Assembly (NCBI RefSeq): GCF_900109465.1
Contig: NZ_FOAZ01000019.1
Location: 62,001 to 126,000 of the forward strand
Direction of reading: 5' to 3'
DNA: 64,000 bases
From: Streptacidiphilus jiangxiensis
GTDB lineage: Bacteria; Actinomycetota; Actinomycetes; Streptomycetales; Streptomycetaceae
In this document: positions 1 through 64,000 of the stretch, piece by piece
Layout of the letters: each line of letters starts with the position of its first letter
Numbering within the stretch: the stretch's first letter is position 1
Position numbers and translations under genes: made by a program
The notes under the pieces: generated by a model
The model's input: the letters and a program-made list of their open reading frames with translations, nothing else
Told to the model about the DNA's origin: nothing
The model's database searches: none

Positions 1-616
1 CGAAGCCGGCCAGCTTGGCGAAGTCGGGGTCGGCGTGGAGGGGGTTCCAGTCGCCGGAGAGGCGGTAGAGCAGCGCCTGATCGTGGCGGACCGGGACCTC
101 GCGGACGGCGTCCGGCTCACGTGCGGGCAGGTCGATGCGGACGCTCTCGCCTCGTTCGCCGCCGAAGCCGCCCTCGCCGCGAACGAAGATCTCGGTGTCG
201 CAGGTGTAGAGGGGGCCGTCGTCGTCGGCGGCCTCGCTGCGCATGACCAGGACCGCGGCCTTGCCCTTGTCGTAGAGGGCGGCGAGCGAGCTGGTCAGCT
301 GCGCCCGGCCGGTGGCGGGGATCGGGCGGTGCAGTTCGATGCGCTGGCCGCCGTGCAGCACCTGGGCGAGGTTGATCTGCAGCCCGGGCAGGTTGAAGGC
401 GCCCGCCTTGGCCAGTCCGCCGCCGGCGACGGTGACGAAGCTGGGCAGGACCTGGAGGTCCTTCTCGTAGGTCCAGCGCAGCTCGTCCGGGTCGGCGGCC
501 GGTCGCTGCGCGCCTGCGCCGATGCCGAGGTGGTACAGGATCACGTCCTTGTGGTCCCAGGCGAGTTCGGTCACGCGGGCCGGGGCGGCGAGGGCTTCAG
601 CGGGGTTGATGGGCAT
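1..616 (-). CDS. MaoC-family enoyl-CoA hydratase (3' end missing)
   Basis: At least 205 residues; the gene runs off the left edge. The N-terminal half looks like a degenerate hotdog domain. The second hotdog begins near residue 181 and carries the hydratase-2 signature Y184-R-L-S-G-D189-x-N-P-L-H194, where Asp and His are the expected catalytic pair. The family hydrates trans-2-enoyl-CoA esters. Actinobacterial two-domain members act on steroid side-chain enoyl-CoAs, and the KstR box at 779-792 upstream supports that role here (inference). The ATG at 616 follows a purine-rich stretch. Any 3' partner gene lies outside the window. Confidence 0.8.
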   Translation of the reverse strand, partial: MPINPAEALAAPARVTELAWDHKDVILYHLGIGAGAQRPAADPDELRWTYEKDLQVLPSFVTVAGGGLAKAGAFNLPGLQINLAQVLHGGQRIELHRPIPATGRAQLTSSLAALYDKGKAAVLVMRSEAADDDGPLYTCDTEIFVRGEGGFGGERGESVRIDLPAREPDAVREVPVRHDQALLYRLSGDWNPLHADPDFAKLAGF

Positions 617-778
617 GGAGAGCCTCTTTCGGAACCTGAGGGCATTGGTGGACCCCGACGCGGCCGTCCGCACCGTCGGCCGCGCCGGGGTCGCTTCGAC
701 GCGGGCTCCGACTGCTGCTGTGGTCCGGTCGGTCCCGCGGGCTGAGAGGTGTACTGGAAGCATCTGAAGCACCTTGGC

Positions 779-792
779 TAGAACAAGTTCTA
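779..792. promoter_or_regulatory. KstR-type operator upstream of the MaoC gene
   Basis: TAGAACAAGTTCTA is an exact match to the mycobacterial KstR consensus TnnAACnnGTTnnA and is palindromic apart from the two central bases. It lies between the 3' end of the thiolase gene and the MaoC gene, about 160 bp before the MaoC start, so MaoC probably has its own KstR-controlled promoter. Confidence 0.75.
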
Positions 793-863
793 GCGCAAAG
801 CTCGCGAGTTGAGAACGCATTGACACGGGTCAGTCGCATCCGTGCCATCCCGTGGTGTCGCGG

Positions 864-2057
864 TCATCTCCGCAGCATCGTCACCACGGCGGCGCCGCCG
901 AGGCCGATGTTGTGGGCGAGGCCGACGCGCGCGCCCGGCACCTGGCGGCCGTCGGCCTCGCCGCGCAGCTGCCAGACCAGTTCCGCGCACTGGGCCAGAC
1001 CGGTGGCGCCGAGCGGGTGCCCCTTGGAGATCAGCCCGCCGGACGGGTTGACCACCCAGCGGCCTCCGTAGGTGGTGGCGCCCTCGGCGACCAGCTTGCC
1101 CGCGGCGCCGTCCGGGCACATGCCGAGCGCCTCGTAGGTGAGCAGCTCGTTGATGGAGAAGCAGTCGTGGAGTTCGATCACGTCGACGTCCTCGATGCCG
1201 AGGCCGGACTGCTCGAAGACCGCCCGTCCGGCCTCGCGCGACATCGGCTTGCCGACGACGTCGATGCAGGAGCCGGAGGCGAAGCTCTCCTCGGTGTCGG
1301 TCGTCATCGCCTGCGCGACGATCTCCACCGCGCGCTCCTCGAGCCGGTGCTCGCGCACGAACCGCTCGCTCGCGACGACCGCGGCGGCACCGCCGTCGGA
1401 GGTGGGCGAGCACTGGAGCTTGGTCAGCGGCGCATGGATGGTGCGGGCGCCGAGCACCTCCTCCAGGCTGTACTCGTCGCGGAACTGGGCGCGCGGATTG
1501 GCCGTGGAGTGGCGGTGGTTCTTCACGCCCACGAGGGCGAGCTGCTCGGCGGTGGTGCCGTGCCGCTCCATGTGCTCGCGGGCGGCGTTGCCGAAGATCT
1601 GCGCCGTGGGCGGGGTGGCCTCGAAGCCGTGGCGGGCGGCCATGACGCCGTAGTGGCGGGCGACCGGGCTGGCCGCGAAGCCGCCCGCGCCGGCGCCGCC
1701 GCCCAGCGCGCCCTTGCTCATCTGCTCGAAGCCGAGCGCCAGCACGCAGTCGTTCAACCCGCCCGCCACGAACTGACGCGCCATCATCAGCGCGGTCGAG
1801 CCGGTGGCGCAGTTGTTGTTGACGTTGTAGACGGGCACGCCGCTCAGCCCGATCGTGTAGACGGCGCGCTGTCCGGCCGTGGACTGCTGGTGGCAGTAGC
1901 CGACGGCGGCCTGCTCGACGAGGTCGTAGCCGATCCCGGCGTCGGCCAGCGCGGCCTCGCCCGCCTCCTTGGCCATGTCCCAGTAGTGCCAGTCCCGGGA
2001 CTCCGGCTTCTCGAACTTCGTCATGCCGACGCCGACGAGGAACACCTTCTCGGTCAT
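864..2057 (-). CDS. SCP-x/Ltp1-type thiolase (lipid-transfer protein family)
   Basis: 397 residues, full length for the lipid-transfer/SCP-x thiolase family. The nucleophile is in NNNCATGS (Cys83). C-terminal thiolase motifs are GHPLGATG (His347) and HNIGLGG (His382). The N-terminus and the stretch around [13 protein letters not shown] closely resemble mycobacterial Ltp1 as I recall it. The expected role is thiolytic or retro-aldol cleavage of a beta-oxidation intermediate of a branched or steroid acyl-CoA in the cytoplasm. It overlaps the upstream dehydrogenase gene by ATGA, so the two are translationally coupled and share the KstR-controlled promoter near 4240. The exact substrate cannot be read from the sequence. 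Confidence 0.85.
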
Positions 2058-4207
2058 GCTGTCTTCTCCGATGCAGGCTGTGGGTCACGCGGGAGGCCGA
2101 GAATGCGCTCGGCGACGACGTTGAGCTGGACCTGGGTGGTGCCGCCGGCGATGGTCAGGCAGCGCGACATGAGCAGCGCGTGCCCCACCTCGCGGCCGAG
2201 CCCTTCGTGGACCGCGCCCGCCTCCCCGCACAGCTCCAGCGCGTAGGCGGCGACGCGCTGCGCGTGAGGCGCGGAGACGAGCTTGCGCACGCTGCCACCC
2301 GCGCCCGGGTCGAGTCCGTCCAGCGCGCTGAGGGTGGTGCGCAGGTCGATGCAGGTGAGCACGTGCTCGTCGGCGACGAGTCGGCCGAGCGTCACCGGGT
2401 CCGCGCCGGGGGCGCGCAGCAGGCGCTGGACGGCGGGGCCGGTGGGACTGGAGTCGGCCATGTGGACGCGCTCGTTGCCAAGGGTGTGCCGGGCGACCCG
2501 CCACCCCTCGTCGACGGAGCCGACCACCGCGTCGGCGGGGAGCCGCACGTCGTCGAGGAAGACCTCGTTGAAGACGGCGTCGCCGGTGAGCTCGCGCAGC
2601 GGGCGGATGGTGATGCCGGGCGTGGCGCGCATGTCGACGACGAAGTAGGTGAGGCCCTTGTGCTTGGGCTTGTCCGGGGCGGTGCGGGCGAGCAGGATGC
2701 CGTAGTCGGCGGTGCGGGCGCTGGAGGTCCACACCTTCTGCCCGTCGACACGCCAACTGCCGTCGTCCTGACGGACGGCGCGAGTACGCAGCGCGGCGAG
2801 GTCGGAGCCGGCCTCGGGTTCGGAGAAGAGCTGGCACCAGGTGAGTTCGCCGCGCAGGGTGGGCGCCAGCAGGCGTTCGCGCTGGGCGTCGGTGCCGTGG
2901 GCGGCGAGGGAGGGGACGACCCAGTTGCCGATCGTCAGGTCCGGCAGGTGGACGCCGGCGGCGCGCAGCTCCTGCTCGACGACGAGTTGGCGCAGCGGTC
3001 CGGCGCCCAGGCCGTAGGGCGGCGGCAGGTGCGGCGCGGCCCAGCCCTGGGGTGCGAGGCGGCGGCGCTGCTCGGCCGGCTCCAGCCCTGCCACCGAGGC
3101 GGCCGCGGCGCGCGCCTCGGCGCGGAACTCCTCGGCTTCGGAGGGCAGTTGCAGATGCGGGCGCCACTCCCCCGCCGGTGCGGCGGCCGTGGCCACCTCG
3201 CGCCACAGCGCTCCGTCGCCGCCCAGGAGTTGGCGTAGCGTCAGGGCGCGACGCAGGCGCAGATGGGCGTCGTGCTCCCAGGTGAAACCGATGCCGCCGA
3301 GGATCTGGATGCAGTCCTCGGCGTTGGCGCAGGCGGCGTCGACGGCGAGCGCGGCCGCGACGGACGCGGTGAGAGGCACCGTTTCGCGGGCGGCGGCCCA
3401 GGTCGCGGCGGCGGCCTTCTCGGCGCGGACGAGCAGGGTGGCGCAGAGGTGCTTGACGGCCTGGAACTGGCCGATGGGCCGCCCGAACTGCTCGCGCACC
3501 TTGGCGTGGGTGACGGCCGTCTCCAGCGCCCAGCGGGCGAGGCCGCTTGCCTCGGCGGCCAGGACGGTCCGCACGACGGCCATGGCCTCGACGTCGGCGA
3601 GGCCGTCCAACGGCTCGGCGGCGACGTCGGTGAACGCGACGCGGGCCAGGCCGCGGGCGAGGTCGAGTGCGGCCAGCGGGACGATCCGCGCGGCGTTCGC
3701 GGGCACGGCGTACCAGGCCGGTCCGCTCGCCGCGACGGCGCGGACGACCAGCAGGTCCGCCTCGGCCGCGCCGACGACGACGTCGGCGACGCCGTCCAGG
3801 CGTCCGGCCGGCGTCGCGGTCACCGTGGCGTGCCAGGCGACGGCGGCGGTCAGGCCACCGTCGGCGAGGTCGGCGAGGCGGGGGGCGGTCGCGTCGGCGC
3901 GGGCCAGCAGCGCGGCGGCAAGGACGGTCGGCAGGTAGCCGCCCGGCAGGAGCCCGCGTCCGGCCTCCTCGACCACCACGGCCAGGTCCAGCAGGGCGCC
4001 GCCGCCCCCGCCGTGCTCCTCGGGAAGGTGCGGGCCGAGCAGGCCCTGCTCGGCCAGCGCCTTCCACCACAGGGGCCGGGCGGTCCCCACCGCACCCGGC
4101 CCCTCCGCCAGTGCCGCCCTGACCACCGGCCCGGACACCTCCCGCTCCAGCAGGCGGCGCACCGAGCCCCGCAGCTCCCGGTGCTCCTCGCTGATGCCGA
4201 CGGCCAT
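2054..4207 (-). CDS. fadE34: Fused two-domain acyl-CoA dehydrogenase, FadE34-like
   Basis: 717 residues, about twice a normal acyl-CoA dehydrogenase (ACAD). Residues 1-340 form one ACAD unit, whose C-terminal helical domain contains [15 protein letters not shown] and [11 protein letters not shown]. Residues 350-717 form a second, with the flavin-site sequence SEPEAGSD and a C-terminal GEAGAVHEG region. This is the architecture of M. tuberculosis FadE34 (ChsE3, about 710 residues), which dehydrogenates a C24 steroid acyl-CoA. In Mycobacterium that gene adjoins kstR; here it lies 10 kb away. The ATG at 4207 follows a GGAGGGGG site. It leads the operon with the downstream thiolase and has a KstR box and a second palindrome just upstream. 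The substrate is inferred. Confidence 0.8.
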
Positions 4208-4224
4208 CGACGCCCCCTCCGCAA

Positions 4225-4239
4225 CTGACGTGGCGTCAG
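4225..4239. promoter_or_regulatory. Palindrome CTGAC-N5-GTCAG (second operator class, copy 1)
   Basis: CTGACGTGGCGTCAG is a perfect inverted repeat, 18 bp upstream of the dehydrogenase start and 3 bp from the KstR box. The same 15-bp architecture recurs before the F420 oxidoreductase gene and cyp125. Its position close to the ATG suits a repressor site. The binding protein is unknown. Confidence 0.5.
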
Positions 4240-4241
4240 AT

Positions 4242-4255
4242 TAGAACGCGTTTCA
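4242..4255. promoter_or_regulatory. KstR-type operator upstream of fadE34-like gene
   Basis: TAGAACGCGTTTCA matches TnnAACnnGTTnnA exactly. It sits 35-48 bp upstream of the minus-strand dehydrogenase ATG, where a repressor would overlap the promoter. Confidence 0.75.
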
Positions 4256-4256
4256 G

Positions 4257-4440
4257 AAATTGGGAAGCCCGGGAGGCCGCCTGCTCGGATTGCCCGCCGA
4301 CGCACCTGCGGCCGGCCTTCGTGCGCGGGTTGCCGGCCGGCGAGGCGGCGGTCACCCTCGACCGGTCGGCCTCGGCCGCGATCGACGGCGAGCTGCGGCC
4401 GGTGGGCCGCCTCGTCGAGGCCGCGCTGATCGCCCGGTGA
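4257..4440 (+). pseudogene. Possible 3' remnant of a lost gene
   Basis: One plus-strand frame is open from before 4258 to the TGA at 4438-4440 and reads like protein (it ends GRLVEAALIAR and contains CSDCPPTHLRP). It has no start codon or ribosome site, and the frame runs back through the KstR box. It may be the tail of a deleted gene, or chance in GC-rich DNA. I do not recognise the family. Confidence 0.2.
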
Positions 4441-4485
4441 CGGAGACGGCGCCGGCGAAGTGACCGGCCGGTAGGGTGACCCGCT

Positions 4486-5142
4486 ATGGACGCGACGCGA
4501 GAGATCAGCCCCGCCCGCCCGCAGGCGCAGGTGCTGGCCGCCTTCGAGGCGGCAACGGGGTTCATGCCGGTGGACGAGGGCCTGGCCCTGTACGCGGCGG
4601 CCGCGGACGCCGCCGCCCGCACGGGCCTGCCGGTGCTGGAGATCGGCAGCTACTGCGGCCGCTCCACGATCCTGCTCGCCGAGGCAGCGCGCCTCGCCGG
4701 CACCGTCGCGATCACCGTCGACCACCACCGCGGCTCGGAGGAGCAGCAGCCCGGCTGGGAGTACCACGACACCAGCCTGGTCGACCCCGAGGTCGGCCTG
4801 ATGGACACCCTCCCCCGGTTCCGCCGCACCCTGCACGCGGCCGGGCTGGAGCCGTACGTCGTCGCGCTCGTCGGCCGCTCCCCGCAGCTGGCGCGCCTGT
4901 GGGGCACGCAGGTCGGCCTGGTCTTCGTCGACGGCGGCCACACCGACGAGCACGCCACCGGCGACTACGAGGGCTGGGCCCCGCACCTCGCCCCCGACGG
5001 CCTGCTGGTCGTGCACGACGTCTTCCCCGACCCCGCGGACGGCGGCCAGGCGCCCTACCGGGTCTACCTGCGGGCGCTGGACGAGGGCTTCGAGGAGGTC
5101 TCGGTCACCGGCTCGCTGCGGGTGCTGCGCCGCGCGAGCTGA
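4486..5142 (+). CDS. Class I SAM-dependent methyltransferase
   Basis: 218 residues. The glycine-rich SAM loop is in VLEIGSYCGRST (about residues 49-60), followed by an acidic strand end in ITVDHH and the later VFVDGGHTDEH. The pattern fits the Methyltransf_24 type, in which the acidic strand and the DGGH motif line the active site. The substrate is not evident. The ATG at 4486 follows GGTAGGGTGACCCGCT. It is followed by about 100 bp of non-coding DNA before the Pro-rich membrane protein gene and appears to be monocistronic. It could instead be a glycan- or antibiotic-modifying O-methyltransferase; nothing nearby decides this. Confidence 0.75.
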   Translation: MDATREISPARPQAQVLAAFEAATGFMPVDEGLALYAAAADAAARTGLPVLEIGSYCGRSTILLAEAARLAGTVAITVDHHRGSEEQQPGWEYHDTSLVDPEVGLMDTLPRFRRTLHAAGLEPYVVALVGRSPQLARLWGTQVGLVFVDGGHTDEHATGDYEGWAPHLAPDGLLVVHDVFPDPADGGQAPYRVYLRALDEGFEEVSVTGSLRVLRRAS

Positions 5143-5240
5143 GGATCTTGCCTGCGCAAACCTGCCTGCGGACCACGGGCTTTCGATACGGTGGCGCCGA
5201 TCGGTTTCGGGGAACCTGCGGTATTCGGCGAGGTGCGCAC

Positions 5241-6940
5241 ATGAGCGATCGGGACAGCACGCCCCCTGCGGTCTGGGATCCGACCGCCAACGGCGGCGCG
5301 GGCGGCTGGGTCCGCCGCGCCGAACCGCGGACCACCCCGCTGCAGCGCAGCGACGGCCGCCCACCCGAGGACGGGCAGGCAGCGGACGCCGGGCCCGCCG
5401 TCCCCGCGGCGACGGACGCCGAGGAGACGGCGGTCCTGCCGCCCGTCCCCTCGGGCCCCCCGACGGTCGGCGCGGTCCCGCCCCGGACGGAGCTGGACCA
5501 GCCCATCGCCCGCCCGTACTTCCCCGGCGCACCCGCCGCTCCGCAGCCGCCGAGCACAGGCCAGTCCGCGCCGCCGACGCCGACCGTGCGCGTGCCGGGC
5601 CCGAACCCCGGCCCGACCGGCGGACCGGCCGCCCCCGGCGCCCAGCCGCCCGGCCCCGGCTACAGCGCGACACAGTTTAAGAAGTCCAGGGACCACCCGG
5701 GACCGAGGCACCGACCACGAGTGCACCAGGAGCCGCCGCGCAGCCGCCCGGCGGTCAGGCTGCGCCCCCGCCGACGCCGACCGTGCGCGTGCCGGGCCCG
5801 AACCCCGGCCCGACCGGCGGACCGGCCGCCCCCGGCGCCCAGCCGCCCGGCCCCGGGTACAGCGCGACGCAGCCGCCCGGCGGGCAGGCCGCGCCGCCGA
5901 CGCCGACCGTGCGCGTCGCCCCGCCCGGCGCGCAGCCGCACGGCCCCGGGTACGGGGTGCCCCAGGCAGCCGCCGGAGCACCTGGCGCTGAGGTGCCGAC
6001 CGTGAGCGCGCCCGGGGTCGGTCACGCCGCGCCCCCCTACGGCGCGGCGGGCGGCGGGTACGTCCCGCCGGGCGTGCGTCAGGATGTGCCGACGGTCACC
6101 GCGGCGCCCGCGGCGCAGCCGCAGCCGCCCCATCAGCAACCCACCGCCTACGGCTACCCGATGCCCATGCAGGCGCAGCCGCAGGCGCAGCCGCTCGCCC
6201 CGCAGCCCTACCAGCGGCCGGACTTCGGCGCACCGCAGCGGCCAGGTGCCGGACCGGCGCCGGCCGGCGAGCGGAAGGGGCTGTCGACGGGTGCGCTCGT
6301 CGTGATCGTCGTCGTGGTCGCCGCGCTGCTCGGCGTCGGCGCGGTGTGGGGGCTGAAGCTGGGGCAGTCGTCCACGCCGAGCGCGGGCCCGAGCAACCCC
6401 CCGGTGGCGAGCGGTGGCCGGAGCAGCGGACCGTCCGGAACCGGCGGGGGCTCCGCCTCGCCGAGCGACAGCGCGTCGCCCTCGGCCTCCGACAGCGCGG
6501 GCGCCCAGACACAGGCGCAGGCCGTGGACTCGCTGCTGTCGCAGAGCAAGAACGTGCGGCAGTCGATCGCGACAGCGGCGACCGACATCACCAACTGCAC
6601 CGACCTGGCCGCCGCACAGGGCGCCTTCCAGAGCGCGGCGAACAACCGGCAGAGCCTGGCGAACCAGGCCACCACCACCGACGTGTCCCAGCTGCCGGGC
6701 GGTACCGCGCTGATGCAGCAGCTGGCCCAGGCCGAGCAGGACTCCGCGAACGCCGACAACGCGTACGCCTCCTGGGCCGGGTCGCTGGCCTCCGGCTCCT
6801 GCACGCCGAACGCGTCGCTCCCGGCGTCCGTGATGAGCGCCAATACGACGGCCACCCAGGACAAGCAGACGTTCGTGGTGCAATGGAACCCGATCGCCGC
6901 ACAGTACGGACTGCCTTCGTGGACGAAAAATGACTTCTGA
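5241..6940 (+). pseudogene. Pro-rich single-pass membrane protein, frameshifted
   Basis: The ATG at 5241, after GAGGTGCGCAC, opens a Pro/Ala-rich frame that is coherent to the Gln codon at 5673-5675. From 5681 the coherent reading continues two frames over (EVQGPPGTEAPTTSAPG, then the repeat unit again) through to the TGA at 6940. The five bases TTTAA at 5676-5680 separate the halves and bring a TAA stop into the downstream frame. Removing them would give about 564 residues: a Pro-rich cytoplasmic part, a transmembrane helix near GALVVIVVVVAALLGVGAVW, and a Ser/Gly linker with an extracellular domain containing two Cys. As read, the 3' part could only be made from an internal start such as GTG 5783. 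The amidase gene overlaps its end by 11 bp. This is either a real mutation or a sequence error. Confidence 0.65.
5576..5950 (+). repeat. Tandem coding repeat in the Pro-rich protein
   Basis: A roughly 100-bp unit encoding TPTVRVPGPNPGPTGGPAAP followed by GAQPPGPGYSATQ occurs at about 5578-5675 and again at about 5772-5875, almost identical at the DNA level. A shortened third copy (TPTVRVAPPGAQPHGPGYG) follows to about 5950. Such long near-identical copies invite recombination and assembly errors, and the frameshift at 5676-5680 lies exactly at the end of copy 1. Confidence 0.8.
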
Positions 6941-7895
6941 CGACTTCGGCCCCCAGCGGCCGCCGCGCACCAGGGCCACCACGCTCGTGCTGGTCCTGGC
7001 GGCCCTGGTGCCGCTCTGCTTCGCGGGCTGGCTGGGCTGGCGGGCGATAGCCGGCGAGCCCGGCAAGGACGCGAAGCCGGCCGCCGCCGGCGGGACGAGC
7101 CAGGACGCGGGCGGGTGGGGATCGCCGAGCGCGAACGCCACGGCGCACGGCCCCGGAACGACGGCCGGTGCTTCCGCGTCGCCGTCGCCGTCCCCGTCCG
7201 TCTCCCAGGGCAAGCCGCTCGCCGGCAAGGTGATCGTGCTGGACCCCGGCCACAACCCCGGCAACGTCGACCACCCGAGCGAGATCAACCAGCTGGTGTT
7301 CGTCGGCAACGGCAGCAAGGCGTGCGACACCACCGGCGCCTCCACCAACGCCGGCTACCCGGAGGCGCAGTTCACGCTCGACGTGGCCCGCCGGGTGCGG
7401 ACGCTGCTGCAGGCCGAGGGGGCCACGGTCATCCTGACCCAGGACGGCAACACTCCCTGGGGCCCGTGCGTCACCGAGCGCGCCGCCATCGGCAACCACG
7501 CCCACGCGGACGCGGCGATCTCCATCCACGCGGACGGTGCGGGCGCCTCCGACCACGGATTCCACGTGATCATGCCGCAGACCGTCGACGCCGGCGGCGT
7601 GAACAACAGCGCGATCGTCGGCCCGTCGCACACGCTCGGCATGGACGTCCGCGCCGCGTTCAACGCCGCGACCGGCGAGCCGTTCGCCAACTACATCAAC
7701 GGCGGTGTCGGCTACGACATCCGCAGCGACCTGGGCGGGCTCAACATGTCCACGGTGCCGAAGGTCTTCATCGAGTGCGCGAACATGCGCAACTCCGGCG
7801 ACGCGGACCGGCTGACCTCGGCCTCCTGGCGCCAGGAGGCGGCCCAGGGGATCGCGAACGGACTCAGCCAGTTCGTCCTCCAGGAGGGGCACTGA
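6930..7895 (+). CDS. Membrane-anchored N-acetylmuramoyl-L-alanine amidase (Amidase_3)
   Basis: 321 residues. A transmembrane helix at about 17-37 is followed by an Ala/Ser/Pro linker to residue 95 and an Amidase_3 domain. Zinc and catalytic residues are visible: His108 in LDPGHNPG, Glu145 in AGYPEAQF, His200 in ISIHADG and the catalytic Glu282 in FIECANMRN. It should cleave the amide bond between MurNAc and the peptide stem outside the membrane. It overlaps the preceding Pro-rich membrane protein by 11 bp, so the two are probably co-translated, with the Pro-rich protein a candidate partner. The extra loop with two Cys (KACDTT and WGPCVTE) may form a disulfide. Confidence 0.9.
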   Translation: MTSDDFGPQRPPRTRATTLVLVLAALVPLCFAGWLGWRAIAGEPGKDAKPAAAGGTSQDAGGWGSPSANATAHGPGTTAGASASPSPSPSVSQGKPLAGKVIVLDPGHNPGNVDHPSEINQLVFVGNGSKACDTTGASTNAGYPEAQFTLDVARRVRTLLQAEGATVILTQDGNTPWGPCVTERAAIGNHAHADAAISIHADGAGASDHGFHVIMPQTVDAGGVNNSAIVGPSHTLGMDVRAAFNAATGEPFANYINGGVGYDIRSDLGGLNMSTVPKVFIECANMRNSGDADRLTSASWRQEAAQGIANGLSQFVLQEGH

Positions 7896-7980
7896 TCGGA
7901 CTGATACGGTCGCAAGCGGTCCCCGTCCCAGCGGTCACACCCGGCCCCCAGCGGTCCACGACTCACGAGAGGCTCACGCG

Positions 7981-9069
7981 GTGAATCTGCGATCCGTCAC
8001 CCGAGGGGACGCCGCGCTGGCGGCGTCGGCGCTGCTGCTGCTCGTCTCCTCCTTCTTCACCTTCTTCCAGGCGAGCTCGGATTCCTGCAACGGCGTCAGG
8101 TCGAGCTGCTCGACCAGCGCCTGGAGCTCCGCCCTGTTCCCGCTGCTGCCCGCCGTGGTGCTGCTGGGCGTGATCGGCCCGGTCCTGGTGCTGCTCGCCC
8201 GGTTGCTGCCGCAGGAGCCCGTCGCGCTGGGCATCGGACTGCGGCCGTGGGGCGTCGTGCTGACGGTGGCTTCGGCCTGGTCGGCGCTGTGGACGCTGTT
8301 CGGTGGCCCGTCCGGTGAGATCTTCGGGGTCCCGGCCGCCAACTCCAGCCCGCAGCTCGGCGCATTCCTCGCCTTCCTGTTCTGCGCGGCCAGCGTGGTG
8401 CTGGCGGTCGCCGGTCCGGTGCTGCCGGTGCTGGCCGCGCCGCTGCTGCCGGAGGCCACGGCTCCGGCCGCGCCGTCCCCGTACGGGGTCCCGGGCGCCG
8501 AGGGGCAGCAGGGTTTCCAGGGCTTCGGCGCTCCGGCCGCGCCCGGCGCGCCGGGTGCCGCCGGTGCGCCCGTCGCCCCCGGTACGCCGGGTGCCCCGCA
8601 GCCGCACGTCGGCCACTTCAGCCCGCAGCCCGTCCAGCAGGCCCACCCCGGCCAGCCGTTCCACGGCCCGGATCAGCCGGGGGCGACGCTGCCGACCCCG
8701 GCCGCCGAGCAGCCGGGCGGCACGAGGGGCGCCGACACGGCGACGGCGCGGCTGTCGCGCAGCGAGCCGCAGGACACGCCGCCCGCCGGGGGCTCGACGG
8801 TGCGGCTGGTCCCCGGCGCACAGTCGGCCACGCCGACGCCGCCGCCCGTCGCCGAGCCGGCCTCGGCCGCCTTCGCCCCGTTCTGGTTCGCAGTGCCGGC
8901 CGCACGTCCGCTGGCCCCGGAGCACGACCCGGCCGGCGCCCCGGTCGGCGAACTGGTCCCCGGCACCTGGTACCTGGCCATCGCCCAGCGCGGCGACGCA
9001 CTGCTGGCCCGCACCCAGGAGGGCAAGAGCGGCCTGCTGGTCGACACCTCGGGCATCCAGCGCGGCTGA
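7981..9069 (+). CDS. Multi-pass membrane protein with Pro/Ala-rich tail
   Basis: 362 residues from a GTG start. Four hydrophobic segments lie in the first 160 residues (near 10-26, 46-74, 85-100 and 124-155). A Pro/Ala/Gly-rich linker (about 160-300) follows, then a compact C-terminal stretch containing FWFAVP and GTWYLAIAQRGDALLAR. The two Cys in the first extracytoplasmic loop (DSCNGVRSSCS) may pair. No enzymatic motif is visible. It follows the amidase gene by 85 bp in the same direction and may belong to that envelope unit. Family not recognised. Confidence 0.75.
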   Translation: MNLRSVTRGDAALAASALLLLVSSFFTFFQASSDSCNGVRSSCSTSAWSSALFPLLPAVVLLGVIGPVLVLLARLLPQEPVALGIGLRPWGVVLTVASAWSALWTLFGGPSGEIFGVPAANSSPQLGAFLAFLFCAASVVLAVAGPVLPVLAAPLLPEATAPAAPSPYGVPGAEGQQGFQGFGAPAAPGAPGAAGAPVAPGTPGAPQPHVGHFSPQPVQQAHPGQPFHGPDQPGATLPTPAAEQPGGTRGADTATARLSRSEPQDTPPAGGSTVRLVPGAQSATPTPPPVAEPASAAFAPFWFAVPAARPLAPEHDPAGAPVGELVPGTWYLAIAQRGDALLARTQEGKSGLLVDTSGIQRG

Positions 9070-9110
9070 GTCCTCCCGTTCCTTCTTGTTCCTTGCGGAC
9101 CCCCTCGCTA

Positions 9111-9129
9111 ATCTGACACACCGTCAGAT
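9111..9129. promoter_or_regulatory. Palindrome CTGAC-N5-GTCAG (second operator class, copy 2)
   Basis: ATCTGACACACCGTCAGAT is a perfect inverted repeat with 7-bp arms and a 5-bp spacer, ending 18 bp before the F420 oxidoreductase ATG. It shares its core with the sites at 4225-4239 and 34306-34322. No KstR box is visible here, so this element may act alone at this promoter. Confidence 0.6.
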
Positions 9130-9147
9130 GTGCGAGGGGGTTCTGCC

Positions 9148-10161
9148 ATGCGGCTCGGTCTGGTCCTCGGCTACTGGGGCGCCGCCCCGACCACCGGTTT
9201 CGTCGAACTAGCCCAGGAGGTCGAACGGCTCGGCTTCGACTCGGTGTGGACCGCCGAGTCCTGGGGCTCGGACGTGTTCACCCCGCTGACCTGGATCGCC
9301 GCGCACACCAGCCGGATCCGCCTGGGTACCGGCATCGCGCAGATGGCGGCGCGCACACCGACCGCCACCGCCATGCACGCCCTGACGCTCGATCACCTCA
9401 GCGGTGGCCGGATGCTGCTGGGCCTCGGCCTCTCCGGCCCGCAGGTCGTCGAGGGCTGGTACGGGCGTCCGTTCCCGCGCTCGCCGCTGACCGCCGTGCG
9501 CGAATACGTGGACGTCATCCGGCAGACCCTGCGACGCGAGAAGCCGGTCACCCTGGCGGGCCGCTACCACCCACTCCCCTACCCCGGCCCCGACGGCACG
9601 GGCCTCGGCAAACCGCTCAAGCCGATCACCCACCCGCTGCGGCCCGACATCCCGATCCTGCTCGGCGCGGAGGGCCCGAAGAACATCGCCCAGACCGTCT
9701 CCATCGCCGACGGCTGGCTGCCGCTCTACTTCTCCCCCGAACGCTGGCACGAGGTCTACGCCGCGCCGCTGGCGGGCGCCCGTCCCGGCTTCATGGTCGC
9801 TCCACTCGTCCACGCCCGCGTCTGCGCGAACGTGGACGAGGGACTGGCGCCGATCCGCGCCATGCTCGGCTTCTACATCGGCGGCATGGGCGCGCAGACC
9901 CGCAACTTCCACGCCGACCTGATGGCCAGGATGGGTTACGGGACCGAGGCACGCCGGATCCAGGAGCTGTTCCTGACGGGGCGCCGCGAGGAGGCCGTCG
10001 CGGCGGTCCCCGCCGCGTTCGCGGACGAGATCAGCCTGGTCGGCCCGCGCGAGCGGATCGCCGAACGCCTGGCGGCGTGGCGGGCGACCCCCGTCACCGA
10101 CCTGCTGGTGACCTCCCGCGATCCGCTGACGCTGCGGACGCTGGCCGAGCTGGTGCTGTGA
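9148..10161 (+). CDS. LLM-class F420-dependent oxidoreductase (Rv3520c-like)
   Basis: 337 residues, luciferase-like TIM barrel. It begins MRLGLVLGYWGA and has the family segments FDSVWTAESWGSD, RLGTGIAQM and ILLGAEGPKN. The pattern is close to Rv3520c, a member of the mycobacterial cholesterol regulon, as I recall that protein. It should carry out F420H2/F420-linked hydride transfer in the cytoplasm; the substrate is unknown and a steroid acyl-CoA is only an inference. The ATG at 9148 is preferred over the in-frame GTG at 9130 because GAGGGG sits 8 bp upstream and the family starts at this Met. The gene is monocistronic with a strong palindrome overlapping its leader. Confidence 0.85.
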   Translation: MRLGLVLGYWGAAPTTGFVELAQEVERLGFDSVWTAESWGSDVFTPLTWIAAHTSRIRLGTGIAQMAARTPTATAMHALTLDHLSGGRMLLGLGLSGPQVVEGWYGRPFPRSPLTAVREYVDVIRQTLRREKPVTLAGRYHPLPYPGPDGTGLGKPLKPITHPLRPDIPILLGAEGPKNIAQTVSIADGWLPLYFSPERWHEVYAAPLAGARPGFMVAPLVHARVCANVDEGLAPIRAMLGFYIGGMGAQTRNFHADLMARMGYGTEARRIQELFLTGRREEAVAAVPAAFADEISLVGPRERIAERLAAWRATPVTDLLVTSRDPLTLRTLAELVL

Positions 10162-10164
10162 GCA

Positions 10165-10935
10165 TCAGCCGAGGCTGAGGCCGCCGCGCCACAACTCCAG
10201 CACGCGCTCCTCGCCGAACCGCTCCGGGCCCGCCTCGCCCTCCGGCAGACGGCCGTTGAGCCACAGCATCACGTCGCGCGCGGTGCCGCGCACGGCCGCA
10301 TCCGCCTTCACGTGGCCGTAGTCGAGGCTGAACCCCTCCTCGGCGGGCAGCAGTTGCCACTCCCCCGGGGTGTCGGTGGTGTGCAGGTGCAGGCTGTCGC
10401 CCGCACCGGACAGTGCCGCGCGCTTGTCGAAGGCCGTGGCGCCGAGGTCCAGCGCGTTGACCAGCAGCTCGTCGACGTTGTCGGCGGCCAGCCCGGGGTC
10501 CGCCTCCGGCCTCGCGCCGACGGTCAGTTCGGCGTCGACGCGGTGCACCAGTGTCTCGTGCGCGATCCGGCGCCCCCACCAGCGAGTGCCACCGCCGCGG
10601 GCCCAACCCCACAGGGCCACGTCCGGCCCGGCCTCCCGCAGCGTCGCGACCGTGCGCTCGGCCCCCGCGAGCAGCCAGTCGGCTTCGCCGCCGGCCGGCA
10701 TCTCCCGGTCCGGCACCTCCCGGAAGGGCACCCGCTCGGTCGCCCTCCGGGCGACGATCTCCCCGATCCAACGGAACACCATGCCGTGGTGGAAGAGGAG
10801 ATCGCGCAGCGCCCAGTCCGGACAACTCGGCACCCGCGCGTCCATGTCCGCCCCCTCCGCGAGCTGCACGACGCGCAGGGCGTCCGCGGCGGCGGAGTCG
10901 AGGTACCGATCGTGTGTGAGCCACTCCATAGCCAT
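10165..10935 (-). CDS. Mycothiol-dependent maleylpyruvate isomerase family protein
   Basis: 256 residues. An N-terminal DinB-like/MDMPI four-helix domain begins WLTHDRYLDSAAADALRVV, and C(P/A)DW-type family wording is seen in VPSCPDWALRDLLFHHG. His46/47 and HETLVHRVDAEL (helix 4) supply the expected metal-binding His and Asp residues. A C-terminal domain with DVMLWLNGRLP follows. The family includes mycothiol-dependent isomerases and transferases; the substrate is not predictable. The ATG at 10935 (or 10929) is chosen because everything further upstream is intergenic repeat. It is convergent with the F420 oxidoreductase gene, 3 bp apart. Confidence 0.8.
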   Translation of the reverse strand: MAMEWLTHDRYLDSAAADALRVVQLAEGADMDARVPSCPDWALRDLLFHHGMVFRWIGEIVARRATERVPFREVPDREMPAGGEADWLLAGAERTVATLREAGPDVALWGWARGGGTRWWGRRIAHETLVHRVDAELTVGARPEADPGLAADNVDELLVNALDLGATAFDKRAALSGAGDSLHLHTTDTPGEWQLLPAEEGFSLDYGHVKADAAVRGTARDVMLWLNGRLPEGEAGPERFGEERVLELWRGGLSLG

Positions 10936-10960
10936 GACCTGGACGCTAGCAGCCGCCCCC

Positions 10961-11075
10961 GGGGCGCGAGGAACTGCGCGAGAAACCACCGGCATGCGGA
11001 CGGTCCTCAACGCGCAGGGCCATCCGCATGCCGGTGGTCGGTCGCGCAGCTCCTCGCGCCCCCGGCCAGTGCAAC
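10961..11075. repeat. Intergenic inverted repeat, copy A (short type)
   Basis: It begins GGGGCGCGAGGAACTGCGCG and ends with the reverse complement (GCGCAGCTCCTCGCGCCCCC) plus GTGCAAC. The inner arms CCACCGGCATGCGGA and TCCGCATGCCGGTGG also pair, so the transcript would fold into one long hairpin. It lies between two minus-strand genes. Confidence 0.85.
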
Positions 11076-11083
11076 CGATCGAC

Positions 11084-12136
11084 TCAACGAAGGGCGGCGC
11101 AGCACTCCTCCGTGAGCCCCGCCGGAAGCGACTCCCCACCGAAGACCGACACCGTCGCCTCGTCGCCGCCCAGTGCCGCGACGGCCAGCAGCAACGCGCC
11201 CGCCGTCCACGTCGTGCGCTCCTCCGGCCAGATCGCGTCGTCCTCGAAGACGTAGCCGGTCCAGTAACCGCCGTCCTCGTGGCGCAGGTGCTGGATGGAC
11301 TTCAGGATCTCCACCGCGCGGTCGGACTCGCCGATCGCCCACAGCGCCAAGGCCAGCTCAGCGCTCTCGCCGCCCGTGACCCACGGCCGGTCGGAGACGC
11401 AGCGCACGCCCAGGCCGGGGACGACGAAGCGGTCCCACTCCCGGTCGATGCGCTCCTTCGCGGCCACGCCGCGCAGGGCCGTGCCGAGGACCGGGTAGTA
11501 CCAGTCCATGGAGTAGCGGTCCTTGTCGAGGAAGCGCTCCGGGTGGTGGGCCACCGCGTGGCCGAGGCGGCCGGCGGCCAACTCCCAGTCGGGCTGGGGC
11601 TCTTCCAGGTAGTCGGCGACGGCCAGGGCGCAGCGCAGCGCGTGGTGGACGCTGGAGCAGCCGGTGAGCAGGGCCTCGTCGGGCGTGCTGCCGTCCTCCT
11701 CGCGCCGCCAGGAGACGGTACCGTCGGCGCGGCCGAGCTCCAGCACGAAGGCCATGGCCCGGCTGACGGTGGGCCAGATCTCCTCCAGGAAGGCGTCGTC
11801 GCCCGTGGAGAGGTGGTGGTGCCAGGCGCCGACGGCCACGTACGCGCAGAAGTTGGACTCCCGGTTGAGGTCGCTCGCGACGCCCTCGCGATAGGCGGCA
11901 TACCAGGAGCCGTCCGGGTTCTGACTGTCCATCAGCCAGCGGTACGCGGCCTCGGCCGCCGCATGCTCGCCGGCCACGTCCAGCGCCATGGCGGCCTCGA
12001 CGTGGTCCCAGGGGTCGAGGTGCCCGCCGGTGAACCACGGGATCGCGCCGTCGGCGCGCTGCTCGGCGAGGATGCTGCGGACCGTGGCCGCGGCCTGCTC
12101 CGAGGTCAGCACGCCGTCCAGGGTCAGCGTCCTCAC
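11084..12136 (-). CDS. Alpha/alpha-toroid (prenyltransferase/squalene-cyclase-like) protein
   Basis: 350 residues, cytoplasmic (no signal or transmembrane segment). Repeated motifs of the alpha/alpha-barrel superfamily are spread along it, for example MDSQNPDGSWYAAY, YWTGYVFEDD and TGGESAELALALWA. The DxDD motif of squalene cyclases is absent, so cyclase chemistry is not supported; a six-hairpin glycosidase-like or binding role fits equally well. The GTG at 12136 overlaps the stop of the upstream methyltransferase gene (GTGA). It is third in a trio of glycosyltransferase, methyltransferase and toroid protein transcribed away from kstR. Confidence 0.75.
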   Translation of the reverse strand: MRTLTLDGVLTSEQAAATVRSILAEQRADGAIPWFTGGHLDPWDHVEAAMALDVAGEHAAAEAAYRWLMDSQNPDGSWYAAYREGVASDLNRESNFCAYVAVGAWHHHLSTGDDAFLEEIWPTVSRAMAFVLELGRADGTVSWRREEDGSTPDEALLTGCSSVHHALRCALAVADYLEEPQPDWELAAGRLGHAVAHHPERFLDKDRYSMDWYYPVLGTALRGVAAKERIDREWDRFVVPGLGVRCVSDRPWVTGGESAELALALWAIGESDRAVEILKSIQHLRHEDGGYWTGYVFEDDAIWPEERTTWTAGALLLAVAALGGDEATVSVFGGESLPAGLTEECCAALR

Positions 12137-12873
12137 ACTTCGTCCTGACCGGTGCGGGGCTTGGTCGCGTAGGCGACGAAGCTCTTGCCGATGACGGGGT
12201 TGAGCGCCTTCTCCGTCAGGCGGGTGAGCTTGCCGATGACAGGGGCGCCGACGATGTCCCAGACCAGCAGCTGGTGGTAGGCGCGGACGGGCAGCGCCTT
12301 GTCGTTGTCGACGCCGACGGCGCACTTGATCCACCAGTACGGCGAGTGCAGCGCGTGCGCGTGGTGGGTGCCGTGCGGGATCAGGCCGGCGCCACTCATC
12401 TTCTCCAGCAGCTCGTCACCGCGGTAGATGCGGATGTGGCCGCCCTCGACCTCGTGGTACGCGTCGGAGAGGGCCCAGCAGATCTGCTCCGGCAGCCAGC
12501 GCGGGACGGTGATGGCGATCGAGCCGCCCGGCTTGAGCACCCGGACCATCTCCGCGAGCACGCCCTTGTCGTCGGGGATGTGCTCCATCACCTCGGAGAT
12601 GATGATCTTGTCGAAGCTGTCGTCGGGGAACGGCAGGTTCAGCGCGTCGCCCTCCACCGCGATCGCGGAGGCACCGGCCGGGGCCTCGCCCTCCAGCTCC
12701 ATCGCGGCGAACCACTTGCGCACCTCGCGGATCTCGTCCGCGTTCTGGTCCAGGGCGACCACGCGCCCACCGCGCCGGTACACCTCGAAGGCGTGGCGTC
12801 CGCCGCCGCAGCCGAGGTCGAGCACCCGGTCGCCCGGGGCGATCGGAAAGCGGGAGAAGTCGACGGTCAGCAC
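12133..12873 (-). CDS. Class I SAM-dependent methyltransferase (trio)
   Basis: 246 residues. The SAM-binding motif I is VLDLGCGGGRH (about residues 19-29), motif II is VVALDQNADE, and a post-I segment follows with FDKIIISEVMEHIPDD and LKPGGSIAITVPR. This resembles the UbiE/Methyltransf_11 group. The C-terminal third (HSPYWWIKCAVG) is typical of this actinobacterial trio rather than of quinone methyltransferases. It lies 55 bp downstream of the glycosyltransferase gene, and its stop overlaps the start of the toroid gene, which argues for a common pathway. The acceptor could be a glycolipid or lipid-linked glycoside, but that is a guess from the neighbours. Confidence 0.85.
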   Translation of the reverse strand: MLTVDFSRFPIAPGDRVLDLGCGGGRHAFEVYRRGGRVVALDQNADEIREVRKWFAAMELEGEAPAGASAIAVEGDALNLPFPDDSFDKIIISEVMEHIPDDKGVLAEMVRVLKPGGSIAITVPRWLPEQICWALSDAYHEVEGGHIRIYRGDELLEKMSGAGLIPHGTHHAHALHSPYWWIKCAVGVDNDKALPVRAYHQLLVWDIVGAPVIGKLTRLTEKALNPVIGKSFVAYATKPRTGQDEV

Positions 12874-12928
12874 GGCCGGGGGCTCCTAACGGTGACGGAC
12901 GAGAAGAGGGGAGGGGGGTGAGGGCGGG

Positions 12929-14254
12929 TCAGACGTAGCGCCAGCCGCGGCCGGCGCGGGCGTGCTGCCCGATGCCGGAGGCGATCGCCTCGCGGTAGCG
13001 CTCGACGGTCAGCTCGGCGGCGCGACGCCAGGTGAAGCGCTCCAGCACACGGGCACGGCCGGCCGCGCCGATGCGGGCACGCAGCTCCGGCTCGTCCAGC
13101 AGCTTGCCGAGGGCGGCGGCCAGCGCGCCGGGGTCGCCCGGCGGGACGGCCAAACAGGTCTCGCCGTCGGGGCCGGCGACCTCCGGGATCGCGCCGCCGG
13201 TCGTGGCGACCAGCGGGGTGCCGGTGGCCATCGCCTCGGCGGCGGGCAGCGAGAAGCCCTCGTAGAGGGAGGGCACGCAGGCGACCTGCGCACTGCGGAC
13301 CAGGTCGACGAAGGCGGCGTCGTCGATGCCGCCGCGGAACTCGACGGCGTCCTCCAGCCCGAGCCGCTTGATCGCGTCCGCGACCGGCCCGTCCTCCGGC
13401 CGCTTTCCGACGACGACCAGGTGCGCGTCACGCTCGGTGCGGACCTTGGCGAGCGCCTCGATCAGGTACACCAGGCCCTTGAGCGGCACGTTGGCGCTGG
13501 CGGTGGTGACGATCCGACCCGGCACCTCGGCGACGGACGCGTCCGGCGACCACAGCTCCACGTCCGCGCCGATCGGCACCACGTGGACGCGGCCGGGCGC
13601 CACGTCGAGGTGGTCGACGATCTCGCGGGCGGAACTCTCGGAGACGGTCAGCACCGAGTCGAGGCGGGCGGCGACGCGGCGCTGCATCCGCGTGAAGCCG
13701 TACCAGCGGCGCACGGAGAGCTTCTTGAGGGTGCCCTCGGCGGCGTCGAGGTCGAGCTGCCGGTCGACGGTGATCGGGTGGTGGATCGTGGTGACCAGCG
13801 GGAAGCCGATCCGGTCCAGGCCGAGCAGGCCGTAGCCGAGGGTCTGGTTGTCGTGCACCACGTCGTAGCGGCCACGGTGCAGGGAGAGGTGACGCCGGGC
13901 GCGCAGGCTGAACGTCAGCGGCTCGGGGAAGCCGCCGGTGCGCATGATCGCCGTCTCCAGCACGTCGACGGGCCCGCGGTACTCGGCGAGCGCAGGCGTG
14001 CGGAACGGGTCCGGGTCACGGTAGAGGTCCAGGCTGGCGATCTCGGTGAAGGCGAGGCGGCCCGGCCCGGAGGGATCGACGGCGTGGTGGTCGAGGACCG
14101 GGTACGGCTGGCCACCGAGCACGCGCACGTCGTGCCCGAGCCGGGCGAGCTCGCGCGACAGGTGTCTGACGTAGACGCCCTGCCCACCGCAGAACGGGTT
14201 TCCCTTGTACGAGAGCAGCGCGATACGCAGCGGCGCGTCGTGGCTCGCGGTCAA
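12929..14254 (-). CDS. GT4-family glycosyltransferase
   Basis: 441 residues, GT-B fold. The N-terminal acceptor domain begins PLRIALLSYKGNPFCGGQGVY, with the usual Gly-rich acceptor loop. The C-terminal nucleotide-sugar domain has GKRPEDG and the E-x7-E pattern in SLYEGFSLPAAEAMATGTP, a retaining GT4 signature. It should transfer a hexose from a nucleotide sugar in the cytoplasm or at the membrane face; the acceptor is unknown. It is the first gene of the trio, and the KstR box at 14354-14367 lies 100 bp upstream, between it and the divergent kstR. It may therefore be sterol-regulated. Confidence 0.85.
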   Translation of the reverse strand: MTASHDAPLRIALLSYKGNPFCGGQGVYVRHLSRELARLGHDVRVLGGQPYPVLDHHAVDPSGPGRLAFTEIASLDLYRDPDPFRTPALAEYRGPVDVLETAIMRTGGFPEPLTFSLRARRHLSLHRGRYDVVHDNQTLGYGLLGLDRIGFPLVTTIHHPITVDRQLDLDAAEGTLKKLSVRRWYGFTRMQRRVAARLDSVLTVSESSAREIVDHLDVAPGRVHVVPIGADVELWSPDASVAEVPGRIVTTASANVPLKGLVYLIEALAKVRTERDAHLVVVGKRPEDGPVADAIKRLGLEDAVEFRGGIDDAAFVDLVRSAQVACVPSLYEGFSLPAAEAMATGTPLVATTGGAIPEVAGPDGETCLAVPPGDPGALAAALGKLLDEPELRARIGAAGRARVLERFTWRRAAELTVERYREAIASGIGQHARAGRGWRYV

Positions 14255-14353
14255 TTGGACCCCTCTCCTGGGTCTCTTGCTGGTCTCCCGTTGCGCTCCC
14301 AGGTGTCCCGGGCACGTCCCGGGCCTCCCGGGGCAATCCCGGCCAGGGTAATC

Positions 14354-14367
14354 TAGAACACGTTCCA
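14354..14367. promoter_or_regulatory. KstR-type operator between the glycosyltransferase gene and kstR
   Basis: TAGAACACGTTCCA matches TnnAACnnGTTnnA exactly. It is about 100 bp from the minus-strand glycosyltransferase start and 137 bp from the kstR start, so it can serve autoregulation, control of the trio, or both. Confidence 0.75.
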
Positions 14368-14503
14368 GCGTGGCGGCAGCGAGAGAGCTTGAAGATTACC
14401 GGTCCGTAGCTTTGCTCAATCGGGCGGGGCAGGTGATTCGCGCCACGCCCGCGCGGTACGCCATCATGCGTGGGGTCCAGTGGTAGGCACGTAGGAGCTT
14501 CGG

Positions 14504-15100
14504 ATGACGACCAGCCCTCGCCCGGCGGCGCCGCCGCTCACCGAGCGGCAGGAGGCGCGTCGCCGCCGCATCCTGCACACCGCCGCGCAACTGGCGTCGC
14601 GCGGCGGGTTCGAGGCGGTCCAGATGCGCGAGGTCGCGGAGCTGGCGGGCGTCGCGCTGGGCACGCTCTACCGCTACTTCCCCTCCAAGGTGCATCTGCT
14701 GGTCGCGACCATGCAGGACCAGCTGCAGCTGTTCCAGGAGCAGACCCGGAAACACCCGGTGGAGGGCGAGGACCCCGGCGCGCGCGTCGCCGACACCCTG
14801 ATGCGGACGTTCCGCGGGCTGCAGCGCGAGCCACAGCTCGCGGAGGCGATGGTCCGCGCCCTGACCTTCGCCGACCGCTCGGTGAGCGCGGAGGTGGACC
14901 AGGTCAGCCGGATCACCGGCCAGCTGATCCTGGACGCGATGGGGCTGACGGAGCCGCCGACGCGCGAGCAACTCGCCGCGGTCCGGGTCATCGAGCACAC
15001 CTGGCACTCGGCACTGGTCACCTGGCTGAGCGGGCGCGCGTCGATCGCCCAGGTGCGGATCGACCTCGAGACGGCCTGCAAGCTCTTGACGATGGACTGA
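14504..15100 (+). CDS. kstR: TetR-family repressor KstR
   Basis: 198 residues. The N-terminal HTH region contains ASRGGFEAVQMREVAELAGV and GTLYRYFPSKVHLLV (about residues 33-69), nearly word for word the mycobacterial KstR recognition region. The rest (EAMVRALTFADRSVSAEVDQV, then a helix with WLSGRASI) also follows KstR. In Mycobacterium and Rhodococcus KstR represses sterol uptake and side-chain genes and is released by 3-oxo-cholestenoyl-CoA type ligands. The same response is inferred here. Its own box lies upstream and further boxes flank at least four other operons in the window. The ATG at 14504 follows GTAGGAGCTTCGG. Confidence 0.88.
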   Translation: MTTSPRPAAPPLTERQEARRRRILHTAAQLASRGGFEAVQMREVAELAGVALGTLYRYFPSKVHLLVATMQDQLQLFQEQTRKHPVEGEDPGARVADTLMRTFRGLQREPQLAEAMVRALTFADRSVSAEVDQVSRITGQLILDAMGLTEPPTREQLAAVRVIEHTWHSALVTWLSGRASIAQVRIDLETACKLLTMD

Positions 15101-15138
15101 GCCGAACCTTCAGGCGGCGGGGAAGCTGCAGCGACCTC

Positions 15139-15270
15139 GGGGGCGCGAGGAACTGCGCGAGGAACCCACCCCAGGCGAATGGCCCTGTTCGCTCGGGATC
15201 CATCCACCCCGGGTGGTTGTCGCGCCCACGCGGCGGAGCCGCAATTCGGCAGAGCCTCGCGCCCCTGGTT
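15139..15270. repeat. Intergenic inverted repeat, copy B (long type)
   Basis: The left end has GGGGCGCGAGGAACTGCGCG. The right end differs from the short type: after GGGTGGTTGTCGCGCCCACG comes a small GCGGCGGAGCCGC hairpin, then CAGAGCCTCGCGCCCCTGG. It fills the convergent gap between kstR and the ferredoxin gene and runs up to the ferredoxin stop codon. Confidence 0.85.
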
Positions 15271-15498
15271 TCAGTCAGGGAAAACAGGATCCCCGGTCTC
15301 CGCCATCTGGATCAGGATCGCCTCGACCGGGCAGGTCTCCGCCGCGGCGAGGACGACCTCGGACGCGTCGATCTCGTCGTCGACCGGGTGGGACTGCCGG
15401 GCAGTGTCCAGCCGGAAGGCCTCGGGCGCACTGTTGGCGCAGAACCCACTGCTGATGCAGACGCCCCGGTCGACCTCCAGCCGCCAGCGGTCACCCAT
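15271..15498 (-). CDS. Small 3Fe-4S-type ferredoxin (P450-associated kind)
   Basis: 75 residues. Cluster ligands are Cys14 and Cys20 in VCISSGFCANSAPEAF (C-x5-C, with Ser where a 4Fe-4S protein would have Cys) and the later C-P-V-E-A-I. This is the one-cluster pattern of actinomycete P450 redox ferredoxins. The start is 1 bp after the stop of the aldehyde dehydrogenase gene (TGAGATG), so translation is coupled. It would deliver electrons to a cytochrome P450. The only P450 in the window, cyp125, belongs to the same candidate regulon and is the natural partner (inference). It is shorter than the 80-150 residue average and too small to be found easily by length-filtered gene calling. Confidence 0.85.
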   Translation of the reverse strand: MGDRWRLEVDRGVCISSGFCANSAPEAFRLDTARQSHPVDDEIDASEVVLAAAETCPVEAILIQMAETGDPVFPD

Positions 15499-15499
15499 C

Positions 15500-16972
15500 T
15501 CAGTTGCCCTCCGGGACCGGGTACCCCTGCGGGAGGTTGATGGTCTTGTCCTCCAGGAAGCCCGACAGGCCCTCGGGGCCGAACTCCCGGCCCAGGCCGG
15601 AGTTCTTGAACCCGCCGAAGGGGCCGTTGAAGTCGAGGCTGAAGCTGTTGACCGAGAAGGTCCCGGTCCGGACCTGCCGGGCGACCTCCACGCCGTGGGT
15701 CGCGTCGCCGGCCCAGACGCTGCCGGAGAGGCCGTACTCGGAGTCGTTGGCGATGCGGATCGCGTCCGCCTCCTCGTCGTAGGGCAGCAGGCAGACGACG
15801 GGGCCGAAGATCTCCTCGCGGGCGACCCGCATCCGGTTGTCCACGGACCCCAGCAGCGTCGGCTCGACGTACCAGCCGCGCGGCTGCGCCGCGGGGACGC
15901 CTCCGCCGGTGAGAACCTTGGCGCCCTCGTCCTGGCCGATCCGGATGTAGTCGAGGTTGCGCTGCTGCTGCCGCTTGGCGACCAGCGGGCCGACCTGCGT
16001 GGCACCGTCCAGTGGGTCGCCGACGACGAGGCTGCTGACGGCGGCGGCCATCTTGTCGGCGATCTCGTCGTAGCGGGAGCGCGGCGCGAGGACGCGGGTC
16101 AGCGCCACACAGGCCTGGCCGTTGTTCATGTAGGAGGCGCCCATGAGGTTGGCCACGGCCGCGTCGAGGTCGGCGTCCGGCAGCAGGATCGCCGCGGACT
16201 TGCCGCCGAGCTCCAGGGTGACCCGGGTGAGGTTGCGCGAGGCGACCTCCATGATCCGCTTGCCGGCGCCGACCGAGCCGGTGAAGGAGATCTTGTCGAT
16301 GCCCGGGTGGCCGACCAGGTACTCGCTGACCTCGCGGTCGGCGGGGAGGATGCTCAGCACACCCTCGGGCAGGCCGGCCTCGGTGGCGATCTCGGCCAGG
16401 ATGTAGGAGTCGAGCGGCGTCTCCGGCGAGGGCTTGAGCACCACGGTGCAGCCGGCCAGCAACGCGGGCGCGAGCTTGGCCGCCGCCACGAACTGCGGCA
16501 CGTTCCACGGCACCACGGCCGCGACCACACCGGCCGGCTCACGGCGGACCAGGATCGGGCTGAGCACGCCCTTGCGGTACTCCTCGAAGCGGAAGTCGCG
16601 GGCGGTGGCGATCGCGGAGTCCCAGATCATCACCGGCCCGAAGGCCTGGGCCAGGATGCTCCAGGAGTACGGCGAGCCGTTCTCCGAGCTGATCACCCGG
16701 GCGATCTCGTCGGCGCGGGCGGCGATGCCGTCCTTGATCCGGGTGCAGATCTCGATCCGCTGCTCGATGCTCATCCGCGGCCAGGGACCCTCGTCGAAGG
16801 CCTTGCGCGCGGCGGCGACGGCGCGGTCCACGTCCTCGCGGGACGCGTGCGGAACGCGTCCGATGACCTCCTCGGTGTGCGGGGAGATCACCTCGATCAC
16901 CTCGGCGCCGGAGGGCGCCACCAGCGTTCCGCCGATGTAGAGCTCGCCGTACTCGGTCACGCCGTCGACCAT
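15500..16972 (-). CDS. NAD(P)-dependent aldehyde dehydrogenase
   Basis: 490 residues, full-length ALDH superfamily. The coenzyme-binding PWNVPQ and GSVGAGKRI are present. The general base is Glu254 in LELGGKSA and the nucleophile is Cys288 in NNGQACVA. It oxidises an aldehyde to an acid. With the coupled ferredoxin and a promoter motif shared with the FadA5-like gene, the likely substrate is the C26 aldehyde formed when CYP125 oxidises the sterol side chain, though CYP125 can also go directly to the acid. The ATG at 16972 follows GGAGAGACCG. The operator-like element at 17024-17042 lies about 55 bp upstream. Confidence 0.88.
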   Translation of the reverse strand: MVDGVTEYGELYIGGTLVAPSGAEVIEVISPHTEEVIGRVPHASREDVDRAVAAARKAFDEGPWPRMSIEQRIEICTRIKDGIAARADEIARVISSENGSPYSWSILAQAFGPVMIWDSAIATARDFRFEEYRKGVLSPILVRREPAGVVAAVVPWNVPQFVAAAKLAPALLAGCTVVLKPSPETPLDSYILAEIATEAGLPEGVLSILPADREVSEYLVGHPGIDKISFTGSVGAGKRIMEVASRNLTRVTLELGGKSAAILLPDADLDAAVANLMGASYMNNGQACVALTRVLAPRSRYDEIADKMAAAVSSLVVGDPLDGATQVGPLVAKRQQQRNLDYIRIGQDEGAKVLTGGGVPAAQPRGWYVEPTLLGSVDNRMRVAREEIFGPVVCLLPYDEEADAIRIANDSEYGLSGSVWAGDATHGVEVARQVRTGTFSVNSFSLDFNGPFGGFKNSGLGREFGPEGLSGFLEDKTINLPQGYPVPEGN

Positions 16973-17023
16973 CGGTCTCTCCTCCCGAACCGGGCTTCTC
17001 CCCGTCCCCGTCCCACTCCATGA

Positions 17024-17042
17024 GAACTGATACCAGTTCTAG
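17024..17042. promoter_or_regulatory. KstR-like element at the ALDH/MBL divergent promoter
   Basis: AGAACTG-ATAC-CAGTTCT is a perfect inverted repeat. Read as TGATACCAGTTCTA (17029-17042) it has one mismatch to the KstR consensus. Almost the same 22 bases occur before the FadA5-like gene at 34201. A second one-mismatch box, CAGAACGTGTTGCA, is at 17096-17109 beside the MBL gene's ribosome site. Confidence 0.6.
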
Positions 17043-17126
17043 TTATAGGCGGCAATGGTCATGCAGTACGCTGCCGCGATAGGTGCATTGCGCACAGAAC
17101 GTGTTGCAGTTCCGAGGAGGCAGTCC

Positions 17127-18218
17127 GTGGCTGTGCCGATCTCTGTGACCGATCCGCGGGAGGAGCAGCCCGATCGCCGGGCGTGGCGCGAGCGGGTGCT
17201 GCCGCCCGTGCAGGGCCTGGGTGGCGGGGTGTGGAGCATCCCCGTCCCGATCCCGGACAACCCCCTGCGCTACACGCTGGTGTACCTGCTGGAGAGCGAC
17301 CGCGGCCCGGTGCTGGTGGACACCGGCTGGGACGACCCGACCGGGCGCGAGATCCTGCGCGCCGGCCTGGCCGAGGCCGGCTTCGCACTGGAGGACGTGC
17401 ACGGCGTCCTGGTCACCCATCACCACCCCGACCACCACGGCCTCTCCGCGCACGTCCAGGCCGCCTCGGGCGCCTGGGTCGGCATGCATGCGGCCGAGGC
17501 CGCGGTCGTACGGGCGGTCCGGGAGATCCCGGCCGACCAGTGGATCGACCGGATGACCCGCTCGATGCGGGCGGCGGGCCTGCCGGAGGAGCACCTTGCC
17601 GCACTGCGGCAGTGGGGTGGCGACTCCGAGTCGGGCCCCGCGACGCTCGGCGCCGTCGTCCCCGACCGTGAGCTCGTCCACGGCGAGAGCGCGGGCGTGC
17701 CCGGACGGCAGGTCCGGGTCATGTGGACACCCGGCCACACGCCCGGCCACGTCTGCCTCTACCTCGACGAGAGGCCGCGCACGCGCCTGCTGAGCGGCGA
17801 CCACCTGCTGCCGACGATCAGCCCCGTCGTGTCGCTGTACCCGGAGAACCCGCAGGACGAGCCGACGGACCCCCTCGGCGACTTCATCGACTCCCTGGAG
17901 CGGATCGCCGCCCTCGGCCCCGAGGAGATCCTGCCGGCGCACCAGTACCGCTTCACCGACGCGCCGCGCCGGGTCCAGGAGCTGCTGGACCACCACACGG
18001 CCCGGCTCGCCGATCTGCACGCGCAGCTGCGCGGGGCGCCGATGACGCTGTGGGAGGCGGCGCAGGGCATGCACTGGAACCGCCCCTGGTCCGAGCTCGG
18101 CTTCCTGGCCCGCCACCTCGCGGTCTCCGAGGCGGCGGCGCACCTGCGCAGACTCGTGAAGACGGGCCTGGCAGAGGCGGTCACCGACGAGGACCCTGTG
18201 ATGTACCACGCACGCTGA
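17127..18218 (+). CDS. MBL-fold metallo-hydrolase with C-terminal winged helix (LACTB2-like)
   Basis: 363 residues from the GTG at 17127, which has GAGGAGG at the right distance; in-frame starts upstream are not preceded by a ribosome site. The metal-binding motif is THHHPDHHG (H-x-H-x-D-H), and the later metal ligands are in PGHTPGH, LSGDHLLP and PAHQYRF. The last 85 residues resemble the small helical domain of LACTB2-like enzymes. It is probably a thioesterase or other hydrolase. Being divergent from the ALDH gene across KstR-like sites, an acyl-CoA thioesterase-like job in side-chain catabolism is possible but unproven. Confidence 0.85.
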   Translation: MAVPISVTDPREEQPDRRAWRERVLPPVQGLGGGVWSIPVPIPDNPLRYTLVYLLESDRGPVLVDTGWDDPTGREILRAGLAEAGFALEDVHGVLVTHHHPDHHGLSAHVQAASGAWVGMHAAEAAVVRAVREIPADQWIDRMTRSMRAAGLPEEHLAALRQWGGDSESGPATLGAVVPDRELVHGESAGVPGRQVRVMWTPGHTPGHVCLYLDERPRTRLLSGDHLLPTISPVVSLYPENPQDEPTDPLGDFIDSLERIAALGPEEILPAHQYRFTDAPRRVQELLDHHTARLADLHAQLRGAPMTLWEAAQGMHWNRPWSELGFLARHLAVSEAAAHLRRLVKTGLAEAVTDEDPVMYHAR

Positions 18219-18345
18219 GTTGCACTATCCAGGGGCGCGAGGAACTGCGCGAGAACCAACGACGTGCGGATGGCACTGCGCGTTGAGGACCACCCGCACG
18301 CCGGTGGTTGCTCGCGCAGTTCCTCGCGCCCCTGGTGTGTGCAAC
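18219..18345. repeat. Intergenic inverted repeat, copy C (short type, best preserved)
   Basis: The outermost ends are GTTGCAC and GTGCAAC. Inside them AGGGGCGCGAGGAACTGCGC pairs with GCGCAGTTCCTCGCGCCCCT, and the inner arms CGTGCGGATGG and CCACCCGCACG also nearly pair. It fills the gap between two plus-strand genes. Confidence 0.9.
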
Positions 18346-18415
18346 CACATGCAGGAGCGAACAGAAGCTCACGTTAGGGTGATGGGCACCGCTGATCGAA
18401 AGGGCCTCCTTCGCC

Positions 18416-19678
18416 ATGCTCTCCGCCGTCCGTCGACCCGCCGCGCTCGTCGCGGGCGTGCTGACCGCAACCGCGCTGCTCGGCGCCGCCGCACCCTCCT
18501 TTGCCGACGCTTCCGCGAGTGCCTCCGCCGCGCCGCTGCCGACCGCGCTGTACGGGAAGGGCGACCCCACCTACGACGGTGTCTGGCGTCAGTCCCTGAG
18601 CCTGATCGCCCTGCACGCGCAGGGGGTCACCCCGGCCGCCGACGCGACCGACTGGCTGGCCAAGCAGCAGTGCAGCGACGGCGGGTGGTCCTCCTACAAC
18701 GCGGACGCGTCCAAGCCGTGCGTGCCCGCGACCGAGGACACCAACGCCACCTCCGTGGCGATCCAGGCGCTCGTCGCCCTCGGCGGGCACGACGACGCCG
18801 TCGCGAAGGCCGTGGCCTGGTACAAGAACGTGCAGAACAAGGACGGCGGCTGGTCCTACAACCCCGGCACCGCCAGCGACGCGAACTCGACCTCGCTGGT
18901 CGTCAGCGCGCTCGCCGCGGCCAAGGTGGACCCGGCGTCCGTCGCCAAGGACGGGAAGAGCGCCGTGCAGGGGCTGGCCGCGTTCCAGCTCGGCTGCTCC
19001 ACCCCCGCGGCCCAGCAGGGTGCGTACGCCTACCAGCCGGACAAGAGCGGCAAGCTCGCCGCGAACGGTCTGGCCAGCGCGCAGGGCGCGATCGGCGCGG
19101 AGCAGGCGTTCCTGCCGGTCGTGGCGTCCGCCGCGAGCGCAGCGTCGTCCGCGTCCTGCGGCGACTCCGCCGCGAGCGCCGCGAACTACCTCGCCGCCCA
19201 GCTCAAGGGCGGCCAGGAGCACCTGACGCAGCAGCTCGCCGGTGCGGCGCCGAGCCCGGACTACGCCGCGACGGCGTGGGCCGTGCTGGCGCTGGCGCAC
19301 CAGGGCCGGGTGTCGGACGCGCAGGGCGCGATGGCGTGGCTGAAGCAGAACGCGCAGGCGTGGACCCAGGGTGACCACGGGCAGCCGCAGCCGTCCGCGC
19401 TGGCGCTGCTGGTGCTGGCCGCGCAGGCGACCGGCACCGACGCGACGCAGTTCGGCACCACCAACCTGGTCGCGCAGCTGGAGAGCACCGGCCCGGCCCC
19501 GGCCGCGACGCCGGGCACGCACGGCGCGTCCGCCGCGGCGAGCAGCAGCGCCACCGCGGCCCCGAAGCAGGGCGGCACGGGGAACATCGTCGTGTTCATC
19601 GCGCTGCTGATCGCCGGTGTCGGCGTGGGTCTGCTCGTCAGCAGCTGGAACCGCAAGCGCCTCGGCAAGCGCGCCTGA
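18416..19678 (+). CDS. Secreted, membrane-anchored alpha/alpha-toroid protein (transcobalamin alpha-domain-like)
   Basis: 420 residues. A signal peptide (about 1-30) is followed by repeats of the prenyltransferase/squalene-oxidase type, such as WLAKQQCSDGGWSSYNADA, NVQNKDGGWSYNP and ATSVAIQALVALGG. An Ala/Ser-rich linker, a transmembrane helix (NIVVFIALLIAGVGVGLLV) and a basic tail close it. The fold class is that of transcobalamin and intrinsic factor alpha-domains as well as cyclases; no cyclase DxDD is present. It heads a tight operon with a second anchored extracellular protein and a complete ECF transporter, so a substrate-capturing receptor role is the best inference. Confidence 0.8.
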   Translation: MLSAVRRPAALVAGVLTATALLGAAAPSFADASASASAAPLPTALYGKGDPTYDGVWRQSLSLIALHAQGVTPAADATDWLAKQQCSDGGWSSYNADASKPCVPATEDTNATSVAIQALVALGGHDDAVAKAVAWYKNVQNKDGGWSYNPGTASDANSTSLVVSALAAAKVDPASVAKDGKSAVQGLAAFQLGCSTPAAQQGAYAYQPDKSGKLAANGLASAQGAIGAEQAFLPVVASAASAASSASCGDSAASAANYLAAQLKGGQEHLTQQLAGAAPSPDYAATAWAVLALAHQGRVSDAQGAMAWLKQNAQAWTQGDHGQPQPSALALLVLAAQATGTDATQFGTTNLVAQLESTGPAPAATPGTHGASAAASSSATAAPKQGGTGNIVVFIALLIAGVGVGLLVSSWNRKRLGKRA

Positions 19679-20346
19679 TGCGCCGGCTCGTGGCCGCGGC
19701 GGTCGCGGTCGTCACCGTGTTCGCGGCGGCGCTGCTCGCGCTGCCGCTGCTGACGGCCGCACCCGCGTCCGCGACGGCGTACCGGTACTGGGCCTTCTGG
19801 TCCTGGACGCAGGGCGCGTGGAGCTACCAGCAGCAGGGGCCGAACACGAACGTCCCGGCGGACGGCAGCGTCGACGGCTGGCGGTTCGGCGTCGGTGAGG
19901 ACAGTGCGCACGCGCTGTCCCCGCGGCCGACCGTCGCGCCGTCCTTCGCTCAGCTGTGTGCGGGGACGCCCGCGGTGAGCGGTAAGAAGCGGGTCGCCGT
20001 GGTGATCGACGCCGGGACCGACCGGGGCGCCCCGGCCGAGCGCGGCGCGTGCGCGGTGCTGGATCCGGGGGCGACCTCGGCGCAGCTGCTGGCCGAGCTC
20101 GTGCCGCCGCTGCGCTACGACGTCAACGGCATGCTGTGCGCCATCTCCGGCTATCCGGTGCAGGGTTGCGGGGAGGCCGTGGCCGACCCGGCCGCGACTT
20201 CCCCCGCGACCTCGGCCCCGACCGCTGCGGCGAAGAGTGGCGACTCCTCGGTGCCTGCGCTCGGGTGGGCGGCGGGCGGCGCGCTCGTCGTGCTGCTCGG
20301 CGGCGCCGCCTGGTGGCAGAACCGCCGTCGCCGGCACGGCGGCTGA
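19678..20346 (+). CDS. Secreted membrane-anchored accessory protein (SCO2322 family)
   Basis: 222 residues. A signal peptide at 1-32 is followed by an extracellular domain with YRYWAFWSWTQGAWSYQQQG and DGWRFGVGED near its start. A Ser/Thr/Ala linker, a C-terminal transmembrane helix (ALGWAAGGALVVLLGG) and a basic RRRRHGG tail complete it. The ATG overlaps the stop of the toroid gene by one base (TGATG). The same order (toroid protein, this family, EcfT, EcfA, S component) is seen in other streptomycetes as far as I recall. It probably partners the toroid protein in substrate binding outside the membrane. No catalytic motif is visible. Confidence 0.8.
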   Translation: MRRLVAAAVAVVTVFAAALLALPLLTAAPASATAYRYWAFWSWTQGAWSYQQQGPNTNVPADGSVDGWRFGVGEDSAHALSPRPTVAPSFAQLCAGTPAVSGKKRVAVVIDAGTDRGAPAERGACAVLDPGATSAQLLAELVPPLRYDVNGMLCAISGYPVQGCGEAVADPAATSPATSAPTAAAKSGDSSVPALGWAAGGALVVLLGGAAWWQNRRRRHGG

Positions 20347-20378
20347 CCCTGTGACAACAGCCCGGACAGCTCCCTGAG

Positions 20379-21482
20379 ATGAAGCACTCCCTGCACCCCG
20401 GCGCCTGGTGGCTGTGGGCCCTCGGCCTGGGCACCGCCGCCTCGCGCACGACCGATCCGCTGCTGCTGCTCCTGATCGCGGCCGTCGCCGGCTACGTCGT
20501 CGCCGCGCGGCGCACCGACGCGCCCTGGGCGCGGGCCTACGGGGTGTTCCTGCGGCTCGGGCTGCTGGTGCTGGGCGTGCGGATGCTCTTCTTCGCGCTG
20601 CTCGGGTCGGCGATCCCGGGCACGCACGTGCTGGTCACACTGCCGCAGGTGCCGCTGCCGCACTGGGCGATGGGTATCCGGCTGGGCGGCCCGGTGACGG
20701 CCGAGGGCCTGCTCTTCGCCGCGTACGAGGCGCTGCGGCTGGCCGTGCTGCTGGCCTGCGTGGGCGCGGCGAACGCGCTCGCCAACCCGGCGCGGCTGCT
20801 GCGCTCGCTGCCGGGCGCGCTCTACGAGGCGGGCGTGGCCGTGGTGGTGGCGCTGACCTTCGCGCCGAACCTGGTGGCGGACGTGCAACGGCTGCGCGCC
20901 GCACGGCGGTTGCGCGGGCGGTCGGAGCGTGGCGTGCGCGCGCTGCTGAGCGTCGGCGTGCCGGTGCTGGAAGGCGCGCTGGAGCGGTCGGTCGCGCTGG
21001 CCGCGGCGATGGACGCGCGCGGGTTCGGCCGCCAGGCGGGGGTGCCCCGCCGGGTGCGGCTGGCCACCGCGGCGTTGACCCTCGCGGGGCTGCTGGGCTG
21101 CTGCGTCGCCGCCTACGGGCTGCTGGGCGCGGACGGCGCGACATGGGCGCTGCCGCTGCTGGGGGTGGCGGCGCTCGCGGCGGGCGGCGGTCTGGTGCTG
21201 GGTGGGCGTCGGGCGACGCGGACCCGCTACCGCCCCGACCGCTGGGACGCGCGGGCCTGGCTGGTGGCCGGTTCGGGTGTGGTCGTGGCGGCCGGGATGG
21301 TCTGGGCGGGCTCGGGGTACGGAGACGCACTGAACCCGCCACCGGTGCCACTGGCCGCGCCCGCGCTGCCGCTGGTCCCGGCCGCGCTCGTGCTGCTCGG
21401 GCTGCTGCCCGCCTTCGTCGCGCCCGCGCCGGCGAAGCGCTCTTCCGCCACCGCCACTGCTGCCGAGGAGGCCCGGAAGTGA
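20379..21482 (+). CDS. ecfT: ECF transporter transmembrane (T) component
   Basis: 367 residues, multi-pass. The coupling-helix signatures of EcfT are present as AARRLRGRS (about residue 170) and DARGFG (about residue 212), each an Ala-Arg-Gly-type motif that contacts an ATPase subunit. Hydrophobic segments precede and follow them. It couples ATP hydrolysis by the downstream ATPase to movement of the S component. Its stop overlaps the start of the ATPase gene (GTGA). The N-terminus (HSLHPGAWWLWALGLG) starts 5 bp after CCCTGAG, a weak ribosome site. Confidence 0.88.
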   Translation: MKHSLHPGAWWLWALGLGTAASRTTDPLLLLLIAAVAGYVVAARRTDAPWARAYGVFLRLGLLVLGVRMLFFALLGSAIPGTHVLVTLPQVPLPHWAMGIRLGGPVTAEGLLFAAYEALRLAVLLACVGAANALANPARLLRSLPGALYEAGVAVVVALTFAPNLVADVQRLRAARRLRGRSERGVRALLSVGVPVLEGALERSVALAAAMDARGFGRQAGVPRRVRLATAALTLAGLLGCCVAAYGLLGADGATWALPLLGVAALAAGGGLVLGGRRATRTRYRPDRWDARAWLVAGSGVVVAAGMVWAGSGYGDALNPPPVPLAAPALPLVPAALVLLGLLPAFVAPAPAKRSSATATAAEEARK

Positions 21483-23092
21483 TCACCTTCGAGTCCGTCT
21501 CCGTCCGGTACGCCGACGCGGCCGCACCGGCCGTGTCCGGTGTCGACCTGAAGATCCCCGAGGGCGAGCTGTGCCTGCTGGTCGGGCCGTCCGGCTCGGG
21601 CAAGTCGACGCTGCTGGGTGCCGTCAGCGGCCTGGTGCCGCACTTCACCGGCGGCGAGCTGCGCGGCCGGGTCACGGTCTGCGGGCGCGACACCCGCACC
21701 CACCGCCCGCGCGACCTGGCGGACGTGGTCGGCACCGTCGGGCAGGACCCGCTGGGCCACTTCGTCACCGACACCGTCGAGGACGAGCTCGCCTACGGCA
21801 TGGAGTCGCTCGGCCTGCCCGGGGACGTGATGCGGCGCCGCGTCGAGGAGACCCTGGACCTGCTGGGCCTGGCCGAACTGCGGGACCGGCCGCTGGTGAC
21901 CCTCTCGGGCGGCCAGCGGCAGCGGGTGGCGATCGGCTCGGTGCTGACGGTGCACCCGAAGGTGCTGGTGCTGGACGAGCCGACCTCGGCGCTGGACCCG
22001 GGCGCGGCGGAGGAGGTGCTGGCCGTGCTGCAGCGGCTGGTGCACGACCTCGGCACGACGGTGCTGCTGGCCGAGCACCGGTTGGAGCGCGTCGTGCAGT
22101 ACGCGGACCAGGTCGTGCTGCTGCCGGGCGACGGGCAGCAGCCGGTCGTCGGCTCACCGGCCGAGGTGATGGCCGTCTCGCCGGTCTTCCCGCCGGTGGT
22201 GGCGCTGGGTCGGGCAGCGGGATGGCGGCCGCTGCCGCTGTCCGTGCGCGACGCGCGCCGCAAGGCGGGCCCGCTGCGGGAACGGCTTTCGTCCGTGCCC
22301 GTGCCCGCCGCGACCGCGACGGAAGCGACCGGCGAACCGCTGGCGGTGCTGGACCGGGTGGGCGTGCGGCGCGACGCGGTCCGCGCACTCGACGGCGTCT
22401 CGCTGACGCTGCGCCCGGGTGAGGTGACCGCGCTGATGGGCCGCAACGGCGCGGGCAAGTCGACGCTGCTCGGCAGCCTCGTCGGTCTGCACACCCCGTC
22501 CTCGGGCACGGTCTCCGTCGGCGGCCTGACCCCGCACCGCGCCCAGCCGCGCACGCTGCTCGCGCAGGTGGGCCTGGTGCCACAGGAACCGCGCGACCTG
22601 CTCTACTGCGACACCGTCGCCGCCGAGTGCGCGGCCGCCGACGGCGACGGCGGCGCCACGCCCGGCGCCTGCCGCGCACTGGTGGAACACCTGCTGCCCG
22701 GCATCGGCGACGACGTCCACCCCCGCGACCTCTCCGAGGGCCAGCGGCTGACGCTGGCCCTCGCCGTCGTCCTGACGGCGCGTCCGCGCCTGGTGCTGCT
22801 GGACGAGCCGACACGCGGCCTCGACTACGCCGCCAAGGCCCGCCTCGTCACCATCCTGCGCGAACTCGCCGAGGCCGGGCACGGCATCCTGCTGGCCACC
22901 CACGACGTGGAGCTGGCCGCCGAGCTGGCGCACCGGACGGTCATCCTGGCCGAGGGCGAGCTCGTCGCCGACGGCCCGACGGCGGAGGTCGTCGTGGGCT
23001 CGCCCGCGTTCGCACCGCAGGTCGCAAAGATCGTCGGGGAGGGGCCGTGGCTGACGGTGCCGCAGGTCGTCGACGCGCTGGGGTTGTCGTGA
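21479..23092 (+). CDS. ECF transporter ATPase, two ABC domains fused
   Basis: 537 residues from a GTG that overlaps the EcfT stop. The first ABC domain has Walker A GPSGSGKST, signature LSGGQRQR and Walker B KVLVLDEPTSALD. The second has Walker A GRNGAGKST, signature LSEGQRLT (Gly to Glu change) and Walker B LVLLDEPTRGLD. The two halves correspond to EcfA and EcfA' of other bacteria fused in one chain, as is common in actinobacteria. It powers uptake through EcfT and the S component. Its stop overlaps the S-component GTG. Confidence 0.9.
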   Translation: MITFESVSVRYADAAAPAVSGVDLKIPEGELCLLVGPSGSGKSTLLGAVSGLVPHFTGGELRGRVTVCGRDTRTHRPRDLADVVGTVGQDPLGHFVTDTVEDELAYGMESLGLPGDVMRRRVEETLDLLGLAELRDRPLVTLSGGQRQRVAIGSVLTVHPKVLVLDEPTSALDPGAAEEVLAVLQRLVHDLGTTVLLAEHRLERVVQYADQVVLLPGDGQQPVVGSPAEVMAVSPVFPPVVALGRAAGWRPLPLSVRDARRKAGPLRERLSSVPVPAATATEATGEPLAVLDRVGVRRDAVRALDGVSLTLRPGEVTALMGRNGAGKSTLLGSLVGLHTPSSGTVSVGGLTPHRAQPRTLLAQVGLVPQEPRDLLYCDTVAAECAAADGDGGATPGACRALVEHLLPGIGDDVHPRDLSEGQRLTLALAVVLTARPRLVLLDEPTRGLDYAAKARLVTILRELAEAGHGILLATHDVELAAELAHRTVILAEGELVADGPTAEVVVGSPAFAPQVAKIVGEGPWLTVPQVVDALGLS

Positions 23093-24036
23093 CGGAGTCT
23101 GTCGTGAACACCGGCGACGAGCTGAGCCGCCCCGTCCCGCTGGGCCGCCGGGCCACCGCGCTGCTCGTGCTGGTCTCCGTGCTCGGCCTGGCCGCGTTCG
23201 GCTGGCCGCTGTTCGCCGCGCCCGGCTCGGCGCTGGCCGCGCACTCCGTCGACGCGCCGTGGCTCTTCGCCGGGCTGCTGCCGCTGCTGCTCGCGGTCGT
23301 CCTCGCGCAGATCGCCGAGGGGCGCGCCGCGCACGGCGGGCAGGTCGGGCTGGAGGCCAAGTCCGTGGCCCTGCTCGGCGTCCTCGCGGCGGCGGGCGCG
23401 GCGCTGCGGGTGCTGGGCGCCGGGACGGCCGGGCTGGAGCCGATGTTCTTCCTGGTCGTCCTGGCCGGGCGGGTACTCGGGCCGGGCTTCGGCTTCGTGC
23501 TCGGCAACGTGTCGATGTTCGCCTCCGCCCTGCTGACGGGCGGCGTCGGGCCGTGGCTGCCGTTCCAGATGCTGGCGATGGGCTGGGTCTGCCTCGGCGC
23601 GGGCCTCCTCCCGGGCGCCGCGACGCTGCGCGGGCGGCGTGAGCGGTGGCTGCTGGCCGCCTACGGCGCGGTCTCGGCGGAGCTCTACGGCCTGATCATG
23701 GACCTCCAGGGCTGGCCCTACTTCGCGGGTACCTCGGCGTCCGTCTCCTACGTCCCGGGCGACGCACTCTCGGCCAACCTGACGCGGTTCCTGCTCTACC
23801 ACGTCACCACGGCCATGGGCTGGGACCTCATGCGCTGCGCGCTGACGGCCGTCCTCTGCCTCACCCTCGGCCGCCGCGTCCTGCTGGCCCTGCGCCGCGC
23901 GTCACGCCGCGCCGCCTTCCACACCCCGGTGCGGTTCGGGGAGCCTCAGAAGAACTCGGACGTCTCCAGCTCGAACCCGAACGGCTCGGGCAGCGCCAAC
24001 GGCTCCCCGAAGGCGACGGACAACACGCGCGCGTAG
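23089..24036 (+). CDS. ECF transporter substrate-binding (S) component
   Basis: 315 residues from a GTG overlapping the ATPase stop. About six hydrophobic segments span residues 22-270, with MFFLVVLAGRVLGPGFGFVLG and GVGPWLPFQMLAMGW typical of S components of the 4-gene actinobacterial type. The substrate is not fixed by sequence; a cobalamin-like ligand is suggested only by the transcobalamin-like accessory protein. No B12 riboswitch is visible in the 70-nt leader before 18416. The last 30 residues are hydrophilic and antisense to the end of the Uma2 gene (91-bp convergent overlap). Confidence 0.8.
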   Translation: MTESVVNTGDELSRPVPLGRRATALLVLVSVLGLAAFGWPLFAAPGSALAAHSVDAPWLFAGLLPLLLAVVLAQIAEGRAAHGGQVGLEAKSVALLGVLAAAGAALRVLGAGTAGLEPMFFLVVLAGRVLGPGFGFVLGNVSMFASALLTGGVGPWLPFQMLAMGWVCLGAGLLPGAATLRGRRERWLLAAYGAVSAELYGLIMDLQGWPYFAGTSASVSYVPGDALSANLTRFLLYHVTTAMGWDLMRCALTAVLCLTLGRRVLLALRRASRRAAFHTPVRFGEPQKNSDVSSSNPNGSGSANGSPKATDNTRA

Positions 24037-24527
24037 TCGTCCCCCGACGGCTCACTGTGGAGAACCACCTTGGCCTCGTCCCGGTCGACGAGGAGATAGA
24101 GCGGGATCCCGGCCCGCGCGTAGCAGTGTCGCTTGACCTTACGGTCGACGGACGGACGCAGGCTCGTCACCTCGACCACCATCGCGACCCCGTCCGGCCG
24201 CATCCACGAGGGCGCGCCACGGAGGATCCGTCGCTCACGCGGTGCGAGGACGAGGTCGGGGATCAGGTGGTTCTTCGGGCAGGGACCTCCTGCCTTGATC
24301 AGCAGCCCGCTGTTGCCCGACTGCTGCATCGGCTCCGTAGAGCGTCCGAAGACCTGGTAGACGATGACGTCGATGGCGTCCTGGTGATCGCCATCCGGTG
24401 CAGGCGACACGACGATCTCCCCTTCGACGAGCTCGGCCTTGAAGCCCTCCGGGGTCTCCAAGGCGAGGAAGCTCTCCAGGAGGATTTCCTCGTCCGTCGG
24501 CATCGCCTCATGCGCCATAGCACTCAT
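23946..24527 (-). CDS. Uma2-family (DUF820) putative endonuclease
   Basis: 193 residues, PD-(D/E)xK-like fold. It has the family segments ELVEGEIVVSPAPDGDHQDA, PDLVLAP (the acidic residue of the nuclease core) and VVEVTSLRPSVDRKVKR (E-x-x-x-K). Such proteins are abundant in Streptomyces and their function is largely unknown. The start may be Met 24527 or the third Met at 24515. It is convergent with and overlaps the ECF S-component gene by 91 bp. Confidence 0.85.
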   Translation of the reverse strand: MSAMAHEAMPTDEEILLESFLALETPEGFKAELVEGEIVVSPAPDGDHQDAIDVIVYQVFGRSTEPMQQSGNSGLLIKAGGPCPKNHLIPDLVLAPRERRILRGAPSWMRPDGVAMVVEVTSLRPSVDRKVKRHCYARAGIPLYLLVDRDEAKVVLHSEPSGDDYARVLSVAFGEPLALPEPFGFELETSEFF

Positions 24528-24615
24528 GGTGCACCCCCTCGGTGTTCGCGACCAGCTTCACTGAGCGTCGCGCGCCACGCCGCAGGGTCACCTGCTCTTC
24601 ACCCGAACGAGTCGG

Positions 24616-25230
24616 CTACAGCTGCGCGTCGAGGATGCGGGCCCACTGGCGGACGATGCGTTCGCGGCGGTCGCTGTCGTCGCTGAGGACGTCGGCGAGG
24701 CCGAGGCCGCGGGCCATGTCCAGGGTGGCCTGGACGGTTTCGCGCACGCCCGGGCGGGACTCGTCCGCGCCGAGGAGGGCGACAGCCGTCCGGTGGGTCT
24801 CCCGGCCGATCCGGGACTCCAGTTCGAGGACGCGCGGGCGCAGCTGGTCGTCGGTGCTGACCGCCGCCCACAGCTGAAGGGCAGCGCGGAACAGCGGGGT
24901 GGTGTAGAGGCCGACGAGCATCCGCACGACGGCCTCGTGACGGCGAGGGCCGGAGGCCGGGAGCGCGGCCGCCTTCGCGTCCAGCTCAGCGCGGCGCTGG
25001 ACGGCGACGTGTTCGACGGCCGCGGTGAAGAGGTCCTCGCGGGTCGGGAAGTGGTGCTGGGCGGCGCCCCGGGAGACACCGGCCCGTTCCGCGACGACGG
25101 CGACGGTGCTGCCGGACCAGCCGACCTCGGCCAGGCAGTCGACGGCCGCCTCCAGGAGCCGCTGGCGGGTGGCTCGGCTGCGGTCCTGCTTGGGGGCGCG
25201 CGCGGAGGCGGCGGCTGCTGTCGTCGACAC
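24616..25230 (-). CDS. TetR-family regulator, last gene of the atu-like operon
   Basis: 204 residues. The HTH is in the segment STVAVVAERAGVSRGAAQHHF (about residues 42-62), with Gln-His-His-Phe in the recognition helix. The C-terminal part resembles TetR regulators of acyl-CoA operons. The GTG at 25230 follows GGAAAGGATTC. It lies 62 bp after the acyl-CoA dehydrogenase gene in the same direction and has no promoter-like palindrome of its own, so it is probably transcribed with the operon and binds the palindrome at 31922-31943 (inference). Confidence 0.85.
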   Translation of the reverse strand: MSTTAAAASARAPKQDRSRATRQRLLEAAVDCLAEVGWSGSTVAVVAERAGVSRGAAQHHFPTREDLFTAAVEHVAVQRRAELDAKAAALPASGPRRHEAVVRMLVGLYTTPLFRAALQLWAAVSTDDQLRPRVLELESRIGRETHRTAVALLGADESRPGVRETVQATLDMARGLGLADVLSDDSDRRERIVRQWARILDAQL

Positions 25231-25292
25231 GGGTGAATCCTTTCCGTGAGGAACTCTACGGCGCCCCCGCCCGCACCAGCGGGCCCGTCCGG

Positions 25293-26468
25293 TCAGTAGG
25301 ACTTGGGGAGCCCCAGGGTGTGCTGGGCGACGAAGTTCAGGATCATCTCCCGGCTGACCGGCGCGATCCGGCCCACCCGGACACCCGCGATCAGCGAGGC
25401 GAGCCCGTACTCGGACGCCAGACCGTTGCCGCCGAGCGTCTGCACGGCCTGGTCCACGGCCCGCACCGCGGCCTCGGCCGCCGCGTACTTGGCCATGTTC
25501 GCGGCCTCGCCAGCGCCGAAGTCGTCGCCCGCGTCGTAGAGGAACGCGGCCTTCTGCGTCATCAGCCGGGCGAGCTCCAGCTCGATGCGGACCTGCGCCA
25601 GCGGGTGCGCGATGCCCTGGTGCGCGCCGATCGGGTCCTTCCACACCGTGCGCTGCTTGGCGTAGTCGACGGCCCGGTCCAGCGCCAGGCGGGCCATGCC
25701 CGCCGAGTACGCGGCGGCCATGATGCGCTCGGGGTTGAGGCCCGCGAAGAGCTGGAGCAGGCCCGCGTCCTCGTCGCCGACCAGCGCGTCGGCGGGCAGG
25801 CGCACCTCGTCCAGGAAGAGCTGGAACTGCCGCTCGGGCAGGTGCAGCTCCATCTCGATCGGCTTGTACTCGAAGCCGGGCGTCTCGCGCGGCACGATGA
25901 ACAGGGCCGGCTTGAGCTTGCCGGTCTTCGCGTCCTCGGTGCGGCCGACCACGAGGGTGGCGTCGGCGGCGTCGACGCCGGAGATGAAGACCTTCTGGCC
26001 GCTGAGCACCCAGTCGGAGCCGTCGCGGCGCGCGGTGGTGGTGATCTTGTGGGAGTTGGAGCCGGCGTCGGGCTCGGTGATGCCGAAGGCCATCCGGCGG
26101 GTGCCGTCGGCGAAGCCGGGCAGCCACTCCTGCTTCTGGGCGTCGGTGCCGAAGCGGGCCAGGATGCTGCCGCAGATCGCCGGGGTGACGACCAGCATCA
26201 GCAGCGGGCAGCCGGCCGTGCCGAGCTCCTCCAGGACGATGGACAGCTCCTGGATGCCGGCGCCGCCGCCCCCGTACTGCTCGGGCAGGTTGACGCCGAG
26301 GAAGCCCAGCTTGCCCGCCTCGCGCCACAGTTCGTCGGCCGGGCGGTGCTCCTTGCCGCAGGCGATCAGGTAGTCGAGGCCGTAGCGGCTGCCCAGCGCC
26401 CTTACGGCGGCGCGCAGATCGCGGCGTTCCTCGGATTCGACGAAGGTGCTCTCGTACGTCGCGGTCAT
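25293..26468 (-). CDS. Acyl-CoA dehydrogenase (AtuD/citronellyl-CoA type candidate)
   Basis: 391 residues, standard ACAD length. FAD and substrate motifs include FGITEPDAGSNSHKI, SGQKVFISGVD and the C-terminal LGGNGLASEYGL. The context (AtuA-like protein and a biotin-dependent acyl-CoA carboxylase) suggests oxidation of a methyl-branched or isoprenoid acyl-CoA such as citronellyl-CoA, but the carboxylase and dehydrogenase would also fit leucine-type catabolism. The ATG at 26468 overlaps the carboxylase alpha stop (ATGA). Electrons would go to ETF, which is not encoded in the window. Confidence 0.85.
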   Translation of the reverse strand: MTATYESTFVESEERRDLRAAVRALGSRYGLDYLIACGKEHRPADELWREAGKLGFLGVNLPEQYGGGGAGIQELSIVLEELGTAGCPLLMLVVTPAICGSILARFGTDAQKQEWLPGFADGTRRMAFGITEPDAGSNSHKITTTARRDGSDWVLSGQKVFISGVDAADATLVVGRTEDAKTGKLKPALFIVPRETPGFEYKPIEMELHLPERQFQLFLDEVRLPADALVGDEDAGLLQLFAGLNPERIMAAAYSAGMARLALDRAVDYAKQRTVWKDPIGAHQGIAHPLAQVRIELELARLMTQKAAFLYDAGDDFGAGEAANMAKYAAAEAAVRAVDQAVQTLGGNGLASEYGLASLIAGVRVGRIAPVSREMILNFVAQHTLGLPKSY

Positions 26469-28438
26469 GGCTGCGAGGTCCCCTCCTGGTTCACGGTCGG
26501 CTCGGTGGTCTCGCCGATGACGGCGAGGAGCGCGCCGGTGTCGACCTGGTGGCCGACGGCCGCGCGAAGTTCGGTGACCACGCCGTCGGTCGGCGCGGTG
26601 ATGCGGTGCTGCATCTTCATCGCCTCCAGCCACAGCAGCGGCTGACCGGCGGTCACCACGTCGCCCACGGCCGCCTCGACGCGAACGACCGTGCCGGGCA
26701 TGGGCGCGAGCAGCGACCCGGCGGCGGTCTCGCGCTCCGGCTCGGGGAAGCGCGGCAGCACGGTGAGCGCGACGGCGCCGAGCGGCGAGTCGACGTGGAC
26801 GAGGGTCGCGCCGTACCGGGCGAGGCCGAAGGTGCGCTGCACGCCGTCCACGTCGAGGACGACGCGGTCCGGCTCGGCGCCGACGAGGGCGACGTCCGGG
26901 TGCGTCTCGGCCCGCAGGCCGTCGCGGGTGAGGCGGTAGCGGACCTCGTGCTCGACGCCGTCGTGGGCGTAGCGCTTGACCTGCGGGTGCGCGGCGACGT
27001 TGCGCCAACCGCCGCCGATCGGGGTCCGGTTCGCGGCGGCGTCGCCGAGCGCGGCGGCCAGCGCGGCGAGCGCGACGGCGTCCTTGTCGGCTGCGCCCTC
27101 GCCGGGGTGGCGGGTGAGGAAGGCGGTGTCGACGCGTCCGGCCAGGAACTCCGGGTGGCGCAGCACGCGCACGAGCAGGTCGCGGTTGGTGGTCAGGCCG
27201 TGCACGCGTGCCTTGGCGAGCGCGCCCGCGAGGCGGCGGGCGGCCTCGGCGCGGGTCGGCGCCCAGGCGATGACCTTGGCCAGCATGGAGTCGTAGTGGA
27301 CGCCCACCTCGCTGCCGCTGCCGACGCCCGCGTCCAGGCGGACCCCGGCCCGCTCTCCCGCACGCGGCGGCGCGAACTCGGCGGTGACGCCGGGGATGTC
27401 GAGCAGTTCGACGGTGCCGGTCTGCGGCTGCCAGTCGCGCGCCGGGTCCTCGGCGTAGAGGCGGACCTCGATCGCGTGCCCCTGGGGCGCGGGCGGCTCG
27501 GCCGACGGCAGCGCTCCGCCCTCGGCGACGAGGAGTTGGAGCGCGACGAGGTCGAGTCCGGTGACGCACTCGGTGACGGGGTGCTCGACCTGCAGGCGGG
27601 TGTTCATCTCCAGGAAGAAGAACCGCCCGTCCGGCGCGAGCAGGAACTCGGCCGTCCCGGCGCCGACGTAGCCGATCGCCCGGGCGGCGGCACGGGCCGC
27701 CTCGTGCAGGCTCGCGCGGGTCTCCTCGGCGAGCAGCGGCGCGGGGGCCTCCTCGACGACCTTCTGGTGCCGCCGCTGGATCGAGCAGTCGCGCTCCCCC
27801 ACGGCCCAGACGGTGCCGTGCGCGTCGGCCAGCAGCTGCACCTCGACGTGGCGGCCGGTCTCGACGTAGGGCTCGACGAACACCTCGTCGCTGCCGAACG
27901 CCGCCAGCGCCTCCTGCCGGGCCGTCGCCAACTCTGCCTCGAGCTGCGCGAGTTCCCGCACGACGCGCATGCCGCGGCCACCACCGCCCGCCGCCGCCTT
28001 GACCAGCAGCGGCAGGTCCGCGTCCGTCGGCTCCCCCGCGACGGAGAGGACGGGGACGCCGGCGGCGGCCATCAGCTCCTTGGCACGGGTCTTCACGCCC
28101 ATCGCGTCGATGGCGGCGGGCGGCGGGCCGATCCAGACGAGCCCGGCGTCGAGCACGGCCTGGGCGAACGCGGCGTTCTCGGAGAGGAAGCCGTAACCGG
28201 GGTGGACGGCGTCGGCGCCGGCCGCGCGGGCGGCGGCGATGACCAGGTCGGCGCGCAGGTAGGTGTCGGCGGGCGCGGCGCCGGGCAGCCGGACGGCGGC
28301 GTCGGCCTCGCGGACGAACGGCGCGTCCGCGTCGGCGTCGGAGAAGACGGCGACGGTGGCGACGCCGAGCTCGCGGCAGGTGCGGAAGATCCGCCGCGCG
28401 ATCTCGCCACGGTTGGCCACCAGCACGGATCCGATCAC
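26465..28438 (-). CDS. Biotin-dependent acyl-CoA carboxylase alpha subunit
   Basis: About 657 residues. The biotin carboxylase domain begins SVLVANRGEIARRI and has the ATP-grasp loop KAAAGGGGRGMR and the active-site region FLEMNTRLQVEHPVTE. A middle BT-like region follows, then a C-terminal biotinyl domain with EAMKMQ (biotinyl Lys about 608). It carboxylates biotin and passes it to the beta subunit encoded just upstream. Three GTG starts are possible (28477, 28468, 28438); 28438 is chosen because AGGGA is well placed and family members start at the VLVANRG strand. Confidence 0.88.
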   Translation of the reverse strand: MIGSVLVANRGEIARRIFRTCRELGVATVAVFSDADADAPFVREADAAVRLPGAAPADTYLRADLVIAAARAAGADAVHPGYGFLSENAAFAQAVLDAGLVWIGPPPAAIDAMGVKTRAKELMAAAGVPVLSVAGEPTDADLPLLVKAAAGGGGRGMRVVRELAQLEAELATARQEALAAFGSDEVFVEPYVETGRHVEVQLLADAHGTVWAVGERDCSIQRRHQKVVEEAPAPLLAEETRASLHEAARAAARAIGYVGAGTAEFLLAPDGRFFFLEMNTRLQVEHPVTECVTGLDLVALQLLVAEGGALPSAEPPAPQGHAIEVRLYAEDPARDWQPQTGTVELLDIPGVTAEFAPPRAGERAGVRLDAGVGSGSEVGVHYDSMLAKVIAWAPTRAEAARRLAGALAKARVHGLTTNRDLLVRVLRHPEFLAGRVDTAFLTRHPGEGAADKDAVALAALAAALGDAAANRTPIGGGWRNVAAHPQVKRYAHDGVEHEVRYRLTRDGLRAETHPDVALVGAEPDRVVLDVDGVQRTFGLARYGATLVHVDSPLGAVALTVLPRFPEPERETAAGSLLAPMPGTVVRVEAAVGDVVTAGQPLLWLEAMKMQHRITAPTDGVVTELRAAVGHQVDTGALLAVIGETTEPTVNQEGTSQP

Positions 28439-28473
28439 GGCGCTTCCCTGGGTGTAGTCGTCGGTCACGGCCC

Positions 28474-30075
28474 TCACATCCTGAAGATTCCGTAGCCGCG
28501 CGCACCCTCGACGGGCGCGCTGTGGATCGCGGAGAGCGACAGGCCCAGCACGGTGCGGGTGTCGCGCGGGTCGATCACGCCGTCGTCGTAGAGGCGGCCG
28601 GAGAGGAACATCGGCAGCGACTCCGCCTCGATCTGCTGCTCCACCATCGCGCGCAGACCGGCGTCGGCCTCCTCGTCGTAAGCCTGGCCGCGCGCCTGCG
28701 CGGAGGCGCGGGCGACGATGGAGAGCACGCCCGCGAGCTGCTGCGGGCCCATGACGGCCGACTTGGCGCTGGGCCAGGCGAAGAGGAAGCGCGGGTCGTA
28801 GGCACGGCCGCACATCCCGTAGTGCCCGGCGCCGTAGGAGGCACCGACGAGCAGGGACAGGTGCGGGACCTTGGAGTTGGAGACCGCGTTGATCATCATC
28901 GCGCCGTGCTTGATGATGCCGCCCTGCTCGTACTCCTTGCCGACCATGTAGCCGGTGGTGTTGTGCAGGAAGAGCAGCGGGATGTCGCGCTGGTTGGCCC
29001 ACTGGATGAACTGGGCCGCCTTCTGGGCCTCCTGGCTGAACAGCACGCCCTGTGCGTTGGCCAGGATCCCGACGGGGTAGCCGTGGATCCGGGCCCAACC
29101 CGTCACCAGGCTCGGGCCGTAGAGCGGCTTGACCTCGTCGAACTCCGAGCCGTCGACGATCCGGGCGATGACCTCGCGCGGGTCGAAGGGCTGGCGCAGG
29201 TCGCCGGGGACGATGCCGAGCAGCTCCTCCTCGTCGTACTTCGGCGGCTCGACCAGGCCGGCGGCCGGGCCGGGCCCCTGCTTGCGCCACTCCAGGCGGG
29301 CGACGATGCGGCGGGCGCGGTGGATCGCGTCGACCTCGTCGGCGGCGAAGTGGTCGGCGAGGCCGGAGACGCGGGCGTGCATCCGGGCGCCGCCGAGGGA
29401 CTCGTCGTCGCTCTCCTCGCCGGTCGCCATCTTCACCAGCGGCGGACCGCCGAGGAACACCTTGGACCGCTCGTCGATCATCACGACGTGGTCGGACATG
29501 CCGGGGACGTAAGCGCCACCGGCGGTGGAGTTGCCGAAGACGACGGCGACGGTCGGGATGCCGGCAGCGGAGAGCCGGGTCAGGTCGCGGAAGATCGCGC
29601 CGCCCGGGATGAAGATCTCCTTCTGGCTGGGCAGGTCCGCGCCGCCCGACTCGACCAGGCTGACCAGCGGCAGCCGGTTCTCCAGCGCGATCTGGTGGCA
29701 GCGCAGCGCCTTCTTCAGCGTCCACGGGTTGCTGGCGCCGCCGCGCACGGTCGGGTCGTTCGCGGTGATCAGGCACTCGGTGCCGGAGATCCGCCCGATG
29801 CCGGTCACCATGCCCGCGCCGACCGGGTACTCGCTGCCGAAGGCGGCGAGCGTGGACAGCTCCAGGAACGGGGTGTCCGGGTCGATCAGCAGCTCGACCC
29901 GCTCGCGGGCGAGGAGCTTGCCGCGGGCGCGGTGGCGGTCCACGTACTTGGGGCCGCCACCGGCGACCGCCTTGGCGTGCTCGGCGTCCAGCTCGGCGAG
30001 CTTGGCGAGCATCGCCTCGCGGCGCTCGCCGAACTCGGCGCCGCGCGGGTCGACGTCGGTGGTCAGGACGGTCAC
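28474..30075 (-). CDS. Acyl-CoA carboxylase beta subunit (carboxyltransferase)
   Basis: 533 residues. Both crotonase-fold halves are present: the N-terminal half with ITANDPTVRGGASNPWT, VESGGADLPSQ and GNSTAGGAYVPGM, and the C-terminal half with LANAQGVLFSQEAQKAAQFI and VGASYGAGHYGMCGRAYDPRF. The sequence is of the MccB/AtuC/LiuB type rather than PccB, consistent with methylcrotonyl- or geranyl-CoA carboxylation. The GTG at 30075 has a strong AAGGAGGGG site and overlaps the stop of the AtuA-like gene by four bases. An in-frame N-terminal extension would consist of Glu-Pro repeats and is rejected. Confidence 0.9.
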   Translation of the reverse strand: MTVLTTDVDPRGAEFGERREAMLAKLAELDAEHAKAVAGGGPKYVDRHRARGKLLARERVELLIDPDTPFLELSTLAAFGSEYPVGAGMVTGIGRISGTECLITANDPTVRGGASNPWTLKKALRCHQIALENRLPLVSLVESGGADLPSQKEIFIPGGAIFRDLTRLSAAGIPTVAVVFGNSTAGGAYVPGMSDHVVMIDERSKVFLGGPPLVKMATGEESDDESLGGARMHARVSGLADHFAADEVDAIHRARRIVARLEWRKQGPGPAAGLVEPPKYDEEELLGIVPGDLRQPFDPREVIARIVDGSEFDEVKPLYGPSLVTGWARIHGYPVGILANAQGVLFSQEAQKAAQFIQWANQRDIPLLFLHNTTGYMVGKEYEQGGIIKHGAMMINAVSNSKVPHLSLLVGASYGAGHYGMCGRAYDPRFLFAWPSAKSAVMGPQQLAGVLSIVARASAQARGQAYDEEADAGLRAMVEQQIEAESLPMFLSGRLYDDGVIDPRDTRTVLGLSLSAIHSAPVEGARGYGIFRM

Positions 30076-31847
30076 AGCCCCTCCTTCGAGGTCGAGTTCG
30101 AGTTCGGGTTCGGGTTCGGGTTCGGGTTCGGGTTGGCGTTCAACAGGGCTTCCGGGATGTCGAGACAACGGGAGCGCAGCCACTCACCGAGCGCCTTGGC
30201 CTGGGGGTCGAACCGGGCCCGCGAGGCGACGCCGTCGCCGAGGATGCCCTCGACGGTGAAGTTCAGTGCGCGCAGGTTCGGCAGCAGCGTGCGGGTGACA
30301 GTCAACTCGACTGCCTCCGGCAGGAGTTCCTTCAGGCGCGCGACGGTGAGGGTGTGCGCGAGCCAACGCCAGCCGTCCTCGCTGCGGGCCCAGACACCGA
30401 TGTTGGCGCTGCCCCCCTTGTCCCCGCTGCGTGCCCCGGCGACGGCGCCGAGCGGCGCGCGACGGGTGGGCGTCGGCCCGTCGAGCGGGTCCGGCAGTTC
30501 GGGGTCGGGCACCGTTTCGAGCGGGCGGCTCGCGGGCGCGGGCGCGATCTCGACGCAACTCCCGTCCGGCAGGAGCGCGGTGTGCCGCACGTCGGCCGGG
30601 TCGGCGGTGAGTGCCTCGAAGACGCCGTAGGGGCCGGGCTTCTGCGGCAGCCCGGCGACGTGGAAGCCGGGATAGCCGGCCAGCGCCAGCTCGACAGGCA
30701 CGGTCGCGGTCGCGCGGCGGACCAGCTTGGGGTCCTGGTCGCGGACGACCAGGCGCAGCAGTGCGCTGGCCTCCTCCTCGGTGGCGGCGTCCGGGTGGTC
30801 GGTGCGGGCCAGCGTCCAGTGCAGCTCGGCGGGTTGCTGCTTGTCGAGCGCGTCGGCAAGCTGAGCCTGCATCAACTCGGCCTTGGCGTCGACGTCCAGG
30901 CCGGTCAGCACGAAGACGGTCTCGGCGAGCCAGCCGCCGAGGCGGTTGACGCCCACCTTCAGTGTCGGCGGCGGAGCCTCGCCGCGCACGCCGCTGATCC
31001 GGACCCGGTCCGGGCCGTCCCCCTCCAGGCGGATCGTGTCGAGGCGGGTGGTCACGTCCGGCCCGGCGTAGCGGGCGGGGCCGGTCTCGTAGAGGAGTTG
31101 GGCGGTGACGGTCTCCACGGTGACGGCGCCGCCGGTGCCGTCGTGCTTGGTGATGACCGCGCTGCCGTCGGGGTGGATCTCGGCGAGCGGGAAGCCCGGG
31201 TGCAGCCGCGCGGCGGGCGACAGCTCGTGGAAGAAGGAGAAGTTGCCGCCGGTCGCCTGCGTGCCGCACTCGAGCACGTGCCCTGCGGCGACGGCTCCGG
31301 CCAGTCGGTCCCAGTCGTCCCGCGCCCAGCCGAAGTGCGCGGCCGCGGTGCCGCTGACGAGTGCGGCGTCGGTGACCCGGCCGGTGACCACGACGTCCGC
31401 ACCCGCGTCCAGACAGGCGGTGATCCCCCACCCGCCGAGGTACGCGTTGGCGGCCAACACCCCGGGGCGCTGCGCCCGGAACGCCGCCAGCACGTCGTCA
31501 CCCTCGACGTGCGCGATCCGCGCCTGCCCGAGCCCGAGCGTGGCAGCGAGCTCCCGCAGCCTCTCGGCCAGCCCGGCCGGGTTGAGCCCGCCCGCGTTGA
31601 CGACGATCCGCACCCCGCGGTCGAGGGCGAGGCCGAGGCACTCCTCCATCTGCCGCAGGAAGGTCTTGGCGTAGCCGAGCGAGGGGTCCGTCATGCGCTC
31701 GCGGCCGAGGATCAGCATGGTCAGCTCGGCGAGGTAGTCGCCGGTCAGCAGGTCCAGCGGCCCGCCGGTCAGCATCTCCCGCACGGCGTCGAACCGGTCG
31801 CCGTAGAACCCGGACGCGTTCCCGACCCGCAGGATCGATTCGGACAC
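30072..31847 (-). CDS. AtuA-like protein (DUF1446 plus C-terminal AtuA domain)
   Basis: 591 residues. The N-terminal DUF1446 region (to about residue 450) begins LRVGNASGFYGDRFDA and has RIVVNAGGLNP, VVVTGRVTDAALV and TQATGGNFSFFHE. A C-terminal ferredoxin-like-fold domain contains GARSGDKGGSANIGVW. In Pseudomonas the atu genes serve acyclic terpene (citronellol, geraniol) breakdown, where AtuA is needed but its reaction is not settled. The chain ends with an (Asn-Pro)n tail encoded by a hexanucleotide repeat. The GTG at 31847 follows GAAGGGGCAGAG. It is the first gene of a five-gene operon ending with TetR. Confidence 0.85.
   Translation of the reverse strand: MSESILRVGNASGFYGDRFDAVREMLTGGPLDLLTGDYLAELTMLILGRERMTDPSLGYAKTFLRQMEECLGLALDRGVRIVVNAGGLNPAGLAERLRELAATLGLGQARIAHVEGDDVLAAFRAQRPGVLAANAYLGGWGITACLDAGADVVVTGRVTDAALVSGTAAAHFGWARDDWDRLAGAVAAGHVLECGTQATGGNFSFFHELSPAARLHPGFPLAEIHPDGSAVITKHDGTGGAVTVETVTAQLLYETGPARYAGPDVTTRLDTIRLEGDGPDRVRISGVRGEAPPPTLKVGVNRLGGWLAETVFVLTGLDVDAKAELMQAQLADALDKQQPAELHWTLARTDHPDAATEEEASALLRLVVRDQDPKLVRRATATVPVELALAGYPGFHVAGLPQKPGPYGVFEALTADPADVRHTALLPDGSCVEIAPAPASRPLETVPDPELPDPLDGPTPTRRAPLGAVAGARSGDKGGSANIGVWARSEDGWRWLAHTLTVARLKELLPEAVELTVTRTLLPNLRALNFTVEGILGDGVASRARFDPQAKALGEWLRSRCLDIPEALLNANPNPNPNPNPNSNSTSKEGL
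30097..30132 (+). repeat. TTCGGG hexanucleotide tandem repeat in the AtuA-like gene
   Basis: Six units of TTCGGG (the first TTCGAG) encode the alternating Asn-Pro tail of the AtuA-like protein on the minus strand. Length changes by whole units would keep the frame. The plus strand has five GGG runs spaced by TTC, which could form a quadruplex. Confidence 0.9.
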
Positions 31848-31921
31848 CTCTGCCCCTTCCGGCCAGCCCACCCGACAGCTCGGGCGCGCGCTGCGCCCAG
31901 CCTGGCAGCAGGGCCAGAAAC

Positions 31922-31943
31922 AATCAAGCGTGCTTGCTTGATT
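31922..31943. promoter_or_regulatory. Candidate TetR operator for the atu-like operon
   Basis: AATCAAGC-N6-GCTTGATT is a perfect 8-bp inverted repeat, and a nested CAAGC-GT-GCTTG overlaps it. It lies between the AtuA-like gene (start 31847) and the divergent ICL/PEP-mutase gene (start 32037), 75 and 94 bp from the two starts. The terminal TetR gene of the operon is the obvious candidate binder. Confidence 0.6.
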
Positions 31944-32036
31944 TGTTGCTTGCATGACGTGCTCCGCTGCGACACGCGGACGGTGATGTCCGATTTCCGC
32001 CAGCAGGGGTGCCCGGTGGGCGGTTGAGTGGATCCC

Positions 32037-32864
32037 ATGACTTCACAGCAGGACCTCGCCCAACTGTTCCGCTCCCTGCACACCCCCGGCTCGCCGCTGC
32101 TGCTGGCCAACGCCTGGGACCTCGCCAGCGCCCGGCTCGTCGCCGACGCAGGAGCCCGCGCGCTCGCCACGACGAGCGCCGGCGTGGCCTGGGGCCTCGG
32201 CACCGCCGACGGCAACCAGGTCGACGTGGACCAGGTGGTCGCCCTGGTCACCCGGATCGCGGCCGCGGTGGACGTGCCCGTCAGCGCCGACATCGAGAGC
32301 GGCTTCGGCGCGGACCCCGCGGGCGTGGCCGGGACCGTCACCCGGATCGTGGCGGCGGGCGCGGTCGGCGTCAACATCGAGGACGCCCACAGCGAGCCCG
32401 TCTCCCCGCTCCGCCCGACCGCCGAGCAGGCCGCACGCATCGCCGCCGCGCGGGCCGCGGCGGACGCGAGCGGCGTCCCGCTCTTCGTCAACGCCCGCGT
32501 CGACACCTACCTGCTGGGCGTCGGCGACCCGGCCACGCGCCTGCGCGAGACGCTCACCCGGGCCCGCGCCTACGTCGACGCGGGCGCGGACGGCGTGTTC
32601 GTTCCCGGCGTCACCGAGCTCGCGGTCGTCGCGGAGCTGGCGGAGGCCATCGACGCCCCGCTCAACGTCCTGGCCGGCCCGGGCGCGCCGAGCGCGGCGG
32701 AGCTCGCGAAGGCGGGCGCGGCGCGGATCTCGCTCGGCTCGTCGATGGCCTCCGCGGCGTACGGCGTCGTGCAGCGGGCCACCCGCGAGCTGCTCACGTC
32801 GGGGACGTACGAGGCGATTGCCGACGGGGTCGGCTACGGGGAGCTCAACGCGCTCATGCAGTAG
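32037..32864 (+). CDS. Isocitrate lyase/PEP mutase family protein
   Basis: 275 residues, TIM barrel of the ICL/PEPM superfamily. It has LLANAWDLASARLV near the start, the Mg-binding ADIESGFG (about residues 84-91), the acidic VNIEDAHSE (about 112-120) and FVNARVDTYL. The KKCGH signature of true isocitrate lyases is absent, so it is one of the broad family of 2-methylisocitrate-lyase-like or oxaloacetate-hydrolase-like enzymes. It is divergent from the atu-like operon over the shared palindrome at 31922-31943 and could dispose of a C4-C5 acid from that pathway (inference). Confidence 0.85.
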   Translation: MTSQQDLAQLFRSLHTPGSPLLLANAWDLASARLVADAGARALATTSAGVAWGLGTADGNQVDVDQVVALVTRIAAAVDVPVSADIESGFGADPAGVAGTVTRIVAAGAVGVNIEDAHSEPVSPLRPTAEQAARIAAARAAADASGVPLFVNARVDTYLLGVGDPATRLRETLTRARAYVDAGADGVFVPGVTELAVVAELAEAIDAPLNVLAGPGAPSAAELAKAGAARISLGSSMASAAYGVVQRATRELLTSGTYEAIADGVGYGELNALMQ

Positions 32865-33007
32865 TTGCACCATCCGGGGGCGCGAGGAACTGCGCGACAA
32901 GCCACCGACGAGCAGATGGTCCGGGACGCACAGGGCCATCCGCACGCCGGTGGTTGCTCGTGCCCCGCGGCGGAGCCGCAGATCAACAGAGCCTCGCGCC
33001 CCCGGTT
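32864..33007. repeat. Intergenic inverted repeat, copy D (long type)
   Basis: It starts with GTTGCACCATCC and GGGGGCGCGAGGAACTGCGC. The right half has CGGTGGTTGCTCGTGCCC, the GCGGCGGAGCCGC hairpin and GAGCCTCGCGCCCCCGGTTTCAG. The final TCA is the stop codon of the FadA5-like gene. It fills a convergent gap. Confidence 0.85.
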
Positions 33008-34219
<1,212 letters not shown>

Positions 34220-34276
34220 GTTCTGCGGACCTTTGTATGCGGAGCCAGACCCCCCGCGCAAGGCCCTTGCATCCAC

Positions 34277-34290
34277 TAGAACGTGTTACT
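34277..34290. promoter_or_regulatory. KstR-like box upstream of cyp125
   Basis: TAGAACGTGTTACT differs from TnnAACnnGTTnnA only at the last base. It lies 71-84 bp before the cyp125 start and 16 bp before the CTGAC-N5-GTCAG palindrome. Confidence 0.6.
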
Positions 34291-34305
34291 ACCGTCGAGT
34301 GGATA

Positions 34306-34322
34306 TCTGACACTCCGTCAGA
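34306..34322. promoter_or_regulatory. Palindrome CTGAC-N5-GTCAG (second operator class, copy 3)
   Basis: TCTGACACTCCGTCAGA is a perfect inverted repeat 38 bp before cyp125. It differs at only one base from the corresponding 17 bases (9112-9128) before the F420 oxidoreductase gene. Confidence 0.6.
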
Positions 34323-34360
34323 GTCACTCCACATCCCAGGCGCCCCTCAGGAGGCCCGCG

Positions 34361-35593
34361 ATGTCCTGTCCGGTCCTGCCCGACGGATTCGACCCGACCG
34401 ATCCGGAACTGAACGCGCACGGCGTGCCGCTGCCCGAGTTCGCCGTGCTGCGACGCACCGCGCCGGTCTGCTGGATCCCGCAGGCAGACGGGACGAGCGG
34501 CTTCGACGACGGCGGCTACTGGGCGGTGACCCGCCACGCCGACGTGCGCGAGGTCTCCACCCACCCGGAGACCTTCTCCTCGCAGGCCAAGACCGCGATC
34601 ATCCGCTTCCACCCGTCGATCGAACCGTCCGCGATCGACGGCCAGAAGCTGATCATGCTGAACATGGACCCACCGGAGCACACGAGACTCCGCTCCATCG
34701 TCCAGCGCGGCTTCACCCCCCGCGCCATCAACGCGCTCCAGGACGCCCTGCGCGACCGCGCCGAGCGGATCGTCCACGCGGCGGTCAAGGAGGGCACCGG
34801 CGACTTCGTCACCGACGTCGCCTGCGAGCTGCCGCTGCAGGCGATCGCCGAGCTGATCGGTATCCCGCAGAGCGACCGCAGCAAGATCTTCCACTGGACC
34901 AACACCATGGTCGGCTACGACGATCCCGAGCTCGCGCTCACCCAGCAGATGGGGATGCAGTCGGCCGTCGAGCTGATGAGCTACGCCATGGGCATGGCCG
35001 AGGAGCGCAAGGCCTGCCCGGCCGAGGACATCGTCACCAAACTGGTCAACGCCTCCGGTCAGGGCAACCTCAGCAGCGACGAGTTCGGCTTCTTCGTCCT
35101 GGTGCTGGCCGTGGCCGGCAACGAGACCACCCGCAACGCGACCAGCCACGGCATGCACGCGATGCTGACGCATCCCGAGCAGTGGGAGCTGTACAAGGAG
35201 CGCCGGCCGCAGACCGCGGCGGACGAGATCGTCCGCTGGGCCACGCCGGTCATCTCCTTCCAGCGCACGGCCACGCAGGACGTGGAGCTCGGCGGTGCGG
35301 AGATCAAGGCCGGGCAGCGGGTCGGCATCTTCTACGCCTCGGCCAACAACGACGAGGACGTCTTCGACCGCCCCGACCGATTCGACATCCTCCGCGACCC
35401 CAACCCCCACCTGGGCTTCGGGGGCGGCGGCCCGCACTTCTGCCTCGGCGCGAACCTCGCGCGGCTCGAGATCGACCTCATCTTCAACGCGATCGCCGAC
35501 GCGATGCCGAACATCCGCCTGAACGGCGAGCCGAACCGGCTGCGCTCGCCATGGCTGAACGGGATCAAACGGATGGATGTGCAGTACCAGTAG
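34361..35593 (+). CDS. cyp125: Cytochrome P450 CYP125 (steroid C26 monooxygenase)
   Basis: 410 residues. The I-helix AGNETTRN is at about 252-259, E289-x-x-R292 is in DEIVRWATP, and the haem ligand is Cys361 in FGGGGPHFCLGANLAR. Extended identity to mycobacterial CYP125A1 is evident, for example LIMLNMDPPEHTRLR, ACELPLQAIAELIG-like ELPLQAIAELIGIPQ, and the C-terminal RLRSPWLNGIK. CYP125 oxidises the terminal methyl (C26) of cholesterol or cholestenone, starting side-chain degradation. It needs a ferredoxin and a reductase; the ferredoxin at 15271 is a candidate. The ATG at 34361 follows CAGGAGGCCCGCG. It is divergent from the FadA5-like gene. Confidence 0.92.
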   Translation: MSCPVLPDGFDPTDPELNAHGVPLPEFAVLRRTAPVCWIPQADGTSGFDDGGYWAVTRHADVREVSTHPETFSSQAKTAIIRFHPSIEPSAIDGQKLIMLNMDPPEHTRLRSIVQRGFTPRAINALQDALRDRAERIVHAAVKEGTGDFVTDVACELPLQAIAELIGIPQSDRSKIFHWTNTMVGYDDPELALTQQMGMQSAVELMSYAMGMAEERKACPAEDIVTKLVNASGQGNLSSDEFGFFVLVLAVAGNETTRNATSHGMHAMLTHPEQWELYKERRPQTAADEIVRWATPVISFQRTATQDVELGGAEIKAGQRVGIFYASANNDEDVFDRPDRFDILRDPNPHLGFGGGGPHFCLGANLARLEIDLIFNAIADAMPNIRLNGEPNRLRSPWLNGIKRMDVQYQ

Positions 35594-35606
35594 CTGCACT
35601 CCCCCC

Positions 35607-35709
35607 AGGGGCGCGAGGAACTGCGCGACCAGCCACCGTGTGCGAATGGTCCTGCGCATTGAGGACCATCTGCTCATCGGTGGCCGGTCGCGCAGTTCCT
35701 CGCGCCCCT
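35607..35709. repeat. Intergenic inverted repeat, copy E (short type)
   Basis: AGGGGCGCGAGGAACTGCGC and its complement GCGCAGTTCCTCGCGCCCCT bound it, with inner arms around ATGGTCCTGCGCATTGAGGACCAT. It starts 14 bp after the cyp125 stop and precedes the MFS gene. Confidence 0.9.
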
Positions 35710-35772
35710 GAGGTCTCACTCGTTCAGCCTCTCCAGCACGCCTGACCCGAGCGTGCGGGGTTTGCTGGGTGC

Positions 35773-37800
35773 ATGGCCCAGCAGCAGGCGGTTGACGTGC
35801 GTCCGGAGGACCAGCCACCCGTGCCGGAGAGCGCGCGGAGGGTGCGGCTGGTGTTCCTCGGGGTCATGCTCGGCATGTTCCTCGCGGCGCTGGACCAGAC
35901 GATCGTCTCCACCGCGCTGCCGACCATCGTCGGCGACCTCGGCGGCGCGAACCACCTGTCGTGGGTCGTCACCGCGTACATGCTGGCCGCCACCGCGACC
36001 ACCCCGCTCTGGGGCAAGCTCGGCGACCTCTTCGGACGCAAGCACATCTTCATCATCTGCATCGTCATCTTCCTGATCGGCTCGGCGCTGTGCGGCCAGT
36101 CCCGCAACATGACCGAGCTGATCGCCTTCCGGGCCATCCAGGGGCTCGGCGGCGGCGGGCTGATGGTGCTGGCGATGGCGGTGATCGCCGACGTCGTGCC
36201 GCCGCGCGAGCGCGGGCGGTACCAGGGGGTGATCGGGGCCGTCTTCGGCGTCTCCTCGGTGGTCGGCCCGCTGCTGGGCGGCTTCCTGGTGGACAACCTC
36301 AACTGGCGCTGGGTCTTCTACGTCAACCTGCCGGTCGGCGCGGTCGCGCTCTTCGTCATCGCCACCGCCCTGCACGCCAAGCGGCCGGAGAGCCGGCCGA
36401 AGATCGACTACCTGGGCACGCTGCTGCTCGCGGCCGCCTCGACCTGTCTGGTGCTGATCACCAGCCTCGGTGGGACGACCTGGGCGTGGAACTCCGTCGC
36501 GGTGTGGGGCTGCGGAATCGGCGCCGTGCTGCTGATCGTCGCGTTCGTCTTCTGGGAGCGGCGTGCGCCGGAGCCGGTGATGCCGCTGCGGCTGTTCCGC
36601 AACCGGATCTTCACGGTCTGCTCGGGCATGGGCTTCATCATCGGCCTGTGCATGTTCGGGGCACTGTCGTACATCCCGCTCTACATGCAGGTGGTCAACG
36701 GCAACTCGCCGACCGAGTCCGGGCTGCGGCTGCTGCCGCTGATGGCGGGCGTGCTGATCACCTCGATCGGCACCGGACAGCTGATCTCCAAGACCGGCCG
36801 CTACAAGATCTACCCGATTATCGGCACCGCGCTGACCTGCGTCGCCCTCGTGCTGCTGGCCCAGGTCGACGAGAAGACCAGCTCCACCGTGATGGGCGTC
36901 TACATGCTCATCCTCGGCCTCGGGCTGGGCCTGGTGATGCAGGTGCTGATCATCGCGGTGCAGAACTCCGCCGACTTCGCCGACCTCGGCACGGCGACCT
37001 CCGGCGTCACCTACTTCCGGTCCATCGGCGGCTCGTTCGGTGCGTCGATCTTCGGCACGGTGCTGAACAACCAGCTGAAGACGAAGATCACCGCCGCCGA
37101 GCAGGACGGGACGCTCTCGCCGCACTTCCCGACCGAACAGGTGCTGGCCGACCCGACCAGCGTGCACAAGGCGCCGCCGGCGCTCAAGCCGCTGCTGGAC
37201 CCGTTCCTGCATCTCTTCGCGGTGTCGCTGCAGACGGTGTACCTGGTCGCGGCCGGCATCACGGTCCTGGCCTTCATCCTGTCGCTGTTCCTGCGGGAGG
37301 TCCCGCTGCGCGCGGCGACGCGCGCGAGCCAGGGTGAGGCGGCCGGCCCGCCCGCGTTCCGCAGCTCGGCGGAGGAGATCGAAGGCATGATCACCCGGCT
37401 GTCCAGCCGGGAGAACATCTGGGAGCGCTACGGCCGCGCCATCGACCGGTCCGGCATCGACATCTCCGTCCCGCAGGCCTACGGCCTCTTCCGGCTCCAC
37501 CACGCGGGGCCGATCACCGAGGAACAGATCTGCCAACGGCTGAAGATCACTTCGGACGAGATCCGCCCGAAACTGGACGCCATGGTCGCTTCCGGACGCG
37601 TCCAACGCGACGACGCAGGTGTGCTGACTGTGACTCCGGCCGGACAGGACGTCATCCATCGCCTCTCGGAGGCCCGGCTGACCCAGCTCCGCGACAAGCT
37701 GGAGGGCTACTCGCCCGAGCAGCACGCCGAACTCCTGGCCATGCTGCGCACCTTGGCGGACGATTCGCTGGAGGCGCCGGGCCGGGTGCTGTCGGACTGA
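35773..37800 (+). CDS. DHA2-type MFS exporter with C-terminal winged-helix domain
   Basis: 675 residues. Residues 1-510 form a 14-helix DHA2/EmrB-type transporter, with LDQTIVSTALPTIVGDLGG in helix 1, the loop 2-3 motif GKLGDLFGRKH and the helix 5 motif (VIGAVFGVSSVVGPLLGG). A C-terminal cytoplasmic part (about 530-675) looks like a MarR-type winged helix, for example GLFRLHHAGPITEEQICQRL, then RLKITSDEIRPKLDAMVASG and a wing at VQRDDAGVLTVTPAG. It should export drugs or metabolites by proton antiport. The fused domain could sense a ligand or bind DNA at the membrane; its function is not known to me. The ATG at 35773 directly follows the repeat E region. Confidence 0.88.
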   Translation: MAQQQAVDVRPEDQPPVPESARRVRLVFLGVMLGMFLAALDQTIVSTALPTIVGDLGGANHLSWVVTAYMLAATATTPLWGKLGDLFGRKHIFIICIVIFLIGSALCGQSRNMTELIAFRAIQGLGGGGLMVLAMAVIADVVPPRERGRYQGVIGAVFGVSSVVGPLLGGFLVDNLNWRWVFYVNLPVGAVALFVIATALHAKRPESRPKIDYLGTLLLAAASTCLVLITSLGGTTWAWNSVAVWGCGIGAVLLIVAFVFWERRAPEPVMPLRLFRNRIFTVCSGMGFIIGLCMFGALSYIPLYMQVVNGNSPTESGLRLLPLMAGVLITSIGTGQLISKTGRYKIYPIIGTALTCVALVLLAQVDEKTSSTVMGVYMLILGLGLGLVMQVLIIAVQNSADFADLGTATSGVTYFRSIGGSFGASIFGTVLNNQLKTKITAAEQDGTLSPHFPTEQVLADPTSVHKAPPALKPLLDPFLHLFAVSLQTVYLVAAGITVLAFILSLFLREVPLRAATRASQGEAAGPPAFRSSAEEIEGMITRLSSRENIWERYGRAIDRSGIDISVPQAYGLFRLHHAGPITEEQICQRLKITSDEIRPKLDAMVASGRVQRDDAGVLTVTPAGQDVIHRLSEARLTQLRDKLEGYSPEQHAELLAMLRTLADDSLEAPGRVLSD

Positions 37801-37919
37801 CCACGACCGCTCGATCAGTAGGCGATCGACTGTTCGTCCGTTCGCATCGATGCTGCATAATCGCCCCCGATCGACGCACCGCGGATGTGCGCCGGCACGT
37901 GCCCGGATCAGGGGGAATG

Positions 37920-38894
37920 ATGGCGTTTCCGCCAGTGGACGGAGACGGCAGAGCCGTCGGCCACAGCGACGGGAGCAACGACGAGACGACGGTGCTCCCG
38001 CCGATCGACGGCGACCCGGCACTCGTCCGCCCCTACGTGCGCGCGGCCGAACCGGAGGCACCCCGGCCAGAGGCACCGCAGGCGCCGCAGCCGGAGGCGC
38101 AGCGGCTGCAAGCCCCGCACGAGCAGCCGCAGTCGGCTCCGTGGAGCCAGGACGCCATGGCCACCACGGTGCTGCCGCCGGTGCCGGCCGCCGCTTCCAC
38201 CCCCATGGCCGGGGCGACCCCGCCTGCTGCGCCCTACCCGGGCCAGGAGGCTCCGCCGCGGCGGGCCCAGGCCCGCCGGACCGCCGCGGCGTCGGCCGGG
38301 CCGAAGCGCGGCAAGGTGCTGGCACTGACGGGCGGAGCGGTCGCGCTGGTCCTGATCGGCACGGGCGCGGCGCTGCTGACCCGGCCGTCCGCGGCCCCTT
38401 CGGTGGCCCAGTCGGCGCCGAACACGGAGGTCGTACCGTCCTCCCCGAGCGGCTCCGCGAGCCCGACGCCGTCCCCGTCCCCCAGCGCGAGGCCGAGCCA
38501 CTCGGCCCGACCGAGCGCGTCGCGCACCGCCCTGCCGTCACCGACCCGCCGGACCACCCCGAGCGCGACCCGCGCCGCCACACCCACCAGCACCGGCAGC
38601 AGCACGGGCGGCAACGGCAACGGCACGGGCGCGGGAGGCAACGGCGGCAGCGGCTCCTCGGGCAGCCTCGGCCCCGGCTCGACCGGCCAGGCCGTGGTCG
38701 AGCTCCAGCAGGACCTGCGCGCGCTGCACATCGACCACCACCTGCAGCCGACGGGCGTCTACGACCAGCAGACGGCCCAGGACGTGATCATGTTCCAGGC
38801 CTGCGAGAACGTCACGGACGACCCGGCCGGGGTCTTCGGTCCGGCCACCCAGGCGGCGATGCAGGACGCCCTCGCGAACGGACTGAGCTGCTGA
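37920..38894 (+). CDS. Membrane-anchored peptidoglycan-binding protein
   Basis: 324 residues. An N-terminal Pro/Ala-rich cytoplasmic part contains ETTVLPPIDGD and a similar TTVLPPV, echoing the ETAVLPPVP in the Pro-rich protein at 5241. A transmembrane helix (about VLALTGGAVALVLIGTGAAL) and a Ser/Thr/Gly-rich linker follow. The C-terminal PG_binding_1 domain reads TGQAVVELQQDLRALHID through to GVFGPATQAAMQDAL. It should tether to the cell wall from the membrane. The second of two adjacent ATGs is taken as start (GGGGG 4 bp upstream). Confidence 0.8.
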   Translation: MAFPPVDGDGRAVGHSDGSNDETTVLPPIDGDPALVRPYVRAAEPEAPRPEAPQAPQPEAQRLQAPHEQPQSAPWSQDAMATTVLPPVPAAASTPMAGATPPAAPYPGQEAPPRRAQARRTAAASAGPKRGKVLALTGGAVALVLIGTGAALLTRPSAAPSVAQSAPNTEVVPSSPSGSASPTPSPSPSARPSHSARPSASRTALPSPTRRTTPSATRAATPTSTGSSTGGNGNGTGAGGNGGSGSSGSLGPGSTGQAVVELQQDLRALHIDHHLQPTGVYDQQTAQDVIMFQACENVTDDPAGVFGPATQAAMQDALANGLSC

Positions 38895-38896
38895 AC

Positions 38897-38941
38897 GGAC
38901 CTCGCCGCTGAACTGCTGAGCCGCTGAACGGCGGCGGGTCC
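38897..38941. terminator. Stem-loop between convergent genes
   Basis: GGACC-T-CGCCGC pairs with GCGGCG-GGTCC across a 22-nt loop, with one bulged T. It starts 2 bp after the stop of the peptidoglycan-binding protein gene and ends 6 bp before the stop of the convergent GDT1-type gene. It could end both transcripts, although no T-run follows. Confidence 0.5.
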
Positions 38942-38947
38942 GGGCGG

Positions 38948-39535
38948 TCAGCCGGTGATCGCGCCGACGATGCTGATGGCGGCCAGGACCAGCATGATCA
39001 CCGCCGCGACCCGCTGGATGACGCGCAGCGGAACGTGCTCCATCAGCTTCTGGCCACCCAGGATGGCCAGCCCGCCGACCGCGCAGAGGGCCAGCCAGGA
39101 GCCGAGGCCGACGGCGAGCCAGTCGCCGTACTTCGCGGCGAGGTTCGCCGTCGCGATCTGGGTCAGGTCGCCGAACTCCGCGATCGCGATCACCGCGAAG
39201 CTCGCGCCGGCCACGCGCCAGAAGCTCCCGGACTTCGGGTCGCGGCCCTCCGTCTCGTCCTCCTCCTCGTCCTTGTGGAGCAGCAGCATCAGCGCGCCGA
39301 CCACGAAGAGGCCGCCGACCACCGCCTCCAGGGCGCGGTGCGGGAGCAACGCCAGCAGCCGGCCGGCCACGAGGGCGAGGCCGACCTGCACGGCCATGGC
39401 GGCGGCGACGCCCGCGAAGACGTAGGAGGAGCGGTAGCGGGTGCCGAGCACCAGGCTGGCCAGGGCGGTCTTGTCGGGGAGTTCGGCCAGGAAGATGACG
39501 CCGAACGTGATGCCGAAGATGGCGAAGCTGCTCAC
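38948..39535 (-). CDS. TMEM165/GDT1 (UPF0016) family cation transporter
   Basis: 195 residues, six predicted transmembrane helices in two repeats. Each has the conserved acidic motif: AELPDKT near residue 15 and AEFGDLT near residue 120, with a charged cytoplasmic loop (KDEEEDETEGRD) between. The family exports or moves Mn2+/Ca2+ in exchange for H+. The GTG at 39535 follows GAGGACCACCCTTCC. The 200-nt leader contains a yybP-ykoY-type element, which supports manganese export as the role. Confidence 0.88.
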   Translation of the reverse strand: MSSFAIFGITFGVIFLAELPDKTALASLVLGTRYRSSYVFAGVAAAMAVQVGLALVAGRLLALLPHRALEAVVGGLFVVGALMLLLHKDEEEDETEGRDPKSGSFWRVAGASFAVIAIAEFGDLTQIATANLAAKYGDWLAVGLGSWLALCAVGGLAILGGQKLMEHVPLRVIQRVAAVIMLVLAAISIVGAITG

Positions 39536-39623
39536 GGAAGGGTGGTCCTCAGGATCGGGTGGTGCCGGCCTCGGAGCCCACGACCTCGGGGACGCTTCGG
39601 CGCGGCAGCGTACGGACTGCTGC

Positions 39624-39738
39624 GGCCGAAGGTCTCGCCGACGCGGACCGCTGCTGCGGACCACGCCCCGGGCGCCGGGCGGGCCGCGAGGCCTGCCAGT
39701 ATGTCGACGGTCCGGTGGGGGGCTACTCCCCTTCGATC
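39624..39738 (-). promoter_or_regulatory. yybP-ykoY-type manganese riboswitch
   Basis: Read on the minus strand the leader contains GAAGGGGAGTAGCC, then ACCGTCGACATACTGGCAGG and, after a long variable GC-rich stem, GGCGAGACCTTCGGCC. These are the three conserved elements of the Mn2+-sensing yybP-ykoY RNA (the GGGGAGUA loop, the central CGUCGACAU-type segment and the GCGAGACCUU loop), and the GAAGG and CCTTC ends pair as P1. It precedes a TMEM165/GDT1 gene, a usual target. The 90 nt before the gene would be the expression platform. Confidence 0.8.
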
Positions 39739-39744
39739 ACCCTG

Positions 39745-39750
39745 ATTCTA
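39745..39750 (-). promoter_or_regulatory. Putative -10 box of the riboswitch promoter
   Basis: TAGAAT on the minus strand lies about 10 bp before the first bases of the aptamer, as expected if transcription starts at the riboswitch. No clear -35 hexamer is seen. Confidence 0.45.
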
Positions 39751-39921
39751 CCCGAGGAACACCCGGGGGTCGGCCGACCATCCGATCAGCCCACCGCTTC
39801 GTCCCTCCTTCGACGGATTCACTCGACCGTGTAGTCCGAATGGGAACGGGTGTGCGCTCCACGGCGTCCTGGGATGCGTAAGCTCTGCGTAAATTCCAGC
39901 TGTTCTCGGGGGAATGCCGCC

Positions 39922-40326
39922 ATGCCGAACCGCTCCGTCCGCCGCGCGCGCACCGTCGCGCTCACCGGGCTCACCGCCGCCGTGCTCAGCGCCACGTTGC
40001 TCAGCGGCACCGCCTACGCCAAGTCCGGCACCTACGTGGTCGTGGGCGCGCGAGCGCTGCGGATAGGGCAGAGCGTGCAGGTGACCGCCTACGGCGGGGA
40101 CGACTCGGCCCGCTACACCTACGCCTGCCTGGACGAGCGGGTCGGCAACGGCGGCTGGTTCGCACTGGGCTGCTCCGGGCAGCCATGGGCGTCGTACGGG
40201 CGCACGGTGCGGGCGAGCTCCTTCGGGCGGATCCAGTTCCGCGCACGACTCCTGGCCAGGAACAGCCCGCACGGCTCCGCCTGGCTGGACCGGATCTCCA
40301 ACCCCGTCGACGTGGTGGTGCACTGA
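39922..40326 (+). CDS. Small secreted protein of unknown function
   Basis: 134 residues. A Sec signal peptide (RRARTVALTGLTAAVLSATL, then cleavage near AYA-KS) is followed by about 100 residues that look like a small beta-rich domain, with two Cys (YACLDERVG and LGCSGQ) likely forming a disulfide. Its content of G/R/V and aromatic residues (SGTYVVVGARALRIGQSVQV) suggests an Ig-like fold. The ATG at 39922 is chosen because GGGGGA lies 8 bp upstream and the signal peptide starts there. No family recognised. Confidence 0.7.
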   Translation: MPNRSVRRARTVALTGLTAAVLSATLLSGTAYAKSGTYVVVGARALRIGQSVQVTAYGGDDSARYTYACLDERVGNGGWFALGCSGQPWASYGRTVRASSFGRIQFRARLLARNSPHGSAWLDRISNPVDVVVH

Positions 40327-40401
40327 CCGCGGCACCTCCGGTGACCGGGCAGGTGGCGAGGCGCTCTCGACAAGGCAGCGCGGCCGGGCAACGGTAGCCG
40401 C

Positions 40402-41394
40402 ATGGACTACACCTCGCTGGGCCGCACCGGCCTGTCCGTCTCCCGACTCTGCCTGGGCACGATGAACTTCGGCCCGCACACCGAGGAGACCCCGGCACAC
40501 GCGATCATGGACGCCGCCCTCGACCGGGGCGTCAACTTCTTCGACACCGCGAACGTCTACGGGTGGGGCGAGAACAAGGGCCGCACCGAGGAGATCGTCG
40601 GCAGCTGGTTCGCCCAGGGCGGCGGTCGCCGCGAGCGGACCGTGCTCGCCACCAAGCTCTACGGCGACATGCCGGTTCCCGGCGCTCCCGCCGGCTGGCC
40701 CAACGCGGGCAAGCTGTCGGCGCTGAACATCCGCCGGGCCTGCGACGCGAGCCTGAAGCGGCTCGGCACCGACCACATCGACCTCTACCAGATGCACCAC
40801 GTCGACCGGGCCACACCCTGGGACGAGATCTGGCAGGCGACGGAGGTCCTGGTCCAGCAGGGCAAGGTCCTCTACGTGGGCAGCAGCAACTTCGCCGGCT
40901 GGCACATCGCCACCGCGCAGGGCGCGGCCGCGCGGCGGAACAACGTCGGCCTGGTCGCCGAGCAGTCGCTCTACAACCTGATGGCGCGGACGGTGGAGCT
41001 GGAGGTGCTGCCGGCCGCGCAGCACCACGGCCTCGGCGTGATCCCCTGGTCGCCGCTGCAGGGCGGGTTGCTGGGCGGGGCGCTGCGCAAGGCCGCGAAC
41101 GAGGGCGGTGTGCGCGGCGCGGAGCGGCTGAAGAACCTGGACCAGGCGCGGCTCGCCCAGCTCCAGGAGTGGGAGGACCTCTGCGACAAGCTCGGCGCGG
41201 AGCCGGGCACGGTCGCGCTCGCGTGGCTGCTGCACCAGCCGGCCGTGACGGCACCGATCATCGGCCCGCGCACGGCCGAGCAGCTCGACACCGCCCTCGC
41301 GGCGCTCGACCTGGAGCTGACCCCGGAGACGCTGACCGAGCTCGACCGGATCTTCCCCGGGCACAAGGCCGCGCCCGAGGACTACGCCTGGTAG
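40402..41394 (+). CDS. Aldo/keto reductase
   Basis: 330 residues, full-length AKR barrel of the YajO/AKR11-12-like group. Catalytic residues are Asp50 region in FFDTANVYG (Asp and Tyr), Lys in ATKLYG, and His in YQMHHVD. NADPH-binding segments SNFAGW and PIIGPRTAEQLD are present. It reduces aldehydes or ketones; substrate unknown. Likely monocistronic, followed 48 bp later by the DUF1697 gene. Confidence 0.88.
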   Translation: MDYTSLGRTGLSVSRLCLGTMNFGPHTEETPAHAIMDAALDRGVNFFDTANVYGWGENKGRTEEIVGSWFAQGGGRRERTVLATKLYGDMPVPGAPAGWPNAGKLSALNIRRACDASLKRLGTDHIDLYQMHHVDRATPWDEIWQATEVLVQQGKVLYVGSSNFAGWHIATAQGAAARRNNVGLVAEQSLYNLMARTVELEVLPAAQHHGLGVIPWSPLQGGLLGGALRKAANEGGVRGAERLKNLDQARLAQLQEWEDLCDKLGAEPGTVALAWLLHQPAVTAPIIGPRTAEQLDTALAALDLELTPETLTELDRIFPGHKAAPEDYAW

Positions 41395-41442
41395 GCGCGC
41401 CCGCGCCGACCGAGCGGCCACCGAGCGGCCTACGATCGGCGC

Positions 41443-41997
41443 ATGAGCGCTGAGCAGATCCCGTACGTCGCCTTCCTGCGCGCCGTGAACGTCGGCGGAC
41501 GGAAGGTCGAGATGGCCCGCCTCCGGGCCGAGCTCGACGAGCTCGGCCTGGGGCCGGTGCGGACCTACATCGCCAGTGGCAACGTCTTCTTCAGCACGGC
41601 CCGTACGGACCGCGCGCGGCTGCGCGACGAGGTCGAGCAGCGGCTCGCGGAGGCCTTCGGCTTCGAGGTGCCCACCGCCCTCTACACGCTCGGCGAGGTC
41701 GAGCAGGCCTACGCCGCCGCGCCGTTCGGCGGCATGGAGCGCGCCGAGCACGAGCGGTTCAGTCTGCTGTTCACCACCGGCGAGCTGGACCCGGCGGTCC
41801 TGCCGCAGGCCGGGAAGCGCGGCGACTGGGAGGTGGCGGGCGTCCACGGCGCCACCGCCTACGTGCTGTTCCGGGTCGTCGACGGCAAGGGCCCGGCCAA
41901 CCCCGTGCCGCTGCTGGAGAAGGCGTTCGGGGTCAGGGCCACGGGGCGCTTCCACCACACCGTGGAGAAGATCATCGCGGCGGCCCGCAAGGACTGA
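41443..41997 (+). CDS. DUF1697 family protein
   Basis: 184 residues, typical length. Family hallmarks are YVAFLRAVNVGGRKVEMARL at the start, TYIASGNVFF and the C-terminal RATGRFHHTVEKI. The function of the family is unknown; it is widespread and cytoplasmic. After the stop, the segment CGCAAGGACTGAGCG is duplicated, so the stop region itself is repeated once (41986-42015). Confidence 0.88.
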   Translation: MSAEQIPYVAFLRAVNVGGRKVEMARLRAELDELGLGPVRTYIASGNVFFSTARTDRARLRDEVEQRLAEAFGFEVPTALYTLGEVEQAYAAAPFGGMERAEHERFSLLFTTGELDPAVLPQAGKRGDWEVAGVHGATAYVLFRVVDGKGPANPVPLLEKAFGVRATGRFHHTVEKIIAAARKD

Positions 41998-42054
41998 GCG
42001 GCCGCAAGGACTGAGCGACCCGCAGGCGCTGAGCGGTCCGCGCGGGCTGACTCC

Positions 42055-42525
42055 CTACCGTTCCGGCGAGGCGTCGCCTGCCGCCTCGCCCACCGCGTCC
42101 CGGATCTTGGCCAGCAGCGTCCTCAGCTGCTCGCGTTCCGCCGTCTCCAGCGTGCCCGTCGCGACGGCGAGCGCCCGTGCGTCCTCCGCCTCCGCCTCGG
42201 CGTGGTGGCCGCGCCCGGCGTCGGTCAGGCTCAGCAGGAACGCCCTGCGGTCCTCGGGATGGCGCACCCGCTCCACCAGGCCGTCGCGTTCCAGGCCGTC
42301 GACGATCGCCGTGGTGGTGCGCGCGGCGACGCCGAGCATCTCGCTCAGGTCGCGCATGCGCAGCGGCACGCCCTCGCGGGCGAGGATGCGCAGCGCGCGC
42401 AGGCGCGCGACCGAGGCGCCGAGCGGGCGCAGCCTGCCCTCCACATAGGTGCGCAGTTCCGTCGTGGTGTCGTACAGCTCGTCCACCAGGACGTCACTGC
42501 TGCCGTGCCGCCGCTGCTTGCCCAT
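42055..42525 (-). CDS. MarR-family transcriptional regulator
   Basis: 156 residues from ATG 42525. The winged helix has LRALRILAREGVPLRMRDLS, MLGVAARTTTAIVDGLERDG (recognition helix) and RHPEDRRAFLLSLTDAG (wing). It is divergent from an MFS exporter, the classic arrangement for a repressor of a drug efflux gene. Repeated TGAGTA elements at 42555-42582 between them form the likely operator. Confidence 0.88.
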   Translation of the reverse strand: MGKQRRHGSSDVLVDELYDTTTELRTYVEGRLRPLGASVARLRALRILAREGVPLRMRDLSEMLGVAARTTTAIVDGLERDGLVERVRHPEDRRAFLLSLTDAGRGHHAEAEAEDARALAVATGTLETAEREQLRTLLAKIRDAVGEAAGDASPER

Positions 42526-42554
42526 CGCGCGCCCGTCCCTCGAAATCTGATTGG

Positions 42555-42582
42555 TGAGTACCCACATAGTGAGTATGCTCAG
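42555..42582. promoter_or_regulatory. Candidate MarR operator
   Basis: TGAGTA occurs at 42555-42560 and 42570-42575, and TGAG-TATG-CTCA (42570-42581) is an inverted repeat that ends 6 bp before the MFS start. The stretch is strikingly AT-richer than its surroundings and must also hold the promoters of both genes. Confidence 0.55.
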
Positions 42583-42587
42583 TATCT

Positions 42588-44123
42588 GTGACCGCACTGC
42601 GCCGCCAGACCGTGGCCGTACCCGTCATGTACCTCGCGTCGGTGTTCCTCGTCATTGTCGACGGTGTGATCACGACCGTGGCCCTCCCGTCCCTGGCCCG
42701 TCACTTCCACCTCTCCCCCGCCGCCCTCGACAGCGTCGTCGTGGTCTACCCCGTCTGCCTGGGCCTCATGGTGCCCGCCTCCGCGTGGCTGCTGGAGCGC
42801 TACGGCGGCCGCCGGATGCTGCTGCTCGGGCTCGCCCTGTTCACCCTCGCCTCCGCGCTGTGCGGAACGGCCCGGGACCTGCCGCAGCTGGTCGCCTTCC
42901 GCGCCGCCCAGGGGGCGGCTGCCGGGCTGCTCACGCCGGTGAGCCAAGGCCTGCTCTTTCGCACCTTCACCCAACAGGAACAGGTACGGCTCACCCGCGT
43001 CCTGATCATCCCTCAGCAGCTCGCCCCGGCGCTGGCGCCCGTGCTCGGCGGCGTGCTGGTCGACACCCTCGGCTGGCGCTGGGTCTTCCTGGTCAACCTG
43101 CCGCTCGGCCTCGCCGCCCTGGCCTTCGGGCTGGCCTTCCTCAGCGACCCCCGCGCCGACGACACCCGGTCCCGCCGCCTCGACCTGCCCGGCCTGCTGC
43201 TCAGCGCCGGCGGACTGGGCGCGCTGATGTACGGCGTCTGCGCCGGACCCGACCTGGGCTGGAGCGCGCCACCCGTCCTCGCCGGCCTGCTCGCGGGCAC
43301 CGCCCTGCTCACCGCCGCGGCGCGCCACCAGTGGCACACGCCCCAACCCGCGCTGCGGGTACGGCTGTTCGAGGACCGGATGTTCCGCCGCGCGAGCGTG
43401 CTGAACGCACTCGCACTGGTGCCGTTCCTCGGCGCGATGTTCCTCGTCCCGCTCGTCGTCCAGCAGTTGCAGGGCCGCAGCGCACTGGACTCGGGCACGG
43501 CGACGTGCACCGAGGCCGTCGGCATCCTGCTGACCGTGCAGGTCGTCGGGCGCGTCTACCACCGGGTCGGCCCCGGCCCCCTCGTCGGCGCCGGGATGCT
43601 CGGCGTCGCCGCCGTCGAGCTGTGGGCCGTCGGCGCGACCGGCGCGGGCACCGGGCTGTGGACCTTCCGTCTCGTCATGTTCCTGCTGGGCCTGGCGATG
43701 GGCGCGGTCTACCTGCCGCTCACCGCGGCCTCCCTCACCAGCCTCGAACGCGCGGACGCGGCCCAGGCCGCGACCCTCAGCACCGTCATGCGGCAGACCG
43801 CGAGCGCGCTCGCGCCCGCTGTCGTCACCGCGACCCTCGTGCTCGGCACGACGTCCTCCCGGCCCGGCGCCACCCCGCCGGCCGGCGCCTACCGGCTCGC
43901 CTTCCTCGCCCTCGGCGTCCTCGCCCTGGTGTGTGCGGCCTACGGCCTCACGCTGGGACGTCCGGACCGTCCCAGTCGAGCGTCGGTGGCAGGACGCCCT
44001 CCAGCGTCAGCAGCCAGCGCTTCACGGCCATCCCGGCCTCACCGCCCCCGAAGCCGCCCAGCCCGTCCGCGGCGACCACGCGGTGACAGGGCACCAGCAG
44101 GAAGAGCGGGTTCGACCCCATGA
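42588..44123 (+). CDS. MFS exporter (EmrB/QacA type)
   Basis: 511 residues from a GTG. About 14 helices; IVDGVITTVALPSLARHF in helix 1 has the DHA2 pattern (with G in place of the usual Q), and the loop 2-3 basic motif is LERYGGRRM. There is almost no leader between operator and GTG, so the mRNA may be leaderless. The last 55 residues (PSRASVAGRPP onward, Arg/Pro-rich) are encoded opposite the 3' end of the MGMT gene and look non-functional. The original stop may have been lost. Its exporter role and drug substrate are inferred from the divergent MarR gene. Confidence 0.82.
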   Translation: MTALRRQTVAVPVMYLASVFLVIVDGVITTVALPSLARHFHLSPAALDSVVVVYPVCLGLMVPASAWLLERYGGRRMLLLGLALFTLASALCGTARDLPQLVAFRAAQGAAAGLLTPVSQGLLFRTFTQQEQVRLTRVLIIPQQLAPALAPVLGGVLVDTLGWRWVFLVNLPLGLAALAFGLAFLSDPRADDTRSRRLDLPGLLLSAGGLGALMYGVCAGPDLGWSAPPVLAGLLAGTALLTAAARHQWHTPQPALRVRLFEDRMFRRASVLNALALVPFLGAMFLVPLVVQQLQGRSALDSGTATCTEAVGILLTVQVVGRVYHRVGPGPLVGAGMLGVAAVELWAVGATGAGTGLWTFRLVMFLLGLAMGAVYLPLTAASLTSLERADAAQAATLSTVMRQTASALAPAVVTATLVLGTTSSRPGATPPAGAYRLAFLALGVLALVCAAYGLTLGRPDRPSRASVAGRPPASAASASRPSRPHRPRSRPARPRRPRGDRAPAGRAGSTP

Positions 44124-44514
44124 TCTGCCCCACGGCGCGAGCGGCCAGGTGCTGCTCGACCTCCTGCTCGAACGCTCCACTGCGGGCGGCGAGCTGCCCG
44201 TACGTGACGGTGTCGCCGTAGGCGACGGTCCGCTCCAACGTCTGCAGGACCTGGCGCTGCACGCCATCCGTCCACCGCCAGTCGAGCGGCAGCTCGAACG
44301 CGCGCCGCCGCCCGGCGAAGTACTCCCCCACGTGGGCGGCGACCCGCGCGGCCCGCTCGTCCCCCTCCGGGGCGAGCTCGCCGCTGCGCGCCCGCTGCAG
44401 CATGTCCCCGTCGGCGAAGGAGGCCCCGACAACGCCGCGATCCGTCACGGCGAGACGCACCGGACCGGTGAGCAGGGGGGTCGGTATCTCGACCCAGTGG
44501 ACCTCGATCTCCAT
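43948..44514 (-). CDS. Methylated-DNA--protein-cysteine S-methyltransferase
   Basis: 188 residues from ATG 44514. The acceptor Cys143 is in LVPCHRVVAADG, preceded by the helix-turn-helix segment TVTYGQLAA and the NPLFLL stretch. The N-terminal domain is the short variant of Ogt-type proteins. It directly repairs O6-alkylguanine by irreversible transfer to its Cys. It overlaps the convergent MFS gene by 176 bp. The downstream LGGFGGGEAGMAVKRWLLTLEG is the standard C-terminus. Confidence 0.9.
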   Translation of the reverse strand: MEIEVHWVEIPTPLLTGPVRLAVTDRGVVGASFADGDMLQRARSGELAPEGDERAARVAAHVGEYFAGRRRAFELPLDWRWTDGVQRQVLQTLERTVAYGDTVTYGQLAARSGAFEQEVEQHLAARAVGQIMGSNPLFLLVPCHRVVAADGLGGFGGGEAGMAVKRWLLTLEGVLPPTLDWDGPDVPA

Positions 44515-44547
44515 ACCCCCGACCTTAGCCGGAGGCACTGACAGCCA

Positions 44548-44685
44548 GTTGCACCACATAGGGCGCGAGGAACTGCGCGAGCAACCACCCTGTGCGGATG
44601 GCCCTGCTCGTTGAGGACCATCCGCATGTCAGTGGCTTGTCGCGCCCACGCGGCGGAGCCGCATACGTCAGAGCCTCGCGCCCCT
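44548..44685. repeat. Intergenic inverted repeat, copy F (long type)
   Basis: GTTGCACCACAT precedes GGGCGCGAGGAACTGCGCG. The right half has CAGTGGCTTGTCGCGCCCAC, the GCGGCGGAGCCGC hairpin and GAGCCTCGCGCCCCT, ending 7 bp before the stop codon of the AAE-type transporter gene. Confidence 0.85.
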
Positions 44686-44691
44686 ACGGGC

Positions 44692-46362
44692 TCACGTCCG
44701 TAGGCCGAGGACTCCCACGAGCAGCGGCCCCGTCAACGGCAGCAGGAAGTTCGAGAGCGTGTAGGTGATCGTGTAGCCGATCATCGGCACGCTGCTCTGG
44801 GCCGTGTTCGTGACCGCCGTGATCGCCGGCGTGCTGCACTGCTGGCCCGCGATCGCGCCGATCAGGATCGGCTTCTCGATCTTGAGGAACTTGCGCCCGA
44901 TGAAGAGCCCGAGGAACGCCGGGACGACCACCATGATGATGCCCGCGGCGGGCAGCAGCACGGGGTACTCCTTGAGGAGCGGACCCGCCTGGGGCCCCGC
45001 CGAGAGGCCGGTGACCGCGATGAAGACGGAGAGGCCCAGGTCCTTCGCCGTCTGCGCCGCGACCGGCGGGTACGCGCCGAACGTCGGGCGCTGGGCGCGG
45101 AGCCAGCCGAAGAGCAGGCCCGAGATGAGGCAGCCGCCGCCGGTGCCCAGGGTCAGGTTGGCCGAGCTGATCTTGACGTCGACCATGCCGAGCAGGACGC
45201 CGAGGCAGATGCCGAGCGCGATGTAGATGTAGTCTGCGGCGTCCTGACGGACGACGGCGCCGACCTTGCCGGCGAACCGCTCGACGCGGGAACGGGCGCC
45301 GACCACCGTGATGCTGTCGCCGATGTGCAGCTCGGTCTCGCCGACCACGGGCAGGTGGTGGTCGACGCGCTCGATGTCGGTGAAGAAGACGCCGTCGGCG
45401 ATGTCCGCCTTGAGTGCGGCCAGGGTCTTGCCGGCGACGTCCTTCCGGGTCACCACGATCTGCTTGACCGCGAGCGGCGCGTCCAGGCCGGGGACTCCGG
45501 GGGTCTCGGGGCCGAGCTCGTGGCCGGCGTCCATGACCTCCGCGCGGCGCCCGACGACCAGGACCCGGTCACCGCGCTGGAGGCGCAGGTCGGGGTCGAG
45601 GGCGAGACGACGGTCGCCGCGCATGACGCCCTCGATGGTCACCAGCCCGTCGCCGTCACGCTCGAGCTGGGCGACGGTGCTGCCCTCGCCCTGCGAGGCC
45701 AGGTACGTGCGGCCGACCAGGGCCGGCAGCGCCGCCGTCTCGTCGGCCTCCAGGGAGGGGTCGTTGCCGCGCATCCGCTCCCAGATCTCCCGGCACGCCT
45801 CCGGCAGCTTGATCCGCAGGACCATCGGGAAGATCTGGCTGGTCAGCATGACGATGCTGATCAGGCCGAAGAGGTAGCAGACCGAGTAGGCCGTGGCGAC
45901 GTGGCCCTGAAGCGTCGTCACCTGGTCGTGGGTGATGCCCGGCAGCTTGGAGATGGCGTCCTGCGCGGTGCCGACGACGGCCGATTCGGTCGCGGCGCCG
46001 GCCAGGATCCCCGCGGCCGTGCCGGTGTCCAGGTTGAACCCGGTCGCGAACCCGATGGCCAGGGCGATGACCAGCACCGCCTCCATGACGCAGAGCACCC
46101 CGAAGCGAAGGCCCTTGGCGTTGAGATTGGCGAAGAACTGCGGACCGGCCATATAGCCGAGGGAGAAGATGAACAGCGCGAAGGCGACGTTCTTGACGTC
46201 GGCATTGACGCTGACATGCTGGGCGCCGATCAGCATCGAGACGATGAGCGTGCCGCAGATGCCGCCCAGGGTGATCGGCCCGACGCGCAGCTTGCCCACG
46301 AGATAGCCCAGGGCCAGGCATGCGAACAGGGCGAGGACCGCATTCTCTCGCAGGAGACTCAT
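44692..46362 (-). CDS. Aspartate:alanine-exchanger (AAE) family transporter with TrkA_C domains
   Basis: 556 residues. Two membrane modules (about 5-175 and 385-556) flank a cytoplasmic part with two TrkA_C-like RCK domains: one with LVTIEGVMRGDRRLALDP and RLQRGDRVLVVG, another with FFTDIERVDHHLP and LHIGDSITVVG. The membrane repeats contain ILAGAATESAVVG and IAGQQCSTPAITAV, the family's conserved half-motifs. The family includes amino-acid exchangers and uncharacterised transporters. The start at MSLLREN (46362) is preferred; an upstream ATG at 46380 is possible. Confidence 0.85.
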   Translation of the reverse strand: MSLLRENAVLALFACLALGYLVGKLRVGPITLGGICGTLIVSMLIGAQHVSVNADVKNVAFALFIFSLGYMAGPQFFANLNAKGLRFGVLCVMEAVLVIALAIGFATGFNLDTGTAAGILAGAATESAVVGTAQDAISKLPGITHDQVTTLQGHVATAYSVCYLFGLISIVMLTSQIFPMVLRIKLPEACREIWERMRGNDPSLEADETAALPALVGRTYLASQGEGSTVAQLERDGDGLVTIEGVMRGDRRLALDPDLRLQRGDRVLVVGRRAEVMDAGHELGPETPGVPGLDAPLAVKQIVVTRKDVAGKTLAALKADIADGVFFTDIERVDHHLPVVGETELHIGDSITVVGARSRVERFAGKVGAVVRQDAADYIYIALGICLGVLLGMVDVKISSANLTLGTGGGCLISGLLFGWLRAQRPTFGAYPPVAAQTAKDLGLSVFIAVTGLSAGPQAGPLLKEYPVLLPAAGIIMVVVPAFLGLFIGRKFLKIEKPILIGAIAGQQCSTPAITAVTNTAQSSVPMIGYTITYTLSNFLLPLTGPLLVGVLGLRT

Positions 46363-46408
46363 GCGCCCATTACAAGGCATTTGCCCGAATTAACCCTGAT
46401 ATGACATG

Positions 46409-46426
46409 CCGAAGATTGATCTTCGG
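46409..46426. terminator. Short stem-loop after the ROK gene
   Basis: CCGAAGA-TTGA-TCTTCGG forms a 7-bp stem with a 4-nt loop, 6 bp downstream of the ROK gene stop (minus strand) and 47 bp before the AAE transporter start. It may be a weak terminator or an operator for the transporter gene. Confidence 0.4.
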
Positions 46427-46432
46427 ACCACC

Positions 46433-47359
46433 TCAGTCCAGCGCGAGCGCGGCCGCGCCGATCAGCCCGGCGTCGGTGCCCAGTTCCGCCGCCCGCACCG
46501 CGAGATGACGGGTGAACGGCAGCGTCGCATAGGAGCGCAGGTGCCGGCGCAGCGGCGCGAGCAGCAGCTCGCCGGCGCGGAGCACGCCGCCGCCGAGCAC
46601 CGCCACGTCCAGCTCGACGAGCGTCGCCGTCGCGGCGATCCCCGCCGCCAGGGCGCGGGCGGCGCGGTCGAAGGCCGCGAGCGCGATCGGGTCCCCGGCC
46701 CGGGCGGAGTCGGCCACCGCGGCGGCCGTCGCCCCCGACGGCGCGCCGGCCGGTGCGCGCCAGCCCTGGTCCAGCGCCCACGCGGCGATCGCGGTGCCGC
46801 TGGCCACCCGCTCCAGGCAGCCCCGCGAGCCGCACGGGCAGGGCTCGCCCTCCAGGTCGACGGTGATGTGTCCGAGGTGCCCGGCGTTGCCGGTCGGCCC
46901 GGGGTAGACCCGGCCGTCCAGGACCAGCCCGGCGCCCACGCCCGTGGAGACCACCAGGCACAGCGCGTTGGCGAAGCCCCGCGCCGCACCGCGCCAGTGC
47001 TCCGCGGCGGTCATCGCCACGGCGTCACCGCCGAGCGCCACCGGCGCGCCCGCCACCTGCGGCAGCGCCCGGACCTCGGCGACGACGGGGAAGGCGCGCC
47101 AGGCACCGATGTTGACGGGGCTGACGGTCCCCCTGGCGATGTCGACCGGACCCGCGCTCCCGACGCCGACCCGGTCCACCCGCGCCCAGCGCGGGTCCGC
47201 GGCGAGGTCCGCGACGACCTCGGTGACGGTGGCGAACACCTCGCCGGGATCGGTGGCCCGCCGACGGGTGGGACGCTCCGTGCGGTGGTGGAGCGTCCCG
47301 TCCGGGGCGACCAGACCGCCCGCGATCTTGGTGCCGCCGATGTCGATCGCCGCGATCAT
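46433..47359 (-). CDS. ROK-family sugar kinase/regulator-type protein
   Basis: 308 residues from ATG 47359 (an in-frame ATG at 47386 is possible). The ATP phosphate motif is AIDIGGTKIAGGLV at the N-terminus, and the ROK signature with zinc site is GHITVDLEGEPCPCGSRGCLE. The catalytic Asp lies in LGGDAVAM. No N-terminal HTH is present, so it is a kinase (glucokinase, N-acetylglucosamine kinase or similar) rather than a ROK repressor. Confidence 0.88.
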   Translation of the reverse strand: MIAAIDIGGTKIAGGLVAPDGTLHHRTERPTRRRATDPGEVFATVTEVVADLAADPRWARVDRVGVGSAGPVDIARGTVSPVNIGAWRAFPVVAEVRALPQVAGAPVALGGDAVAMTAAEHWRGAARGFANALCLVVSTGVGAGLVLDGRVYPGPTGNAGHLGHITVDLEGEPCPCGSRGCLERVASGTAIAAWALDQGWRAPAGAPSGATAAAVADSARAGDPIALAAFDRAARALAAGIAATATLVELDVAVLGGGVLRAGELLLAPLRRHLRSYATLPFTRHLAVRAAELGTDAGLIGAAALALD

Positions 47360-47459
47360 GGAACCGTTCTCGCCGGGTGCGCTCATGACCAGCGAGTCTG
47401 CTGCTCGCCCCGCGCCGCTGTCCACCCGGCGCGCACGGGCCGCACGCGCCATGCGGGCA

Positions 47460-48335
47460 CTACGGCCGCCTGCCCACGTAGCGCATTCCGTTGGCGCGGA
47501 GCAGGCCCGCGTCGACACCGGCGCGCTCCTCCGCCTCGGTCACGCCCGCGAGCGCGGTGTGGAAGTAGGGGTCGCGTTCCAGCGACACCGTCTCGAACGG
47601 GGACGCCTCGAGGGCGCGCAGCATCGCCGCGCCGCTGAGCAGACCGTGCCCCTCGGCCCAGCCCTGGAAGTACGCCTCCCAACTGCCGCCCGCCTCGCGC
47701 CACCCCTCGCGGTGCCCCGCCAACCACCAGGCGGGGCTCTGCTCGTCCTGCTCCTCGGGCAACCGCTCGAAGCACCAGCGCGCCGTCACCTCGTCGAACT
47801 CCTCGCGGGCCCACTCGCGCAGGATCAGCAGCCCACCGGGCCGCAGCTGCGACGCGGCGCGCGCGAGCAGCAGATCGAGGTCCTCGACGTGGTGGAAGGA
47901 GAGACAGCCGACGACCGCGTCGAAGGGCAGGTCCTCGGCGTCGGGCCGGTAGTCCTCGTAGCGGCTGCGCACGAAGTCCGGCGCCTCGGGCACCTCCGGG
48001 TCGACGCCCACGGCGTGGTAGCCCTCGTCCCGCAGCAGCGGCACGAAGCCGCCGAGGACGCCGCAACCGATCTCCAGCACCGAGCCGGGGGCGGCGGGGA
48101 GCTGCTCACGCACGAAGGGCCAGACCGCCTCGATCCGGCCCCGGTCGCCCGGCCGCGGCTCGGAGAACCGGAGGTCGGCGTCATCGGGGTGCCCGGAGTG
48201 GTGAGGACCGTGGCCGTGGCCTTTCCCGTGGCCCTTCTCATGGCTCTTCCCGTGGCCCTTGACGTGGTGACCGTCGCCGTGGCCGTGGCCCTTGGCGTGG
48301 TCGCCGTGGCCGTGCTGGTGCGCGCCGTGCGCCAT
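47460..48335 (-). CDS. SAM-dependent methyltransferase with His-rich N-terminus
   Basis: 291 residues from ATG 48335. The first 50 residues are almost entirely His, Gly, Lys and Asp (for example HQHGHGDHAKGHGHGDGHH), a probable metal-binding tail. The class I methyltransferase core follows: VLEIGCGVLGGF (motif I), AVGVDPEV (motif II), VVGCLSFHHVEDLD and LRPGGLLILREWA. The substrate is unknown. A longer start at 48392 is disfavoured since ATG 48335 has GGAAGAG upstream. The His-rich segment is encoded by near-repeats of GGCCACGG, so it may vary in length. Confidence 0.8.
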   Translation of the reverse strand: MAHGAHQHGHGDHAKGHGHGDGHHVKGHGKSHEKGHGKGHGHGPHHSGHPDDADLRFSEPRPGDRGRIEAVWPFVREQLPAAPGSVLEIGCGVLGGFVPLLRDEGYHAVGVDPEVPEAPDFVRSRYEDYRPDAEDLPFDAVVGCLSFHHVEDLDLLLARAASQLRPGGLLILREWAREEFDEVTARWCFERLPEEQDEQSPAWWLAGHREGWREAGGSWEAYFQGWAEGHGLLSGAAMLRALEASPFETVSLERDPYFHTALAGVTEAEERAGVDAGLLRANGMRYVGRRP

Positions 48336-48375
48336 CGCTCTTCCGTCCCTCGTCCGTCGGGTGCGGCTGACGGGC

Positions 48376-48894
48376 TCAGCCTGCCACAGCACCGCGGGCG
48401 ACCCCGCGCAGCACCTGCGCGCAGCGGCGCGCGTAGAGGCGCTGCAGCACCGGGACGAGCCCGCCCAACACCCTGGCGGCGCGGCCGCCGGGCCGGCTGA
48501 AGGCGATCACGTCGAAGCGGACCGTGCCGTCCGCGTCGAGGTCGAGCAGGAACGCCTCCTCCCCGCACTCGGGGTGGCCGGTCAGGGTGCCGTAGGCCCA
48601 GCCGTAGCGGCCCGCCTCGTCGACGACCCGGACGATCCGGCACGGCGCCTCGACCACGCCGGCCAGCGTGACGGTCACGTCCGCACCGGGCTCGGCGCGC
48701 GGCGCGGAGGCGGTGATGCCGACGGGCAGGCGGCGGTGCATCCGGAAGCTGCCGAGCGCGTCCGCCGCCGCGCGGAAGGCCGGCTCACCGTGGCCGATGA
48801 CGACGCGGTGGCGCAGGTGCGAGTAGCCGGCGGGCAGCGCGTCCGCGCCGTCGAGCGTCGCACCGACCTCGGGGTAGGTGAACGCCCGGCTCAT
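48376..48894 (-). CDS. DUF1990 family protein
   Basis: 172 residues. It has the typical opening FTYPEVGATLDG, then LRHRVVIGHGEPAFRAAADAL, YGWAYGTLTGHPECGEEAFLL and the C-terminal basic helix LQRLYARRCAQVLRG. The function of DUF1990 is unknown; the fold is likely a small lipid- or ligand-binding barrel. Its ATG overlaps the stop of the PadR gene (ATGA), so the two are co-translated. Confidence 0.85.
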   Translation of the reverse strand: MSRAFTYPEVGATLDGADALPAGYSHLRHRVVIGHGEPAFRAAADALGSFRMHRRLPVGITASAPRAEPGADVTVTLAGVVEAPCRIVRVVDEAGRYGWAYGTLTGHPECGEEAFLLDLDADGTVRFDVIAFSRPGGRAARVLGGLVPVLQRLYARRCAQVLRGVARGAVAG

Positions 48895-49550
48895 CTCCCG
48901 GCCTCCGCGTCCGAGCCGCGCCCCGGGTCCGGGCTCGACTGCGCGTCCAGGCTCGACTTCGGGTCCAAGCTCGACTTCGCGTCCGGGCCGGACTGCGGGT
49001 CCGAGCCGGACGGCCCGGCCAGCTCCGTGACGGCCGCGTCGACGCGCCGCAGCCAGTCCGTCCAGAAGCGCTCCATCTCGATGCCGGCCTCCAGCACCAG
49101 GTGCTGCAGCCTGGCCTCGGCCGACTCGTGCCGGTCCGGCGGGAACTGGCGGGTCTCCATGGCGCGGTAGTCGTCCAACTGCGCGGCGTGCACCTCCAGA
49201 TGGCGGCGCACCTCCGCGCCCACGTCGCCGAGGCCCACCACGGCGGCGGCACGCAGGCGCAGCGCCAGCGGGTCGCGTAGTTGGCGGGGCGGGTCGCTGC
49301 GCGACACCCACGCGGCGAGCTCCTCGCGGCCCTTCGGCAGCACCTCGTACTCCTTGCGCCGCCCCTGGGCCGGCGGCCCGGGGATGGCCCGGATCAGCTC
49401 GGCCTGTTCGAGTTTGCCGAGCTCCCGGTAGATCTGCTGGTGCGTCGCGGCCCAGAAGAAGCCGATCGACCGGTCGAACCGTCGCGTCAGCTCCAGCCCG
49501 GAGGACGGCTTCTCCAGCAGGGCGGTGAGGATGGCGTGGGGCAGCGACAT
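48891..49550 (-). CDS. PadR-family transcriptional regulator
   Basis: 219 residues. The N-terminal winged helix (ILTALLEKPSSGLELTRRFD, then QIYRELGKLEQAELI and GRRKEYEVLPKGREEL) is standard PadR. A helical Vir_C-type effector domain follows to about residue 175. The C-terminal 40 residues are low-complexity Ser/Asp/Pro/Lys repeats encoded by five degenerate 15-bp units (about 48925-49005). It probably regulates its own operon with the DUF1990 gene. Confidence 0.88.
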   Translation of the reverse strand: MSLPHAILTALLEKPSSGLELTRRFDRSIGFFWAATHQQIYRELGKLEQAELIRAIPGPPAQGRRKEYEVLPKGREELAAWVSRSDPPRQLRDPLALRLRAAAVVGLGDVGAEVRRHLEVHAAQLDDYRAMETRQFPPDRHESAEARLQHLVLEAGIEMERFWTDWLRRVDAAVTELAGPSGSDPQSGPDAKSSLDPKSSLDAQSSPDPGRGSDAEAGR

Positions 49551-49591
49551 GCCCCGATCCTAGGGCGACCGGGGCGCGTCATTGCCGGTGG

Positions 49592-50449
49592 TCACACGTC
49601 GCGGCGGCGGACGATCCACACCGCGGCCGCCACGGAGACGACCGGCCAGATGAGATAGACCAGCGTGGAGCCGGTGAGCGTGGCCGGGTAGAAGCCGGGG
49701 TGCGCCGGCGCGGTCCAGATCTCCGTCAGCCGCCCGAAGGCCGAGATCGGGAACACGTGCCGGATGTCGGAGGACCACTGCTTGTTCTGCGAGAAGAACT
49801 GCGGCAGCAGCAGCACCACGAAGGTCAGGATGCCGATCGCCCCGCCCGCATGGCGGACCAGCGCGCCGATGCCGAGCCCGATCAGCGCGCAGACCGGCGC
49901 GACCATCGCGGCCGCGGCCATGGCGCGGAGGACCCCGTCGTAGCTCAGCGGGATCGTGGCGTGGCGTCCGCTCAGGATCGCCTGGGCGATCAGGTAGGAA
50001 CCGACCGCGCAGATCCAGCCGACGACCGTCCAGGCCACGGTCTGCACCACGGCCTTGGCCAGCACCACCGAGCCGCGCGCCGGGACCGCGACCGTCGTGG
50101 TGCGGATCAGGCCGCTGCCGTACTCGCCCGCCATGGCCAGCGCGCCGAGGGCGCCGGAGGCCAGCATGACGACGAGGTACCCCTCCAGCGGGAAGGAGTC
50201 GTGGACGGCGAACAGGTGCGGGGCGGCCTGCTCGCGCGGGCCGTAGTTCGGCCAGTTGTCGTAGTCGGCCGTCGCCGCCGCGGCCGCCGCGCCCCAGGGC
50301 ACGAGGACCGCGACGACCAGCGTCCACCAGGTCGAGCGCAGCGACCGCAGCTTGATCCACTCGGCGGCGACCAGGTCCAGGAACCGCGCCCGGGGCGCGT
50401 CGACGGCGGCAGCCGTCGCGGGACGGGGAAGCGAGGTGAGGGTGCTCAT
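49592..50449 (-). CDS. ABC-2 type transporter permease
   Basis: 285 residues with six hydrophobic segments. After AAEWIKLRSLRSTWWTLVVA at the N-terminus come MAGEYGSGLIRTT, a typical ABC-2 permease motif, and GLGIGALVRHAGGAIG. It pairs with the ATPase encoded immediately upstream (ATGA overlap) to make an exporter, perhaps of a peptide or antibiotic. The substrate is not evident. The adjacent two-component system is a likely regulator. Confidence 0.88.
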   Translation of the reverse strand: MSTLTSLPRPATAAAVDAPRARFLDLVAAEWIKLRSLRSTWWTLVVAVLVPWGAAAAAATADYDNWPNYGPREQAAPHLFAVHDSFPLEGYLVVMLASGALGALAMAGEYGSGLIRTTTVAVPARGSVVLAKAVVQTVAWTVVGWICAVGSYLIAQAILSGRHATIPLSYDGVLRAMAAAAMVAPVCALIGLGIGALVRHAGGAIGILTFVVLLLPQFFSQNKQWSSDIRHVFPISAFGRLTEIWTAPAHPGFYPATLTGSTLVYLIWPVVSVAAAVWIVRRRDV

Positions 50450-51366
50450 CGGCTCTGCCCTGCCAGGTACTCGACGCTGTCGGCGGTCAGTTCCATGAAC
50501 GCCTCCTCCAACGATGCGGATCGGGTGGTCAGTTCGTGCAGCATCACGCGGTTGTCGAAGGCCAGCGCGCCGATCCGCTCGGCCGGCAGGCCGGTGACCG
50601 AGAGGCCCTCGCTGCCCGCGTGACCGTCCGGCTCGACCTCGGCGCCGGCGGCGAGCAGCACCGCCGTCAGCTCGGCCGCCTGCGGGGTGCGGACCAGGAC
50701 GCTGCGGCGGGTGGAGCGGGCGGCGAAGTCCCGCACCGGCTCGGCGGCGACGAGCCGGCCCCGACCGATGACCACGAGCTGGTCGGCGGTGTTCTCCATC
50801 TCCGTCATCAGGTGGCTGGAGAGGAAGACGGTGCGGCCCTCGGAGGCGAGGCGGCGGAACAGCCGCCGCACCCACATCACGCCCTCGGGGTCCATGCCGT
50901 TGATCGGCTCGTCGAACATCAGCACCGGCGGGTCGCCGAGCAGCGCGGTGGCGATGCCCAGGCGCTGCTTCATCCCGAGCGAGAAGCCGCCGACACGGCG
51001 CCGCGCGGCCTCGGTCAGGCCGACCTCCTCCAGCACCTCGCCCACCCGCCGCGCCGGGATGCCGTTGCTGCGGGCGAGCGCCCGCAGGTGCGCCTCGGCG
51101 GAGCGGCCCGGATGCACGTGGTGCGCGTCGAGCAGCGCGCCGACGTGCCGAAGGCCCCGGGAGTGGTCGGCGAAGCGGACGCCGCCCACGGTCGCGCCGC
51201 CCGAGGTGGGCGTGTCCAGGCCGAGGATCATCCGCAGGGTCGTGGTCTTGCCGGCGCCGTTCGGCCCGAGAAAGCCCGTCACCTGCCCGGGGCGGACGGT
51301 GAAGGTGAGGCCGTCGACGGCGGTCTTGTCGCCGTAGCGCTTCGTCAGCTCGTGGACTTCGATCAT
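50446..51366 (-). CDS. ABC transporter ATP-binding protein
   Basis: 306 residues. Walker A is GPNGAGKTTT, the signature is FSLGMKQRLGIA (the usual variant of drug-export and bacteriocin-immunity ATPases), and Walker B is PVLMFDEPINGMDPEG with the H-loop in LSSHLMTE. A C-terminal domain about 80 residues long follows. The ATG at 51366 starts the conserved MIEVHELTKRYG; upstream in-frame residues look non-coding. It is divergent from the histidine kinase gene. Confidence 0.9.
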   Translation of the reverse strand: MIEVHELTKRYGDKTAVDGLTFTVRPGQVTGFLGPNGAGKTTTLRMILGLDTPTSGGATVGGVRFADHSRGLRHVGALLDAHHVHPGRSAEAHLRALARSNGIPARRVGEVLEEVGLTEAARRRVGGFSLGMKQRLGIATALLGDPPVLMFDEPINGMDPEGVMWVRRLFRRLASEGRTVFLSSHLMTEMENTADQLVVIGRGRLVAAEPVRDFAARSTRRSVLVRTPQAAELTAVLLAAGAEVEPDGHAGSEGLSVTGLPAERIGALAFDNRVMLHELTTRSASLEEAFMELTADSVEYLAGQSR

Positions 51367-51499
51367 GCCTCCACGGTGCCCGTCGCCCGGCGTCATCCGC
51401 ATCGGGCCCGCGACGGCAACCCGCGCCGCCCGCACTAGCCCGCAGGCGTAAGCCCGCAGGTCGATGCCGGGGCGGGGACCGGCCGTTAGGCTCGACGCC

Positions 51500-52744
51500 A
51501 TGACCTCCGCGCCCCGTCCTCCGCTGCTCTCCCGTGTCTCGTCGGGGGCCTGGATGGGCGTCGCCCAGGCCGTGGTGACACTGATGGTCACCCTCTACGT
51601 GGTGAACGTGGGCGAGGGTGCGCTGAGCACCCGCAACGGTGTGGAGCACCAGGGTCCGATGTCGGTGTTCCTCTGGATCGCCGTCGGCTCGCTGCTGCTG
51701 CGCCGCTACCCGCGCACGAGCATGGCGATGCTGCTCGGTCTCGCCCTCTACACCGCGTCGCAGGCCGGGTATCCCCTGGAGATCCTGGGCCTGGAGAACC
51801 TGCTACCGGCCCAGGTGGCGCTCTGCTACATCTGCGCCACCCAGCCCCGCCAGGTGGCGGTGCCGTCCGCCGTCATGGGCTACGCCACCACGCTCTGCTA
51901 CGAGCTCGGCCGCATCGGCGCGGGCATGGCCCCGGACCGCTTCTACAACGTCGCACCGATGCTGCTGGTCTTCCTGCTCGCCCAGCTGATCGGCAACTCG
52001 ATCCACACCCGGCGCATCTTCGCCGCAGCCAGCCGCGTGCAGGCCACCGAGCAGGCCATCACGGAGGAGCGGCTGCGAATCGCCCGCGAACTGCACGACA
52101 TGGTGGCGCACAGCATCGGCATCATCGCCATCCAGGCGGGCGTCGGCAGCCGGGTCCTGGACAGCCAGCCCGAGGAGGCCCGCGCCGCGCTCCAGGCCAT
52201 CGAGGCGACCAGCCGGGAGACCCTCTCGGGCCTGCGCCGGACGCTGGTGGCGCTGCGTCAGGCCGATCCGGAGCCCGGCAGCCTGCTCGCCCCGCTCGCC
52301 CCCGCGCCCGGCCTCGACGACGTCGAGCGGCTCGCGGCGACGACGACGGAGGCGGGCGTCCGCGTCGACGTCACCCGCCGGGGCGAGCCTCGCCCGCTGC
52401 CGAACGACATCGACCTCTCCGCCTACCGCATCGTGCAGGAAGCCGTCACCAACGTGGTCCGGCACTCGGGCGCGCGGTCCTGCCGGGTGTTGATCGACCA
52501 CGGCGTGGACGAGCTGGCGCTGGAGGTCGTGGACGACGGCGCACACGGTGTCCCGAGCCCGCACGCGCCGCACGGCCACCACGGATCCGGTTTCGGGATC
52601 ACCGGCATGCGCGAGCGGGTCAGTCTGCTGCACGGAGAGTTCGGCGCGGGCCCGCGCCCCGAGGGCGGCTTCCGCGTCACCGCCCGTCTCCCGCTCCCAC
52701 CCGCGAAGCCGGCCACCCCCGCCACGGCCGAAGCCACCGCGTGA
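51500..52744 (+). CDS. Sensor histidine kinase (NarL/DesK type)
   Basis: 414 residues. The N-terminal 165 residues hold about five hydrophobic helices with short loops. The HisKA_3 dimerisation domain has the phosphorylated His199 in IARELHDMVAHSIG, and a HATPase domain with AYRIVQEAVTNVVRHSGA and GFGITGMRERV closes the chain. It should phosphorylate the response regulator encoded 64 bp downstream. The short extracellular loops and the divergent ABC exporter suggest sensing of membrane stress or of the exporter's substrate. Confidence 0.9.
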   Translation: MTSAPRPPLLSRVSSGAWMGVAQAVVTLMVTLYVVNVGEGALSTRNGVEHQGPMSVFLWIAVGSLLLRRYPRTSMAMLLGLALYTASQAGYPLEILGLENLLPAQVALCYICATQPRQVAVPSAVMGYATTLCYELGRIGAGMAPDRFYNVAPMLLVFLLAQLIGNSIHTRRIFAAASRVQATEQAITEERLRIARELHDMVAHSIGIIAIQAGVGSRVLDSQPEEARAALQAIEATSRETLSGLRRTLVALRQADPEPGSLLAPLAPAPGLDDVERLAATTTEAGVRVDVTRRGEPRPLPNDIDLSAYRIVQEAVTNVVRHSGARSCRVLIDHGVDELALEVVDDGAHGVPSPHAPHGHHGSGFGITGMRERVSLLHGEFGAGPRPEGGFRVTARLPLPPAKPATPATAEATA

Positions 52745-52808
52745 CCGCCGGGCAGCTGCGATGATCAACATCGTTTCGACTTCCGACGCCGCGACAACTG
52801 AGGACGGT

Positions 52809-53489
52809 ATGAGCGACGCCCCTGCGCAGATCCGGATCCTGCTCGCCGACGACCAGCCGCTGGTCCGCTCCGGCCTGCGCGTGCTGATCAACGACAACGC
52901 CGACCTGCGGGTCGTCGCCGAGGCCGGCAGCGGCGGCGAGGCGGTCACCCTGGCCGCCGAGGTGAAGCCCGACGTCGCGGTGCTGGACATCCGCATGCCC
53001 GGCATGGACGGCATCGAGGCCGCCCACCGCATCGTGGAATCCCCCGACGCGCCGCGCGTGCTGATGCTGACCACCTTCGACGACGACGACTACGTCTACG
53101 GCGCGCTGCGCGCCGGCGCGTCCGGCTTCCTGGTCAAGGACATGGCCCTGGAGGAGATCCTCGGCGCGATCCGCGTCGTCGCGGCCGGCGACGCGCTCAT
53201 CGCCCCGAGCGTCACCCGCCGCCTCATCGCGGAGTTCGCCAACCGCCCCGACCGCGGCGCCCCCTCCGGCTCCGCGCGCCCCCTCGCCGGGATCACCGAA
53301 CGCGAGGTGGAGGTGCTGACCCTGGTCGGACGCGGCCTCAGCAACAGCGAGATCGCCGAGACCCTGGTGATCAGCGTGGCCACCGCGAAGTCCCATGTGG
53401 CGCGCCTGCTCACGAAGTTGGACGCACGCGACCGGGTCCAGCTGGTCATCCTGGCCTACGAGGCAGGCCTGGTCTCCACCCGGGGATAG
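52809..53489 (+). CDS. NarL/FixJ-type response regulator
   Basis: 226 residues from ATG 52809. The receiver domain has the acidic pair in LLADDQPLV, phosphoacceptor Asp60 in AVLDIRMPGMDG, and the switch Thr and Lys in MLTTFDDDDY and FLVKDM. The LuxR-type HTH at about 158-215 is ITEREVEVLTLVGRGLSNSE through to TAKSHVARLLTKLDARDR. It pairs with the histidine kinase just upstream. An earlier ATG at 52761 is possible. Confidence 0.92.
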   Translation: MSDAPAQIRILLADDQPLVRSGLRVLINDNADLRVVAEAGSGGEAVTLAAEVKPDVAVLDIRMPGMDGIEAAHRIVESPDAPRVLMLTTFDDDDYVYGALRAGASGFLVKDMALEEILGAIRVVAAGDALIAPSVTRRLIAEFANRPDRGAPSGSARPLAGITEREVEVLTLVGRGLSNSEIAETLVISVATAKSHVARLLTKLDARDRVQLVILAYEAGLVSTRG

Positions 53490-53504
53490 TTGCCCGCCCC
53501 ACGG

Positions 53505-53772
53505 AGTCGCAGCCTCCACAGGGCGCGGCCTCCACAGGGCGCGGCCTCCACGGGGCTCAGCCTCCAGGGGGCGCGAGGCTCCAGGGGGCGCGAGGCTCTG
53601 CCTGTGTGGCTCCTCCCCTGGCGTTCGACCGGGAGGTGCCCCATGCATGGGCGCGACAATCCCCTACCCTTCCGGCGGGGGGCACCCCCTCTGATGAGCA
53701 GATGGTCCTCACCGAGCGGGGCCGTCCTGGCAGGGGTGGCTTCTCGCGCGGTTCCTCGCACCCCTGGAGGCT
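53505..53772. repeat. Gene-free stretch with 16-18 bp tandem units and a decayed intergenic repeat
   Basis: Between 53490 and 53791 there is no gene. At 53505-53600 units like GCCTCCACAGGGCGCG recur five or six times with drift (the last ones GCTCCAGGGGGCGCGAG). From about 53644 to 53772 lies a degenerate relative of the window's intergenic repeats: ATGGGCGCGACAATCC, CTGATGAGCAGATGGTCC and TCTCGCGCGGTTCCTCGCAC. Confidence 0.65.
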
Positions 53773-53791
53773 GCGCCTCCCTGGGGGCGAC

Positions 53792-54766
53792 TCACCCCTG
53801 AGGCGTCACTTCGCGCAGGCCCTTCCAGACGGGCTGGCGCAGGATCCCGCCGGCCGTCAGCTCCTGGTACTCCACCTCCGCCGCCAGGGCGGGCGTGGCC
53901 CAGTGGACCGTGGAGTCCGGCCGCCCGAGATCCGCGGGGGTGCCCAGGAACGGGGAGGTGTCCGTCTCCAGGTGCCGCAGCAACGCCAGCAGGTCCTCCC
54001 CCTCGTGCACGCCGATCCCGGAGCCCACGGCACCCAGGTAGCGCAGGCCCGACCGCTCCGACAGGCCCACCAGGACGCTGCGCAGCCGGCCCGACCCCTG
54101 CTCCCCGAGCCACCCCCCGAGCCGGACGTCCATGGTCTGGCGGTGCTTGTGCTTGATCCACGCCCGCGAGCGCCGTCCCGGCTCGTAGAGCGAGTCGAGG
54201 CGCTTGGCGACGATGCCCTCGATGCCGTAGGCCTCGGTCCACTCCACCGCGGAGCGCAGATCCCCGAGCCAGGCCGGCGGCGTGCGGACGGGGCCGTGCT
54301 CGTGGTCGAGCGGCAGCTCCTGCAGTTGGGCGCGGCGGGCCGTGTACGGCAGTCGGGTCAGGTCGCGGCCGTCGCGGTTGAGCACGTCGAAGACCATCAA
54401 CGTCACGGGGGTCTGGTGCCGCGCCGCCTGGATCTGCGACGGGCGCCGCAGGCTCATCCGCTCCTGCAGCGCGCCGAAGCTGGGGGCGCCGCTCAGGCCC
54501 AGCGCCACCACCTCGCCGTCGAGGACCGCCGCGCGATCGCCCAACGCCTCGGCGACGGCGACGAGTTCGGGGAAGCGCTCGGTGGCCTCGCCGCCCGTGC
54601 GCGAGCGGACGTGGACGCTGCCGTCGCCGGGTGCGTAGACGAGGACGCGCATGCCGTCCCACTTCACCTCGGCGGCCCAGTGCGCCTCGTCGCGAGGCAG
54701 GGGCGCGGCTGTCGCGAGCATCGGGGAGTAGACCGGGAGGGCGGTCGGGGTGCGGGCGCGGGACAT
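53792..54766 (-). CDS. ATP-dependent DNA ligase (LigD ligase-domain type)
   Basis: 324 residues. Ligase motif I is EVKWDGMR (adenylated Lys35), motif III-like SRTGGEATERFPEL and DGEVVAL follow, motif IV is IEGIVAKRLDS and motif V is RAWIKHKHRQTMDVRLGGW, followed by the OB-fold domain. It is a stand-alone ligase corresponding to the LigD ligase domain. With Ku (54781) and the polymerase-domain gene (56059) it makes a split NHEJ set; no 3'-phosphoesterase domain is present. Confidence 0.88.
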   Translation of the reverse strand: MSRARTPTALPVYSPMLATAAPLPRDEAHWAAEVKWDGMRVLVYAPGDGSVHVRSRTGGEATERFPELVAVAEALGDRAAVLDGEVVALGLSGAPSFGALQERMSLRRPSQIQAARHQTPVTLMVFDVLNRDGRDLTRLPYTARRAQLQELPLDHEHGPVRTPPAWLGDLRSAVEWTEAYGIEGIVAKRLDSLYEPGRRSRAWIKHKHRQTMDVRLGGWLGEQGSGRLRSVLVGLSERSGLRYLGAVGSGIGVHEGEDLLALLRHLETDTSPFLGTPADLGRPDSTVHWATPALAAEVEYQELTAGGILRQPVWKGLREVTPQG

Positions 54767-54780
54767 GGCGGGCCGGCCTC

Positions 54781-55860
54781 TCAGGACGCGCGCCGTGGCG
54801 CGGTCCTACGGGCGGCGGGCGCCGCCTTCTTCGCGGCCGCCTTCTTCGCGGTGCTCTTCTTGGCCCGGGTGTCCTTCTCGACGGCCGCCTTCGTCGAGGC
54901 GGTCTTCGCCGTCGCCGTCTTCGCCGTGGACGCCTTCGCCGTGGCCGACCTGGCCGTCGTCCCGGCCGGCGTCGTCCTGGCCGGCGTCTTGGCCGGCGCG
55001 CGCTTGCTCGCCTTCGGCGCCGGGCTCCCGCCCGTCGCCTCGACGGGCTCGGCCGCCTCCTCCGGGACGGCCTCGCCGCGCTGGGCCTTGGCGGCCGCGA
55101 CGCTGGAGCGCAGCGCCGCCATCAGGTCGATCACCTCGGCGCCGCCCTCGGCCATCGGAACCGGGGCCGGCGTCGCGCCGTGGGCCTTGGCGTCCAGCAA
55201 CTCCTCCAGCGCGACGGCGTAGGCGTCCTTCTCCGCATCCAGGTCGAAGCCCTCGGAGAGGGTCTCCATCAACGACTTGGCCATGGCCAGCTCCTGCGGG
55301 CGCAGCGTGGTGTCCTCCTCGGGGGCCAGGCCCTCCGCCGAGCGGATCTCGTCCGGCCAGCGCATGGTCTGCAGCACCAGCAGGTCGTCCATGACCCGCA
55401 GCACGGCCAGCGACTCGCGCGAGCGCATGGTGACCTTGGTGACGGCCACCTGGCCCGAGTCGCGCAGCGCCTCGCGCAGCAGCATGTAGGGCTTGGCGGG
55501 AGCCTTGTCGCCGAGGCCGACGTAGTAGGGGCTGTCCCAGCGCAGCGGATCGATCTGCTCGGCCGGGACGAAGGCCACCACGTCGATGATCTTCTTGCTG
55601 GGCACCGGGAGCGTCGCCAGGTCCTCGTCGGTGAGCACCACGACGCCGCCGTCGGGCGCGTCCCAGCCCTTGGCGATCTCGCCGTACTCGACCTCCTGGT
55701 CCTCCGCCTCGCAGAAGCGCTTGAGCCGGACGCGTGAACCGTCCTCCCGGTGGACCTGATGGAGCACCGGGCCGGAGTGCGTCTCGGTGGCCGGGTAGAG
55801 CTTGACCGGTACGGCGACCAGGCCGAACGTGATGCTGCCCGTCCAGACGCTGCGAGGCAT
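54781..55860 (-). CDS. ku: Ku protein (NHEJ end-binding)
   Basis: 359 residues. The Ku core (about 1-255) starts SVWTGSITFGLVAVPVKLYP and includes LKRFCEAEDQEVEYGEIAKG, PYYVGLGDKAPAKPY and MRWPDEIR. The C-terminal 90 residues are a Lys/Ala/Thr-rich tail like those of other streptomycete Ku proteins, likely for DNA binding. It recruits ligase and polymerase to double-strand ends. It is followed 14 bp later by the ligase gene in the same direction. Confidence 0.92.
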   Translation of the reverse strand: MPRSVWTGSITFGLVAVPVKLYPATETHSGPVLHQVHREDGSRVRLKRFCEAEDQEVEYGEIAKGWDAPDGGVVVLTDEDLATLPVPSKKIIDVVAFVPAEQIDPLRWDSPYYVGLGDKAPAKPYMLLREALRDSGQVAVTKVTMRSRESLAVLRVMDDLLVLQTMRWPDEIRSAEGLAPEEDTTLRPQELAMAKSLMETLSEGFDLDAEKDAYAVALEELLDAKAHGATPAPVPMAEGGAEVIDLMAALRSSVAAAKAQRGEAVPEEAAEPVEATGGSPAPKASKRAPAKTPARTTPAGTTARSATAKASTAKTATAKTASTKAAVEKDTRAKKSTAKKAAAKKAAPAARRTAPRRAS

Positions 55861-55965
55861 GGGCGGAACCTTTCGCGCTGAACGATCGCGAGTATCGCGA
55901 GGTGTTCCTCACGGTATGTCCGATTCTTCGCGGCCTCCACCCGTGCGCCCCGCCGTCCTGACGCC

Positions 55966-56013
55966 GTCCCCGATCCCGACCCCGTCCCCGATCCCGATCC
56001 CGACCCGGTCCCG
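55966..56013 (-). repeat. GATCCC/GTCCCC hexamer repeat in the ku/polymerase intergenic region
   Basis: Eight degenerate six-base units (GTCCCC, GATCCC, GACCCC and similar) lie between the divergent ku and polymerase genes. On the minus strand each is a run of G3-G4 separated by two or three bases, a sequence able to form a quadruplex. The same kind of repeat occurs at 30097 and 58384. Confidence 0.8.
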
Positions 56014-56058
56014 GCCGTGTCGCGCGCGGCGCGGGCACGCAGCTGCGAGGCTGGAGCC

Positions 56059-56958
56059 ATGCCCGGTACCAAGGTGCCCGTGCAGGTCGGCGGGCGCTCA
56101 CTACTCCTCTCCCACCTGGACAAGCTGCTCTGGCCCGCCTGGTCCAAGGCCGAGATGCTCGACTACTACGCCCGGGTCGCCGACGCGATGGTCCCGCACC
56201 TGCGCGACCGTCCCGCGTCGTTCCTGCGCGGCCCCGAGGGCATGACGGGTCCGCTCTTCGTCGCCAAGAACCCGCCTCCGCGCACGCCCGAGTGGGTCCG
56301 GATCGAGGTGATCGAGGCCAAGGAGGGCCCGCGTCCGCACCTGGTCCTGGACGACGCGCCGAGCCTGATCGCCGCGGCCAACCTCTACTGCCTGGAGGTC
56401 CACGTCCCGCAGTGGAGCCTCTCCCACGGCCGCGACGGCCACGACCGGCTGGTCGTCGACCTCGACCCGGGCGAGGGCACGACCGTGGTCGAATGCTGCG
56501 CGGCGGCCCTGCTGGTCCGCGAGGCTCTCGCCGAGGACGGCCTGCCCTGCTGGCCGGTCACCTCCGGCAACAAGGGCCTCCACCTCTACGCCCCGCTGCG
56601 CCCGAGCCCGGCGGCCGCGACCGTCGACTACGCGCGCAGGGTCGCCGAGCGGCTCGCCGCCGCGCACCCGACGCTGCTGGTGGCACGGATGACGAAGGCA
56701 CTGCGCACGGGCCGGGTCTTCCTGGACTGGTCGCAGAACTCCTCCTCGAAGACCACCTCGGCCCCCTACACCCTGCGCGCGACCAGGACCCCCGTCCCGG
56801 GCGTCTCCGCACCGCTCACCTGGTCGGAGGTCGAGTCCTGCGCCACCCCCGCCGATCTGGCCCTCACCCCGACGGACGTCGCCGCGCGCGTCGCCGAACT
56901 CGGCGACCTGGCAGCGGACTTGTGCGACCCCCGACAGGCGGCCGAGCTGCCGTCGTAG
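56059..56958 (+). CDS. LigD-type DNA polymerase domain protein (NHEJ)
   Basis: 299 residues, stand-alone PolDom/primase-like protein. Catalytic Asp134 and Asp136 are in LVVDLDPGEG. LDKLLWPAWSKAEMLDYYARV, PQWSLSHG, TSGNKGLHLYAPL and the third acidic region in RVFLDWSQNSSSKTTSAPYTLR are all typical. It fills gaps and adds nucleotides at broken ends together with Ku. It is divergent from ku over a 200-bp region holding the hexamer repeats. The ATG at 56059 starts the conserved region; the upstream in-frame part is low-complexity. Confidence 0.9.
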   Translation: MPGTKVPVQVGGRSLLLSHLDKLLWPAWSKAEMLDYYARVADAMVPHLRDRPASFLRGPEGMTGPLFVAKNPPPRTPEWVRIEVIEAKEGPRPHLVLDDAPSLIAAANLYCLEVHVPQWSLSHGRDGHDRLVVDLDPGEGTTVVECCAAALLVREALAEDGLPCWPVTSGNKGLHLYAPLRPSPAAATVDYARRVAERLAAAHPTLLVARMTKALRTGRVFLDWSQNSSSKTTSAPYTLRATRTPVPGVSAPLTWSEVESCATPADLALTPTDVAARVAELGDLAADLCDPRQAAELPS

Positions 56959-56999
56959 CGGGCCGCAGGGACGTCCGACCGCCAGACCCCCCGCCCGCC

Positions 57000-57102
57000 G
57001 GTCAGTACCTCCACCCCGTCTCAGGACCTCCGTCCGCCGGTCCGGCCCCCGCCCGCCCGTCAGGACCTCCGCCCCGTGTCAGGACCTCCGCCCGCCCGTC
57101 AG
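57000..57102. repeat. Degenerate 20-bp direct repeats
   Basis: Copies of GTCAGGACCTCCGCCCGCC with small changes (GTCAGTACCTCCACCCCG, CTCAGGACCTCCGTCCGCC, GTCAGGACCTCCGCCCCG and so on) fill the gap between the polymerase gene and the end of the convergent HAD gene. The last copy includes the HAD stop codon. Function unknown. Confidence 0.75.
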
Positions 57103-57749
57103 ACGTGGTCCAGCACCTGCCGGAGGTGGCCGATCAGCGCCGTGGCGCCCGCCGCGGTGAGGCGTTCCGCCGGCATCAGCGCGGTGTAGCCGAGGACGTC
57201 CATCCCGGCGGCACGGGCAGCGAGGACGCCGTTCGGGCTGTCCTCGACGACGAGGCAGCGCTCCGGCTGGACGCGCATCGCCTTCGCCGCGTGCAGGAAC
57301 AGGTCCGGCGCGGGCTTGCCGACGCCCGCCATGTCCTCGGCGCTGAAGACCAGCGACGCGGGCAGTCGCCGTCGCAGCCCCGAGACGTCGAGCGTCCGGT
57401 CGATCCAGGCGTGGTCGGACGAGGAGGCCAGGCAGTAGGGCAGCTGCCGCGCCTCCAGGGAGGCCAGTAGGTCGGCCGCGCCGGGCGCGGCATCGACGCC
57501 GCGCTCGAAGGCGGCGAAGACGCGGGCGTGGCAGCGCACGGTGAAGTCCTCCGGGAGGGCGCCGCCGAAGCGCCGCGCCACGACCTCGTGGACGTTGCGC
57601 CCCGCGTTGCCGAGGAAGTCGCGGAAGGACTCCTCGAGCGTCGTCGGGTAGCCGAGCTCCGTCAGGTAGCCGGAGAGGACGGTGTGCGCCGTGGTCTCGC
57701 TGTCGACCAGCGTGCCGTCGTTGTCGAAGATCACCAACTCGTAGGTCAC
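57099..57749 (-). CDS. HAD-superfamily phosphatase (beta-phosphoglucomutase-like)
   Basis: 216 residues from a GTG. Motif I is VIFDNDGTLVDSE (nucleophile Asp and acid/base Asp), motif II is CLASSSDHAWI, motif III Lys in VGKPAPDLFL and motif IV in VVEDSPNGVLAARAAG. A helical cap is inserted after motif I. It hydrolyses a phosphate monoester, substrate unknown. The GTG at 57749 is preferred because of AGGTGCGG just upstream. Confidence 0.88.
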   Translation of the reverse strand: MTYELVIFDNDGTLVDSETTAHTVLSGYLTELGYPTTLEESFRDFLGNAGRNVHEVVARRFGGALPEDFTVRCHARVFAAFERGVDAAPGAADLLASLEARQLPYCLASSSDHAWIDRTLDVSGLRRRLPASLVFSAEDMAGVGKPAPDLFLHAAKAMRVQPERCLVVEDSPNGVLAARAAGMDVLGYTALMPAERLTAAGATALIGHLRQVLDHV

Positions 57750-57789
57750 CCGCACCTGCCTACCACCCCAGGGCCGCACCCGGTCAAAC

Positions 57790-57809
57790 ACTTGCTAGAT
57801 TGCGCAAGT
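57790..57809. promoter_or_regulatory. Inverted repeat between HAD and envelope genes
   Basis: ACTTGC-N8-GCAAGT, followed by CGCAACCGTTGGCGCG, lies in the divergent gap, 41 bp from the HAD start and 113 bp from the plus-strand membrane protein start. It may be a repressor site; no partner is identified. Confidence 0.4.
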
Positions 57810-57921
57810 CTCGCAACCGTTGGCGCGTGCAACGCGTCCCTGGGGTGTGCGAGGGGCTGCGGGGCCCGGCCGACCGCCGGGAGCGCAGCGTGCTGAGTGC
57901 AGTGGCGCGAGAGGTGTGGAG

Positions 57922-58458
57922 ATGACGGACGCTTGGGACCGGTCCGGTCCGGGGGTGGGAGTGCCGACGGAGGCGCGGAGGTCGGCCCGGATGCGGCCGA
58001 CCGGGCAAGGGCGGCAGCCGGAGCACCGGCGGCCCGGAGCCGTTGCCGCGCTGGTCCTGATCCTGCCGCCGCTGGTCGCGGCGCTGGTGAGCGGCGGCAC
58101 GGGCGCCGTCTTCTGGGCGGGATCGCTGCTGGGCGTGGTCGGCGCGGCAGCGCTCTGCTCGCGCCCCGGCGTGTGGTGGGTGACCACGGGGGCTCCGCCC
58201 GTGGTGCTGCTGATGGCCCTGCTGGGCCTGGCCGTCCGCGACTCCTCGGCCGGCACGAGCAAGCTCGGGACCGACCTGGCGAAGGTCGTGGCGGGGGCGT
58301 TCCCGGTGATGGGAGCGGCGCTGCTGGGCGCGGTCGCCGTGGGCGCGGCACGGACGCTGTCCGCGCGCCGGGTCCGCGGGATCGGGGTCGAGGTCGGGGC
58401 TGGGGCTGGGGCTGGGGTCGGGGTCGAGGTCGGGGCGAAGGGGAACCGTCGTGGGTAG
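57922..58458 (+). CDS. Small membrane protein (DUF6542-like), paired with an LCP gene
   Basis: 178 residues from ATG 57922 (GTGTGGAG just upstream). About four hydrophobic helices lie between residues 35 and 155, with a cytoplasmic N-terminus of mixed charge. The tail GVEVGAGAGAGVGVEVGAKG is an artefact-like run encoded by a G-rich hexamer repeat. It overlaps the LCP gene by 8 bp and is likely co-translated with it; a helper role in envelope assembly is an inference. I recall the DUF6542 family only vaguely, so the label is tentative. Confidence 0.65.
   Translation: MTDAWDRSGPGVGVPTEARRSARMRPTGQGRQPEHRRPGAVAALVLILPPLVAALVSGGTGAVFWAGSLLGVVGAAALCSRPGVWWVTTGAPPVVLLMALLGLAVRDSSAGTSKLGTDLAKVVAGAFPVMGAALLGAVAVGAARTLSARRVRGIGVEVGAGAGAGVGVEVGAKGNRRG
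58384..58435 (+). repeat. G-rich hexamer repeat (quadruplex-prone) before the LCP start
   Basis: Eight GGGG runs occur within 52 bases, five of them (58396-58423) separated by only two bases (CT, CT, CT, TC). On the coding strand this would place a stable G-quadruplex in the mRNA 27-55 nt upstream of the LCP GTG start, inside the 3' end of the membrane protein gene. Confidence 0.85.
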
Positions 58459-60058
58459 CCGCAACGCGGGTGGTGGACGCGCGGTGGTGCGCGCGTCGGG
58501 CGCGCTGAGGGCGGCGCGCGCCGCAGCCGTACTCGGATCGAGCCTGGTGATGGCGATCGCCGGGGTGACCTGGTACGAGTACGGCCAGCTCACCGACGGC
58601 GTGACCCAGTCCGACGCCCTCGACCTGGCGTCGAAGAGCGCGCCGAAACACCTCGACAACTCGATCAACATCCTGCTGATCGGCCTCGACAGCCGGAAGG
58701 GCAACGACGGCCAGGACCTGCCCGGCTGGTTCGTCCAGGACGAACTGCACGCCGGCTCGTCCTCCGAGGTCGGCGGCTACAACACCAACAGCCTGATCCT
58801 GCTGCACATACCCGCCGACCAGAACGCCAAGGTCGAGGCGGTCTCGATCCCGCGCGACGACTACGTCATGACCTACAACGGCGACGGCACCCCGCAAGGC
58901 ATGCACAAGATCAAGGAGGCCTACGGCATCGCCAAGGCCGGCGCGATGAGCGGCCTGGAGGCCAAGGGGCTCAAGGGCGCCGCGCTGGAGCAGGCGAGCC
59001 GCGACGTGGGCCGGGCCGCCACCCTGGCCACGGTGCAGAAGTTCCTCGACGTGCCGATCGACCACTTCGCCGAGGTCAACCTCATCGGCTTCTACGACGT
59101 CGCCAAGGCGGTCGGTCCGGTCACCGTCTGCCTCAACCACGCCACCGCCGACCCGGCGATGGAGGGCCAGGGCTCCGGCGCGAACTTCCACGCGGGGCTG
59201 AACGTGCTGCAGACCCCGGCCGAGGCGCTCTCCTTCGTCCGCCAGCGCCACAACCTGACCAACACGGACGGCAACGGCAACGGCGGCGACTTCGCCCGCA
59301 CGCACCGTCAGCAGGCGTACATCACCTCCGCCGAGACCCAGCTGAAGAAGGAGGGCATCCTCTCCGACCTGGGCAAACTGCAGGGCCTGATCGACACGGT
59401 CAAGAAGGACGTCGTCATCGACAACCGCTGGAACCTGCTCGACTTCGCACAGCAGGCACCGAACCTCTCCGGCGGCAAGGTCACCTTCAACACCCTGCCG
59501 ATCACCGCGCAGCCGAAGGTCTACATCCCCGGCGAGGGCTACCAGGACGTCAACCAGGTCAGCGTCCCGCAGGTCCAGCGCACCGTGGCCTACCTGTTCC
59601 ATGACGCCGCCCCCGCGCCCGCCTCCTCGGCCGCCTCCTCCCCCTCGGCGGGAACGACGAGCGCGGCCACCGCCCACGCCGTCGTCGACGTGCTCAACGG
59701 CGGAGCGCGCGCCGGATCCGCCGGCATCGAACTCGACGCGCTGGTCACCGCCGGCTACACCCGCGGACACACCGGCAACCATGCTGCGGTCGGCGCCACC
59801 CGGGTCCTGTACGGCGCGGGCGCGCAGACGGCGGCGAGCCGGATCGCGAGCGGGCTCGGCGCGGCCGCGACCGCGAGCGGCGCCGTGGCGGCCGGCACCG
59901 TGGAGGTGATCCTCGGCCCGGACTTCACCCCGCCGTCCTCCGGCTCGTCGGGCTCGTCCGGCTCGGCCGCGGGCGCCCACCCATCGAACACGCCGCACCT
60001 GGTTTTCCAGGGCTCGGCGGTCAACGGCGGCGGCAACGGCATCCCCTGCGTGGACTGA
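58451..60058 (+). CDS. LytR-CpsA-Psr (LCP) family protein
   Basis: 535 residues from a GTG. A transmembrane helix at about 22-42 is followed by the LCP domain with NILLIGLDSRKG, NTNSLILLHIP, VSIPRDDYV and LSFVRQRH (Arg and Asp residues for pyrophosphate binding). A C-terminal LytR_C domain (VVDVLNGGARAGSAGIELDALV) and a Ser/Gly linker follow. LCP enzymes attach teichoic-acid-type or other glycopolymers to peptidoglycan from a lipid carrier, outside the membrane. The GTG overlaps the upstream gene by 8 bp. Confidence 0.9.
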   Translation: MGSRNAGGGRAVVRASGALRAARAAAVLGSSLVMAIAGVTWYEYGQLTDGVTQSDALDLASKSAPKHLDNSINILLIGLDSRKGNDGQDLPGWFVQDELHAGSSSEVGGYNTNSLILLHIPADQNAKVEAVSIPRDDYVMTYNGDGTPQGMHKIKEAYGIAKAGAMSGLEAKGLKGAALEQASRDVGRAATLATVQKFLDVPIDHFAEVNLIGFYDVAKAVGPVTVCLNHATADPAMEGQGSGANFHAGLNVLQTPAEALSFVRQRHNLTNTDGNGNGGDFARTHRQQAYITSAETQLKKEGILSDLGKLQGLIDTVKKDVVIDNRWNLLDFAQQAPNLSGGKVTFNTLPITAQPKVYIPGEGYQDVNQVSVPQVQRTVAYLFHDAAPAPASSAASSPSAGTTSAATAHAVVDVLNGGARAGSAGIELDALVTAGYTRGHTGNHAAVGATRVLYGAGAQTAASRIASGLGAAATASGAVAAGTVEVILGPDFTPPSSGSSGSSGSAAGAHPSNTPHLVFQGSAVNGGGNGIPCVD

Positions 60059-60085
60059 CCGACCGGCTCACCGGTACAGGCGAGC

Positions 60086-60733
60086 TCACGAGCAGCCAGG
60101 GACCGGCTTCCCGCCGTTGCTCAGCGCGACCAGGCCGCACAGCGTCGTGTCCGAGACCTTCCACGTGCCGTTCTCCAGCACGGACTTGCCCTTGGCGTTC
60201 GGCAGCGCCGGGGTGCCGCTCTCGCAGAGGTTGTAGGTCACGTCGGCGGCGGTCGGGCTGGTGAACTGCACGGCGGTCACGGTGACGGTCGCCTTGGCCG
60301 CGAGCGGGTTGCCCGCGAAGCCCTGCAGCACGGACGTCAGCTGCTCACCGTTCTGCAGCAGCATGACCTTCTCGGCGGCGGGCGTGGCGGGGTTGAAGAA
60401 CTTCGCGTAGTTCTGGGCGACGTTCTTGCCCGCGGTGGCGGTGTCGCTCGGGCCCGACCCGCTGACGGTCGGCGCCACACCCGAGGCGCAGGCCATCGCG
60501 GCGGCCCCACCGGTCGCCGCGCCCGTCCCGGGCGCGCTCGTGGCTGGCGCACTCGTGGCGGGCGCACTCGTGGCGCTGCCGGCGGTCGGGCTGCCGGAAC
60601 CGGGGCTGCTGGAACTGCTCGAACCCGTGCTGCTGCAGGCAGCCGCGACGAGCATCAGACCCGCCACGGCGCCGGTCACGAGCACGGGGTGACGTCTGGG
60701 GAGGGTTTGGTTCGGGAGCATGGTCTCCACCAC
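60086..60733 (-). CDS. Putative lipoprotein of unknown function
   Basis: 215 residues. A signal peptide ends in the lipobox LMLVAAAC (Cys33), then a Ser/Gly/Thr/Ala-Pro linker with SATSAPATSAPATSAP (encoded by 15-bp repeats near 60533-60580). A mature domain of about 130 residues contains four Cys and the sequence FFNPATPAAEKVMLLQNGEQ, suggestive of a small NTF2-like or low-molecular-weight antigen MTB12-like domain. Extracellular, membrane-anchored. The start may be 60733 or 60721. Confidence 0.75.
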   Translation of the reverse strand: MVETMLPNQTLPRRHPVLVTGAVAGLMLVAAACSSTGSSSSSSPGSGSPTAGSATSAPATSAPATSAPGTGAATGGAAAMACASGVAPTVSGSGPSDTATAGKNVAQNYAKFFNPATPAAEKVMLLQNGEQLTSVLQGFAGNPLAAKATVTVTAVQFTSPTAADVTYNLCESGTPALPNAKGKSVLENGTWKVSDTTLCGLVALSNGGKPVPGCS

Positions 60734-60813
60734 CTGATGGCTGCGTGCCGATCGACCTACCCCCCTATGGTCACCCCGCAGCTGAGCCTCGGCCCGTCCG
60801 AAATAAAGATTTC

Positions 60814-61221
60814 TTAAGGACGACCGGTCAGGGTGACGATCCGCGAGTCCCAGTCCATCCCGTGCGGGACGATCGCGGTCAGCACGATGTCGGTGTGATG
60901 CGTCCAGGCGTCCACGTCCGACTGCACGTTCGTCCCGCAGACCTTCGCGATCGAGTCACCACCGAAGTACGTCCCGAGGTGCATGTTGACGGCCTTCAGT
61001 TCGACGCACCCCTTCACCGACTCCACGTACCCGTGCAGCCGGTAGCCGCCGTTCTCCCGGGTGACGACAAGGTCGGCGACCCCGTCCGCGGAGTCGTCAC
61101 CGGCGACGGCCTGCAGATAGACGCTCTGTTGCGGCAGGAGGTCCCGCTGCGCCCCGGGCGCCGCCACGGCTCCCCCCACGAGGGTCACGGCGGCGACGAC
61201 GGCGTAGGCGAGATGGCGCAC
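60814..61221 (-). CDS. Small secreted protein of unknown function
   Basis: 135 residues from a GTG with AGGAG 6 bp upstream. A signal peptide (about 1-25, ending GAVAAPGAQ) is followed by a small domain with two Cys (KGCVELKAVN and AKVCGTNVQ), likely disulfide-bonded, and a C-terminal DWDSRIVTLTGRP. An AT-rich segment (GAAATAAAGATTTCTTAAGG) follows the stop at 60800-60813. No family recognised. Confidence 0.65.
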   Translation of the reverse strand: MRHLAYAVVAAVTLVGGAVAAPGAQRDLLPQQSVYLQAVAGDDSADGVADLVVTRENGGYRLHGYVESVKGCVELKAVNMHLGTYFGGDSIAKVCGTNVQSDVDAWTHHTDIVLTAIVPHGMDWDSRIVTLTGRP

Positions 61222-61465
61222 GAGAACTCCTGAACCTGAACGGGCCTGGGCAGGGGACAGCACTCCTAACCTCGCGACCTGCGAGGACGGCCACCGGCCG
61301 GACGGGTGATCTTGATCGCCGGTCGCGTGGGCGTCCTCGACCCCCTGCGCCCCCACCGATCCGGCCCGTCACCCGAACGGACCTCCCCACCGCACCGGGC
61401 GGGGCGGGTCGGCCTCCCGGTTCCGTTTACTGGGAGTCACTCCCTCTCCCCTGGAGGTCCGCCGG

Positions 61466-62809
61466 ATGGCGACACCCGCAACGCCGCCCGCGCAGCCGCC
61501 GGAACCCGTCCCCGCGCCGGCCCGCAGCCGCCACCCCCAGAAGCAACGCCGTCGCCGGCTGGAGCTCAGCGCCCGCAACCAGCTCGTCGCGCTCGGCATC
61601 ATCCTCATGGGCACGCTGCTGGGCTGGGTGGTGCCACACTCCGAGTCGTGGCTGCCCAAGGTCGGGCTGACCTACGACGCCGGGACCGCACAGGCCGCGC
61701 TCGCGGCGATCGCGGGGGCGATGATCACTCTCTCCGGCTTCGTCATCACCGCGCTCACCCTGGTGCTGCAGACCGTGCAGAGCATGTCACCGCGGCTGGT
61801 CGGCGCCCTGCGCCACATGGGGCGGTACCTCTCCCTGTTCGCCCTGCTCGTCGGCACGGCCCTGTACGCGCTGGTCGCACTGAGCCAGATCAGCGGCGAC
61901 ACGGTGCCCCGGCTCACCGTCACCTTCGCCGTCGGCCTGGTCCTCGGCGACGCGGTCGCCGTCCTCTACATGCTCGCGTCGCTCCGCAACGCCGTGACCG
62001 GCGGCGGCCTGGCCCGCGCGGTCGGCGAGCGGCTGCGGCAGGTCGTCGACGCGAGCTTCCCGACCCGGCTCGACGACGCGCCGACTCCGATCACCCCCTC
62101 CCCGGCCACTCCGCTCACCTGGCTCGAGGTGCCGGGCCCCGACCGCCCGGGCGTCCTGCAGAGCTTCGACGAACGCCACCTGGTCCGGCTCCTGGCCCGC
62201 GCCGACGCCCGCCTGGAACTGACCGTAACCGTCGGCGAGTTCGTCAGCAGCCGGACCGCACTGGGCCGCCTCGGCGTGCCCAGCGGCGCCGCGGCGATGC
62301 CGCCCCGCCTGCCCGAGCTCGTCGCCGCCTGCGCCCGCTACGGCCCCACCCGCACCGTGGAGCAGGACCCCTCCTACGGCTTCCGGCTGCTCGCCGACAT
62401 CTCCATCCGCGCCCTCTCCCCCGCCGTCAACGACCCGACGACGGCCGTCCAGTCACTCGACCAGATCGAGGAGGGACTGCTGCGGATCGCCTCCCGCACC
62501 CTCGGCCCGGCGCTGCTGCTCGACGACGACTCCATCGCCCGCGTCGCCTACCCGGCCCCCGAATGGCCCGACCTGGTCGCCCTCGCCCTCGACGAGACCC
62601 TCCTCTACGGCGCGGGCAACCCCCAGGTCGTCCGCCGCGCCCGCGCCCTCCTCGACCGCGTCGAGGCCGCGACTCCCCCCGAGCGCCGCGAGGCGCTCAC
62701 GGCCCGCCGCGCCCTCCTCGACCGCCTCAGCAGCGCCGCCCTCCCGGATCCCTTCCTGCACGCTCTCGCGTCGGTCCCGGACCCCTTCGGCCTCGGCGGT
62801 CCGACCTGA
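61466..62809 (+). CDS. DUF2254 family membrane protein
   Basis: 447 residues. Four transmembrane helices lie in the first 175 residues: NQLVALGIILMGTLLGWVV, IAGAMITLSGFVITALTLVLQ, YLSLFALLVGTALYALVAL and VTFAVGLVLGDAVAVLYML. The cytoplasmic C-terminal part contains the DUF2254 hallmark PSYGFRLLADISIRALSPAV and NDPTTAVQSLDQIEEGL. The function of the family is unknown. The ATG at 61466 follows TGGAGGTCCGCCGG. It is a single gene followed by two terminators. Confidence 0.88.
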   Translation: MATPATPPAQPPEPVPAPARSRHPQKQRRRRLELSARNQLVALGIILMGTLLGWVVPHSESWLPKVGLTYDAGTAQAALAAIAGAMITLSGFVITALTLVLQTVQSMSPRLVGALRHMGRYLSLFALLVGTALYALVALSQISGDTVPRLTVTFAVGLVLGDAVAVLYMLASLRNAVTGGGLARAVGERLRQVVDASFPTRLDDAPTPITPSPATPLTWLEVPGPDRPGVLQSFDERHLVRLLARADARLELTVTVGEFVSSRTALGRLGVPSGAAAMPPRLPELVAACARYGPTRTVEQDPSYGFRLLADISIRALSPAVNDPTTAVQSLDQIEEGLLRIASRTLGPALLLDDDSIARVAYPAPEWPDLVALALDETLLYGAGNPQVVRRARALLDRVEAATPPERREALTARRALLDRLSSAALPDPFLHALASVPDPFGLGGPT

Positions 62810-62905
62810 GCCGACCTGAACCGAGCCGAGCCGACCTGAGCCGAGCCGAGCCGAGCCGGCCTGCCAGGGCGGAGCCGAGCCGACCTGGGCCGAGCCGACC
62901 TGACG
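62810..62905. repeat. GCCGA/GACCT pentamer array after the DUF2254 gene
   Basis: About nineteen short units of GAGCC and GACCT alternate (GAGCCGACCTGAACCGAGCC and so on) directly after the stop codon, at 62810-62905. Its end leads into the terminators. The whole 62810-63183 stretch has no gene. Confidence 0.75.
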
Positions 62906-62914
62906 CAAGCGAAA

Positions 62915-62947
62915 GGGGCGTGCGGCCACTCCCCGGCCACACGCCCC
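62915..62947 (+). terminator. Stem-loop terminator 1 after the DUF2254 gene
   Basis: GGGGCGTG-C-GGCC pairs with GGCC-A-CACGCCCC over a 7-nt loop: a 12-bp stem with one mismatch. GC-rich without a T-run, as is common in Streptomyces. Confidence 0.7.
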
Positions 62948-62970
62948 TCACCTGCTCGCCCGTCCTCCAC

Positions 62971-63000
62971 CGAACGGGGCCCCGCCAAGGTCCCCGTTCG
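62971..63000 (+). terminator. Stem-loop terminator 2 after the DUF2254 gene
   Basis: CGAACGGGG pairs perfectly with CCCCGTTCG across a 12-nt loop, 23 bp after the first stem-loop. The region to 63183 shows no other structure. Confidence 0.6.
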
Positions 63001-63183
63001 GCAGGGCGACACGTCCGGTCCTTCAGCTCCCCACAGAACCCCGGGCCGGCTCCCCCTACGCCGATCAAGCTATCGGGCTCCCTCTGCGTCCCCCGTCCGC
63101 CCTGACGCCTCCTTTGCGCGCACTCCAGCAACCCTGACGTCCCCTTGACGCCCCAGCCTCCCGATCACTCCGACTCACTCCGA

Positions 63184-63735
63184 TCACGCCTCGGCGAGCA
63201 ACTCGCGCACCGCCCGTTCCGCCTGCGCGACCCGTCCTTCCGGCGTCCTGGCCTTCAGCACGGGCAGCATCACCTGGTACCGCGCGGTCCGCCCCATCGC
63301 CTCGAACCGCTCCGCCGCCCGCGCCGACCCGGCCAGCGCCTCCACGAGCTCGACGGGCACCTCCGCCTCCCGCTGCCCGGCATACGCGGCCTCCCACCGC
63401 CCATCCGCCTGCGCGGCAGCCACCTCTGCCAACCCGGCCTCGGCCATCCGCCCAGCCGCGGCCAGCGCCCCGACCCGCTCGACATTCGCGGCCGACCAGA
63501 GACTCCGCGGCCCCCGCGGCGAGTACCGCTGCAGGTAGGCACCGGCATCGTGAGCGCGCCGCAGACTGTCGATCCACCCGTAACAGAGGGCGACCTGCAA
63601 CGCGTCCTCGATACTCACCGTGGCGACTTCGCGGGTGTGTCCCTTCTTGGCGATCAGCAACCACGCCTCGGGCTCGCTCCGATGGTGCGCGGCCAACCAC
63701 TCCTCCCACGCCCGGGCATCCTCGAAGTGCAGCAT
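63184..63735 (-). CDS. YdeI/OmpD-associated family protein
   Basis: 183 residues from ATG 63735 (GGGAGGCGG upstream). It has the family segments WEEWLAAHHRSEPEAWLLIAKKG, YGWIDSLRR and RYSPRGPRSLWSAANVERV, and a C-terminal bacteriocin-protection-like region ending VRELLAEA. Function not established; sometimes linked to iron or bacteriocin protection in E. coli. Single gene, divergent from the tRNA. Confidence 0.85.
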   Translation of the reverse strand: MLHFEDARAWEEWLAAHHRSEPEAWLLIAKKGHTREVATVSIEDALQVALCYGWIDSLRRAHDAGAYLQRYSPRGPRSLWSAANVERVGALAAAGRMAEAGLAEVAAAQADGRWEAAYAGQREAEVPVELVEALAGSARAAERFEAMGRTARYQVMLPVLKARTPEGRVAQAERAVRELLAEA

Positions 63736-63900
63736 CCGCCTCCCCGCCTCTCCTCCCTCGTCCGGCACCCTCAACCGAGTCTCCACCGGCCCAGCACGCC
63801 CCTGCCACACCACACCCACCCACTCCGCAGCGAGCCCCTCCCCGGACCAGGTACTCTTAGCCCTTGCCCCGGTCCACACCGGGCCCCGGGCCACCCCCGA

Positions 63901-63975
63901 GGGCGCATAGCTCAGCGGTAGAGCGCTGCTCTTACAAAGCAGATGTCGGCGGTTCGAATCCGTCTGTGCCCACCA
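63901..63975 (+). tRNA. tRNA-Val (anticodon TAC), CCA encoded
   Basis: The acceptor stem GGGCGCA pairs with TGTGCCC (one G-T wobble). The D-loop is AGCTCAGCGGTAGAGC, the anticodon stem CTGCT/AGCAG encloses CTTACAA with anticodon TAC (codons GTA and GTG), and the T-arm is GGCGGTTCGAATCCGTC. Discriminator A and an encoded CCA follow at 63972-63975. Confidence 0.95.
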
Positions 63976-64000
63976 GCTCCGAACAGCAACGGAGCCCCAC

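Follow-up and report, generated by a model that had tools for sequence, protein, structure and literature searches.

The window analyzed here, that is, the whole stretch of 64,000 nucleotides of DNA, contains a GT4 glycosyltransferase gene, a SAM methyltransferase gene and a gene for a toroid protein, tightly coupled and divergent from a kstR-like tetR gene, with a single KstR box in the gap between them. This arrangement, correctly read in a preliminary description of the locus, raises the question of what the trio makes and whether it is controlled from that box or is simply an old neighbor of kstR.

Identity of the divergent genes

Together with a fourth gene, meT1, the trio matches the genes for biosynthesis of the 3-O-methylmannose polysaccharide (MMP), with ManT, MmpH and MeT1 assigned by homology and pMeT3 by position (Table 1). 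The best PDB match of ManT is 7qsg_A (E 1.8e-130; runner-up 1.5e-24), which is the ManT of M. hassiacum (PMC9883506) in an entry whose own title is D-inositol 3-phosphate glycosyltransferase. Among ten residues of that study that were compared, nine are identical (Gly15, His142, Lys240, Asp293, Glu313, Gly314, Phe315, Leu317 and Glu321), the single change being at the Leu291 position, which is Ile here. The toroid protein is best matched by the MmpH structure 7qsj_A (E 6.7e-129; 194 of 341 aligned residues identical), and the 11 MmpH site residues of PMC9883506 that were tested are all kept. Its reading as a terpene (squalene-hopene) cyclase was rejected, since it scores 24.5 bits against PF13249 (cut-off 26.2), no DxDD motif was found in it and it matches MmpH instead. 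The only match of MeT1 at E ≤ 0.01 is to PDB 6g7d/6g80/6h40 (E 1.5e-69); 6g7d, an entry titled 'Methyltransferase domain protein', is one that we take to be MeT1, its code not being printed in PMC9883506.

The remaining methyltransferase matches Pfam Methyltransf_11 (4.2e-22) and found no close solved structure in the PDB search (best, MitM, 1.3e-14). It was named pMeT3 because it occupies the conserved position that separates mmpH from manT, where a pMeT3-type gene also lies in 22/22 named mycobacterial loci; pMeT3 is "putative" in PMC9883506 too. The GTG start of mmpH overlaps the stop of pmeT3 (GTGA), and meT1 is located about 6 kb from mmpH, so that the four genes are not all adjacent. This variant arrangement recurs in the family loci, where meT1 and mmpH are no more than about 10 kb apart in 21/21, and is taken as a matter of arrangement and not as a condition of function. 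The undescribed product suggested in the preliminary description is not supported, as the trio and MeT1 match MMP enzymes already known from mycobacteria (PMC9883506). An undescribed glycolipid route was rejected on the ManT, MmpH and MeT1 matches, and Rv0224c/Rv0225 as counterparts, a guess for which the literature search gave no support, were dropped.

Table 1. Coordinates of predicted genes and KstR-type sites in the window.
Feature	Positions	Strand	Assignment and remarks
SCP2-type thiolase	864..2057	-	overlaps dehydrogenase gene; PDB 6hsj SCP2-thiolase (type-1) E 2.3e-159; NF006102 above cut-off
Double-length acyl-CoA dehydrogenase (717 aa)	2054..4207	-	predicted regulon member; PF00441 + PF02771, two matched stretches each
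meT1	4486..5142	+	MMP 1-O-methyltransferase; fourth pathway gene, outside the span of the preliminary description
mmpH	11084..12136	-	predicted alpha-endomannosidase acting on MMP; 'toroid' fold is that of an (alpha/alpha)6 barrel
pmeT3	12133..12873	-	putative 3-O-methyltransferase of MMP; Class I SAM methyltransferase
manT	12929..14254	-	alpha-(1->4)-mannosyltransferase (GT4) of the MMP pathway; start TTG; ribosome site AGGAGAGGGG by eye
kstR-like TetR gene	14504..15100	+	NF033703 203.8 bits; PDB KstR 5cw8
Small ferredoxin	15271..15501	-	after ALDH; Pfam Fer4_13 1.4e-8
Aldehyde dehydrogenase (ALDH)	15500..16972	-	possible regulon member; Pfam Aldedh 6.3e-151
Perfect KstR palindrome	779..792	.	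before leftward MaoC / Zn-ADH / SDR group; neighbors in L018
KstR-type operator (predicted)	4242..4255	.	flanked by the acyl-CoA dehydrogenase gene at 34 bp and by meT1 at 230 bp
KstR-type operator (predicted)	14354..14367	.	common to manT and kstR; box TAGAACACGTTCCA
Degenerate KstR-type site	17028..17041	.	TGATACCAGTTCTA; between ALDH and MBL genes

The divergently encoded regulator was filed as KstR-like, and not as KstR, because its score against the NCBIfam KstR equivalog NF033703 (E 1.7e-60) does not reach the cut-off of 280 bits. Its best PDB matches are KstR chains (5cw8, 3e-41), and 83 of 184 aligned columns are identical to the KstR of 5cw8, including 37 of the first 55, which form the DNA-binding part. 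It is also the top match of its own genome to the KstR model, the next best reaching 108 bits. SCO2319 of S. coelicolor, put forward in PMC1995591 as a possible KstR ortholog, presumably corresponds to this gene. In Saccharopolyspora, a kstR adjoining manT (score and locus joined by coordinates) scores 327.8 bits, above the KstR cut-off, in a genome that also encodes KshA. A tree of 49 of the 57 KstR sequences, with eight near-duplicates omitted by choice, splits roughly by host family, and was not used as proof because its deep forks are weak.

KstR-type boxes and their conservation

The distance of the box in the gap is 99 bp to manT and 136 bp to kstR, so that the TnnAACnnGTTnnA palindrome is present at the promoter of the kstR-like gene itself; at its edge, TAATCT/TAGATT were noted by eye as possible -10 elements for both promoters. 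The window has three matches to TNNAACNNGTTNNA (at 779, 4242 and 14354), against an expectation of 0.04, and none of 100 shuffles reached three. The stricter TRGAACNNGTTYYA is found at five distinct places in the 9.54-Mb genome, the three of the window included, compared to zero for a reversed-pattern control, and its remaining two places are near acyl-CoA dehydrogenase gene starts; for the L130 strict box, such a position assumes that translation begins downstream of the start of the longest frame. Similarly, the 779 box is covered by the longest MaoC frame, and a later start was assumed because the MaoC domain begins at residue 90. Boxes fitting T..AAC..GTT..A also lie between ALDH and MBL genes in three other loci (L050, L051 and L064).

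Conservation was assessed in loci taken around mmpH (81 of 110 match rows, the window's own and 28 others being left out) and in named loci, some genomes occurring in both sets (L122/L148; L095/L184). In an alignment of 19 manT-kstR gaps, the box is the best-conserved 14-column stretch (99%, against 36% for the rest), and it is present in 18/18 family loci with kstR. The preliminary description had regarded a trio without kstR in most genomes as evidence against the link, and the outcome is mixed: kstR lies beside the trio in 18/21 family loci, but within about 10 kb of it in only 14/60 other loci and 17/80 named loci (two of them weak, 29 and 32%), some loci being cut by contig ends. Boxes at MMP promoters nevertheless occur in several families where kstR is often not near the trio. 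With promoter windows that begin at BLAST match ends and not at mapped start codons, and taxon groups that are our own reading (f1 presumed to be Streptomycetaceae and f4 mycobacteria), the box was found at manT in 25/26 and at meT1 in 19/22 Streptosporangiaceae loci, and at meT1 in 10/12 Actinomadura and 4/4 Saccharopolyspora loci, groups in which 12 control palindromes gave zero. The Streptosporangiaceae manT boxes that were inspected have no kstR across the gap; in 9/10, a GDP-mannose-4,6-dehydratase-like gene lies across the box, the gene finder giving another gene, 1167 bp off, in L150. At the meT1 box of three Streptosporangiaceae loci (L146, L150 and L158), the start of a further gene is 9 bp away.

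This distribution is uneven. No box was found at manT in Actinomadura (0/12) or Saccharopolyspora (0/4, with a one-mismatch site by eye), in Nocardiopsaceae (manT 0/6, meT1 0/3), in named mycobacterial loci (0/22 at either gene) or within 350 bp of meT1 in the family (0/21), and most other genomes lack it (present at 7/59 manT and 7/55 meT1 promoters). The palindrome T..ACA..TGT..A, included among the controls as one expected to give no hits, was present at 18/22 named mycobacterial and 8/59 other manT promoters, and at 2/4 Nocardiopsaceae and 1/14 other kstR promoters; at manT, it is a genuine site of another kind. The remaining 11 controls gave zero.

Searches for strict boxes in 27 genomes returned the manT/kstR box as the only one in four related genomes (G243, G089, G133 and G153), in which kstR itself and, in 3/4, an SCO2321-family gene behind it are the other candidate targets; no strict box was found genome-wide in G251. 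Three family genomes without kstR keep the MMP genes, with the box intact (TGGAACAAGTTTCA), broken or lacking. In one kstR-less genome, G163, the sole strict site is the retained manT box, and two have one strict box each, away from the MMP genes. As shown by these two and by a reversed control pattern that occurs 0 to 5 times per genome, strict boxes also arise by chance.

Proposed control of MMP synthesis

As a whole, these observations are best explained by control of MMP synthesis by a KstR-family, acyl-CoA-sensing repressor, a reading that we consider likely. The control of the trio by KstR raised in the preliminary description is probable, since several families retain the box at MMP promoters and two of three kstR-less genomes have it broken or lost. 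ManT would add alpha-1,4-mannoses, pMeT3 would presumably 3-O-methylate them, MeT1 would cap the reducing end, and MmpH would cut mature chains into primers. The KstR-like repressor, made divergently, would occupy the 14354-14367 palindrome and shut down both its own gene and manT-pmeT3-mmpH until released by a CoA thioester, which in this organism would be an acyl-CoA with a long or branched chain and not a sterol. MMP would then be made alongside side-chain-type beta-oxidation enzymes, and could buffer or carry acyl-CoA when such acyl-CoA accumulates. Polysaccharides of this class bind long acyl chains in vitro. In the accessible text of PMC1995591, the KstR regulon combines the TnnAACnnGTTnnA motif with repression, and palmitate induces 22 regulon genes. 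Against this reading stand the sub-cut-off score of the repressor, a 4242 box that is closer to the dehydrogenase gene than to meT1, the absence of a meT1 box within 350 bp in 21/21 family loci and of a box at manT or meT1 in the named mycobacterial loci and most other genomes, the manT box kept in the kstR-less G163, the chance occurrence of strict boxes, the other candidate targets in the sole-box genomes, and the lack of a rise in kstR in Saccharopolyspora hirsuta after 24 h with cholesterol (PMC9782250, as far as its text was available).

The alternative that the box has no role beyond autoregulation of kstR and control of other neighbors, with the MMP operon as an old passenger, would be in keeping with the autoregulation of KstR in mycobacteria (accessible text of PMC1995591) and with the persistence of MMP genes in three family genomes without kstR and in mycobacteria without a box. 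It is nonetheless unlikely, because the box is the best-conserved part of the gap, boxes occur at manT and meT1 in families without kstR across, and four genomes keep kstR with no other strict box; furthermore, a sugar-nucleotide gene is found opposite manT where kstR is not. The induction of the trio by sterols, as part of a sterol route, is less probable still. Mycobacterial KstR does answer sterol acids and CoA thioesters (available portion of PMC9782250), and the genome encodes the SCP2-thiolase and an EchA19-like protein (370 bits, cut-off 400), the gene of which diverges from an acyl-CoA synthetase gene with the site TGCAACCTGTTCTA at their heads. However, KshA (PF19298), which is one marker of sterol degradation only, was not matched in this genome, and gave only a 22-bit partial among four relatives, in a search of 15 genomes with matches in 8 of the 14 others (the partial and two named mycobacteria included). 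Sterol induction therefore finds no support, given that the other boxes are near acyl-CoA and side-chain-type beta-oxidation genes, and that in four genomes the manT/kstR box is the only strict one retained. Least probable is a reading of the palindrome by another TetR paralog, which would fit the many TetR relatives (the KstR model has 45 matches at E ≤ 0.001, the best of the others at 108 bits) and the presence of a kstR relative in the fetched stretch of only 6/26 Streptosporangiaceae loci, but which is at odds with a DNA-binding part close to that of KstR, the joint conservation of box and gene, and the loss or breakage of the box in all but one of the three kstR-less genomes.

The literature search returned no paper joining KstR with methylmannose in the texts covered, and nothing relevant on KstR with a Streptomyces glycosyltransferase and methyltransferase (the matches being unrelated by title) or, by title, on SCO2321. 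KstR and regulat* are absent from PMC9883506, and SCO2318, SCO2319 and KstR from PMC13118837 and PMC5539140. In the portions of text available, glycosyl* is absent from PMC9782250, PMC7593942 and PMC7807495, and mannos* from PMC7593942, PMC7807495 and PMC1995591; in the last, glycosyltransferase appears once, in a reference title, and MSMEG_648 is absent from the text searched, which does not extend to the regulon-table rows.

According to the accessible text of PMC2674218, what MMP does is poorly defined, and the conservation of the operator at MMP promoters gives a hint of the conditions under which the polymer is produced. The operator links these genes to a family of repressors among whose known effectors are CoA thioesters, which opens the idea of MMP as an acyl-CoA carrier to testing. 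More tentatively, MMP synthesis could be among the ancient core targets that acyl-CoA sensors of the KstR family have in actinobacteria, and in some Streptomycetaceae the sole one left besides kstR, with mycobacterial sterol control by KstR as a later specialization that left MMP to a different regulator; MMP would in that case answer the acyl-CoA level of the cell. For annotation, MMP synthesis is the likely function of a GT4, methyltransferase and toroid trio that adjoins a kstR-like gene.

Comparison with known systems

The MMP cluster of nontuberculous mycobacteria, meT1-mmpH-pmeT3-manT (Maranha 2023, PMC9883506), shares with this locus relatives of all four genes, the mmpH-pmeT3-manT order, the tested MmpH residues and 9/10 ManT residues. 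Here, in contrast, meT1 is split off and manT carries a KstR box, whereas 18/22 named mycobacterial manT promoters have a CTGGACATGTGTCCAG-type palindrome; the MMP made by Streptomyces griseus, moreover, is reported as acetylated (PMC9883506, PMC4555173). The KstR regulon (Kendall 2007, PMC1995591, in its accessible text) is similar in the DNA-binding part of the TetR protein, in the 14-bp palindrome and in the acyl-CoA dehydrogenase and thiolase genes beside boxes, and differs in that the regulator here scores below the equivalog level, five strict boxes point to a small regulon, KshA was not found and polysaccharide genes are a predicted target. MftR, in the available text of PMC8728441, resembles the proposed system as a long-chain acyl-CoA-responsive TetR regulator that controls a helper molecule linked to lipid metabolism, mycofactocin; regulator, operator and product are different, making it a precedent for the mechanism only.

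Identity of the genes divergent from kstR

The three minus-strand genes and the palindrome that the preliminary description had placed in 11084-14367 are present, the GTG start of the toroid gene overlapping the preceding stop as GTGA. The description had also suggested that their product is undescribed, which is not borne out, as the trio and MeT1 match the enzymes of the known methylmannose polysaccharide (MMP) pathway. Among solved structures, the toroid protein matched 7qsj (E 6.7e-129; runner-up E 0.0034) and the GT4 glycosyltransferase 7qsg (E 1.8e-130; runner-up 1.5e-24), the codes given for MmpH and ManT, respectively, in excerpts of PMC9883506. All 11 MmpH site residues compared, including Asp47, Asp50 and Glu262, are conserved, and 9 of 10 compared ManT residues are identical, the exception being Leu291, replaced by Ile. 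On these matches, the two proteins are assigned as MmpH, the MMP alpha-endomannosidase, and ManT. The search of solved structures gave no close relative of the methyltransferase; a relative of it lies between mmpH and manT in 21/21 Streptomycetaceae loci, 59/60 other loci and 79/80 loci of named organisms. The identity of the MMP genes is assigned with high confidence. According to the same excerpts, these four enzymes make MMP, with pMeT3 putative, and excerpts of both PMC9883506 and PMC4555173 describe acetylated MMP in Streptomyces griseus; the pathway is therefore already known and its occurrence in Streptomyces is not new.

Positions in the window of the genes and sites discussed
Feature	Position	Strand	Remark
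box TRGAACNNGTTYYA	779		
box TRGAACNNGTTYYA	4242		adjoins meT1
meT1	4486-5142		MeT1 structure match E 1.5e-69; outside 11084-14367
mmpH (toroid)	11084-12136	minus	
pmeT3 (methyltransferase)	12133-12873	minus	
manT	12929-14254	minus	
box TAGAACACGTTCCA, manT-kstR gap	14354		99 bp to manT, 136 bp to kstR
kstR (TetR)	14504-15100	plus	
MBL-fold gene	17055-18218		
SCO2321-family gene	18416-19678		
GCGAGGAACTGCGCGA copies	10966, 11042, 15145, 18237, 18312, 32882, 35613, 35688, 44565, 53744, 55460		

The KstR-like regulator and its putative operator

The TetR protein scores 203.8 bits on the NCBIfam KstR model, not reaching the cut-off of 280, and is by far the top match of its own genome (next, 108 bits). 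Aligned with KstR of PDB 5cw8, it is identical in 83 of 184 columns and in 37 of 55 within the DNA-binding part. Excerpts of Kendall 2007 (PMC1995591) propose SCO2319, without synteny, as a possible KstR orthologue, and we infer that the window kstR is its counterpart because a SCO2321-family gene lies nearby. The product of this gene, which many relatives carry close to kstR, is another toroid protein and scores 401 bits on the NCBIfam model SCO2321 family membrane protein, above the cut-off of 300.

The operator pattern TNNAACNNGTTNNA occurs 3 times in the window versus 0.04 expected, and the stricter TRGAACNNGTTYYA in 5 places of the 9.54-Mb genome (reversed-pattern control, 0): three in the window and two elsewhere, both at the start of an acyl-CoA dehydrogenase gene. 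A divergent acyl-CoA synthetase/EchA19-like pair has a further, weaker site, TGCAACCTGTTCTA, at the gene heads. The longest frame covers this site, the one at 779 and one of the two at the outside dehydrogenase genes (L130); for all three, a start codon further inside the frame is assumed. Genes by the window sites (double acyl-CoA dehydrogenase, SCP2-type thiolase, MaoC/MFE-2-type hydratase, SDR, Zn-ADH) are of side-chain beta-oxidation type.

The MBL-fold protein is near the NCBIfam NF053820 Strvi_7410 family (460 bits; cut-off 525); a degenerate KstR-type site precedes its gene, and several other families have homologues close to manT or kstR. GCGAGGAACTGCGCGA, which occurs 11 times in the window at up to 2 mismatches (0.18 expected) and in several cases forms intergenic inverted pairs about 75 bp apart, is a repeat dispersed in this genome.

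Target or neighbour: conservation of the box at MMP promoters

In the manT-kstR gap of 19 Streptomycetaceae sequences, box columns average 99% agreement versus 36% elsewhere; no other 14-column stretch is as well conserved. With taxon groups read from record titles, Streptosporangiaceae carry the box at manT in 25/26 loci, with no kstR across it in the cases inspected, and at meT1 in 19/22. It is found at meT1, also without kstR across, in Actinomadura (10/12; manT 0/12) and Saccharopolyspora (4/4; manT 0/4), where the repressor divergent from manT scores 327.8 bits, above the KstR cut-off (score and neighbourhood matched through coordinates); one-mismatch sites were seen by eye in Saccharopolyspora and L126. 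Other genomes have it at manT in 7/59 (kstR across in L079) and at meT1 in 7/55. Upstream of pmeT3 and mmpH it was found in no group. Twelve control palindromes gave 0 matches in Streptosporangiaceae, Actinomadura, Saccharopolyspora and Streptomycetaceae; one matched in other groups. In 9 of 10 Streptosporangiaceae manT boxes inspected (L137, L141, L144, L146, L149, L154, L155, L158, L161), the gene across the box is GDP-mannose 4,6-dehydratase-like; the first 90 residues of the two tested best match TIGR01472 (6e-22, 4e-21), whose whole-protein cut-off does not apply to such fragments. This gene may belong to a branch towards deoxy-mannose or to a sugar route of its own. Direct control of the MMP genes by the KstR-like protein is considered probable.

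Several observations weigh against the operon as a target. A divergent box may act on one side alone. No box lies within 350 bp of meT1 in Streptomycetaceae loci (0/21); in the window the meT1 box is at 230 bp, but an acyl-CoA dehydrogenase gene is closer, and at three meT1 boxes of Streptosporangiaceae a different gene is 9 bp away. Nocardiopsaceae have no box at MMP promoters. In one Streptosporangium genome (G251) the strict pattern does not occur at all; its manT site, TGCAACGCGTTCTA, matches the looser form (L144).

Two further lines speak for a target: the number of strict boxes per genome and the state of the manT site where kstR is missing. Strict boxes were searched in 16 Streptomycetaceae genomes. 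The manT/kstR box is the sole one in G243, G089, G133 and G153, although in three of these four kstR is followed by a SCO2321-family gene that could be a target too. It is one of two in G123, and the other eight kstR-bearing genomes have 4 to 9 each. At E 1e-15 no kstR was found in G163, G199 and G234, which still have MMP genes; their manT sites are TGGAACAAGTTTCA, a broken form and none, respectively. The manT site is the sole strict box of G163, and G199 and G234 have one each, not at manT. With the reversed pattern as control, each genome gave between 0 and 5 matches; single sites can thus be due to chance.

Named mycobacteria lack the box at manT and meT1 (0/22 each). Most of their manT promoters instead have a near-invariant palindrome, CTGGACATGTGTCCAGACTATAG, found upstream of manT in 26 loci among L182-L215 (named), L071-L077 (assigned to mycobacteria by inference) and L085; a pattern of this type, designed as a blank control, matched at manT in 18/22 named mycobacteria. 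Judged from these promoters, mycobacterial MMP genes look to be under a different regulator. In nine mycobacterial loci (L071, L073, L076, L077, L182, L209, L211, L214, L215) a perfect KstR palindrome is found off the MMP promoters, at a distance of 4 to 10 kb on the side of meT1.

Possible effector and role

Sterol induction of the trio, suggested earlier, is without support: KshA (PF19298), a single marker that leaves some sterol chemistry compatible, was not found in the window's own genome. Among 14 further genomes it was strong in 7 (two named mycobacteria, G188, and the Nocardia, Saccharopolyspora, Actinomadura and Actinoplanes genomes), weak (22 bits) in one Streptomycetaceae genome, and not found in three others of that family or in the Streptosporangium, Nonomuraea and Nocardiopsis genomes. 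KstR is known to respond to a sterol acid and to CoA thioesters (excerpts of PMC9782250). In M. tuberculosis, palmitate induces 22 regulon genes, and a fatty acid ligand is discussed (excerpts of Kendall 2007, PMC1995591). This makes a long or branched acyl-CoA the natural candidate, which, by this analogy, we slightly favour as effector of the KstR-like protein. Acyl-CoA would release the repressor, MMP would rise alongside beta-oxidation enzymes, and the raised MMP would buffer acyl-CoA for the cell.

No MMP-KstR link was found in the literature searched (KstR with methylmannose or with Streptomyces glycosyltransferase/methyltransferase, and excerpts of PMC9883506). Enzymes, polymer and repressor family had each been described before; a link between them is useful for the question of what MMP does.
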